Made by a program: the position numbers and the translations under genes | In this document: positions 1 through 35,711 of the stretch, piece by piece | Position numbering within the stretch: position 1 is the stretch's first letter | Layout of the letters: each line of letters begins with the position of its first letter | The notes under the pieces: model-generated | Database searches by the model: none | What the model saw: only the letters and a program-made list of their open reading frames with translations | Told to the model about the DNA's origin: nothing | NCBI GenBank assembly: GCA_025453525.1 | Contig: JALOQD010000020.1 | Location: 1 to 35,711 of the forward strand | DNA: 35,711 nt | From: Myxococcota bacterium | GTDB lineage: Bacteria; Myxococcota_A; Polyangia; JAAYKL01 | Direction: 5' to 3'

Positions 1-2633
1 TTATGGCGATGAGCGATCGAGTGACCCATTTCGTGAGTCACGACCGAGTAATGAGCTTTGCGGGCGACATAATCACGCATTCGCTCGAGGGTCTCCTCGC
101 TGGCGCCCTTCACTGGACCGAACTTCTCCTCGAGAACGTCAGCGAGCGGGGCAACGGACAGTGGAGCCTCGGCCATGTTGGCCTCGAGAATGCACATGCC
201 GCGCTTGTGCATGGCATTTTGGATCATCCGCTTGAGCTCGCGCTGAAGGTCGAGGGAGGCGCCGCGCAGGGGAGAAATCCTGTTCATGATCTCTTCGGTC
301 ATTGGCACGTTGCTCACGCCATAAAGCTGCCGGATGGGCTCGCTCAAAAGCTCAGCTTCGATCTCTGTGCCGGCCAAGGCCGCGGCGCGAGCCGCATAGA
401 GTGGCGTATTGCCGTTCATCTTGTCGCCGTCTGCCCTGACACCGAGGAATTTTTGGCGAACCTCGTTGAGGTTGGCTTTGAGCTGGACCTTGTTGAGCTT
501 CAGTTGGGAGCCGAGCGTCTGGAAGGCTTTGACGTCTGCCTTGCCTGTGGCGAACTCGGACACGCGCTGGTCGACAAAGTCCTTGGACATGGTGCCAGCC
601 ACACCGCCGCGGGCCGAGGCTTCGGTGGCCTTGGAGTAATTCGTACCCCATGTGGCGCCGCTGATGTCCGACACATCGAGGTCGCCCTTGACAAGACGGA
701 CTTGATCGACAGCGAGTTGGCTCCAATAGTCGTTGACCCATGACCACACGTTGCAGCTGGTGGAAATATTTTCACCCGTGGTGGGGTCGATGGCGCTGAC
801 CATGATGCCCCAGGGTGACGGCGTCTGGGGCTGATGGAACACGTTGATGGTGTCGAAGCGCAGGTCGCCCAGGCGTGCCTGGGTGGAGTTGTCGCAGGCC
901 TCGATGAGGTCAGCGATCTCGTTTGTGACTTCGTCCTCGGGCAGGTTGATGGCCCAGGTGCAGTCCTCGCCCGTGGCGTCGACCATCGTGCCTTTGTCGT
1001 TTTTGATCACCGGCAGACGGCGCTGGCCGCAGGCCATGGGGTCGTGGGCCTGGACCGGGCTGTGGCACAGCACGATCATCTCGGGCATCTTGGCAATGGC
1101 GATCACGCCGGGGTCGTAGCCGCGGGCCTTGCCCACGCTGTCGGCAATGCCGTTGCAGGTGGCGGGGTCTGTAAGGCCGCTGTCCGTGCGACGGCAGGCA
1201 TCCACTTCGCGAGCCAAGACAATGGCGTCCCAACCGTCGTCGATCTGACCATGGTAGACAGGGTATTTGGTGGCGCAATCTTCGCCGTTCGTGCGGTTGC
1301 ACTCGGCGTAACGAGCGGTCTGGACTGCCACGCGCAGGGCCACGTCCCACTCGTGAGCCGCGTAATCGCTGGGCTCGAAGTACCGCAGGTCGCTCCCGTT
1401 GGTGTAGTACCACACCAGGGGCTTGGCTACGCGATCCTTAAACGGCAGGGTGCATTTCTGCTTGAAGGTGTCGCAGCGGGAGCCATCGCCTTGCACGGCT
1501 TCACATTCGTCTTCAGTGCCGTCATTGTTGAGGTCTCGGTGCGGATCCTCGCCAAACTCCGTGGTTTGGGAGGTGTAGCAAGCCACCTCGCCCACCATGT
1601 TGGTTGGGTCGGTGTAATAGTGGCTGCGCTCCCAGATGTTGTAGCGGTTGAGCAAGCGGTGGTGCAGGGTGTCGGTCATGCCGTAGTTGCGGGCATAGCC
1701 GTAGCGCTCGGTGACAAACCCGCCGAACGACGTGAAGCGGCCACCGTCGTGCTCGGCTGGCTCGAAGTCGGTGTCCACCACGCGGCGGAACGAGTGGCGC
1801 AGGGTGAGCTCCACGGGGTTGCAGTTGCCCATGGGGAAGCTGCCGCCAAAAATGTCGAGGGGCAGGAAGCACGCCGGGTACTTGGGAATGCCCCATTGGG
1901 ACAGATCGATGGTCCCTGGTTTGGCAAACGCCTTGGTGGTCACATCAAAGTAACCGTTTTCCATGTCGAACACGGGCGCGTCTTTGTCGTTGGGATCGTC
2001 GACGTAGTAAGCAATGGGCTCGTAAGTCGTCCCAAACAGACCGATAAAGTCGAGCGGATTGAAATCATAGCTATCGGTCGCGAGGTTCATCGACCAGTTC
2101 ACGCGGATGAAATCCCGGTCGTACCATGGGCGGTCCATGCCGTTCTCGCTCACGACATTCACTTTTTCGCCCGTGACCGAATTGTAGTCATTGGCGATGT
2201 CAAAGTGACTCGTGATTAAGAACATGGCCACGATCTGGCCATCGTGGGTCTCGGAGCCGACGGCATTGCCACGGTTGTCCTTCTTGGGAGCGCCGTTACC
2301 GTCTGAGCCGATGATGCGCTCATAAGACGCGCGGGCGATGAGCAAGTCTTGGGTGACTTGCCATTTGAGGCGAGCCACGTTCTGGCCGATGGTGGAGGGG
2401 AACAGGAGATCCTGGCTCGCGCCGTAACCGACGTCGGTTACGGTGGTGCGGCCCCAGAACTCGGGGTCGTCGCGAGTGTCGGTGTAGTCCGGCCCGATGA
2501 AGAATTCCTTCTTCAGCGCATAGGGCTGGACACGGTCGATTGGATCGCGCTCTTCTGCGCAGGCAAGCACGAGGGTGCCGGCGATGAGGAGCAGCCCAGA
2601 CTTCCAGAGAAAACTTTGCTTATCGAATCTCAT
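1..2633 (-). CDS. Secreted zinc-dependent metalloprotease lipoprotein (partial, runs off left edge)
   Basis: The minus-strand frame from ATG at 2633 stays open to base 1, giving 877 residues without a stop. The N-terminus is a lipoprotein signal with lipobox LVLAC near residue 25, so the mature protein should be lipid-anchored outside the inner membrane. The last visible residues, 867-877, read HEMGHSIAHRH. This is an HExxHxxxxxH zinc-binding motif with catalytic Glu868 and three His ligands; the usual Gly at the eighth position is Ala. It resembles the HEVGHTLGLRHN motif of bacterial zinc-dependent metalloproteases of the DUF4953/DUF5117 type. The long region before it contains many Cys and is not recognised. 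The start lies 2 nt after the stop of the barrel protein gene, and GAGGAG inside that gene's last codons serves as the ribosome site, so the two are probably translationally coupled. The C-terminal part lies outside the window. Confidence 0.85.
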   Translation of the reverse strand, partial: MRFDKQSFLWKSGLLLIAGTLVLACAEERDPIDRVQPYALKKEFFIGPDYTDTRDDPEFWGRTTVTDVGYGASQDLLFPSTIGQNVARLKWQVTQDLLIARASYERIIGSDGNGAPKKDNRGNAVGSETHDGQIVAMFLITSHFDIANDYNSVTGEKVNVVSENGMDRPWYDRDFIRVNWSMNLATDSYDFNPLDFIGLFGTTYEPIAYYVDDPNDKDAPVFDMENGYFDVTTKAFAKPGTIDLSQWGIPKYPACFLPLDIFGGSFPMGNCNPVELTLRHSFRRVVDTDFEPAEHDGGRFTSFGGFVTERYGYARNYGMTDTLHHRLLNRYNIWERSHYYTDPTNMVGEVACYTSQTTEFGEDPHRDLNNDGTEDECEAVQGDGSRCDTFKQKCTLPFKDRVAKPLVWYYTNGSDLRYFEPSDYAAHEWDVALRVAVQTARYAECNRTNGEDCATKYPVYHGQIDDGWDAIVLAREVDACRRTDSGLTDPATCNGIADSVGKARGYDPGVIAIAKMPEMIVLCHSPVQAHDPMACGQRRLPVIKNDKGTMVDATGEDCTWAINLPEDEVTNEIADLIEACDNSTQARLGDLRFDTINVFHQPQTPSPWGIMVSAIDPTTGENISTSCNVWSWVNDYWSQLAVDQVRLVKGDLDVSDISGATWGTNYSKATEASARGGVAGTMSKDFVDQRVSEFATGKADVKAFQTLGSQLKLNKVQLKANLNEVRQKFLGVRADGDKMNGNTPLYAARAAALAGTEIEAELLSEPIRQLYGVSNVPMTEEIMNRISPLRGASLDLQRELKRMIQNAMHKRGMCILEANMAEAPLSVAPLADVLEEKFGPVKGASEETLERMRDYVARKAHYSVVTHEMGHSIAHRH

Positions 2634-2635
2634 TT

Positions 2636-3814
2636 TCACTCCTCGCTCCCTTTGAGCTCTGAGACCAGACTCGCGACATCGAGCCGCAGGTCCAGGAACA
2701 ACGCGGTGTACCTATTCACGAACGGTGCTTCGTACTCGGATTGGGTGTTGAGCTGGGGGTTGGCGGTTTCGAACCCGAGGGCAATGCCCAAGGGGCCCCA
2801 GGGCTTGGCTTCGAACTCGGCGCCGTACAGCATCATGTAGCGCTTGCGCTGCTCGGTGGCGTTGGGGCTGTCGCTCGGCTCGATACAGCCAGGCACTCCT
2901 TCGATTTCAATGCACTGATCCCCCATGGGCGCGGCGTAGGAGATCGACACGCCCACGTTGGTGCTGAAGCTCAGCCAATCGGTGATGCCCAGGCCGAGCA
3001 CCAGCATGTGCGAGAGGCCCCACAGGGCATTGCGCTTGCCCGACAGGGCGAGGAACTGCTCGCCCGTGGCGCCGGCGATGCGCGGCTCTTCGAGCTGTGG
3101 GGTGGCAGAGCGGTAGAAATTGCGCGTCACGCCAAAGGCGTAGTTGATATTGAGACCCTTGAGCAGCTCAAAGGTGCGGCCCACGCTCAGGCCTGGCTTG
3201 AGGCCCAGGATCAGGGTGCGCGCCTGGGAAAGTTTGCTGGTCGGCGTGACAAAATCGAGCTTGGCGCCCAGATCTATCTTGAGCACCGGGATGGTGTAGA
3301 ACTTGGAAGCGCCGAGCTTGATCTTGAGGTCGTCGATCACGGCCTCGTTGGCGTAGGTGGTGTCGTCGGCCTCGGTGAGCTCGCCGCTGATGTTGAGGGC
3401 CAGGCCCATATTGAAAATGTCCCCGAACCACCACTTGGGTTGCAGGTCCAGGGCCATGACGTAAAATGGGTTGTACGTGTAGTCGGCACTCTTATTGAGC
3501 GTCAGAGCGCTCATGGCGTTGCGATACGCGACGTTGGTGCCGCGGTACGGCACTTTTTTGGCCTTGGGCTCGACCGCGGCCTCGGTCGTGACCGCGGCCT
3601 GGACGTCGACCCCCAGCTCGGCGCCGGCACCTGCCTCGGCAGCTGGCGCTGCGTCCGCGACAGGGGCCGCCTCCGCGACAGGAGCTGCGTCCGCGGCTGG
3701 CGGTGCGTCCTGCGCCGAGGCGCCTCCGGGGACGAGGAGCGCTAGCATGAGGGTGCCAGCGAGCCACTCGGCCCTGCCTCTTCTTCTTCTGGTTTTTGTT
3801 TGTTCTACCATCAT
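2636..3814 (-). CDS. Outer-membrane beta-barrel protein with Ala-rich N-terminal linker
   Basis: The 392-residue product starts with a basic stretch and a hydrophobic signal peptide ending at GGASAQ, near residue 35. A low-complexity Ala/Pro/Val/Glu/Asp segment follows to about residue 80. The rest has alternating aromatic and polar strands typical of an outer-membrane barrel (for example NPFYVMALDLQPKWWFGD and TNVGVSISYAAPM). No family name can be given with confidence. Met at 3814 is followed by a second Met at 3811, so the exact start is uncertain. The gene is the first of a two-gene unit with the secreted metalloprotease 2 nt downstream. The barrel may therefore work with the protease at the cell surface, but this is an inference from position. 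Confidence 0.85.
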   Translation of the reverse strand: MMVEQTKTRRRRGRAEWLAGTLMLALLVPGGASAQDAPPAADAAPVAEAAPVADAAPAAEAGAGAELGVDVQAAVTTEAAVEPKAKKVPYRGTNVAYRNAMSALTLNKSADYTYNPFYVMALDLQPKWWFGDIFNMGLALNISGELTEADDTTYANEAVIDDLKIKLGASKFYTIPVLKIDLGAKLDFVTPTSKLSQARTLILGLKPGLSVGRTFELLKGLNINYAFGVTRNFYRSATPQLEEPRIAGATGEQFLALSGKRNALWGLSHMLVLGLGITDWLSFSTNVGVSISYAAPMGDQCIEIEGVPGCIEPSDSPNATEQRKRYMMLYGAEFEAKPWGPLGIALGFETANPQLNTQSEYEAPFVNRYTALFLDLRLDVASLVSELKGSEE

Positions 3815-4121
3815 AACTACTGCTCCGTGCTCCTGGTGTTCGGCCCGAAGTTACTAGCAAGCCTCTTTGGAGCGACTCCCATAGGGCACAGAGCCTACAC
3901 ACAGAAGAGCTGCCTTGTCTAGCCTGCAAAAAACCTGAACAACTCTAAAAAAGCCTCGCGATTTTTCTCTTTGACTGGTGCCTCGAAACACCAACGACAA
4001 TTAAAGATGCAAGGACGAGTCCAACGAAAATGCCAGGGGTAAGAAGGGGGAATACCCGGCGCTGCCCCAGCGTTTACGGGTGTTTAAGCAGCCATGGTGC
4101 ACTGCGTCCCCACAGAAATCC
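3815..4121. other. Intergenic region between barrel gene and nuclease gene
   Basis: This 307-nt stretch separates two minus-strand genes, so it should carry the promoter of the barrel gene and the end of the upstream transcript. No convincing open frame lies in it. Around 3950-3976 there is an A/T-flanked GC core (AAAAAAGCCTCGCGATTTTT) that could act as a weak terminator. A small GGTG/CACC hairpin lies at about 3977-3992. I see no clear sigma-70 promoter. Confidence 0.4.
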
Positions 4122-4718
4122 TCAGCGGGGTCTCTTGTCCCCAGGACGGGCAAAGCCCTTGGCCCACAAGCCCAGGCCTTTTTCTTTTGCCGCGGCCTGG
4201 GCTGCCTCGAGCTGCGCCGCGTACTTGCCCTTGCCAAAGCGCGTGTAGAACCGCGTCCAGCCCGACTCGACCATGGCCAGGCTGAGATTGCGGTCGCCGG
4301 CGAACACGTAGGCCAGGAGCCTGCCATAGCGATCTCGCTCGAGGTCGGACCCGGTCTCGGGCTCGAGGCGCAGGGGCCTTTCTCGGATGAGCTCCTCGAG
4401 AGTCTGGGTGGCTTCTCGGTATCCGGGCTCGCCCTTTTCCGGGGTGTTGGTGCGCAGCAGGCGCACGTATTCCTGCACTCCGGCGCGCCGCACCTTGAGC
4501 GTGTCGCCGTCCACGACCTTGAGGAGCTCGATGGGATAGGGGCCCCTCTGCGGTGGTTCCTGCGCCTCGGGCTGGGACGCTTTCGCGCCAGGCTCGCGCA
4601 AAAACGGCGCGATCGTGCGGTACAGCGCGCCGCCAGCGGCCAGCGCCATGATGAGAATGAGCGCCGTGCGCTTGGTGGCGAGCCGCGAACGCCGTATCGG
4701 TCCGGTCCGGGTGGTCAT
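4122..4718 (-). CDS. Membrane-anchored staphylococcal-nuclease-like (thermonuclease) protein
   Basis: The product has 198 residues. Residues 17-33 form one hydrophobic segment after a basic N-terminus, which suggests an anchor or uncleaved signal with the catalytic domain outside the cytoplasm. Residues about 62-190 match the SNase fold, with VDGDTLKV (Asp72 at the Asp21 position of the S. aureus enzyme), RLL (Arg86 = Arg35), TPE (Glu94 = Glu43) and DRYGRLLAY (Arg133 = Arg87). The calcium ligand Asp40 is replaced by Asn91. Members of the family cut DNA or RNA using calcium; this change may alter metal binding, so activity is uncertain. The start codon overlaps the dihydroorotase stop as ATGA, so the gene is probably translated by coupling. 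The partnership with a pyrimidine-synthesis gene is not explained by known function. Confidence 0.87.
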   Translation of the reverse strand: MTTRTGPIRRSRLATKRTALILIMALAAGGALYRTIAPFLREPGAKASQPEAQEPPQRGPYPIELLKVVDGDTLKVRRAGVQEYVRLLRTNTPEKGEPGYREATQTLEELIRERPLRLEPETGSDLERDRYGRLLAYVFAGDRNLSLAMVESGWTRFYTRFGKGKYAAQLEAAQAAAKEKGLGLWAKGFARPGDKRPR

Positions 4719-6049
4719 CCGCGCTCCGAGGTTTCACAGGCATTGCGCCCGCGGGGCTCTCCGACGATCTTGCCCTGCTCGAACACCACCGCGCCCCGGA
4801 CCATGGTGAGCACGGGCCATCCCCGCAGCACAGCGCCGTGCCACGGGCTCCAGCCGCACCGCGTCCATTGGCTGGCATTGTCGATGAGGTGCTCGCACCT
4901 TGGGTCCACGAGCACCAGGTCCGCGTCCGCGCCTGTTGCGATCCGCCCCTTGCTCGCAAGCCCAAAGAGGCGCGCCGGCGCTTCGGACATATAGGTGAAC
5001 ACCTCGGCCACCGAGCACGAGCCGCGATGGGCCGCGTCCAGCAAAAGGCCCAGGGAGTTCTCCACGCAGGGCACTCCAGAGGGCACGTCCCAGATGTTCG
5101 GCCGGGTCTTTTCTTCCAGGGTGTGGGGCGCGTGATCCGTGGCGATGGCGTCGATGGCGCCGCTGTGCAGGGCCTGCCACAGTGCGTGTCTGTCTGCGGC
5201 GGTCTTGAGCGACGGGTTCATCTTGGCCAGGCCGCCGAGCCGCTCGTAGTCCGAGACATCGAGGAGCAGGTGATGCGGCGCGACCTCGGCAGTGACCACT
5301 TTGCTGCGCAGGGACAGGGCCGTGGCTTCCAGGGCGCTCGACACATGGGCGATGTGCGTGCGGTGCTTGTGGCGAGCCGCGAGGTCCAGGGCGCGCTCAG
5401 TGGCCAAGAGCCCCACGCGGTCGTCCCGCACCACGCTGTGTACAGACGCGTCTGTGCGGTGCTGATGCGCCTTTTGCAGGGCTCGCATGCGGTCTTCGTC
5501 CTCGCAGTGCACGGCGATCACCCAGCTGGGATCGGTCTGGCCGAACAGGAGCTCGAGCGCTTCCTGTTTGTCGACGAGCAGGTCACCGGTCGAGGCGCCG
5601 AGGAAGAGCTTGATTCCACAATGGCCCGTGGACTTGCGCAGCTCGTCGAGATTGTGGGGCGTGGCGCCGATGAACACGCCGAAATCCACATGGCTGCCTG
5701 CCGCGGCCAGGGATAGCTTGTCGCGCACGCGCTGCGCTGTCGTCGTTGGGGGATGGGTGTTGGGCATGTCGAAGAACGTGGTCACGCCGCCGGCGGCACA
5801 GGCCATGGAGCCAGAGGCAAAACACTCCTTGTGCGTCGCGCCGGGGTCTCGCATGTGCACATGGGCATCGACGAGCCCTGGACCGAGCAGCATCCCGGTG
5901 GCGTCGATCGTGCGCGCCGCGCTGCGAGCCAAGGCCGGCCCGACCTCGGCGATCACGCCGTCCTCGACGAGCACCTCGACTTCTTCGATCCCCTGCTCTC
6001 TGCCGCGGAACACCCGCGCTCCAGTGATCTTTATGCTGCCTGGCTTCAC
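4715..6049 (-). CDS. pyrC: Dihydroorotase
   Basis: Dihydroorotase interconverts N-carbamoyl-aspartate and dihydroorotate, the third step of pyrimidine synthesis in the cytoplasm. The 444-residue product has the metal-binding HVHMRDPG near residue 63, the lysine of GIKLFLG (about residue 147) that is usually carboxylated, His in AVHCEDE (about 180) and HIAHVSS (about 234), and the catalytic Asp of ATDHAPH (about 304). This is the class I pattern, close to allantoinases and other cyclic amidohydrolases; DPGATHKE favours dihydroorotase. I chose the GTG at 6049 because AAGGAG lies 8 nt upstream. An in-frame ATG at 6076 lacks such a site and would add 9 residues. The stop overlaps the nuclease start by ATGA. 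Confidence 0.93.
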   Translation of the reverse strand: MKPGSIKITGARVFRGREQGIEEVEVLVEDGVIAEVGPALARSAARTIDATGMLLGPGLVDAHVHMRDPGATHKECFASGSMACAAGGVTTFFDMPNTHPPTTTAQRVRDKLSLAAAGSHVDFGVFIGATPHNLDELRKSTGHCGIKLFLGASTGDLLVDKQEALELLFGQTDPSWVIAVHCEDEDRMRALQKAHQHRTDASVHSVVRDDRVGLLATERALDLAARHKHRTHIAHVSSALEATALSLRSKVVTAEVAPHHLLLDVSDYERLGGLAKMNPSLKTAADRHALWQALHSGAIDAIATDHAPHTLEEKTRPNIWDVPSGVPCVENSLGLLLDAAHRGSCSVAEVFTYMSEAPARLFGLASKGRIATGADADLVLVDPRCEHLIDNASQWTRCGWSPWHGAVLRGWPVLTMVRGAVVFEQGKIVGEPRGRNACETSERG

Positions 6050-6057
6050 GTCCCTCG

Positions 6058-6063
6058 CTCCTT
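6058..6063 (-). promoter_or_regulatory. Ribosome binding site deciding the dihydroorotase start
   Basis: On the minus strand AAGGAG lies 8 nt before GTG at 6049. The in-frame ATG further upstream, at 6076, has no purine-rich site before it, so the GTG is preferred. Confidence 0.6.
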
Positions 6064-6215
6064 GTCGCGGCGCCATTTGAAACGTCAGAACATCGGATTG
6101 TAGCCAGAGGGCTCGCGGGATACAACCTCGCGGACCGCTCCCCAGGCTCCCAGCGCTCGCCGCTCACGATGGCGTCGGTCCGGCGCACGCCGCGTTTTTT
6201 AGGTGGGTCACGCCG

Positions 6216-6241
6216 ATTCGCCGCCGCCGGCATCGGCGAAT
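6216..6241. repeat. Short inverted repeat in divergent promoter region
   Basis: ATTCGCCG at 6216-6223 and its exact complement CGGCGAAT at 6234-6241 flank a 10-nt GC-rich spacer. It lies between the divergent dihydroorotase and Rpn genes, about 70 nt before the Rpn start. It could be an operator or a leader hairpin; nothing in the sequence identifies a binding protein. Confidence 0.35.
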
Positions 6242-6310
6242 TCCCTGCGATTTTCAATTGTCGCTCGCTGGCACGAACCTTGATCCCCACCGCGGGGCAC
6301 TGGAGGCCAG

Positions 6311-7366
6311 ATGGGTATTTACGACAAAAGCTATCAACTCTTGTTTTCGCATCCGCAGATGGTGCGCGATCTCATCCAAGGCTATGTCCATGAGGACTGG
6401 GTACAGGATCTCGATTTCGCCAGCCTCGAAAGAGCCAGCGGAAGATACACCTCGAGCAAGCTGGTCAGCCGCGAGCAGGACGTCGTGTGGCGGGCGCGGC
6501 TGCGGAGCAGCGAGATTGTGCTCTACATCCTCATGGAGCTGCAAGCTCGACCCGAGAAGCTCATGGCGGTGCGGATGATGGGTTACCTCGCTGGCCTCTA
6601 CGAACGCCTGGCGCGAGAGCGCAAGCTTTGCGGCGGGCTCTTGCCGCCGGTATTCCCGATCGTGCTCTACCGGGGTAAACGGCGGTGGAGCGCGCCTTGC
6701 ACAACGGCCGACCTCATCGCCCCAGCCAGCGAAGATCTGCGGCGCTACACGCCGCGTGTCGAATTTCTCCTGTTGGAGGAACGAGAGCTGGAACCGGCCA
6801 GTCCTCCTGAGCACAACCTTGCGAGCAGTTTGTTCGCGCTAGAGCATTCGCAAGAGCCAGAGATTATACTAAAAGTGCTGCGCGACCTGGCCTTGCGCCT
6901 CAGCCGGCCGGAGCAGCGCGACCTGCGCCAAGGTTTCTCAGCGCTGGCGCGACAGCTCGCCTGGGAGTGCGATCCAGGCTGGGCCGAGCAGGTCGAGATG
7001 GACATCGATATCGCGGAGGTGGCCATGACGATAAAAAGCCGAATGAAGATTTGGGAGAAAAACTACAAAGCCAAGGTGCTCGCCAGAATTTTGGAAGAGG
7101 GCAAAGCAGAGGGCAAAGCACAGGGGAAAGCAGAGGGCAAAGAAGAGGGCAGAGCCGAGGGCAGAGCCGAGGGCAGAGCCGAGGGCAGAGCCGAGGCGAA
7201 GAAGGCCCTTCTCCAAAAGCTGTTGGAAAAGAAGTTTGGCCCCTTGTCTCCGGTCGAACGCGAGCTCATCGAAAACGCCGACCACGAACAAGTGGAGGCT
7301 TGGACGTTGCGCATTTTCGACGCAGCAAGTCTCGGGGAGCTTCTTCTGCCCTCATCTCGCCCTTGA
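6311..7366 (+). CDS. Rpn-family PD-(D/E)XK nuclease, full-length form (RpnL-like)
   Basis: The 351-residue product belongs to the recombination-promoting nuclease/putative transposase (Rpn, PDDEXK_2) family. The N-terminus (YDKSYQLLFSHPQMVRDLI) is typical. The nuclease core has Asp57 in QDVVWR and the E-x-Q pair of LMELQ (Glu76, Gln78), followed by the usual Met/Tyr-rich helix. Residues about 230-300 form a charged helix with eight four-residue repeats (EGKA/EGRA type), then a short C-terminal domain. In the family the full-length protein is a DNA endonuclease that is toxic and can protect against phages. A separately translated C-terminal fragment is known to inhibit it, and a good internal start is present here (see the entry at 7025). 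GGAGG lies 4 nt before the ATG. No transposon ends were seen, so this is not an active insertion sequence. Confidence 0.88.
   Translation: MGIYDKSYQLLFSHPQMVRDLIQGYVHEDWVQDLDFASLERASGRYTSSKLVSREQDVVWRARLRSSEIVLYILMELQARPEKLMAVRMMGYLAGLYERLARERKLCGGLLPPVFPIVLYRGKRRWSAPCTTADLIAPASEDLRRYTPRVEFLLLEERELEPASPPEHNLASSLFALEHSQEPEIILKVLRDLALRLSRPEQRDLRQGFSALARQLAWECDPGWAEQVEMDIDIAEVAMTIKSRMKIWEKNYKAKVLARILEEGKAEGKAQGKAEGKEEGRAEGRAEGRAEGRAEAKKALLQKLLEKKFGPLSPVERELIENADHEQVEAWTLRIFDAASLGELLLPSSRP
7025..7366 (+). CDS. Putative intragenic RpnS-like inhibitor, in-frame C-terminal product of the Rpn gene
   Basis: Inside the Rpn gene, and in the same frame, GGAGG at 7015-7019 stands 5 nt before ATG at 7025. 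That is a stronger site than at most starts in this window. Translation from it gives a 113-residue protein that begins MTIKSRMKIWEKN. It contains the whole helix of eight four-residue repeats and the C-terminal domain, but none of the nuclease core. Published work on enterobacterial Rpn proteins showed such a separately made C-terminal product (RpnS). It dimerises through a helix carrying a variable number of four-residue repeats and blocks the toxic full-length protein. The match in layout is close, but expression here is inferred. Nearby in-frame ATGs at 6998 and 7043 are weaker alternatives. Confidence 0.55.
   Translation: MTIKSRMKIWEKNYKAKVLARILEEGKAEGKAQGKAEGKEEGRAEGRAEGRAEGRAEAKKALLQKLLEKKFGPLSPVERELIENADHEQVEAWTLRIFDAASLGELLLPSSRP
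7097..7192 (+). repeat. Eight tandem 12-bp repeats in the Rpn C-terminal helix
   Basis: The unit is GAGGGCARAGCM, with exactly eight consecutive 12-nt copies. The last four are identical (GAGGGCAGAGCC); the first four vary at one to three bases. Each copy encodes four residues (EGKA, QGKA, EGKE or EGRA). Because 12 is a multiple of 3, gain or loss of copies keeps the frame and changes only the helix length. Confidence 0.92.
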
Positions 7367-7454
7367 AGAAAGGGGGCCTTGGCCTCGAGCCTTTTGTGGG
7401 AAACAAGGGCGACGCCTTGCTCCTAAAGAACTTCATCCTACGCTTTTAGTACCA

Positions 7455-7835
7455 ATGCAAGGCGAACGCAGACAGCATTTCCGCGTCGTTCCCGAGGCCG
7501 GCTACCCCATCGCCGTCGACATCACTGGGGACAATTTTCTCGAGACCCTGGAGGCCGCGGACATCAGCGAGGGCGGTCTGAGCATCATCGTAAAAAGTCG
7601 ATTCGAGGACTGCCGCATCGATAAATCCGTCACCGTGGTCGTCAGGATACCCTCGCCTGTGCGGCACGAGTTCGCCGTCACGGCGCGCATCCGCCATGTC
7701 GTGGGAGAAAGGTTCGGCGTCCAGTTCCTCGACCTCAAAGAGGCGTCGAGGCTCAAGATCGATGCCTACATCTCCCATCGCCTGCGAAATCAGTCCTGGT
7801 TCATGAAGCTCAAATACAAGCTGGGGATCGCCTAG
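7455..7835 (+). CDS. PilZ-domain protein
   Basis: This is a single-domain protein of 126 residues. It has the two PilZ motifs that bind cyclic di-GMP: RxxxR near residues 6-10 (RQHFR) and DxSxxG at 36-41 (DISEGG). Strands of a small barrel follow. Such proteins report cyclic di-GMP levels to motility, polysaccharide or type IV pilus systems; no target can be named here. The ATG at 7455 puts RxxxR at the very N-terminus, as is usual. No clear Shine-Dalgarno is present, and the open frame extends upstream without family similarity. It lies 88 nt after the Rpn gene and ends 9 nt before the convergent aminotransferase stop. Confidence 0.85.
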   Translation: MQGERRQHFRVVPEAGYPIAVDITGDNFLETLEAADISEGGLSIIVKSRFEDCRIDKSVTVVVRIPSPVRHEFAVTARIRHVVGERFGVQFLDLKEASRLKIDAYISHRLRNQSWFMKLKYKLGIA

Positions 7836-7844
7836 AAGCCGTGC

Positions 7845-9026
7845 TCAGAAGGAGAGTCGCCGCAGCCGCTCGCAGGCTTTCTCGACATCGTCCACGCTCG
7901 GCGTGAGGGAAAGGCGCACGTAGTCGCGGCCTGGGTTGCGGCCATCGGGCAGCGGTTCGGAAATGAGCTCGCCGGGAATGCCTACGATGGCCACCTCTGG
8001 CCGGAGCAAGGCCTGGGCGAGGTCCAATCCGGTCATGCCGCAGGGCGCCTTTTGCCACAGGTACACCGTGCCCTGGGGCAAAGCGGCCTGCAGGCCCGCA
8101 GCGCGCAGGGCCGCGACGAGCATGTCGGCCTTTTGGAGGTATTCGGCGCGCATCTGCTCCACATGGGTCTCGTCGCGCAGCGCCGCGGTGGCCGCGTCTT
8201 GGATGAAGGTGGCGGCTCCGGAGTCGAGGTTGGTTTTGACCTTGCGAAATCCCGCGACAATACGGGGATCGCCTGCCACCCAGCCGATGCGATAACAGGT
8301 CATGGCCGAGCGCTTGGAAAGGGAGTTGAAGACGACCACGCCGTCTTTGCCCACTTCGAGAGCCGAGGGCGGGGGCGCCTCTGTGTACCACAGCTCGCTG
8401 TAGGCCTCGTCGGACGCGAGGATGATGCCGCGAGCCTGACACCAGGCATAGGCGTTTTTGTAGAATGCGAGATCCGCGCAGCGACCCGTGGGCGAATTGG
8501 GGTAGTTGACCCACAACACCTTGGCTCTGTCCGCCACAGCGTCTGGAATGGCTAAGAGGTCTGGCAAAAAGCCCGCCTGGGCGTCGAGGGGATAGAACCA
8601 CGGCGTGCCTTCGGCGAACAGGGCGCCGCGGCTGTAGGGCGGATACCCGGGCGAGGGCGCGAGCACCACGTCTCCGGGATCGACGAAGGCCTCGGCAAAG
8701 TGGAAGATACCCTCCTTGGAGCCGATCGTGGTGCTCACTTCGGAATCGGCATCCACAGTCACGCCGAACCGCGCCGCCGTCCACCCTGCCACGGCCTGCC
8801 TGAACCCCAGATCGCCGATGGTGCTCGGATAGCCCGCGGTCGCCCGCTCGTCGACGGCCTCTTGGCAAGCGCGCCGGATGAGCTCAGGCGTGGCCACGGC
8901 TGGATCGCCGACGCCGAGATCCACCGGGTCAGCGCCAGCCTCGCGCAAGAGCCGCACTTTCTCGTCGATGACCGCGAACGCGTAGGCCGGCAGCGCCGAC
9001 AGACGGCGGGCGAGGCGAATGTCCAT
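7845..9026 (-). CDS. PLP-dependent class I/II aminotransferase, DapL/DapC-like
   Basis: The 393-residue product has all fold-type I landmarks: NYPNSPTG (Asn177), SDEAY (Asp206), the PLP-binding Lys238 in NSLSKRS followed by Arg246, and a C-terminal substrate Arg in YVRLSL. The N-terminus (RLSALPAYAFAVIDEK, then LGVGDPAVATP) is like LL-diaminopimelate aminotransferases of the DapL2 type and N-succinyl-DAP aminotransferases, so a role in lysine and peptidoglycan precursor synthesis is likely. Other acyclic amino-acid substrates cannot be excluded. The start has GGGAGG 4 nt upstream, overlapping the stop of the elongation factor gene 9 nt before, so the two form an operon. Aspartate kinase of the same pathway is about 20 kb away. 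Confidence 0.87.
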   Translation of the reverse strand: MDIRLARRLSALPAYAFAVIDEKVRLLREAGADPVDLGVGDPAVATPELIRRACQEAVDERATAGYPSTIGDLGFRQAVAGWTAARFGVTVDADSEVSTTIGSKEGIFHFAEAFVDPGDVVLAPSPGYPPYSRGALFAEGTPWFYPLDAQAGFLPDLLAIPDAVADRAKVLWVNYPNSPTGRCADLAFYKNAYAWCQARGIILASDEAYSELWYTEAPPPSALEVGKDGVVVFNSLSKRSAMTCYRIGWVAGDPRIVAGFRKVKTNLDSGAATFIQDAATAALRDETHVEQMRAEYLQKADMLVAALRAAGLQAALPQGTVYLWQKAPCGMTGLDLAQALLRPEVAIVGIPGELISEPLPDGRNPGRDYVRLSLTPSVDDVEKACERLRRLSF

Positions 9027-9035
9027 GGAACCTCC

Positions 9036-9605
9036 CTAATCGTTGACGCGAGAGACGAACCGACCGTCGCGGGTATCCACCCGGATGCGTTCGCCAGAGC
9101 TGAGATACGGCGGCACGAGGATCTCGATGCCGGTCTCCAGGGTGGCGGGTTTGGTCTGCGCTTGCGCCGTGGCGTTCCGCAGGGACGGCGCTGTGTCGAT
9201 GACCGTCAGCTCCACGGTGGTGGGCAACTCGACGTTGATCACTTCGCCGTTGTACAGCATGGAACGGCACTCGAGGCCATCGGTGAGGTAGCCGGTGGCA
9301 TCGCCGAGGGCCTCGGCTGTGAGCGTAAACTGCTCGTAGCTGACTTGGTCCATGAAAACGTAGCCGTCCTCATCTTTGTACAGATATTGCACGGTTCGTT
9401 TCTCGCAGTCGGCCTCCTTGAGCATCTCGCCCGTGCGGTAGGTCTTCTGCAGCACGGCGCTGGTCATGAGATTCTTGATCTTGACCTTCACGAGGGTCGA
9501 GGCGCCGCGAGCCGAGGGCGTCTGGAACGTCACGTCCATCACTTGCCAGGGCGCGCCGTCGAGGTCGAGGAGCAGGCCGCGTTTCATGTCTCCTGAGTCG
9601 ATCAT
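9036..9605 (-). CDS. efpL: EfpL/YeiP-type elongation factor P
   Basis: The product has 189 residues with the three EF-P domains: KOW-like N-terminus, central OB and C-terminal OB. The tip of domain I reads TPSARGAST with Arg33. This aligns without gaps with SPTARGAAT of E. coli YeiP, now called EfpL, and not with the PGKG (Lys34) loop of classical EF-P. Further YeiP-like segments are TVELTVIDTAPS, TKPATLETG and YLSSGERIRV. EfpL binds stalled ribosomes and helps them pass proline-containing and some other difficult motifs. The ATG at 9605 was chosen because GGAGG lies about 6 nt upstream and the length fits; an upstream ATG at 9644 would add 13 unrelated residues. No EF-P modification gene is in the window. 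Confidence 0.85.
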   Translation of the reverse strand: MIDSGDMKRGLLLDLDGAPWQVMDVTFQTPSARGASTLVKVKIKNLMTSAVLQKTYRTGEMLKEADCEKRTVQYLYKDEDGYVFMDQVSYEQFTLTAEALGDATGYLTDGLECRSMLYNGEVINVELPTTVELTVIDTAPSLRNATAQAQTKPATLETGIEILVPPYLSSGERIRVDTRDGRFVSRVND

Positions 9606-9797
9606 GCTATCCTCCAGGCCGCAGCAGGACTCGCGAGCCCCCAAAGCGGCGGTTCGTGTTTGTTGTCTATCCCGAGGAGCGGTGGAAAAACAAGGGGGAA
9701 GCTCGCCTTGCCCCGGCCAGGCCCGCAGAGGCCCCCACCGACCCGTCTATCCCGGAGCAGCATCGACAGCAGGGAGCTTCGCTGTTACCCCTAGGGC

Positions 9798-10730
9798 ATG
9801 AGCCATTCCAGCCAGCCGATTCTCGAGCCGTTCACCGTGGCAGAGGACGAGCGCATCGAAGCGTGCGTGCCGAGCCGCGGCCGCAACCCCAACCTGTGCG
9901 TGCTTCTCCAGGCCCTGCGCACCCAGACGTTTCAAGGTTTCGACGTCACAGTGCTCGACGATAACCCAGACACCTCCTTGCGAGACGACTTCACTGTGCG
10001 GGCCATGCTCGACCTGCTCGAGCTCGAGGGCCACCGCTGTCGCATCCTGCGCGGTCCCTGCCAAGGCCTCATGTACGCCCAGAACACCCTGCTCATGGCG
10101 AGCAAGAAGCGCCTCGTGGCCCGGCTCGACGACGACACCGTGCCGCAACCCCACACCCTCGAGCGGCTCATGAAAATCTTGCTGGAGGACAATAAAGGAG
10201 ACGTTGCGGCGGTCTCTGGTCCGATCCCGGCGTTCGTGGGCGGCAAGCTCGCCGACTACGCCCTGCCAGATCCCCAGTCCCTGGCCCAGTACGCGGCCTT
10301 CGAGACTCCACAGACGCGCTACGTGCACCCAGAGGGCGCCGCGCCGCGCCGCATGACCTCTCTTTACAGCAGCTTCATCTACAAACGAGCTTGGTTCGTC
10401 ACAGCGGGCGGGTTTTCCTTGAGCTACTCGCGCATCGCCGAAAAGGAGGATGCGGACATCACCCTGCGCGTCGCCTTTCTCGGGGGCGTTCTGGTGTTCG
10501 TTCCCAGCGCCCTGTCCTGGCATCTCAAGGCGCCCATGGGCGGCATCCGGCACCTGTCGAACGAAGAACGGCAGCAGCTGTTCACCGCCGACTACCTCAA
10601 CTTCGTCGAGCGAGCCAAAACCCTCGGCCAGGGCGAGTTTCCCTGGGAGCGCGAGCGCCAAGCCAACCTCGAGCCCTTTCAAAAATGGCTGGAGCTCGAG
10701 GACGAGGCCCGAGGCTACATCGAAAGATAA
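9798..10730 (+). CDS. Family 2 glycosyltransferase
   Basis: The product has 310 residues. A GT-A fold is visible: EACVPSRGRNP and VTVLDDNPD form the nucleotide-sugar half, and LDDDT at residues 110-114 is the metal-binding acidic motif after a long insertion. The second half has GGFS, EKEDADITLR (the probable catalytic Glu/Asp region) and a Trp/His-rich end. There is no transmembrane segment, so it is a soluble or peripheral cytoplasmic enzyme. Sugar and acceptor cannot be told; no polysaccharide cluster surrounds it. Only a weak purine stretch (TAGGGC) precedes the ATG. The last 16 nt overlap the end of the convergent UvrA-like gene. Confidence 0.85.
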   Translation: MSHSSQPILEPFTVAEDERIEACVPSRGRNPNLCVLLQALRTQTFQGFDVTVLDDNPDTSLRDDFTVRAMLDLLELEGHRCRILRGPCQGLMYAQNTLLMASKKRLVARLDDDTVPQPHTLERLMKILLEDNKGDVAAVSGPIPAFVGGKLADYALPDPQSLAQYAAFETPQTRYVHPEGAAPRRMTSLYSSFIYKRAWFVTAGGFSLSYSRIAEKEDADITLRVAFLGGVLVFVPSALSWHLKAPMGGIRHLSNEERQQLFTADYLNFVERAKTLGQGEFPWERERQANLEPFQKWLELEDEARGYIER

Positions 10731-13700
10731 CCCCGCGCGGCAAGGGCCAAACCCGTGTGAGACGCACGGCACGCTTGCACGAGCGCCGGAGGTCCCTCCA
10801 CGACGACTCGACCGCCTCCCTCGCCTCCTTCTGGCCCCAGGTCGATGATCCAGTCCGCAGCCGCGACGAGGTCGAGGTTGTGCTCCACGACGACGACCAA
10901 GTGACCAGCTTCCACCAGTTCGTGGAGGTGGGCGACGAGTCGGTCCACGTCATCGAGGCCCAGCCCGCGGGTCGGTTCATCGAGGAGCACGGCGGCTTTC
11001 TGCTGATTAGTGCTCCGGAGCAGCAAGCCGAGGCGCAGGCGCTGCAGCTCGCCCGCAGAGAGGGTCTTGGCCTCCTGCCCGAGCCTCAAATAGGACAGGC
11101 CGAGGTCGCACAGAGCGCGCAGCGGCGCAGTGAGCGCCGCGTCCTTTTCGAAGCGCGAGGCGACTTCGCCAATGGGCGTCTCCAGGAGCTGCGCGATGTC
11201 GCGCCCAAAAAGGTTGCACTCGAGGACGCGGTCCCCGAATTTTTGGCCTCCGCACGCCTCACAGCCCACAGTGACGTCGGGAAGCAGATCCATGGGAATC
11301 GTCACAGAGCCCCGGCCTTCACACTCTTCGCAGCGCCCGCCCGGGCTCGCGGTGGAGAAGTGCTTGGCCAAAAGGCCCAATGCCCGGGCCTGCTCGGTGG
11401 CGGCAAAGCGCTTGCGCAAGACCTCTGCCACACCGCACAAGGTGGCCACTGTGCTCTGGCCTCCCCCTGTCGAGGCCCCCTGACGGAGCGACAACACCTC
11501 ATCCACCGGCGTGTGCAGCTCCAGATCCTGACAACCCACGCACGGCGCTCCGCGCAGCCGCGCTTCGATGGACCGCCCAAGGACCTCATGCACCAGGGTC
11601 GACTTTCCACTGCCCGACACCCCGGTCACGGCGATGAACACTCCTGCCGGAAACGAGACCTCAAGGTCCCGCAGATTGTGCTGCCGGGCGCCGCGCACCG
11701 TGACTCCTGGCCGCGGCGCGCGGGGCGTGCGAGCTGGTGCGCGGCGAGCGGCTCGCAGCAAACGGGCCGTATGGCTTTGCGGCAAAAGCTCGCTGGGTGG
11801 GCCAAAGGCCGTGATCTGGCCGCCCATGGGTCCAGACGAAGGGCCGAGCTCCACCACCAGGTCGGCCTTGGCGACGAGGGCTGCATCGTGCTCCACGACC
11901 ACCACGGCATTGCCCGCATCTGCCAAACCGCGCAGCACGCCGCACAAGCGCTCCACGTCGCGCGTGTGCAGGCCCTTGGTCGGCTCATCCAACACGTAGG
12001 TAATTCCCACCAGGCCCCCACCCAAGGCCGAGGCGAGGCGCAGGCGCGCAAGCTCGCCGCCGCTCAAGGACGAGGCCTGGCGATCGGCGCTCAAGTACCC
12101 GAGCCCGGCATCGAGGAGCAGCCCGAGCCTGTGCGACAATTCTGCCCGGAGAGGAGCGCTCGCCTCGAGCTCCCATGCGGATAGGCCCAGCTTCGCTGGC
12201 TCGGCTTCCATGGCATCGAACCAGTCGCGCAACTGCTCGAGAGAGCCTTTGAGCGCTTCGGGCAAGCGCTGGCCAGCCAGAGACACGCTCCTCGGCTCTG
12301 GTCTGAGGCGCTCGCCGAGGCACTCGGAGCACGGAACCTCGCCCATCAGACCTTCGAGGGATTCGCCGCTCGCTCCGGCATGGGTCCTCTCGTGCTCGCG
12401 CTCCACCAGGGACAGAAGGCCTGGCCACGTCGCATGGAAGCGATGCGCTCCTTGTCGCTTGCCGCGTTTGTAGCGCCACTCCACTTCGAAAACCCGGTCC
12501 AGGGCGCCTTCGAGGCACAGGGTCTTTTCCCTTTGCCCCAAGGTTGACCACGGCAGGCTCACATCGAGACCAAAGCTCGCCGCCGCCGCGGCCAGAGTCG
12601 CCATGTGCTGGCCGTGGGGCTCGCCGAGATAGGAACCGAATCGCGAACCCTGCATCGCTCCTGCGTGGAGTGGCCGGTCTGGATGGGTGATGAGGGCGGC
12701 TGCATCGCACTTTGGGACAAACCCGAGCCCCTTGCAGTGCGGGCAGGCGCCAGCCTCGGTGTTGGACGAGAACGCACCGGCCCAGAGCCTCGGGCGCACA
12801 GAGCCGCACGCGCAGGCAGAGAGACCGGCGAGCTCCCCGCACCCTTCGCAGGTTCGCTTTCCGAGGCGGGAGAAGAGCAGGCGCAGCAGCTCGCCGATTT
12901 CGCTCATCGTCCCCACTGTGGAGCGAGGGTTGCGCCGACCCGCGCTGTGCGACACAGACACCGTGGCCTGGAGGTCTGCGGCGCTCTCGAGCCTCGCTCC
13001 GCCTCCGCGCGGCAGGAACCGCCTGGCCCAGGGCGCCACGATGTCGGCAAAGCGAGCTTCCGCCTCGGTGAGGAGCGTATCGAACACCAAGGAGGACTTG
13101 CCGCTGCCGCTCGGACCGGTTACGACGCACAACCCCCGCGCTGGAATCTGGATATCGATGGCGCGCAGGTTGTGGGTGGAGACTCCGTTGAGAGCCATGG
13201 GCGGAGGGTTCTCGGGTCGAACCCGGGGGCCGCTTGGGTCTGGTTGTCGCCCGTCTCGTAAGCACTGGGCCGTGATCGAGCCGAGGCAACGCTCGAGCTC
13301 TTCGGGCAGTCCCTGGAACACGATCCGCCCACCGTCTGGACCACTCCCTGGACCGATATCGATGACGCGATCGGCGCAGCGCGCGAGCTCGAGGTCGTTG
13401 TCCGCGACGAGCAGCGTATGCCCCGCGTCCAACAATCGATCCCAGGCCCGCAGCATCGAGGCCATGTCTGCGCCGTGCAAGCCATTGCTAGGCTCGTCGA
13501 GGATGAGCAGGGCATTGCCCTTGCCAGCTCCGGCGAGCTCAGTGGCGAGCTTCACTCTCTGGGCCTCGCCGCCCGACAGGGTCGTGGCTGGTTGGCCCAA
13601 GTGCAGATAGCCGAGGCCCATGTCGACGAGCGCGCCGAGAATTCTCCGAAGTTTGGGGTGGTCTGCGAAGAGCTCCACGGCCTCTGCGATACTCGACTCC

Positions 13701-15634
13701 AGGACGTCCGCGATGCTCGCGTCGCGATAGCGCACCTCGAGAACCTCTTCGTGAAAGCGCTTGCCGCCACACGTCTCGCAGACGAGGTCTACCGAGCCGA
13801 GGTAGCGCATGCCGATCTCGATCGCGCCTGCGCCTTGGCACGCCTCACACCGTCCCCCGGTCGTGTTGAACGAAAAGCTGCCCTTGGAGAGGGCTCTCGC
13901 CTTGGCCTGCGGCGAGGCCGCGAACACAGCGCGGATCTCGTCGAACGCGCCGCTGTAGGTGGCCGGATTGGACCGAGGCGTGCGGCCGATGGGCTCGGCG
14001 TCCACCGTGACGATGCGAGAAAAAGCTCCCTTTTCACCGGTGCGCAGCCTGTTGGCCACAGCGCAGAGCAGCGAGGTCTTGCCCGCACCCGAGACGCCTG
14101 TGACGAGGTTGAGGCCCTGGCGCAGAAACTCGAGGTCCGCGTGATGGAGATTGTGACGAGAAAGAGCGCGCACTTTGACCTGCCCGTTGCCCTGCCGCCG
14201 TTTCCGCATGAACGAGCCGCCGCGCAGCCAGGTCATGGTGGGACTGGCAGGCTCTGCACAAGAGGCGAGAAGCTCTGACGGGGGACCGCTCCAAAGCAAC
14301 TGTCCGCCGAGGCTCCCAGGGCCTGGGCCCAAATCGACGAGCCAATCCGCACTGCGGGCCACCATGGCGTCATGCTCGACGGCGATGACCGTTTGGCCTT
14401 TGTCCCGCAGGCGCCGCAGAACGCTCAGGAGCTTTCCCGTGTCGTGGGGATGCAGTCCGGCTGTGGGCTCGTCCAGCACCATCACCAGGCCCCGCAGCTC
14501 TCCGAGCGCGAGGGACGCAAGGCGCAACCGCTGGGCTTCTCCCATGCTGAGGGTCGGCGCGGCCCGGTCGAACGCCAAGGACGAGAGACCGAGCTCTTCT
14601 AGAAGGTCGCACCGCGCCTCGATATCCTCGCAGATGGGGCCTGCCACGGCGAGCTCCCGGCCAGTGTGCGCGCTGGCTGCCAAAAACGCCCGCAAGCTCG
14701 AGGCGTTCATCCCAGAAAGGTCGGCAATGCTCGCGCCCCGCCACCGCACCCCGAGCGCCTCGGGCCGCAGCCTCGCGCCGCCGCAGGTCGGGCATTCCCG
14801 AGTTTGGACATAGCGCAAGATCGAATCATTGCGCTTGCCGCGCAGGATCTCTTCCATGATCGGAACGAGCCCTCGGTAGTATCCCTCTTGCCGTGGCCGA
14901 GCCGTGATGCCCGTCCACTTCATCCGCGATTCCAAGGGGTGTTTGCCAAAGGGGACCTTGCGCCGCTGCGAGCCGTAAAACACAACGTGCCGGACGTCTT
15001 CGGACAAGGTCTGCCAGGGCGTATCGACGTCGCCACCGTGCTCGCGCAGCACTTCATCGAGGACCGCGAGGGTCACCTGGGAGTACATCAGGTAGCCGTT
15101 CCCTGTGCTCACTCGCAACGCGCCGTCGCGCAGAGACTTCGTCGGATCTGCGACGATGAGCTCTGGGTCCAGAGCGTCCATGAGCCCCAAGCCCTTGCAC
15201 GCTCCGCAGGCTCCCTCCTCGCTGTTGAAGGAGAAGAGCGCTCGAGTAGGGACCACACCGCTCTCGGACGTGCCCAAGCGGGCCATGAAGAGGCGCAAAA
15301 GATCGTAGACCTCGGTGATCGTTCCGACTGTGGACCGAGGGTTCTTCAGCACCACCCTGCGACCCACGGCCACGGCCGGACCGAGGCCAGAGAAGCTCGT
15401 GGCCGATGGGCGAGACAGGCCAGCCGAAAACGACCGCGCGTACGAAGGCATTGTCTCTAAAAAACGGCGCTGACCCTCCTGATGGATGGTGTCGAAGGCC
15501 AGGGACGACTTGCCTGACCCAGACACCCCGGTGACCACCGCGAGACTCTCTCGGGGAAGGGCGATGTCGAATCCCGCAAGGTTGTGCTCGCGGGCTTGCC
15601 GGACCACGATATTTTGGTCTTGCCGCTTTGTCAT
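10715..15634 (-). CDS. Tandem double-length UvrA-like ABC ATPase (UvrA2/DrrC-like, lacks UvrB-binding domain)
   Basis: The product has 1639 residues, against about 940 for UvrA, because two UvrA units are fused; the join is near residue 800. There are four Walker A motifs (36-43 GVSGSGKS, 513-520 GVSGAGKT, 840-847 GPSGSGKS, 1338-1345 GVSGSGKS). The four signatures are LSMGE 362, LSGGE 686, LSGGE 1190 and LSAGE 1525, and four Walker B motifs contain DEP (388, 713, 1216, 1552). Both C-terminal ATPase halves keep the DNA-binding zinc module (CEAC/CETC at 596-622; CEEC/CEAC at 1435-1461). In both N-terminal halves the UvrB-binding domain is missing. In unit 1, MARLG is followed after about ten residues by LFSFNSEEGACGAC; unit 2 keeps a shortened zinc-like CEGC/CAC. 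UvrA2 of Deinococcus and DrrC of Streptomyces also lack this domain and are linked to drug or DNA-damage tolerance. A canonical RTPRSNPATY segment survives only in unit 1. The ATG at 15634 starts the homology, but no Shine-Dalgarno is seen. Confidence 0.92.
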   Translation of the reverse strand: MTKRQDQNIVVRQAREHNLAGFDIALPRESLAVVTGVSGSGKSSLAFDTIHQEGQRRFLETMPSYARSFSAGLSRPSATSFSGLGPAVAVGRRVVLKNPRSTVGTITEVYDLLRLFMARLGTSESGVVPTRALFSFNSEEGACGACKGLGLMDALDPELIVADPTKSLRDGALRVSTGNGYLMYSQVTLAVLDEVLREHGGDVDTPWQTLSEDVRHVVFYGSQRRKVPFGKHPLESRMKWTGITARPRQEGYYRGLVPIMEEILRGKRNDSILRYVQTRECPTCGGARLRPEALGVRWRGASIADLSGMNASSLRAFLAASAHTGRELAVAGPICEDIEARCDLLEELGLSSLAFDRAAPTLSMGEAQRLRLASLALGELRGLVMVLDEPTAGLHPHDTGKLLSVLRRLRDKGQTVIAVEHDAMVARSADWLVDLGPGPGSLGGQLLWSGPPSELLASCAEPASPTMTWLRGGSFMRKRRQGNGQVKVRALSRHNLHHADLEFLRQGLNLVTGVSGAGKTSLLCAVANRLRTGEKGAFSRIVTVDAEPIGRTPRSNPATYSGAFDEIRAVFAASPQAKARALSKGSFSFNTTGGRCEACQGAGAIEIGMRYLGSVDLVCETCGGKRFHEEVLEVRYRDASIADVLESSIAEAVELFADHPKLRRILGALVDMGLGYLHLGQPATTLSGGEAQRVKLATELAGAGKGNALLILDEPSNGLHGADMASMLRAWDRLLDAGHTLLVADNDLELARCADRVIDIGPGSGPDGGRIVFQGLPEELERCLGSITAQCLRDGRQPDPSGPRVRPENPPPMALNGVSTHNLRAIDIQIPARGLCVVTGPSGSGKSSLVFDTLLTEAEARFADIVAPWARRFLPRGGGARLESAADLQATVSVSHSAGRRNPRSTVGTMSEIGELLRLLFSRLGKRTCEGCGELAGLSACACGSVRPRLWAGAFSSNTEAGACPHCKGLGFVPKCDAAALITHPDRPLHAGAMQGSRFGSYLGEPHGQHMATLAAAAASFGLDVSLPWSTLGQREKTLCLEGALDRVFEVEWRYKRGKRQGAHRFHATWPGLLSLVEREHERTHAGASGESLEGLMGEVPCSECLGERLRPEPRSVSLAGQRLPEALKGSLEQLRDWFDAMEAEPAKLGLSAWELEASAPLRAELSHRLGLLLDAGLGYLSADRQASSLSGGELARLRLASALGGGLVGITYVLDEPTKGLHTRDVERLCGVLRGLADAGNAVVVVEHDAALVAKADLVVELGPSSGPMGGQITAFGPPSELLPQSHTARLLRAARRAPARTPRAPRPGVTVRGARQHNLRDLEVSFPAGVFIAVTGVSGSGKSTLVHEVLGRSIEARLRGAPCVGCQDLELHTPVDEVLSLRQGASTGGGQSTVATLCGVAEVLRKRFAATEQARALGLLAKHFSTASPGGRCEECEGRGSVTIPMDLLPDVTVGCEACGGQKFGDRVLECNLFGRDIAQLLETPIGEVASRFEKDAALTAPLRALCDLGLSYLRLGQEAKTLSAGELQRLRLGLLLRSTNQQKAAVLLDEPTRGLGLDDVDRLVAHLHELVEAGHLVVVVEHNLDLVAAADWIIDLGPEGGEGGGRVVVEGPPALVQACRASHTGLALAARGYLSM

Positions 15635-15733
15635 AAAGAGATGTGAACCACACAAATGGCGAACCAGACAAGGAGAGGGACAAGCGCGACGAAACCCTTT
15701 CCCCCTCCCAGGCAAACGGCTAGAATCGCCGCC

Positions 15734-17044
15734 ATGACAACATCTATTCATCGCGCTGCCACCGCGTTCGTGGTTCTGTTCTTCATCCTGGCTCCGCTGC
15801 GCGCGAGCGCGCAGAAAAAGGACACGGACTCTGCCGCGCCACCGGCTGCGCCCAGCGCCCCCCCAGCCGCCACTGCGCCCAAGCCACCGGCTGCGCCCAG
15901 CGCCCCCCCAGCCGCCGCCACTGCGCCCAAGCCACCGGCTGCGCCCAGCGCCCCCCCAGCCGCCACTGCGCCCAAGCCACCGGCTGCGCCCAAGCCACCG
16001 GCTGCGCCCAGCTCCGCCCCAGCAGCCGCCCCTGCGCCAAAGCCACCGGCTGTGTCCAGCGCCCCGCAGGCCGACACTGCGTCCACACAACAGGAAGACA
16101 CTGCCAGTCCAGAGACGGACACAGATTCCGCCACAGACGCAGGCACCGACTCCACACCCGCACCGGTCGTGGAAGAGCCCGCAGCCGCTGTGATGCCTCC
16201 TGCCTCGAGCTTCTCAGAAGCAGTCGAGGAGGATCTTCCTCCTCCCAAGCCGCCCATTAGCCGCGGGTTCGTGCCCGGCACCCAAGAGGCTGCCCTGGGC
16301 CTCGCCACGGCTGGATCCGGCGACTACTTCTATTTTGGCGCGAGCGGCCTTTACGCCTACTACGTCATCAAGGGCCTGGCTCCGGGCATCGAGGTCCAAT
16401 ACGCCCATATTTTTTCCGACTTCGACTACCCAGACTCCCTGAGCCTCATGCCGTTCCTCAAGTATGCGTTCACCGTGTCCGAGACCGTGGCGCCCTACCT
16501 GATCATCGGAGGCGGCCGTCAGTTCGAGTGGGGCGCGACCCCGAGCTACTACCAGGCAGATTCCTGGTTCCTCGGAGGCGGCATCGGCGCCCACATCGGT
16601 TTGGGAGAGCGCTGGGCGATCAAAATCCAGGTGCTCTTCCTGCATCATTGGTACGACTCCACCAAGGTGTACGGGCATCGAGACCGAGAGAACTTCCGCG
16701 ATGTCTATGACAACAAATACTGGTGTGAAGGGGACGACTGCCCCGTTCGCGACAGCTCGAAGCTTGACGTCGAGCAGAGCGGCAGGCCTACGTGGTTCGC
16801 TGACGGGGGGTTCGATGAAGCGGGCAAGCCCATCGATGTCGACTGCTCATCCTTTTTAAAAGACCCGGTGGACCCGAAAGACCCGGACCCGAAGGGCCTG
16901 ATGGCGCAAGCTACCTGTGAGCAGGCTGCCTACAAAATCTGCGACGATTCGGGCAAATGCTACGGTCAAACCGACGACCCCGGAGATAGAAAGCGCGAAT
17001 GGATCTATCCGGTCATCACCTTTGGCGTCTCGTTCGTTTTCTAA
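15734..17044 (+). CDS. Outer-membrane barrel protein with Pro/Ala/Lys-rich repeat linker
   Basis: The product has 436 residues. It begins with a signal peptide (about residues 1-27, ending LRASAQ). A low-complexity linker follows to about residue 175: first PKPPAAPSAPPA repeats, then a Thr/Asp/Ser-rich part. The C-terminal 260 residues look like an outer-membrane barrel, with strands rich in Tyr/Phe/Gly and a final FGVSFVF, a C-terminal Phe as in many Bam substrates. Two Cys-containing loop segments (CEGDDC and CEQAAYKICDDSGKC) are predicted surface loops. The linker may span peptidoglycan, but this is inference. The ATG at 15734 is chosen for the signal peptide; an upstream in-frame ATG at 15656 would bury it. 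It is divergent from the UvrA-like gene by 99 nt and shares a direction with the hydrolase gene that begins 8 nt later. Confidence 0.85.
   Translation: MTTSIHRAATAFVVLFFILAPLRASAQKKDTDSAAPPAAPSAPPAATAPKPPAAPSAPPAAATAPKPPAAPSAPPAATAPKPPAAPKPPAAPSSAPAAAPAPKPPAVSSAPQADTASTQQEDTASPETDTDSATDAGTDSTPAPVVEEPAAAVMPPASSFSEAVEEDLPPPKPPISRGFVPGTQEAALGLATAGSGDYFYFGASGLYAYYVIKGLAPGIEVQYAHIFSDFDYPDSLSLMPFLKYAFTVSETVAPYLIIGGGRQFEWGATPSYYQADSWFLGGGIGAHIGLGERWAIKIQVLFLHHWYDSTKVYGHRDRENFRDVYDNKYWCEGDDCPVRDSSKLDVEQSGRPTWFADGGFDEAGKPIDVDCSSFLKDPVDPKDPDPKGLMAQATCEQAAYKICDDSGKCYGQTDDPGDRKREWIYPVITFGVSFVF
15842..16050 (+). repeat. Tandem 45-48-bp repeats encoding the Pro/Ala/Lys linker
   Basis: Three near-identical 45-48-nt units (core GCGCCCAAGCCACCGGCTGC), one short 18-nt unit and one diverged unit lie in a row. 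They encode APKPPAAPSAPPAAT-type repeats. The copies differ by one GCC codon or single bases, which is the pattern expected from slippage or unequal recombination. All length changes seen are multiples of three. Confidence 0.85.
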
Positions 17045-17052
17045 AGCGTCCG

Positions 17053-17811
17053 ATGGGAAAATCGCCTTTCCTCTTGCTCCTGCCTGCCCTCATTCTTACC
17101 ACTTGCCAGTCTGGCCAAGATGCGCAACATGGCAGCGTCGCGCCGCCGCGCGTTACGCCTGCAGGAGGTTCCATGCCGCTCAAATACCAGGTGGTCGTCA
17201 ACGGCCCGTTTCAAGAAAACTGCTACATCGCGTGGGACGAGGGGACTCGTAAAGGGGTTCTCATCGATCCAGGGGACGAACCGCAGGTCATCCTCGCCGC
17301 TGCGCAAAAGCTCGGCGTGACCATCGAGGCGATCTACAATACCCACGCCCATATCGACCACGCGGGCGCCGTGGCGACGATCCAGTCCCAGCTCAAGGTG
17401 CCGTTCGCGCTCCATGAAGAGGACGAACCCCTGCTCGACGGTCTGTCCGTTCAGGCAAGACTCTTTGGCTTGCCGCCCATTAAGACGCCCAAGGCTGACA
17501 GGCGCCTTCGCCACGGCGACACAGTCAAAATCGGAGACATCGAAGGCACGGTTATACACACGCCAGGTCACACGCCTGGCGGGATCTGCTTTCTCTTCGA
17601 TAAACTGGTGTTCGTGGGCGATACCCTGTTTGCCGGCTCCATCGGCCGCACGGATCTGCCGGGCGGAAGCCACGAAAAGCTGCTCGCTGGCATCAAACGC
17701 GAGCTGCTCAGCCTGCCCGACGACACAGTGGTCCTGTGCGGTCATGGTCCTGCCACCACCATTGGTCTGGAAAAGAAACACAACCCATTCGTGGGCCACG
17801 GCGCGTACTGA
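17053..17811 (+). CDS. Metallo-beta-lactamase-fold hydrolase (glyoxalase II/YcbL-like), possibly a lipoprotein
   Basis: From ATG 17053 the product has 252 residues. The hydrolase core has the zinc motif HAHIDH (residues 98-103), His173 in HTPGHTPGG, Asp190 in VGDTLF and His231 in CGHG, all needed for a two-metal site. This pattern fits the YcbL/glyoxalase II-like group, which hydrolyses thioesters. Two starts are possible. ATG 17053 gives a basic-hydrophobic N-terminus ending ILTTC, a non-standard lipobox, plus a flexible linker, but has no ribosome site. ATG 17173 has a strong GCAGGAGG site and gives a 212-residue cytoplasmic protein whose N-terminus (PLKYQVVVNGPFQENCYI) is where relatives normally begin. 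The gene follows the barrel gene by 8 nt with the first start and 128 nt with the second. Confidence 0.85.
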   Translation: MGKSPFLLLLPALILTTCQSGQDAQHGSVAPPRVTPAGGSMPLKYQVVVNGPFQENCYIAWDEGTRKGVLIDPGDEPQVILAAAQKLGVTIEAIYNTHAHIDHAGAVATIQSQLKVPFALHEEDEPLLDGLSVQARLFGLPPIKTPKADRRLRHGDTVKIGDIEGTVIHTPGHTPGGICFLFDKLVFVGDTLFAGSIGRTDLPGGSHEKLLAGIKRELLSLPDDTVVLCGHGPATTIGLEKKHNPFVGHGAY

Positions 17812-17872
17812 CCGACCACCCTCCCCATTTGTCGAGCTCGATCACGTCGCTGAGGTTGAGATTGAAAAAGGA

Positions 17873-19180
17873 TCAGTAAAGCAGCTGCGCCTGGAACAGA
17901 CCCATGAGCACCGGGTCGCTCACACCGTCTCTGTACTCAGCGCCGAACTGCACCTTGAAGGTGGTGTTGTGGGCCAGCAAGTAGTAGTTGAGCCCGCCGT
18001 GGATGCCGAGCAAATCGCCCTTGTCCTCAGTTGCGCCCGAGGGATTCTTGGTCGCGTTGAACCAATCGAAGATCACCACGGGTTGGAAGGCGTCGTAACG
18101 GAAGCCCAGCTCGCTCATGATGCCCATGCCCGTGGTGCCAGAGGCCCACAATCGACCGGTGCTGTTGTCGCCGTGCTCGAAATAGAAGTAGTTGACCTGG
18201 CCGTTGACAGACATGATGTTGTTCGGTCCGAACGGCTGGTCCCAGAACACATCGCCGGACAACGCGTAGTAGACCTTGGCATCCTCGACCCGACGCTGCG
18301 GCACGCCGCCTGGTTCTGCCGGCGGAACCAGGGCCGGAGCCCAGGTCACATTGAGGTCGTTCTGCAGGTCGAAAGAGCCACCGATGGAAAGCACGCGCTT
18401 GGTGGACACGGTCTGAGCGCCGTCTTTTTTGATGTAAAGGCCATCCGTGAACATGCCTGCTACACCCGCGCCGCCCTCGGCGTCAAAGACGTTGAACACC
18501 AACCGACCGGCGACACGCGGCTGATCGTTGGGATTGCGGGGATCGGTCTGCTCCTGAAAAGCCACGCCATCTGCCGTGGCGGCATCCTTCGCCGTCGTGT
18601 TGCCGCGCACGCCGTTGAAGATACCCACACGGTATTCGAACCACTTACCGAACGGCATACCGCGCACCATGATGCCGTAGTCTCGCCAAACCTTCCCGCT
18701 ATTGATCGGGTATTTGAGCAGAGCAGACTGGTAGTCGATGCCCAAAAGAGAAGTCGCACCCTGTGTTCCATGATGGGAGAACGGAACCAGAAGCATGCCG
18801 AAGTCGACCTGAACCGCCTCGTGCAGGTTCAGCTCGAGGTAAGCGTCTTGAATGAAGGTATTGACGCTGTAGTCGCCGTTCTTTCCAAAGTTGGGGTTGT
18901 CGGTCTCGACGAAGAAGTTGACCCACTTGTTGAGCTGGCCGGAAAACATGAGGCGCATGCGGCGCAGGTACATCTCAGTGCCAAAGGAGTCGGCATTGGG
19001 CGCCCCGTTCTCGGTAAGGGCTGCCTGGAACTGGAGCAGACCTCCCACCGTGAGGTTGGTTTCGTCGTCGCCGATCTTGTAGCCCGCGTTGGCGTTACCC
19101 GCGACGAGCAGGGACGTAAAGAGAGCCAGAACGCTGACTCCCATGGCCATCCCTCGCTGACGATTCTGACTAATATGCAT
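17873..19180 (-). CDS. Porin of the phosphate-selective (OprO/OprP) type
   Basis: The 435-residue product has a signal peptide ending GNANAG, near residue 32. The barrel then begins with TNLTVGGLLQFQAAL and continues with MYLRRMRLMFSGQLNKWVNFFVETD, LELNLHEAVQVDFGMLLVPF and YRVGIFNGVRG. These segments are typical of PF07396-type porins, which form trimeric anion or sugar-phosphate channels; specificity cannot be read from the sequence. The last residue is Tyr, as usual for barrel insertion. ATG 19180 was chosen because AAGGGAG lies 7 nt upstream; an in-frame ATG at 19279 would extend past the signal peptide. A hairpin with a 5-bp stem (CCGGG/CCCGG, 19203-19220) lies in the leader just before the ribosome site and may affect translation. 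Confidence 0.88.
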   Translation of the reverse strand: MHISQNRQRGMAMGVSVLALFTSLLVAGNANAGYKIGDDETNLTVGGLLQFQAALTENGAPNADSFGTEMYLRRMRLMFSGQLNKWVNFFVETDNPNFGKNGDYSVNTFIQDAYLELNLHEAVQVDFGMLLVPFSHHGTQGATSLLGIDYQSALLKYPINSGKVWRDYGIMVRGMPFGKWFEYRVGIFNGVRGNTTAKDAATADGVAFQEQTDPRNPNDQPRVAGRLVFNVFDAEGGAGVAGMFTDGLYIKKDGAQTVSTKRVLSIGGSFDLQNDLNVTWAPALVPPAEPGGVPQRRVEDAKVYYALSGDVFWDQPFGPNNIMSVNGQVNYFYFEHGDNSTGRLWASGTTGMGIMSELGFRYDAFQPVVIFDWFNATKNPSGATEDKGDLLGIHGGLNYYLLAHNTTFKVQFGAEYRDGVSDPVLMGLFQAQLLY

Positions 19181-19269
19181 CCAAATACTCCCTTTGCTGG
19201 GGCCGGGGCTCCGCGCCCGGTCAGTTGTCGTGCTATTGGGGGGGCACACTAGAGGAACTGCAGCGCCAT

Positions 19270-19992
19270 TCAATGACAAATCTCAGTTTCGTTCAAGATG
19301 TCCATTTTGAAACCCATGGCGAAGAGGGGCTGGGCAAAGTCCAACGGTAACGGCGCGGCTAGCCTCAGGGCAGCGCCGCTGTAGGGGTGCACGAACAAAA
19401 GGCTCCGCGCATGCAGCGCCAACCGATTGAGCCCAAAACAACCGGCTATTTTGCGGTTGAGCTCGCCCTTGCCGTAGTTGGCGTCCCCGATGATCGGATG
19501 CCCCAGGTGCTTGAGATGCCGCCGCACCTGATGAAAGCGTCCGGACAGGGGCCTCGCTTCGACGAGGCTGAGCGCGCGGGGCTCGATGGCCACAGTCGAG
19601 AGGGTCGAGAACTCGGTGCGTGCCTCGACGCGCGGACCACCTTCACTGCGCGGCACAGGGCTGTCGATGACTCCACTGTCAGGAGGGACGCCGCGTACCA
19701 GGGCCCAATAGACCTTGCGAACCGAGCCGTCCTCGAAACCAACCGCCAGGCGCGAGGCGGCCTCGGTGTGCAGGGCGAACAACAGCACCCCGCTCGTGCC
19801 TCGGTCCAAGCGGTGCATGGGAGAGGCGCTCTTGCAGGAAGGCCAGGCGCGAACGGCGCGCACCACGGTGCGGGAATCGGCGCACAGACCCTTGTGCACC
19901 GCGAGGCCCGATGGCTTGTCCACGGCCAGGTAGTGCTCATCTCGCCAAAGCTCTCGCAGAGCCGAGGCCGCGCAGTCCGGGTGTGCTTTCAT
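19270..19992 (-). CDS. truC: RluA-family pseudouridine synthase, TruC-like
   Basis: This 240-residue enzyme converts a specific uridine in RNA to pseudouridine. The catalytic Asp63 sits in MHRLDRGTSGVLLF, and the family's other motifs (AVDKPSGLAVHKG, KVYWALVRG, SGRFHQVRRHLKHLGHPIIGD, LNRLALHA) are present. There is no S4 domain. HQVRRHLKHL and the FGLNRL segment resemble E. coli TruC (tRNA uridine 65) more than RluA, so TruC is favoured but the RNA site is not certain. The start overlaps the stop of the kinase gene as ATGA, so it is probably translated by coupling with the large regulator upstream. No functional link between the two is known to me. Confidence 0.87.
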   Translation of the reverse strand: MKAHPDCAASALRELWRDEHYLAVDKPSGLAVHKGLCADSRTVVRAVRAWPSCKSASPMHRLDRGTSGVLLFALHTEAASRLAVGFEDGSVRKVYWALVRGVPPDSGVIDSPVPRSEGGPRVEARTEFSTLSTVAIEPRALSLVEARPLSGRFHQVRRHLKHLGHPIIGDANYGKGELNRKIAGCFGLNRLALHARSLLFVHPYSGAALRLAAPLPLDFAQPLFAMGFKMDILNETEICH

Positions 19993-22900
19993 TTGTCTTC
20001 CGAAGCGGAGATCTCACACACCATTGGGCTCGAGAGATAGAGCTTGAGAGCTGTTCGGTCTGGGATGAGCGAAGCCTTGCGCCTGACCTCGGCGCGCGCC
20101 GCTTCCAGAGCAGCCGCGGCGCGGTAGGGAGATCGCGAGGCTTCGAAGGTCTTGGCGAGCCACAAGTGAACCTCCTCGGCGCGCCGCACCTGACCCAGGC
20201 CATCGAGCAACTCGAGGGCGCGCCGAGCCGCACTCTGTGCCTTGCCGGGTTGATCGGCTTGGGACAAGAGGAGCCCAAAAAGCGCATTGGAACGGACGGC
20301 TTCGCCGTTCATGCCAGACTCCAGGGCGATGCGAGCCGCTTCGTCTGCCAGCCGCAGGCCGGCGTTGGGCAGCCCTGTCTTCATGAGCGCCATCGCCGCG
20401 ATCTGGCGATGCCAGACGAGGAGGAGTCTCGAGCGGCTCACCACACCCCCTCGTCCCGCGGCCTCCAAGATCTCCCGAGCAGCGGCGGCCTGGTCCAGCT
20501 CGAGCAGCAGCTCGGCCAACCCCAAATCAGCCTCGACCTCGCCCACGGTCTCTCGGTTCTCTCGGCAGATGGCGCGACCATCGTCCAAATTGGCTCGCGC
20601 GGTGTCGAAGTCGCCGAGCTCAGTGCGAATGCGCCCCAAGGCAGCGAGCTTGCGCCCTCGAGCGCTGGTGTCGCGCACGAGACCGTCGATGCGCATGGCG
20701 TTTTCGAGGAACTCGATGGCATGACCCAGCTCTCCTCGAGCCTGGGCCAACAAGGCCAGATTGCTCATGACCTGAGACTCGTTGCGGCGCTTGCCGAGAT
20801 TGCGAAACACGACGAGGGCCTCGGCGAGCGGCAGCGCTGCCTCGGAGAGGTGGCCCATGTTGAGCATCACGAACCCCTTGATGCCCAGGGCCCTGGCCCT
20901 TCGATACGCCGCGGCGGCGTCCTCTGCGGCGCACAAGGCGATGGCGCGCTTGGCGCAATCGAGCGCCCGGATGAGATGCCCCTGCTCCACCGCCACATAG
21001 GCGAGCAGTCGCAGAGCCTCTATCTGAACCGCGGAGTCGAAGGTGAGCGCCGCGAGCTCTAGGGCAAGTCGAAGGGACTCGGCCGCCTCGACAAACTCCC
21101 CGCTGTCGTAGCCGAGCTGGGCTTCTACCAACGCACACCGAGCGAGCAAGGTGTCGTCGCCGAGCTCCACGGCGATACCGCGCATTCGCGCGAGCTCGGC
21201 CTGGCGATCTTCGAAACGGCCCAGGTCCCGAAGAACACGTTCTTTCCGGGACCGCGCTTCGAACGCCGCCTTGGACATGGGCTCGAGCAGAGGTAGAGCC
21301 AGCGCATAGAGGCGCACGGCTTCGCGGCTCGAGTACACCTCGAGGGCTTCGCCAGCGGCCTTGAGGTAGTATTGGCCCGCGGCTTCGCGCTCTCCCTTGC
21401 CCTCCAAGTGCCAGGCGATCTGCACCGGAGAAACGCTCTTCCCCCGCTGATCGGCTAGGATGAGCTCGTCTGCGAGCACTGTGTGGATCCGGCGGCGATC
21501 CTGCTGCGCGAGACCAGCGTAGGCCGCCTCTCGCAACACCGGCTGGCGGAAGCGAAATGCCCGACCAGCTTCACTTGGCATCTCGACGAGAAAGCCCTGC
21601 TCGACGAGGGTCGCGATCTCGGCAGACACATCATGACCGACCAGCGCGCCGACGGTCTCTGCGTCAAAGCTCGCGCCCAGGGCACTAGCGGCACGCAGCA
21701 CCGTCCTTTGGCCATGGGACAGCTTGTCGATGCGGCTCGTCGTGATCCCCTCCACGGTCGAAGGAAGTGGAACCTCGCCTGTCCCGGACTGTCGGAACCG
21801 CGTTTTTCCGCCTTCGTTCGTCTGGACGAGAAAGCGCTGCTCGATGAGAGAGTCGATAATCTCGCTGGCAAAGAACGGATTTCCCGCGGCGCGAGTGACG
21901 ATTTGCCCCTTAAGCTCCTCGAGATCCTCGAACGCGCCGAGGCGATCGCGCACCAGTTCGCGCATGGCCGATTCTGGAAGCTCATCGAGGCTCAAGGTCG
22001 AAAGGCCCGAAATGTGGCGGCCCGCAAGGGTGCTGCGCTGCCCCACGAGCAACACCAGCATGCCTAGGGCCGCGCGCTGGCGAGCCAGCTCGCTGAGCAC
22101 GTCGATGCTCTGAGCATCCATCCACTGCGCGTTATCCACCGCGATAATGAGGGTCTCGCGCCGCGCCAAAAAAGTGAACATGACCCCCATTCCAAACGCC
22201 GCGCGACGAATGAGCTCGCGCCGCGTCGCGCCGCTTCTGGCCCATAGATCCTGAGGCGCCTCGAGGAAGGAGGTAAAAAACGCCTGTTGCCGCTCGGCAT
22301 ACTCTGGAGCGCCGCTCAGGATGGAGAACACCCGTTCCCGCAGTCGCGCTTCGGACAGACTCCCCTCGGGAATGCCGAGCAGCGATCTCACGACTGCCGA
22401 GGCCGTGGCAAGAGGCTTGGCCCGCTCGGCGAACAGCGCCTCCACATGTACGAGGCGAGTTCCGCGCTCGGCCGAGGTGGCGAGAAAGTGGCTGAGCAAG
22501 CGGCTCTTGCCCACGCCAATGTCGCCCACGAGCCGAAGGAGGAGAAGGTGACCGCCACTCGCCGCCGATAGGGCCTGGCGCAAGCGATCGAGCTCCTGTT
22601 GACGCCCGAAGAACGAACCGCGCGCTCGCTCCTCAAGGCTGCGATCGAGCCTGCTCTTGGCGCCAACGACTCGGTACACGCAACCCTGGCCCGTGGACGG
22701 GTCGAACACTCCTCCTTCGACATAGGTGCCGACGTTGGCCGGAACCTCCTCGAAGTTGTAGTCCCGCCGGGCGAGACGATAGACTCGGCCATCTGCTACG
22801 ACCTCGCCCGCACGGGAAGCGTCGAGCACGCCCCTGGCCCGCACCTCGAGCTCGGAATCGGCTATGAATCGCGGCAACTCGGACTCGTCATCGCCGTGGC

Positions 22901-24206
22901 AGCGCACCATGCCCCGCGTGACCGCGACCTTGACGCGAATGCGCAGGCGATGATCGAGGGCCAGGGCGCGGGTGGCGTCGAGCACGTCACTCGCCAGGCG
23001 CAAACCACTCACAGCGTCCTCTGGCGAGACGTTGGAGAGCCCGAGAAACAGGTCGAACCCAGCTGGCAGATGGCGAACGACGGCCTCGGCCTTGTAAGCC
23101 ATCTCGCCGATGAGGCGCTGCAGAGTCGCGGTAATGTCCTGACGCGCCGGATGGGGATCGGCTTCGTAACGTCCACTCACCAGCACCGCGGGTCGCAGCT
23201 CCACCTCGCCGAGGCGAGCAGAGGAGAGGTGTGGTTTCGTCGCTGGCGAGCGAGTCACGGTCTCGGTGACAGGCTCGGGCTCAATGCTGGTCGGCTGGGC
23301 GCCTGGGGCGATTTCCTCGATCCACGACTCCAAGGATTGGGAATCGCAGAGATCGTCCAGAGAGTGCAGGAATCGGCTCAGCTCTTGCGCCATCTCTCGA
23401 GCCGTCGGAAAGCGGTCCGCAGGCAGCGGCGCCATGGCGGTGCGCACGATTTCGTCCAGGGCCGGAGGTACCGAAGGATCGGCTTCAATCGCACGCGGAT
23501 AATCGGCGCGCCTTACCAAATGAAGCATGTCCTCGCCAGCCCGCGCCTTGAGCAGAGGCCTCCCAACCAGCATTTCCCAGAGCACCACGCCCAAGGCGAA
23601 CACATCGGTGCGCCGATCCAGGGAGCCCAGCGCCGCCTGCTCGGGCGCCATGTACCCGAACTTTCCCTGGAGAGACGTATCGGTTTCTCCCAGCCAGCGC
23701 GCCCGGGCGATGCCGAAGTCGGTGATCTTCACCGCTCCGTCCCGTGAAAGCAGGATGTTCTGGGGGGACACGTCGCGGTGCACGATCTCGAGCGGCTCGC
23801 CGCGATCGTCGCGTCGCGAGTGGGCGTAGTCGAGACCCCTGGCCACTTCAGCCGCGATGTAGGCCGCGAGCCCAGCAGGCATCTTGCGATCCCGTTGCCG
23901 CGCAGCCCCCTCGATTTCGAGAAGATCGAAACCGTCCACGTACTCCATGGCGATGAGGTAGGTCTCGCCCAACTGCTCGAACGAGTAAGTTTGTACGATG
24001 TTGGTGTGATTCAGGCGCATCGCGACCCTCGCCTCGTCCACGAACATGTCGATGAACTTGGCGTTTCGCGCCAGGGCTGGGTGGATCTTCTTGATGACCA
24101 GCAGCTTCTCGGTCCCTTGGGCATGGGGCGAGCGCGCGAGGAATACCTCGGCCATCCCTCCAGACCCGATCTGGCGGATCACGGTATAGCGCCCAATACT
24201 TTCCAT
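19989..24206 (-). CDS. Serine/threonine kinase with cyclase-like, AAA/STAND ATPase and TPR domains
   Basis: The product has 1405 residues and four parts. First is a Hanks-type kinase (about 7-282) with GSGGMAEV at 14-21, Lys39, HRDVSPQN at 143-150 and DFG at 163-165, all intact. Next, residues about 335-515 have the strand/helix pattern of class III nucleotide cyclase domains (GLRLASDVLDATRAL, LRIRVKVAVTRGMV), but the metal-binding Asp residues are not seen, so it is probably a non-catalytic sensor. Third is an ATPase (about 530-780) with GDIGVGKS at 561-568 and Walker B LIIAVD ending at 691, followed by winged-helix-like segments. Last are TPR-type repeats from about 930 to the end. Such fusions are common in Myxococcota and act as cytoplasmic signalling hubs; the signal and substrates are unknown. 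AGGAGAAGG lies 5 nt before the ATG. There is no transmembrane segment. Confidence 0.92.
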   Translation of the reverse strand: MESIGRYTVIRQIGSGGMAEVFLARSPHAQGTEKLLVIKKIHPALARNAKFIDMFVDEARVAMRLNHTNIVQTYSFEQLGETYLIAMEYVDGFDLLEIEGAARQRDRKMPAGLAAYIAAEVARGLDYAHSRRDDRGEPLEIVHRDVSPQNILLSRDGAVKITDFGIARARWLGETDTSLQGKFGYMAPEQAALGSLDRRTDVFALGVVLWEMLVGRPLLKARAGEDMLHLVRRADYPRAIEADPSVPPALDEIVRTAMAPLPADRFPTAREMAQELSRFLHSLDDLCDSQSLESWIEEIAPGAQPTSIEPEPVTETVTRSPATKPHLSSARLGEVELRPAVLVSGRYEADPHPARQDITATLQRLIGEMAYKAEAVVRHLPAGFDLFLGLSNVSPEDAVSGLRLASDVLDATRALALDHRLRIRVKVAVTRGMVRCHGDDESELPRFIADSELEVRARGVLDASRAGEVVADGRVYRLARRDYNFEEVPANVGTYVEGGVFDPSTGQGCVYRVVGAKSRLDRSLEERARGSFFGRQQELDRLRQALSAASGGHLLLLRLVGDIGVGKSRLLSHFLATSAERGTRLVHVEALFAERAKPLATASAVVRSLLGIPEGSLSEARLRERVFSILSGAPEYAERQQAFFTSFLEAPQDLWARSGATRRELIRRAAFGMGVMFTFLARRETLIIAVDNAQWMDAQSIDVLSELARQRAALGMLVLLVGQRSTLAGRHISGLSTLSLDELPESAMRELVRDRLGAFEDLEELKGQIVTRAAGNPFFASEIIDSLIEQRFLVQTNEGGKTRFRQSGTGEVPLPSTVEGITTSRIDKLSHGQRTVLRAASALGASFDAETVGALVGHDVSAEIATLVEQGFLVEMPSEAGRAFRFRQPVLREAAYAGLAQQDRRRIHTVLADELILADQRGKSVSPVQIAWHLEGKGEREAAGQYYLKAAGEALEVYSSREAVRLYALALPLLEPMSKAAFEARSRKERVLRDLGRFEDRQAELARMRGIAVELGDDTLLARCALVEAQLGYDSGEFVEAAESLRLALELAALTFDSAVQIEALRLLAYVAVEQGHLIRALDCAKRAIALCAAEDAAAAYRRARALGIKGFVMLNMGHLSEAALPLAEALVVFRNLGKRRNESQVMSNLALLAQARGELGHAIEFLENAMRIDGLVRDTSARGRKLAALGRIRTELGDFDTARANLDDGRAICRENRETVGEVEADLGLAELLLELDQAAAAREILEAAGRGGVVSRSRLLLVWHRQIAAMALMKTGLPNAGLRLADEAARIALESGMNGEAVRSNALFGLLLSQADQPGKAQSAARRALELLDGLGQVRRAEEVHLWLAKTFEASRSPYRAAAALEAARAEVRRKASLIPDRTALKLYLSSPMVCEISASEDK

Positions 24207-24373
24207 CGTAGCCTTCTCCTATACAAGCAAACCTCTCCACCGCCAACCCAAATGCCTTTTTCTTTGGGCCTTGGGCGACGAAGGTGGCCGCCTTGCACCG
24301 AGGGCGCCTATTTGCGACAATAATCGAAGAAAGTGAACCAAAAAAAGAGAGTCCACCTAGTTTGGAGGTCGAT

Positions 24374-24853
24374 ATGAAGCTCCTTTCGAGCCTGCTGCTG
24401 TTCGCGTCGCTCCTCGGCTGTGGCACGGCATCCCAAGCGCCCGCGCTTTCGACACCGCAGGCGCCGGAAGCCGCGACGGCGTCGCTCGCTCCGCAAGACG
24501 CGGCCTTCGACCCTGTGGATGCCTCGAGGGTCGTGGGCACCTGGGACAACTCCTCCTGCGGCGAGCGCAAGTTCCGGCGGCAGGTGGTGCTCGAAGCCTC
24601 TGGAAAGATCTCGGGCACCGATTTCGTGGCGCCCTGCCCGCCCCGCGCCCAGTGCGTGTGGTCGGGTATCGTGGGATGGCGCGGCACATGGTCCTCGACC
24701 TCTGCGGGGCTCAGCGTCGCTCTCGAACCGCTGGCCGGCGATAGCCCTGGTTCAGCTCCAATGCCACAGAGCTTTGTCATCGTGGGCGAGGACTCTCCAT
24801 TGCTGGCCGAGCGCGACGGCGAAATCGTCTGCCCCTACAAGCGGGCGCGATGA
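24374..24853 (+). CDS. Lipoprotein of unknown function, first gene of the lpt operon
   Basis: The product has 159 residues. A short signal ends in lipobox LLGC, with Cys16 as the lipidated residue. An Ala/Pro-rich linker runs to about residue 45, and a compact domain follows. That domain starts VVGTWDNSSCGERKFRRQV and has five Cys, which suggests disulphides. The VVGTW opening and strand-like segments resemble lipocalin- or META-like small barrels, but I do not recognise a family. GGAGG lies 5 nt before the ATG. The stop overlaps the start of the LptC-like gene (ATGA), so it is the leading member of a four-gene coupled operon for LPS transport. That position suggests an envelope role. Confidence 0.82.
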   Translation: MKLLSSLLLFASLLGCGTASQAPALSTPQAPEAATASLAPQDAAFDPVDASRVVGTWDNSSCGERKFRRQVVLEASGKISGTDFVAPCPPRAQCVWSGIVGWRGTWSSTSAGLSVALEPLAGDSPGSAPMPQSFVIVGEDSPLLAERDGEIVCPYKRAR

Positions 24854-25173
24854 AAGGCCTTTTGTGTCTCGCGCTTCTCACCCCGCCGGCCTGCACACCC
24901 CTTCCTGCAGAGCCTGTTCAAAAAGGGCCCTTCCTAGAAGCGCGCGGGGTACGAGTCGATATCGCGACCCAGGGCACCCCTGTTCACCTCGCCTCGGAGC
25001 TTCTCCAACTCGAATCCGAGGTCTCGCCGCTCGTGCTGACCGGCCATGTCACCTGGCAAAGGGGACAGGACTTTGCGGCGCGCTGCGAACAGGCCGAAAT
25101 CGATCCGCGAACCGGCACGGTGGTTCTCCAAACGCAGGTGCGTGCGTCCATGACGCTTTCTTCTAGGCCATGA
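24850..25173 (+). CDS. lptC: LptC-like LPS export protein, short
   Basis: The product has 107 residues, shorter than E. coli LptC (191). An N-terminal hydrophobic stretch ends at PPAC (Cys15), which may be a non-standard lipobox or an uncleaved anchor. It is followed by strand-rich sequence (FLEARGVRVDI, LVLTGHVTWQRG, AEIDPRTGTVVLQTQVRASM) like the OstA/LptC beta-jellyroll. Similarity is weak, and the name rests mainly on its place between a lipoprotein and lptA/lptB, with ATGA overlaps on both sides. LptC links the inner-membrane LptBFG exporter to the periplasmic LptA bridge. LptF and LptG are not in the window. Confidence in a protein-coding gene is high, in the name moderate. Confidence 0.7.
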   Translation: MKGLLCLALLTPPACTPLPAEPVQKGPFLEARGVRVDIATQGTPVHLASELLQLESEVSPLVLTGHVTWQRGQDFAARCEQAEIDPRTGTVVLQTQVRASMTLSSRP

Positions 25174-25640
25174 GCGGCATGCCCAAGCAAGGCGTTGCTC
25201 TTCTGATTTCGGTCGCGTTTTTCGCTTGGGGCACGCAGAGCGCAGCGGCCGACAAAGTCGAGATCAGCGCGGATCGCCTCGAGGTTCGCCATAGTGAGGG
25301 TCGCGCCTCTTTCGAAGGTCACGTTCGCGCCTTTTTTGGCAAGCTCCGCCTCGAATGCGCCTCCCTGCAAGTCCGATACGACGACGCGGGCCAAGTCTCG
25401 CATCTTGCGGCCAAGGGTCCTTTGTCCGTGTACAAGGGCGATATGTCGGCCACGGCTCAACGCGCGGCTCTCGATGTGGGTCGAGGCGTCCTGGTGCTCG
25501 AAGGAAATCCACGTCTCACGAGCGGCCCGCACAAGCTGTCTGGAGAGCGCGTGACCGTGCACCTGGAAACCGGCCAAATGGAAATCGAGCGCGCCACAGG
25601 CACCTTCGAGCTGCCCTTGGGTCACAGGAGCCAGGAGTGA
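25170..25640 (+). CDS. lptA: LptA-like periplasmic LPS transport protein
   Basis: The product has 156 residues. A signal peptide ends near QSAAAD, residue 28. The OstA/LptA domain follows, opening with KVEISADRLEVRHSEGRASF and continuing with repeated strand pairs (GHVRAFFGKLRLECASLQVRY, GDMSATAQRAALDVG, HKLSGERVTVHLETG), the usual pattern of LptA jellyroll subunits. LptA bridges the periplasm between LptC and LptDE and carries LPS. The start overlaps the LptC-like stop (ATGA) and the stop overlaps the LptB start (GTGA), so the genes are tightly coupled. Two near starts (residues 1 and 4) are possible. Confidence 0.85.
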   Translation: MSGMPKQGVALLISVAFFAWGTQSAAADKVEISADRLEVRHSEGRASFEGHVRAFFGKLRLECASLQVRYDDAGQVSHLAAKGPLSVYKGDMSATAQRAALDVGRGVLVLEGNPRLTSGPHKLSGERVTVHLETGQMEIERATGTFELPLGHRSQE

Positions 25641-26350
25641 CGAGGTCCCTCGAGGCGAGAGGGCTCACCAAGTCCTTGGGCGGACGGCTCATCGTGAGCG
25701 ACGTCGACTTGGAGGTGCGCCCGGGCGAGGTGGTGGGCCTGCTCGGACCCAACGGCGCGGGCAAGACCACGACCTTTCGCATGTTGCTCGGCCTTCTGCG
25801 ACCAGACCGAGGCGCCGTGCGCTTTGGCCTTCCCGTGGACGGCTTGCCCCTCGATGCCCGCGCCCGTCTCGGGCTCGGCTACCTGCCCCAGGGGCCCTCG
25901 GTGCTGCAAGGACTCAGCGCGCAAGACAACCTGCTCGCCGTGCTCGAGGCCAACCATCAAAAGGAGCCGGCGCGCAAGGCCAAAGAGCTCATCCTCCAAT
26001 TCGGCCTGAGCGACGTCGCAAGCCAAAGAGCGGCCCGGCTTTCTGGCGGAGAGCGGCGACGTCTGGAGTTCGCCAGAGCCCTTTGCATCTCTCCCTCGGT
26101 GCTCCTATGCGACGAGCCCCTCGCCGGTGTCGATCCGATAGCAGCGGCCGAGATATCCCGCGCCGTGCTCGCGCTCAAGCACAGCGGCGTCGGCGTGTTG
26201 CTCACCGATCACAACGTCCGCGGGGCCCTGGCCTTGTGCGACAGGGTCTATCTGCTCGCCGAGGGCAAGATCGCGGTCCACGGCACTCCCTCGGAAATCC
26301 GGGACAGCGACGTGGCCAAACGCGTCTACTTGGGCGAAGAGCCGGTGTAA
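25637..26350 (+). CDS. lptB: LPS export ABC transporter ATP-binding protein LptB
   Basis: The product has 237 residues, near E. coli LptB (241). Complete ABC motifs are visible: Walker A GPNGAGKT (37-44), Q-loop Gln85 in YLPQGPSVL, signature LSGGE (135-139), Walker B VLLCDE ending at 160, and switch His192 in LTDHNVR. The segment DEPLAGVDPIAAAEI is the hallmark of LptB. With LptF and LptG it powers extraction of LPS from the inner membrane. The GTG start at 25637 overlaps the LptA stop (GTGA) and has AGGAGCCAGGA just upstream. No rpoN or hpf follows, unlike many proteobacterial lpt operons; the next gene is on the other strand and its stop lies 4 nt beyond. Confidence 0.93.
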   Translation: MTRSLEARGLTKSLGGRLIVSDVDLEVRPGEVVGLLGPNGAGKTTTFRMLLGLLRPDRGAVRFGLPVDGLPLDARARLGLGYLPQGPSVLQGLSAQDNLLAVLEANHQKEPARKAKELILQFGLSDVASQRAARLSGGERRRLEFARALCISPSVLLCDEPLAGVDPIAAAEISRAVLALKHSGVGVLLTDHNVRGALALCDRVYLLAEGKIAVHGTPSEIRDSDVAKRVYLGEEPV

Positions 26351-26354
26351 GGGG

Positions 26355-26576
26355 TCACGCAGGAATGACTCCCTCGATCTCGGGGATCTCGGCCTTGAGG
26401 AGACGCAGCACTCCCATTTGTAGGGTGATTTGGGCCGAGGGACAGCCATGGCAGGCGCCCTTGAGCCGCACCTTGACGTTGTTGCCTTCCATGCCGAGGT
26501 ATTCGATATCGCCACCGTCCATTTGGAGCGCCGGACGAATCTTCTCGTCGATGATTTTTATGATCTTCTCTTCCAT
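26355..26576 (-). CDS. NifU-like C-terminal domain Fe-S scaffold protein
   Basis: This 73-residue protein consists only of the NifU C-terminal (Nfu) domain. It starts IIDEKIRPALQMDGGDIEY and has the cluster-binding GACHGCPSA with Cys42 and Cys45. Such stand-alone Nfu proteins carry 4Fe-4S clusters to target enzymes. The two radical SAM enzymes in this window would need such clusters, though nothing ties them directly. ATG 26576 gives the normal family start; an upstream ATG at 26678 adds 34 unrelated residues. The gene converges on lptB. Confidence 0.9.
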   Translation of the reverse strand: MEEKIIKIIDEKIRPALQMDGGDIEYLGMEGNNVKVRLKGACHGCPSAQITLQMGVLRLLKAEIPEIEGVIPA

Positions 26577-26648
26577 GATGGGTCGCTCTCTTTCCCTTGG
26601 GGCTTTAGCTGCCAGGCCTTTGCGCCGCCTTTTTGGAGCACAATGCCA

Positions 26649-26678
26649 CGCATAATCCCTGTCCAGCAGCCCTGTCAA
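26649..26678 (-). promoter_or_regulatory. Possible sigma-70 promoter for the NifU-like gene
   Basis: On the minus strand a perfect -35 TTGACA (26678-26673) is followed after 18 nt by TATGCG (26654-26649), a partial -10. The start codon is about 70 nt downstream. The -10 is weak, so this is tentative. Confidence 0.35.
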
Positions 26679-26726
26679 GCACAGTCAGAAGGCCTTCGGG
26701 CCAAAAGGCTCACGCACAAAGCGCCT

Positions 26727-27935
26727 TTACCGACAATGGATGAGGCCGCTGCGCCTCTGGGCCAAAATGCGTTTGCCCTGGGCGATTTGTTGGTCCCAAT
26801 AGCCGTCCACGCGACCCGTTGCGACGAGCTGCCGCAGGCGAGCGATGACCTGCGGTTCCAAGGCCTCGGGCTCGGCAGGCCACGCAGGCGTTCCAGGGAG
26901 GGGCAAATAGACGTGCAGATGAAGGCGACTGCTCGGCAGGGACAATACCCAGAGAGCGAGCTCCAAGGTGGCACGGCGATCCGCGCTCGTCTCTCCGGGG
27001 AAGCCCAGCAGCAGATCGACATGGGGCATGAGCCCAGCCTCGCGAATGAGGGAAACAGCGCTGACAGACTCCTGCACCGTATGCCCTCGCCGCATGGCGC
27101 AAAGCACCGCATCAGAGCCGGATTGCACGCCCACCACGACCGTCGGATTGGCACAGTGGCGCACCAAAACGCCCAGGAGCTCGGGACAGACTCTGTCAGG
27201 GCGCACCTCAGAGGGAAAGTTGCCCAGCATGAGGTAGTCGGCGCCAGCCTCGCGGCAGGCGAGCGCGAGGGATTCCAAAGAGGCCGCAACCTGGGCTGGG
27301 CCACCGCCGCCATAGGCAAAGGCGTCTGAGGTGAGGCACCGGATGCGGCGATGACCCCTGGCCACGGCATGGGCGACGCCCGCAGCGCTCATGGCAGGTC
27401 CGCGAAAGCGCATGCGCCTTCCAAACGCCATGGGCACCTGGCAGAAGGCGCACGCATAGGGACAACCCCGACTGATTTCGAGAAAGGGGAACTGTGCGGT
27501 GGATTCGTCCGCGTGGGTCTCGCTGTTGAGGTCGTAGGGCTCCCCAGGGCGAACGATGGGGTCTTCCTGCACGCGCTTGCGGCTCGGGTCATCAGTCCAG
27601 GCTCGCAGGAACTGCGGCAAGGTGTGCTCGGCCTCGCCGACGAACACCGCGTCGAAACCGAGGCTCAAGGTTCCATCGGGATCGGCGGTCGCATGGGCTC
27701 CACCGGCAAGCAGCAGAGGACGCCGCGGTCCAAGCAGAATCGGCCTGAGAACTTCGACAACTGCGTCGAGGTCGGTCGTCGTGAAGGAGAAGGCGAAGAT
27801 GTCTCGTTCGTCGAGATCCGTGGGAACGGTGGTCTCGGCGCGAGTCGATATCCGAAGGCCGGAAGAGCGCAGCACGCGCTCGAGCACGGCGATGCTGTTG
27901 CGGTTCCTCGGGCTTTTGAGAAACACCATTTTCAT
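26727..27935 (-). CDS. B12-binding-type radical SAM protein
   Basis: The product has 402 residues. The first 110 form a Rossmann-like half typical of B12-binding radical SAM proteins (FAFSFTTTDLDAVVEVLRP, LLLAGGAHATADPDG, AVFVGEAEHTL), but no DxHxxG cobalamin motif is seen. The radical SAM core has the CxxxCxxC cluster motif at Cys158, Cys162 and Cys165 (RGCPYACAFC), followed by a TIM-barrel-like region with QSGSD and LLLGFPGET. It resembles the archaeal/bacterial group typified by MJ_1487 (TIGR04013-like); the substrate is unknown. ATG 27935 and ATG 27929 are both possible starts, and neither has a clear ribosome site. It begins 32 nt after the NtrX-like regulator and may be co-transcribed with it. 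Confidence 0.85.
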   Translation of the reverse strand: MKMVFLKSPRNRNSIAVLERVLRSSGLRISTRAETTVPTDLDERDIFAFSFTTTDLDAVVEVLRPILLGPRRPLLLAGGAHATADPDGTLSLGFDAVFVGEAEHTLPQFLRAWTDDPSRKRVQEDPIVRPGEPYDLNSETHADESTAQFPFLEISRGCPYACAFCQVPMAFGRRMRFRGPAMSAAGVAHAVARGHRRIRCLTSDAFAYGGGGPAQVAASLESLALACREAGADYLMLGNFPSEVRPDRVCPELLGVLVRHCANPTVVVGVQSGSDAVLCAMRRGHTVQESVSAVSLIREAGLMPHVDLLLGFPGETSADRRATLELALWVLSLPSSRLHLHVYLPLPGTPAWPAEPEALEPQVIARLRQLVATGRVDGYWDQQIAQGKRILAQRRSGLIHCR

Positions 27936-27967
27936 GGGGGCCAAAGGGTGCGATTCCACCGTAGCTA

Positions 27968-29356
27968 TCAGTTCGCCTCGCCGCGATTGATCCCCAAGGC
28001 TCGCAGCTTCTTGTGCAGGTTGGTCCGCTCGATGCCGAGGATTTGAGACGACCGTGAGATGTTCCAATCGTGGCTCTCGAGCACCTCGAGGATGTACTGG
28101 CGCTCCACGGCCTCGCGCATGTCCTTGAGGGTCAACTGTTGGCCCCGCGGCAGTCGCAATGGACCGCCGGGCTCGAAGGATCGGCTCGGGGTCATCTCGG
28201 ACGGGAGGTCCGAAAGGGTGATGCGCTCGCCGCTCATGATGACGAGCCGCTCTGCGAGGTTCTTGAGCTCCCGTACGTTGCCCGGCCAGCTGTACATGCA
28301 CAACCGGGCCATGGCGTCTTCGTCTACGGGTTTGTGCCTGTAGCCGTTCTCCTTGCAGAACTCGTCGATGAACGCTTCGAGCAGCAGCGGCACGTCGCCT
28401 TCGCGGTCTCGGAGCGGTGGGGCCTTGATGGGCAGCACATTGAGCCGGAAATACAGATCTTCTCGGAACGCGCCGATGGAAACGGCTTCTTCGAGGTTGC
28501 GATTGGTGGCAGCGAGCACGCGCACATCGATCGTGATGGTTCGCTGGCTCCCCACGCGAGCCAGCTCGCCGGACTGCAACACGCGCAGGACCTTGGCCTG
28601 AGCCGAGAGGGCCATATCGCCGATCTCGTCGAGAAACAGCGTCCCAGCGTCGGCGAGCTCGAACTGGCCTGCCTTGCGACCCACGGCGCCGGTGAACGCG
28701 CCCCGCTCGTAACCGAACAGCTCGCTCTCGATGAGCTCCGAAGGAATGGCAGCGCAGTTGACCTTGACGAAAGACCCGGCGCTCCTGGGGCTTCCCCTGT
28801 GGATGGCCCGAGCGATGAGCTCCTTGCCTGTGCCGGACTCGCCCGTGATGAGCACCCTGCTGCGAGTGGGCGCCACTTTGCCGATCTCCTGGACGAGACG
28901 CAGCATGACCCCGCTGCTGCCGATGAGCTCGCCTCGTTCGATGGCCGCAGCGCGCAGGGTTTCCACCTCGGCCCGCAGCTGCACGTTGCGCAGGCAGTTG
29001 CCAATGCGCAAGAGCACCGCGTCCCGGTCCAGCGGTTTCTCGAAAAAGTCCGTCGCACCGTGCTTGACCGCATCCACGGCCTCGGCGAGCGACGCGTGTC
29101 CCGAGATGATGATCACCGGAACGTCCTTGTAGTCCGTGGAGCCGCTGCGGATCTTCTGCAGGGCCTCGACCCCGCTCATGCCAGGCAATTTGATATCTAA
29201 AATGACGAGGTCGGCGCCCTCTGTGTCGAGCACGCGGATGCCCTCTTCTGCCGTTCCCACGGCCCGCACCTCGTAGCCCTCGCCTTCGAGCACCAGGCTC
29301 AAGGTGCGGCGGATGTTCTTCTCATCGTCGACGACCAGTACTCTTCTGTTCAACAT
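27968..29356 (-). CDS. NtrC-class sigma-54-dependent response regulator, NtrX-like
   Basis: This 462-residue protein has three domains. The receiver (1-120) has Asp10/Asp11, phosphoacceptor Asp54 and Lys107 in FFEKP. The AAA+ domain (about 143-375) has Walker A GESGTGKE at 172-179, the sigma-54 contact loop GAFTGA at 219-224 and Walker B TLFLDEIGD. The C-terminal Fis-type helix-turn-helix ends NISRSSQILGIERTNLHKKL, a sequence typical of NtrX. It should activate sigma-54 promoters when phosphorylated. No histidine kinase (NtrY) is in the window, so it is an orphan here. AAGGAG lies 9 nt before ATG 29356. It starts 22 nt after the aspartate kinase stop. Confidence 0.92.
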   Translation of the reverse strand: MLNRRVLVVDDEKNIRRTLSLVLEGEGYEVRAVGTAEEGIRVLDTEGADLVILDIKLPGMSGVEALQKIRSGSTDYKDVPVIIISGHASLAEAVDAVKHGATDFFEKPLDRDAVLLRIGNCLRNVQLRAEVETLRAAAIERGELIGSSGVMLRLVQEIGKVAPTRSRVLITGESGTGKELIARAIHRGSPRSAGSFVKVNCAAIPSELIESELFGYERGAFTGAVGRKAGQFELADAGTLFLDEIGDMALSAQAKVLRVLQSGELARVGSQRTITIDVRVLAATNRNLEEAVSIGAFREDLYFRLNVLPIKAPPLRDREGDVPLLLEAFIDEFCKENGYRHKPVDEDAMARLCMYSWPGNVRELKNLAERLVIMSGERITLSDLPSEMTPSRSFEPGGPLRLPRGQQLTLKDMREAVERQYILEVLESHDWNISRSSQILGIERTNLHKKLRALGINRGEAN

Positions 29357-29378
29357 CCCCCGGATCTCCTTGTGCGAC

Positions 29379-30620
29379 TCATGGGAGGCTCGGATCGACA
29401 GCATTCATGGAAGGGTTCTCGATAAATGCCTCGTGGAGCCGAGACAGCGCAGGTTCCAGCGCAGCAGCGGTGGTGATGATCGAGATGCGGAACCCCGAGG
29501 TCGACAGGCCGAGCACCGGCGCCTTCAGCGCTTGCATCGTTCGCAGGGCGCGGGTGAGATTGCGCGCGTCGCGATTGATGCCCACGCCGATGAGGGACAC
29601 GGCTGCGAGATCCTCCACGATCTCTAGATCCTGCCCGCCGCAGACCAAGAGCGCCGCCTTGGCCTTGTTCCAGTCGGGCAATTGGCCCGTGGACACCGCA
29701 AAGGCACCGCGGGCCCATGCCGCATGGCCTTGCGGGTTTTGAACGCGCAGCTCTTTGATGGGCGTCAGAGAGGCCTCAGCAGCCTCGAGCAGGTCGACGA
29801 GCCTCTCGGTCACAGCCGTGCCGCGCAAACCCACCCAGGCGATATCTCTCTCCGAGACCACGGCCCTCACCCCGTGATCCTCGAGGGGCGTGTCCTTGCG
29901 CACCACGGTCTCGCGGCCCGGAGCAAACGAGGCGCGGGCATAGATGGCGATGCCGGCTCGCTTGGCGAATTCTACGGCCTCGGCTTTGAGAACCTTGGCC
30001 CCGGCCATGGCCATCTCCTGCATTTCCTCATAGGAAAGCTCGGCCAGATGCCGGGCCCCGAGAACCTTGGCCGGGTCCGCGGTATAGACACCGTCGACGT
30101 CGGAGTAGATTTCGCACCGCTGCGCGCCCAGGGCTGCGGCGAGCGCCACGGCAGTGGTGTCAGAGCCGCCCCGTCCCAACGTGGTGATCTCCCGCTTGTA
30201 GCTCATGCCTTGAAACCCAGCGACGATGACCACGCAGCCCCGCGCCAACTCGTCCTCGACCCGAATGGGGCGCACCTCGATGATCCGCGCGTCCGAGTGC
30301 CGGTCGTTGGTGAGGATGCCGCACTGGGAGCCGGTCAGAGCCACGGCCTCGTAGCCCGCCGCGTGGATCGCGATGGATAAGAGCGCCGAGGTGATGCGCT
30401 CGCCGGTCGTCAGCAGCATGTCGAGCTCTCGACGAGGAGGCGTATCTGTCAACTGTTTCGCGAGCGAAACGAGGTCATTGGTCGTCTTTCCCATGGCCGA
30501 GACCACGACGACCACGTCATTGCCGGCGGCCTTGCAAGCCACGACCTTTCGCGCGATTTCGCGGATTTTATCTAGATCCGCGACTGAGCTGCCTCCGTAC
30601 TTCTGGACGATGATGGGCAT
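29379..30620 (-). CDS. lysC: Aspartate kinase
   Basis: Aspartate kinase phosphorylates aspartate in the first step toward lysine, threonine, methionine and diaminopimelate. The 413-residue product has the N-terminal KYGGSSV, the [11 protein letters not shown] segment, FQG and [16 protein letters not shown], and [12 protein letters not shown], all catalytic-domain marks. Two C-terminal ACT-type regulatory segments follow (WVGLRGTAV to about 310 and VSLIGVGIN to the end), usual for feedback-inhibited monofunctional enzymes. It is not fused to homoserine dehydrogenase. It lies 22 nt before the NtrX-like regulator, an arrangement whose meaning is unclear. The ATG at 30620 starts the homology; the ribosome site is weak. 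Confidence 0.95.
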
Positions 30621-30778
30621 AAAAGAGACCTATCACAACTGCTGGTCGCTTGTCCCAATGGTTGTACAATATGGCAGAGACATTGAATCCGGTCTCTTGC
30701 CTGTGGTAACTTCCCCTGAAAGTTCCCATGGGCGAAAAGGCCTCGAGGTCGACCCGACGCATGAAGAAGGAGAGACGA

Positions 30779-31396
30779 ATGAAGAAGCTCGCGCTCCTAT
30801 CCGCTGTCGCAATTGCCATGCTGCTGCTTGGCTGCACCCAAGACGACAAGGACTCTCGCAAGGTGGTGGCGGAAAAAGTAGACACCTACAAGGCGAACCT
30901 GCCGCCGGTTCCGTCCATCCCCAAGCCCACCGCACCCGAGGCCTACCCGGACGGCTCGCACTCGGTGTACGGCGTGCGCAAGCAGATCCTCAAGACCATC
31001 GAAACCCAGGTCACGGTCACGGCCTACATCGCCAACGTGTACAAAAAACCCGAGTGCGAAGAAGGCAAGGCCTGTTTCACCCTCATGCCGCATCTCTTCC
31101 TCGCTGATGAAAAGGCCGAGAACATCGAGAAGCGGCTATTGCGGGTCGTGGGTTACGCCAAGAGCTTCAAGGAAATGGACGACCAGAAAGAAAAAGACGA
31201 GAAGGGCATCAAAGACGAGTTGCCCGAGGGTGTGTACCTGCCTCCGGTGATCTGGGATTGGCGCGAAGGTCAGAAGTACAAAATCACCGGTCGGTTCACC
31301 CGCCAGTCAGGCGATGGATTCATGGCCACCGACGGTCTGCTGGAGTACGAGAAGCACGAGTGCCTCGACTGCCCGCCCGAAGAAGCAAAGAAATGA
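30779..31396 (+). CDS. Lipoprotein of unknown function
   Basis: The 205-residue product has a clear lipoprotein signal with lipobox LLGC (Cys19). The mature part starts charged, passes through a Pro-rich stretch (LPPVPSIPKPTAPEAYP) and then has a strand-rich region (IETQVTVTAYIANVYKKPEC, KACFTLMPHLFLAD, RLLRVVGYAKSF). This looks like an OB-type fold, a guess from pattern only. Two Cys pairs (CEEGKAC and CLDC) could bind metal or form disulphides. It ends in a Lys/Glu-rich tail. AAGGAG lies 7 nt before ATG 30779. It stands alone on the plus strand, divergent from aspartate kinase, and is followed at once by a hairpin and a long palindrome. Confidence 0.82.
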   Translation: MKKLALLSAVAIAMLLLGCTQDDKDSRKVVAEKVDTYKANLPPVPSIPKPTAPEAYPDGSHSVYGVRKQILKTIETQVTVTAYIANVYKKPECEEGKACFTLMPHLFLADEKAENIEKRLLRVVGYAKSFKEMDDQKEKDEKGIKDELPEGVYLPPVIWDWREGQKYKITGRFTRQSGDGFMATDGLLEYEKHECLDCPPEEAKK

Positions 31397-31399
31397 CAG

Positions 31400-31415
31400 G
31401 GCTCGCTGACGAGCC
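31400..31415 (+). terminator. Hairpin after the lipoprotein stop codon
   Basis: A perfect 6-bp stem GGCTCG/CGAGCC with a CTGA tetraloop starts 4 nt after the TGA stop. The nearest T run (31438-31442) is 22 nt later, so it is not a classical intrinsic terminator by itself. It may protect the transcript end together with the adjacent palindrome. Confidence 0.45.
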
Positions 31416-31419
31416 GTCC

Positions 31420-31605
31420 TAGCCTGGAGTTTCGTCATTTTTCCTACTGCGTCGAAAGCTGAACGACCGGCGCTGCGTCATCCGCGCTATTTTTCACTCA
31501 CCCTACCGCCAGTAGGCCTCCGCGAAAAATATCGCGGCTTCCTTGCGGCGGGCGGCTCGCCCAGCTTCCGTCCTCCCTACGAAAAAATGTCGAAACTCCA
31601 GCCTA
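31420..31605. repeat. 186-nt imperfect palindrome (long hairpin element) between convergent genes
   Basis: The left arm (31420-31495) and the complement of the right arm (31524-31605) align along their whole length. The outer 23 nt differ only at two positions (TAGCCTGGAGTTTCG against TAGGCTGGAGTTTCG, then CATTTTT). The middle shares GAAGCTG and CCG blocks. The inner stem CCGCG-C-TATTTTTC pairs with GAAAAATA-T-CGCGG with one mismatch, and the tip is CCTAC-CGCCA-GTAGG. By eye roughly three quarters of aligned positions match. It could be a small non-autonomous inverted-repeat element, a REP-like unit, a two-way terminator or a structured RNA. Confidence 0.85.
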
Positions 31606-31644
31606 GCGCTTCGATTTTTCGATACATCGGCGAAAAGAGAACTT

Positions 31645-34080
31645 CTAGTAGGAGTACTCGGCGCCCACCATGGCGACGAGGTTCGTCGAGTCGGAATGGA
31701 AATGCTCCGGACGTTTGATGAACAGCAGGTTGTACCCTGAGACAAAAAGGTCGAGGCCTTTGACGAGAGTGTAGGCGACCTTGGCGTTGAGAATCGCCTT
31801 GGGCCGCACCTCGTATTCGCTCGTCTCGTAGGTGGCAGTGTAGAGCATGCCCAGAACCTGATCGGTCCGCGCCAAGGTGTGGCCAGTGTAGGCGTACACA
31901 TTGGCATTGATATTCAGCTTCTGGATTGGACGGATATCGAAGGTCAACCCGCCGTAGACGCTCGGTGTTCCGCGGTGTCGGAGTTTGCTCTGATTGGCCG
32001 GATCCTGGGGGTCGTATTCGAAGTCGAACAAGTGCAACGTGTCTGGCGCATGGTGGGCAAGCAGAGTTTCCTGAACGGTCGCGAACAACTTGAGCCGGCT
32101 CTTGGGCAAGGTCAAAAACGCGCTCAACGTGAGGCCGATCTGATGGGCCACGGTATCGAGAGTCTCTGCCTGAGTGTAGATGCGCAACTGGCCGTCCACG
32201 AGCTCACGGGCGTGGGGATAGAAACCCGAGAAGCCGCGCGTATTTGAATAGAAGAGCTCGGTGTCGACCTCTAGCCCTTCGAGGAGCTGACCCCGGTGGC
32301 CGAGTTCCACGGCATCGCTGGTCACGACGTCCAGGGCGCGATTGCCCAGCCCAATGACCGGGGGTGAATAGTCGTCGTAGAAATAGGTGTTGATGAGAAA
32401 GGGCGCGCGGTGGGCCCGGCTGTAGGACAGGCGCAACAGTTGGAGGGGCGAGATTTGCGCCGTGGCGCCGATCTGCCAGGATGGGATCGCGCTCTTGCCT
32501 TCCACCGATACCGCGGTCGCGGCCGTGGTGTAGTCGAGGTTCTCTTCGGTGCGCGGATAGAAACGGTCCTCAACGCGATCGAAATAGTAGTCCACCCGCA
32601 CCCCAGCCACGACGCGGACCTTGTCGAACAGCTTGAGATCGCCTCGCAGGGAGCCTGAGAGGGCCTGCAGCGCTTTGTCTGGATCGGAGATGTCGAGATT
32701 GCCTGGAAGCAATTGATCGTCCTCAAAGGAGTGAGAGGCGATCAGCGCTCCAGAGTACTCGGCGCGCCTGAAGCCCACCCCTGGGGTGATGCGCAGCTTT
32801 TCGTCGAGCAGCCCAATATCGTAGGTGAGCTCGCTGTCGAGCACGTTGAATCTGTAGGCCCGGACATTGCCTTCGGCGAGCGCCTTCAGATTGCCGAGCA
32901 TCGCCTGGTCGCCGAGGTAGTAGGACACGTGGGCCGTGGCGCCGTACAACTTGGCCATGACGTCCGCGTAGCCCGTGACAGAGTCGTTCGTCGTCAGAGG
33001 CGTGGCCCAGGTATCGGCGTAGATCTTCTGGACGCGGGACGTCTCGAATCCACCGCTGATGTCGAGGCTCCCGTGCTCCCCGAGCCGAGCGTTCAAGAAG
33101 GCATTGACGGCCAGGCGATCTGTGGCCAGATCGAGGCGTGGGTAACGCTGCACCGGGTTCTCGAGGGGTGCCCCACTCATGCCGCGGGGCATGTCCGCTG
33201 GATCCTCGTAAACAACCCGATCGCGAAACGAGAAATAGCCACTGTCATGCCGATCCGCGTGATGGTAATCGCCCGAGACGATGAGGCTCAGCGGCCCGAA
33301 ATCGTAACCCGCGGCCGCACCCACGAGGCGCTCGTCCCACAAGGGTCCGTACTCCACGCGGTTGCTCGTGTAGAAACCCTTCTTCTTGGGCCGAGCCGTG
33401 ATGATGTTGATGACACCGGTCACCGCGTTGGGGCCGTAGAGAGCGGCGGCCGGACCTCGGATGATCTCGATGCGCTCCACGTCATGGAGACCCACCGGAA
33501 TCGTCTCCCAGAAGGTGCCGCCCTGAAAGTAGTTGTAGACCACCCGATAGTCGACCATGACGAGCAACGTGGAGCTCGCCATATCGTGCAATTGAGTATT
33601 GGGGGGCACGTTGTCGAGACCTCGAACATGGATGTCGTAGTTTCCCACGGTCTGCTCGCGCACGATGAGGCCTGGGGCGAGGCGCAGGGCCTCCATGATC
33701 GTGCGCGCGCCGCTGCGCCGAATCTCGTCCCGAGTGATCACGGACACGGCCAAAGGAGCGTCGAAGGTGCGCTCGGCCTTCTTCGAGACCGACTCCACCT
33801 TCACGCTGAGCAGCTCTGAAAGCGACATGTCGATGAACTCTTGTTCCTGACCAGCTCCGACAGCGCTTTGAACCATCGGCCCACCCACCACGAGCTCATT
33901 TCCGGCCGCGCTTGTCCCAGGCTCGCCCGGCATGGGCAGCTCTTCGACAATCAGGCCTTGGGTGTCGGCGGGTGTGTCCCCGGTCTCGGTCGACGCGGGA
34001 TCCTCGGCCAAGGCGAGCCAGCTGTGCATCAGCAAGGTGCTCATCGCGACGACAAAGCCCACTGTTCTCGTTGTTTTCAT
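31645..34080 (-). CDS. TonB-dependent outer-membrane receptor
   Basis: The 811-residue product has a signal peptide ending LALAED (about residue 26) and a plug domain from about residue 80 to 220. The plug is marked by DMSLSELLSVKVESVSKKAERT, a TonB-box-like and plug entry, then VSVITRDEIRRSGARTIMEALR and RIEIIRGPAAALYGPNAVTGVINIIT. A 22-stranded-type barrel follows, with many aromatic strands and a C-terminal Tyr (VGAEYSY). Such receptors import iron complexes, vitamin B12, sugars or peptides using TonB energy; the ligand cannot be told. No SusD partner is present. Instead, a Cys-rich lipoprotein gene precedes it by 17 nt. A purine stretch (GGAAGAG) lies before ATG 34080; an upstream in-frame ATG at 34161 would hide the signal peptide. 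Confidence 0.92.
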   Translation of the reverse strand: MKTTRTVGFVVAMSTLLMHSWLALAEDPASTETGDTPADTQGLIVEELPMPGEPGTSAAGNELVVGGPMVQSAVGAGQEQEFIDMSLSELLSVKVESVSKKAERTFDAPLAVSVITRDEIRRSGARTIMEALRLAPGLIVREQTVGNYDIHVRGLDNVPPNTQLHDMASSTLLVMVDYRVVYNYFQGGTFWETIPVGLHDVERIEIIRGPAAALYGPNAVTGVINIITARPKKKGFYTSNRVEYGPLWDERLVGAAAGYDFGPLSLIVSGDYHHADRHDSGYFSFRDRVVYEDPADMPRGMSGAPLENPVQRYPRLDLATDRLAVNAFLNARLGEHGSLDISGGFETSRVQKIYADTWATPLTTNDSVTGYADVMAKLYGATAHVSYYLGDQAMLGNLKALAEGNVRAYRFNVLDSELTYDIGLLDEKLRITPGVGFRRAEYSGALIASHSFEDDQLLPGNLDISDPDKALQALSGSLRGDLKLFDKVRVVAGVRVDYYFDRVEDRFYPRTEENLDYTTAATAVSVEGKSAIPSWQIGATAQISPLQLLRLSYSRAHRAPFLINTYFYDDYSPPVIGLGNRALDVVTSDAVELGHRGQLLEGLEVDTELFYSNTRGFSGFYPHARELVDGQLRIYTQAETLDTVAHQIGLTLSAFLTLPKSRLKLFATVQETLLAHHAPDTLHLFDFEYDPQDPANQSKLRHRGTPSVYGGLTFDIRPIQKLNINANVYAYTGHTLARTDQVLGMLYTATYETSEYEVRPKAILNAKVAYTLVKGLDLFVSGYNLLFIKRPEHFHSDSTNLVAMVGAEYSY

Positions 34081-34097
34081 GCGCTCTTCCGCTTCCT

Positions 34098-34505
34098 TCA
34101 ATCCATCTTGAAGCACACCCAAGAGAGGACCCCTGCGCTCAAGGATGTGGCGTCGATGCACGGGATATTGGGCGGACAGGTCGAGGGGTCACTGGGCTCG
34201 CAGTCGACCACCAGGCAATGGAACTTGATAAACGGCGGCCCTTGGTCTGGGCACATGGTGCTGGGCATGCAATCGCACTCCTCGTCCTTTTTGCATTCGC
34301 TCAAGAAACAAGACCAGTCCGTGTTCGTGTCCGTGTCCGGTGCTGTGGAGACTTGGGTGCTCGACCCTGAGCCCGTATCGGTCTCCGGGCTGTCCGTTTC
34401 CTGGGGGGTGAGGTTCGTGTCCTCGACGCAGCGGTCCAGATCCTTTCGATCGTCAATACAGCCGAGCAAACCCAAAAATACGAAGGCTAAAGACCACAGT
34501 CGCAT
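34098..34505 (-). CDS. Cys-rich lipoprotein upstream of the TonB receptor
   Basis: The product has 135 residues. The signal ends in lipobox LLGC (Cys16). A linker of Thr, Asp, Ser and Pro follows (about 28-63, with TDTGSGSS and PDTDTNTD), of the kind common in Myxococcota lipoproteins. The C-terminal 70 residues hold ten Cys, including CKKDEECDCMPSTMC and CPPNIPC, which suggests a disulphide-knotted or metal-binding surface domain. I know no family for it. GGGAG lies upstream of ATG 34505. The receptor start is 17 nt after the stop, so the two are probably one operon and may act together at the cell surface. Confidence 0.82.
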   Translation of the reverse strand: MRLWSLAFVFLGLLGCIDDRKDLDRCVEDTNLTPQETDSPETDTGSGSSTQVSTAPDTDTNTDWSCFLSECKKDEECDCMPSTMCPDQGPPFIKFHCLVVDCEPSDPSTCPPNIPCIDATSLSAGVLSWVCFKMD

Positions 34506-34591
34506 GAGAATTCTCCCGGCGGCAGCCCGCCGTTTCATCGTCGTTTGAGTATGAGTATACCCCGCCAGGCGCCTCGAGCCGGTCGCCTCGC

Positions 34592-34617
34592 AAAAAAAAA
34601 GCGGACGTACGGTCCTA
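34592..34617 (-). terminator. Possible intrinsic terminator after the radical SAM gene
   Basis: On the minus strand GGAC-CGTAC-GTCC (a 4-bp stem) is followed by GC and nine T residues. It lies 40 nt past the radical SAM stop. The T tract is strong but the stem is short, so the call is tentative. Confidence 0.45.
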
Positions 34618-34656
34618 GGGGGGTGATGTGGGCGCTCTCGCGAGGTGAACGACGTC

Positions 34657-35535
34657 CTACAGCCCTCTGAGAAACTCCGGTCGCAGTCGGTGGCGCTCCC
34701 CGGCGAGCACGCGATCGATCTCGGCCAGGAGCCTGGGTTTGTCCTGCGGCAAGTCGCCTTTTAGGGCCAGGTAGTTGGAGGCGTGGTTCGAACGAAAGGT
34801 CGTGCCTTTTGAGTCGAGCTCCTCGAGAAGCGTGCGGCACTCCTGCACGATTTCCAAGGGGTCGAGCTCGCGAAAATCCGGGTCGTCGAACACGGCTTCG
34901 AACGCGGGAGCTCGCGGCTCGAGCATGAGGGTGAGCGCCGAAGCATAGCGCGGCGCGATGGCGCTCAGCAGCGCGCCCGTCTCCCGGGCGTGGCTTTGCG
35001 ACAGACGCGGTCCGCCCAGGCCGAGAATGACCGTGATGGACAAAGACTGGCCCGCTGCCTGAGCCTTGAGGCACAGCTCGATCATCTCTTGCGCGGTTGT
35101 GCCTTTGCGAATGCGGCGCAGCACCTCGTCCTGGCCCGATTCGGCGCCGAAATACAGCAGACGCAGGCCCGCGTCCTTGAGCTCTTGAAGCTCGGCCTCG
35201 GTCTTGCGTCGAAGGTTGCTCGGTCCGGCATAGGCCGAGACTCTGTTGAGATTGGGCAAGCTGTGCCGCAGCTCTTCCAGGATCCGCAGGAGCCTGCTCG
35301 TGCCCAGGGCCAAGGCATCGCCGTCGGCCAAGAAGACCCTCGTGACAAAGGGAAGCTCGACACCGGACCAACGGATCTCGGCAAACAGCTCCTCGAGGCG
35401 ACGGGCCTTGAACTTCTTGTTCCGATAGCCAACGCAAAAGGCGCATTCGTTGTGAGAGCAGCCAATCGTCGCCTGCAGAATCAAGGAGCGCGCTTCGGAC
35501 GGCGGACGTAAAAGGGGCTGGACGTATCGAATCAT
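34657..35535 (-). CDS. Radical SAM protein with CX4CX2C cluster motif
   Basis: The product has 292 residues. The cluster motif is GCSHNECAFC (Cys26, Cys31, Cys34), with four residues between the first two Cys in place of the usual three. Core features follow: VFLADGDALALGTSRL, a Gly-rich SAM-contact region, and YFGAESGQDEVLRRI. The C-terminus has SNHASNYLALKGDLPQDKPRLL. Proteins with this layout (annotated simply as radical SAM, COG1032-like) are widespread; no reaction is known to me. ATG 35535 gives the normal start; the frame is open to 35607 but without homology. The aminotransferase stop lies 8 nt upstream, so the two genes are probably one operon. Confidence 0.87.
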   Translation of the reverse strand: MIRYVQPLLRPPSEARSLILQATIGCSHNECAFCVGYRNKKFKARRLEELFAEIRWSGVELPFVTRVFLADGDALALGTSRLLRILEELRHSLPNLNRVSAYAGPSNLRRKTEAELQELKDAGLRLLYFGAESGQDEVLRRIRKGTTAQEMIELCLKAQAAGQSLSITVILGLGGPRLSQSHARETGALLSAIAPRYASALTLMLEPRAPAFEAVFDDPDFRELDPLEIVQECRTLLEELDSKGTTFRSNHASNYLALKGDLPQDKPRLLAEIDRVLAGERHRLRPEFLRGL

Positions 35536-35543
35536 GGAGCGCT

Positions 35544-35711
35544 TTAGTCCCGCAGGACCGCCTCGAACGCCGGCAAGGCGCCCTCGATGTTCTCGTCGTT
35601 GGTGCAATAGGCGATGCGGAAGTAGCCCCGGCAGCCAAAGCCCGAGCCCGGCACCACGAGCACGCGGCGTTTCTTGAGCTTTTCGATGAACGCGATGTCG
35701 TCGCCTCCGGG
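35544..35711 (-). CDS. C-terminal end of a PLP-dependent class I/II aminotransferase (partial)
   Basis: Only the last 55 residues are in the window. They read PGGDDIAFIEKLKKRRVLVV, then PGSGFGCRGYFRIAYC and a short helix ending VLRD. The GSGFG...GYFRI segment is the substrate-carboxylate Arg region at the end of aspartate/alanine-type aminotransferases. The substrate cannot be decided. The stop is TAA at 35546-35544; the start is outside the window. Confidence 0.85.
   Translation of the reverse strand, partial: PGGDDIAFIEKLKKRRVLVVPGSGFGCRGYFRIAYCTNDENIEGALPAFEAVLRD

Follow-up and report, generated by a model that had tools for sequence, protein, structure and literature searches.

Anatomy of the rpn locus

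The window, i.e. the whole stretch of 35,711 nucleotides analysed here, contains an rpn gene that encodes a protein of 351 residues and is built from the features collected in Table 1. Its N-terminal match to PF04754 (Transposase_31/YhgA-like) reaches 79.5 bits against a Pfam gathering cut-off of 21. Within this region, D5, D57, E76, Q78 and R88 align with D11, D63, E82, Q84 and R94 of E. coli RpnA, residues whose mutation abolishes or reduces RpnA activity (PMC5350276). All five are identical, including Asp57, Glu76 and Gln78, which an earlier note on this DNA had listed as intact. Judged by its domains, the gene is an Rpn nuclease (PF04754, COG5464) with a C-terminal DUF4351. Neither a second Rpn nor a stand-alone DUF4351 was detected in the same assembly (89% complete), the DUF4351 of the window gene being the sole match. 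FliH, TolA and Yae1 also came up as candidates and were rejected as low-complexity matches to the repeat tract.

Table 1 Features of the rpn locus, in window coordinates
Feature	Position	Strand	Evidence
Shine-Dalgarno (SD) GGAGG of the full-length (RpnL) start	6302..6306	+	Sequence; SD energy -9.3
rpn gene, RpnL-like full-length protein, 351 aa	6311..7366	+	Pfam PF04754 E=3.4e-22, PF14261 E=2.7e-6
Transposase_31 / Rpn PD-(D/E)XK nuclease domain, residues 5-158	6323..6784	+	Pfam, alignment to RpnA
Internal Shine-Dalgarno GGAGG, within A-E-V codons	7015..7019	+	-10.8 kcal/mol; codon-level selection in relatives
Predicted RpnS-like antitoxin, 113 aa, internal ATG (Met239)	7025..7366	+	Start scan, homologue comparison, AlphaFold model
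12-nt tandem repeat, 8.4 copies, four-residue GK/R-A-E units of the dimerisation helix	7096..7196	+	
DUF4351 domain (C-terminal RpnS domain), residues 291-344	7181..7342	+	Pfam PF14261

The ATG of Met239 (7025-7027) lies in frame with the open reading frame, and a 5-nt spacer (TGGCC) separates it from the internal GGAGG; at the gene's own start the spacer is 4 nt. The ATG and its GGAGG at 5 nt are thus present as the earlier note had described them, and translation from 7025 gives the product that it had announced, 113 residues with the repeat helix and the C-terminal domain only. In the AlphaFold model of the full-length protein, Met239 is located in a low-confidence linker (residues 214-249) that precedes a long helix with a break (242-309) and then the C-terminal helices. 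Modelled alone, the 113-residue product is predicted to form a long helix (its residues 3-71) followed by short helices. Both models are of moderate confidence; neither gave a significant Foldseek match in the PDB, and a sequence search of solved structures with the window protein yielded no Rpn match.

Strength of the internal start

SD strength was calculated as the SD:anti-SD energy with the E. coli-type anti-SD ACCUCCUUA, which may not be that of the host; the 16S 3' end pattern was sought in the incomplete host assembly and not found. By this measure, the internal SD (-10.8 kcal/mol) surpasses the one that serves the gene's own start (-9.3 kcal/mol). Among the 152 internal in-frame ATGs of the window's predicted genes, ATG 7025 is the only one at or below -10 kcal/mol. 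It is also the best start of any kind inside the rpn gene, followed by the TTG of codon 333 (-9.3) and then by a start at -6.1. The SD match in front of this TTG, at 7307 on the + strand, is 19 codons from the protein end and is probably due to chance. No internal sigma-70-like promoter was found in the gene, a search that is uninformative for this lineage. When the window gene alone was compared with synonymous shuffles that keep the protein, p was 0.14. Thus, the site taken by itself may be a chance occurrence, and it is raised above chance because the same site recurs in relatives.

Selection on the internal start among Rpn homologues

Homologues were gathered from same-family genomes, a genome collection, plasmids, E. 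coli K-12 and 379 same-phylum genomes. Redundancy was removed at 85% identity and three sequences belonging to another family were dropped, leaving a set of 123. Nearly the whole gene was scanned for the best SD-plus-start, and the results were compared with 200 synonymous shuffles preserving protein and codon usage. Three E. coli genes, rpnA, rpnB and rpnE, served as a positive control, and in each of them Met244 came out on top by this score; Met244 of RpnA is the start of RpnAS, as proven by the mutation M244L (PMC10327210).

In the scan of 122 homologues, the best SD-plus-start fell at one of two adjacent alignment columns in 72 and within columns 862-886 in 85, whereas the shuffles placed 49 on average, and never more than 62, in the same interval. 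The mean SD energy of the best ATG in the region was -8.1 versus -6.4 in shuffles (Wilcoxon p = 2e-10). Fisher's combination of coarse per-gene values was much weaker (p = 0.03), and 11 of 111 homologues were significant alone at 0.05; so few genes reach significance individually because an SD is moderately likely to arise from the protein sequence itself. What the set shows is a consistent shift across genes and not a handful of extreme ones. In contrast, the conserved Met columns 543, 676, 680 and 684, used as controls in the same genes, displayed no excess (p = 0.22, 0.97, 0.84 and 0.89, respectively). After clustering at 50% identity, the two internal-start (iTIS) columns gave p = 3e-4 and 2e-6; p values for the homologue set are not exact because of residual shared ancestry among the sequences. 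Codon choice was examined as well. Among the genes of the clade to which the window's nearest relatives belong, 31 of 32 use GAG for the Glu that underlies the SD (31:1), while the GAG:GAA ratio at the remaining Glu codons of these genes is 560:482 (Fisher p = 1.5e-7). For the other iTIS column, Glu codon choice taken by itself shows no significant bias (p = 0.22).

The earlier note had held that conservation of GGAGG and ATG beyond coding needs in related genomes would speak for internal initiation, and that their loss would speak against it. At the level of the family, the shuffles and the codon test indicate that both elements are kept beyond coding needs, and their loss is not what was found.

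Within this pattern, the window site has a spacing of its own. The nearest relatives carry E-V-x-x-M, with eight bases from GGAGG or GAGG to the ATG, whereas the window has E-V-A-M and five. The length from this Glu to a conserved Trp twelve residues on is unchanged, and therefore the window start lies one codon earlier while the SD has not moved. E-V-A-M-T-I with 5-nt spacing is the commonest form in the phylum's larger group (GGAGG at 5 nt in 17 of 62). In this one case, then, the Met shifts while the SD-start pair persists, which speaks for selection acting on initiation rather than on the residue itself. The repeats start 25 residues past Met239, as against 10 or 16 in most relatives. Published RpnS repeats begin 8-20 residues past the internal Met (PMC10327210); this is reported as an observed range and not as a requirement, so that the longer distance is not disqualifying.

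Could the GGAGG-ATG pair nevertheless be a coding coincidence in this one Rpn gene, which would then make the full-length protein only? The single-gene shuffle result agrees with this, as do the ease with which Glu-Val codons (GAG GTN) give GAGG and the one-codon offset of the window Met from its nearest relatives. But the site lies at the position at which codon-level selection maintains SD and start in relatives, and no other internal ATG of the window matches it in strength. We therefore consider coincidence unlikely and internal initiation at the window site likely.

A predicted toxin-antitoxin gene within a gene

In the published design, a toxic nuclease, RpnL, is accompanied by a short RpnS made from an internal start, with four-residue repeats in the dimerising helix (PMC10327210). 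The likeness to RpnL/RpnS proposed in the earlier note is borne out by the nuclease domain, the repeats, the DUF4351 tail, the internal SD and ATG, and the codon-level selection in relatives. The sequence features of RpnL/RpnS are nearly all recognisable in the window gene, the Met-to-repeat distance being the one departure. We put the probability that the locus is an Rpn toxin-antitoxin gene-within-a-gene, encoding an RpnL toxin and an RpnS translated from ATG 7025, at about 0.8. According to this model, full-length RpnL would be a DNA endonuclease toxin, and a second initiation at ATG 7025 would produce the 113-residue C-terminal RpnS. RpnS would pair with the same repeat helix in RpnL and keep the nuclease inactive, until a trigger, e.g. 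phage infection, releases RpnL. By analogy with the E. coli systems, the window locus would thus be toxic, neutralised by its own short product and active in phage defence.

An internal product might also be made and play a part other than that of an antitoxin: it could complete an oligomer as a structural subunit or assembly partner, in the manner of the internally started Cas11 in Cascade. The predicted product consists of the dimerisation helix and C-terminal domain only, RpnA forms a 2:2 tetramer in the published complex (PMC10327210), and sequence data do not separate an inhibitor from a subunit. Experiments on characterised members, however, point to inhibition: the short forms of RpnA, RpnB and RpnP2 counteract growth inhibition or SOS induction, and RpnAS stops DNA cleavage by RpnAL in vitro (PMC10327210). 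We regard a purely structural role as very unlikely, and an antitoxin role remains the preferred reading of the short product.

Genomic neighbourhood and origin of the window gene

The rpn gene is flanked by a dihydroorotase gene (4715-6076, -) and, downstream, by a PilZ protein gene; an LL-diaminopimelate-type aminotransferase (7845-9026, -), a UvrA-like ATPase and a kinase-TPR protein are also encoded nearby. The annotation of these neighbours agrees with the earlier note in showing the adjacent PilZ gene and no defence cluster. RpnL/RpnS genes tend to lie in defence islands, so this location counts against the toxin-antitoxin reading. PADLOC also matched the UvrA-like protein, but apparently as a generic ATPase. 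At 1791 residues, this protein (10715-16090, -) is roughly double the usual length; its ABC and UvrA DNA-binding matches are spread over several stretches, and it is perhaps a fused double UvrA.

In the tree, the window gene joins a Pseudomonas aeruginosa copy (support 97/95) on a long branch (0.92), apart from the Rpn genes of its own family. The P. aeruginosa copy sits near pilM/pilV and an ICE replication gene. This placement suggests that the window gene moved horizontally, and fits what is expected of a mobile defence gene. No relative was found in the viral contigs and phage records searched. An orthologue of the PilZ gene was sought in family relatives for an empty-site comparison; none was found and, as a consequence, no insertion point could be defined. 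Two further observations concern Rpn genes elsewhere. On the Hydrogenophilus plasmid pTH1 (L054), an Rpn relative with a DUF4351-like tail and an internal GGAGG-ATG lies about 0.7 kb from cas1. In a small same-family genome (G007), the Rpn query gave 24 matches, several of them interrupted by a single stop codon; these may be copies in decay or C-terminal domains on their own.

The least probable alternative is a DNA-mobilising or transposase-like enzyme: the protein would promote recombination, its activity would be modulated through the internal start, and defence would be secondary or absent. The signs of horizontal transfer, the family name Transposase_31 and the increase in RecA-independent recombination upon RpnA overexpression (PMC5350276) would suit such an enzyme. 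But the published study of Rpn found no inverted repeats, target-site duplications or autonomous transposition (PMC10327210), the window gene is present in one copy in this genome and no long repeats flank it.

A candidate sister family with the same internal start

Some search matches were made through the repeat region and tail only, and these led to a second family (L016:586-1797 (+), L011, L027, L029, L030 and L173-L262) whose members carry GKAE repeats and, at a conserved internal site, GGAGG 5 nt ahead of an ATG. Its N-terminal part has no match in Pfam even at E = 10, and NCBIfam (repeat-tract matches only), PADLOC and PHROGs gave no informative match. Profile comparison, on the other hand, aligned this part to Rpn with 91% probability (E = 1e-6) across most of the nuclease region, with 'RADLVV...VVEVQL' placed over 'DLLF...LLEHQS'; the tails align at 99% probability, a score aided by the repeats. 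Of 290 genomes in the class, at most 139 contain matches to the family, and a single genome has as many as 11. The figure of 139 is an upper bound, since the repeats may account for weak matches, among them those in the window's own family.

Of 74 non-redundant sister members, 58 have Met at one column, and 40 of these 58 carry GGAGG exactly 5 nt upstream. The best internal start falls at that column in 42 of the 74, compared with a shuffle mean of 18 and maximum of 29 (Wilcoxon p = 2e-11). We read the sister family as a putative unrecognised branch of the same kind of system, some members of which may be included in the COG5464 set of Zhong et al. The gene-within-a-gene antitoxin design probably reaches beyond recognised Rpn genes, in that a divergent Rpn-like nuclease family would also make an RpnS-like protein from an internal GGAGG-5 nt-ATG. 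If so, intragenic toxin-antitoxin pairs would be numerous in the class and have escaped annotation. The family suggests that current HMM libraries underestimate how common intragenic antitoxins are. It is the more novel lead of this work and may matter more than the window locus itself.

Comparison with known systems

The earlier note had expected the window locus to extend the RpnL/RpnS system, which was an overstatement: rpn genes are already reported in 34 bacterial phyla, RpnS has been linked with DUF4351, and an internal product from a C. difficile rpn gene has been shown (PMC10327210). Published iTIS evidence comprises E. coli and this one C. difficile gene. To this, our comparison adds sequence-only evidence of selection on the Rpn internal start in a phylum-level sample, DUF4351 types included. 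Since a start codon is indicated for most of these genes, the toxin-antitoxin reading becomes directly testable in non-model bacteria.

Three groups of known genes come closest. Firstly, the E. coli systems RpnA-E and RpnP2 (PMC10327210) share with the window gene a PF04754-type nuclease with all five mutated residues, an internal SD and ATG between nuclease and repeats, and a four-residue repeat helix followed by a small helical C-terminal domain. The window gene differs in that its C-terminal domain is DUF4351, its short form has 113 residues against 49 in RpnA, its repeats begin further past the internal Met (25 residues), and it is a single copy outside a defence island; its protein is 21-22% identical to RpnA, RpnB and RpnE. 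Secondly, the plasmid/ICE-borne Rpn of P. aeruginosa (WP_003149531, L052), nearest in the tree, has a similar tail with an RFGPLS motif and an internal GGAGG and ATG, but is 39% identical over 72% of the length, has a short repeat tract and is located between pilM and an ICE replication gene. Thirdly, Rpn proteins from Deltaproteobacteria MAGs and from Gamma- and Betaproteobacteria (L039-L048) are 32-40% identical and have the same Glu-Val SD with an internal Met nearby, whereas their Met comes one codon later, their SD spacing is 8 nt, their repeats mostly begin 16 residues past the Met and several are without DUF4351.

Follow-up and report, generated by a model that had tools for sequence, protein, structure and literature searches.

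Several kinds of short, mostly intergenic elements have been described in bacteria. The RUP element of Streptococcus pneumoniae is 107 bp long, occurs in 108 copies, inserts at TA and has been proposed to be moved by the insertion sequence IS630-Spn1 (PMC2229807). The Correia/NEMIS elements of Neisseria and the Yersinia palindromic sequence YAPL/RU-2 measure 100-170 bp, lie between genes and fold into a hairpin over most of their length (PMC2229807).

Here we describe a palindrome from the window, by which we mean the whole stretch of 35,711 nucleotides that was analysed. It is very probably a 178-bp non-autonomous miniature inverted-repeat element (MITE) that depends on an IS701-like transposase, its predicted partner, for mobilisation. 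Like RUP, the palindrome is short, encodes no protein and is found mostly between genes, and its ends and target match those of an insertion sequence, the presumed source of a transposase acting in trans. By analogy, the logic of trans-mobilisation would be the same as for RUP and IS630-Spn1 (PMC2229807). The two differ in the partner family, the target and the copy number: IS630, TA and 108 copies for RUP against IS701-like ends, YTAR and two copies seen for the palindrome. With Correia/NEMIS and YAPL/RU-2 it shares length, hairpin and intergenic location, whereas sequence, ends and host are different, the copies are far fewer, and the palindrome is known from sequence alone. Full-length relatives carry a transposase of the NF049999 type and share the YTAG-type target that is usual for the IS701 family. 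The palindrome, in contrast, has no transposase, and its duplication is apparently 6 bp long against the 4 bp usual for that family.

The literature searched held no description of a MITE with an IS701-like element as partner, and a search for IS701 with YTAG or CTAG returned nothing. As a kind of element it is fairly ordinary, and it was seen here in two genomes, both from a single bacterial family. For annotation purposes, such palindromes should not be taken for terminators or RNA genes.

Extent and setting of the palindrome

The first-pass annotation had placed a near-complete palindrome at 31420-31605, filling the space between two convergent genes. Both the palindrome and its location are borne out by the analysis. 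The RNA fold of 31400-31620 reaches -91.7 kcal/mol, compared to a mean of -63.8 for shuffled sequences (z -5.96, with none of 200 shuffles equal), and the DNA fold of 31424-31601 yields a z of -5.60, both far from chance expectation. Across the window, the palindrome is the top-ranking inverted repeat within 300 nt. Aligned against its own reverse complement, the region shows 70% identity across 188 nt (E 4.5e-8). Convergent reading frames end at 31396 on the plus strand and at 31645 on the minus strand, and the gap of 248 nt between them is mostly palindrome. The sole overlapping open reading frame of at least 80 amino acids (31503-31907, minus strand) runs out of frame across the end of the receptor gene. 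The receptor gene adjoining the palindrome has a counterpart on another contig (G000:C403:3768-6119), which encodes a TonB-dependent receptor of 58% identity.

The edges, however, had been set too wide. The outer CTAG on each side belongs to a perfect 6-bp direct repeat, CCTAGC, which abuts both palindrome edges in the same orientation. The corrected span is therefore 31424-31601, or 178 nt, reading CTGGAGTTTCG...CGAAACTCCAG. Since CTAG is self-complementary, it had been taken for arm sequence; the inverted-repeat search, with CTAG counted in, likewise reports terminal inverted repeats with 24-nt arms and a 92% match. Two differences between the arms had been named as compensated, C opposite T and TAGC against TAGG, and neither is a compensation. 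The second is simply the direct repeat viewed as an inverted one, which points to a target-site duplication. All features are collected in Table 1.

Table 1. Features of the palindromic element and its surroundings (positions in the window)
Feature	Position	Strand	Basis or remark
Upstream flanking gene, 222-aa protein	30728..31396	+	lipobox-like LLLGC; without Pfam or NCBIfam match
Small GC hairpin GGCTCG-CTGA-CGAGCC	31400..31415	+	outside the element, directly 3' of the stop codon of the upstream gene
Target-site duplication CCTAGC, left copy	31418..31423		perfect repeat outside the palindrome; contains CTAG, fits the YTAR target of related insertion sequences
Palindromic miniature element, 178 nt	31424..31601		fold z -5.6 to -6; genome copy 99%; other-genus relative 77%
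Left terminal inverted repeat CTGGAGTTTCGTCATTTTT	31424..31442	+	inverted-repeat search; 17/19 positions equal to insertion-sequence ends CTAGAGTTTCGTCATTTTC
Right terminal inverted repeat, inward reading CTGGAGTTTCGACATTTTT	31583..31601	-	inverted-repeat search and pattern search
Target-site duplication CCTAGC, right copy	31602..31607		direct repeat
Convergent flanking gene, TonB-dependent receptor	31645..34161	-	PF07715 and PF00593 above cut-off

The location between convergent genes, together with a hairpin that is strong on both strands, might be argued to reflect a two-way transcription terminator belonging to the gene pair. Yet nothing in 31424-31601 resembles a terminator (a GC-rich stem with a T run directly behind it), and direct repeats flank the palindrome. 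The sole terminator-like match concerns the separate hairpin at 31400-31415; it is a weak one, on the minus strand.

Copies in the genome and in relatives

The first-pass annotation saw no second copy, which is true within the window, but the genome does hold one. The 5.9 Mb contain two copies: the window copy (contig G000:C109) and a stretch of 128 nt on G000:C454 with a single difference (99% identity), which stops at the contig end. The free edge of this second copy lies at the identical terminal CTCCAG, with unrelated sequence beyond, and one base 3' of the stop codon of a prolyl-tRNA synthetase-like gene (named from its sequence). Here TTGA stands where YTAR is expected, and a single edge is available for a target duplication. 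The two copies are 99% alike even though their arms mismatch at approximately 30%, which argues for recent spread inside the genome.

Among 95 other genomes we found one relative, in another genus of the family (G001:C201). It measures 174 nt, is 77% identical and has both ends at equal bases. It lies 3 nt upstream of the likely ATG of a lipoprotein-like gene, where neither a target duplication nor a YTAR site is recognisable. When the DNA search was extended to the class (318 genomes) and the terminus search to the phylum (379 genomes), and when a covariance model was run on the 14 genomes of the family, no copy beyond these three came to light. Plasmid and viral collections held no copy. Short matches in G054, G070 and G295 were rejected, as they span 25-32 nt only and the one in G054 lies in apparent coding sequence. 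An empty site could not be demonstrated in a relative: beside the receptor homologues in G009 and on G000:C403, the stretch examined contains nothing homologous to the upstream gene.

Copies thus occur at three unrelated places (G000:C109, G000:C454 and G001:C201). This speaks for an element that moves, and against a local terminator. One copy follows an unrelated gene, and the G001 relative precedes a start codon, which is hard to reconcile with a terminator serving the convergent pair; we consider that explanation very unlikely, although the palindrome may stop transcription as a side effect. Of the options listed in the first-pass annotation, it is the miniature inverted-repeat element that gains support, through the dispersed copies, the target duplication at the window copy and the ends in common with an insertion sequence.

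Pairing between the arms

A covariation test compared the copies of the window and of G001, using the window fold as reference and an alignment based on sequence only. The 65 pairs contain 24 substitutions. In six pairs both sides have changed and still pair, against 0.93 expected. Another four changed on one side with pairing kept, and six are broken against 15.6 expected. None of 20000 random placements was as good. When the G001 fold served as reference, the outcome was weaker and in the same direction (5 against 1.1 expected, P 0.0016).

Based on these two diverged sequences, the test supports the view that the complementarity of the arms has been maintained, whether selection is responsible or one arm serves as template in the repair of the other. 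Templated repair of quasi-palindromes yields the same pattern without any selection, so two sequences cannot separate the two causes. For long MITE hairpins the question becomes testable once more copies are known. A need for the folded strand, in movement or as an RNA in host transcripts, could have placed the full-length hairpin under selection across genera, with the compensating changes along both arms as a result; this seems doubtful to us. The first-pass view of an old element kept as a hairpin therefore holds in part: the arms do co-vary between genera, but the 99% identity of the copies in the genome indicates recent spread.

A related explanation would keep the mobile element but have its hairpin recruited as a structured RNA or an RNase III site in neighbouring transcripts. 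Such a use has been proposed for the NEMIS hairpin of Neisseria (PMC2229807). The doubly changed pairs that still pair, and the shortage of broken ones, speak for recruitment. Templated repair would leave the same pattern in these two sequences, however, and the three genomic contexts differ. We regard recruitment as unlikely. An Rfam covariance-model search of the element, with E up to 1 allowed, returned nothing. Taken together with the lack of a terminator-like site and the three different gene contexts, this makes a conserved role at the window locus unlikely.

Ends in common with IS701-like insertion sequences

The reading as a MITE moved by an IS701-like transposase draws on the ends of the palindrome, which are nearly the same as the ends (CTAGAGTTTCGYCATTTT) of insertion sequences in its own genome and in two related genera (G002 and G006); these insertion sequences insert at YTAR. 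Apart from the palindromes, a search with the terminus pattern GRAGTTTCGWCATTTTT returned four repeats at contig ends of the own genome with CTAGAGTTTCGTCATTT ends (also given as YTAGAGTTTCGTCATTT), one of them as TTAGAG, and eleven ends in the two other genera (CTAGAGTTTCGCCATTTTT). NYTARN precedes 14 of the 15 insertion-sequence ends, where chance would give it at approximately 1 in 64 each. In IS701 elements of the class that are more distant, the ends resemble these without being the same (type CAGACTCGTGTTTCGCC).

On three contigs these ends are linked with transposase sequence of the IS701 type. On G006:C71 the end lies approximately 200 nt upstream of a 474-aa IS701-family transposase (NF049999, E 1.5e-89, 300.7 bits against a cut-off of 170). 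In the own genome, the transposase leader is found beside the end on G000:C358, as one 39-nt stretch (score 27 against a best of 15 in 500 shuffles). G000:C356 encodes a stretch of 21 residues resembling the transposase C-terminus, aligned through the last residue and ending approximately 18 nt before the end (score 45 against a best of 37 in 300 shuffles). The genome itself thus appears to contain IS701-like insertion sequences of which these are the ends. A whole gene of the IS701_3 type was not found there, and none of the insertion-sequence copies recovered was complete, with the ends and flanks of both sides. Repeats run into contig ends in short-read assemblies, and the missing gene is probably explained by multi-copy elements that broke the assembly.

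The ends, the duplication, the second copy, the relative in another genus, the ends in common with insertion sequences and the connection to IS701-type transposase sequence are all supported directly. From these we infer that the palindrome is moved in trans. An IS701-like transposase encoded elsewhere in the genome would recognise the CTGGAGTTTCG(A/T)CATTTTT ends and excise or copy the palindrome. Insertion would then take place at YTAR sites (CTAG here) with duplication of approximately 6 bp, here CCTAGC. In the window, the palindrome would have come to rest between two convergent genes, a position in which little harm is done. Regarding the length of the duplication, CTAG is central in the 6-bp direct repeat at the window copy, which is one copy only. 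Among the insertion-sequence copies the base adjoining YTAR varies, which favours a duplication of 5 or 6 bp.

The palindrome also resembles REPIN-like elements, moved by a Y1 (RAYT) transposase, in its similar size, GGAG near the end and intergenic places. A target duplication, YTAR sites and DDE-type IS701 ends are unexpected for RAYT, and an origin of this kind appears very unlikely.

Returning to the IS701-like insertion sequences, the transposase gene on G006:C71 (1-6000) is also flanked by an inner 32-nt inverted repeat (AAAGGGGGCGGGGGGATTTCGTC...), with the CTAGAGTTTCG end lying further out. A nested copy, or one with two layers of ends, could account for this. Two contigs of the own genome, G000:C253 and G000:C399, were considered as further IS701-like copies and rejected, as their ends do not align with the G006 transposase. 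Their bases 1-261 form a common 261-nt end with the terminus YTAGAGTTTCGTCATTTTC and an interior unlike the IS701-like element; perhaps they represent a second element bearing the same ends.
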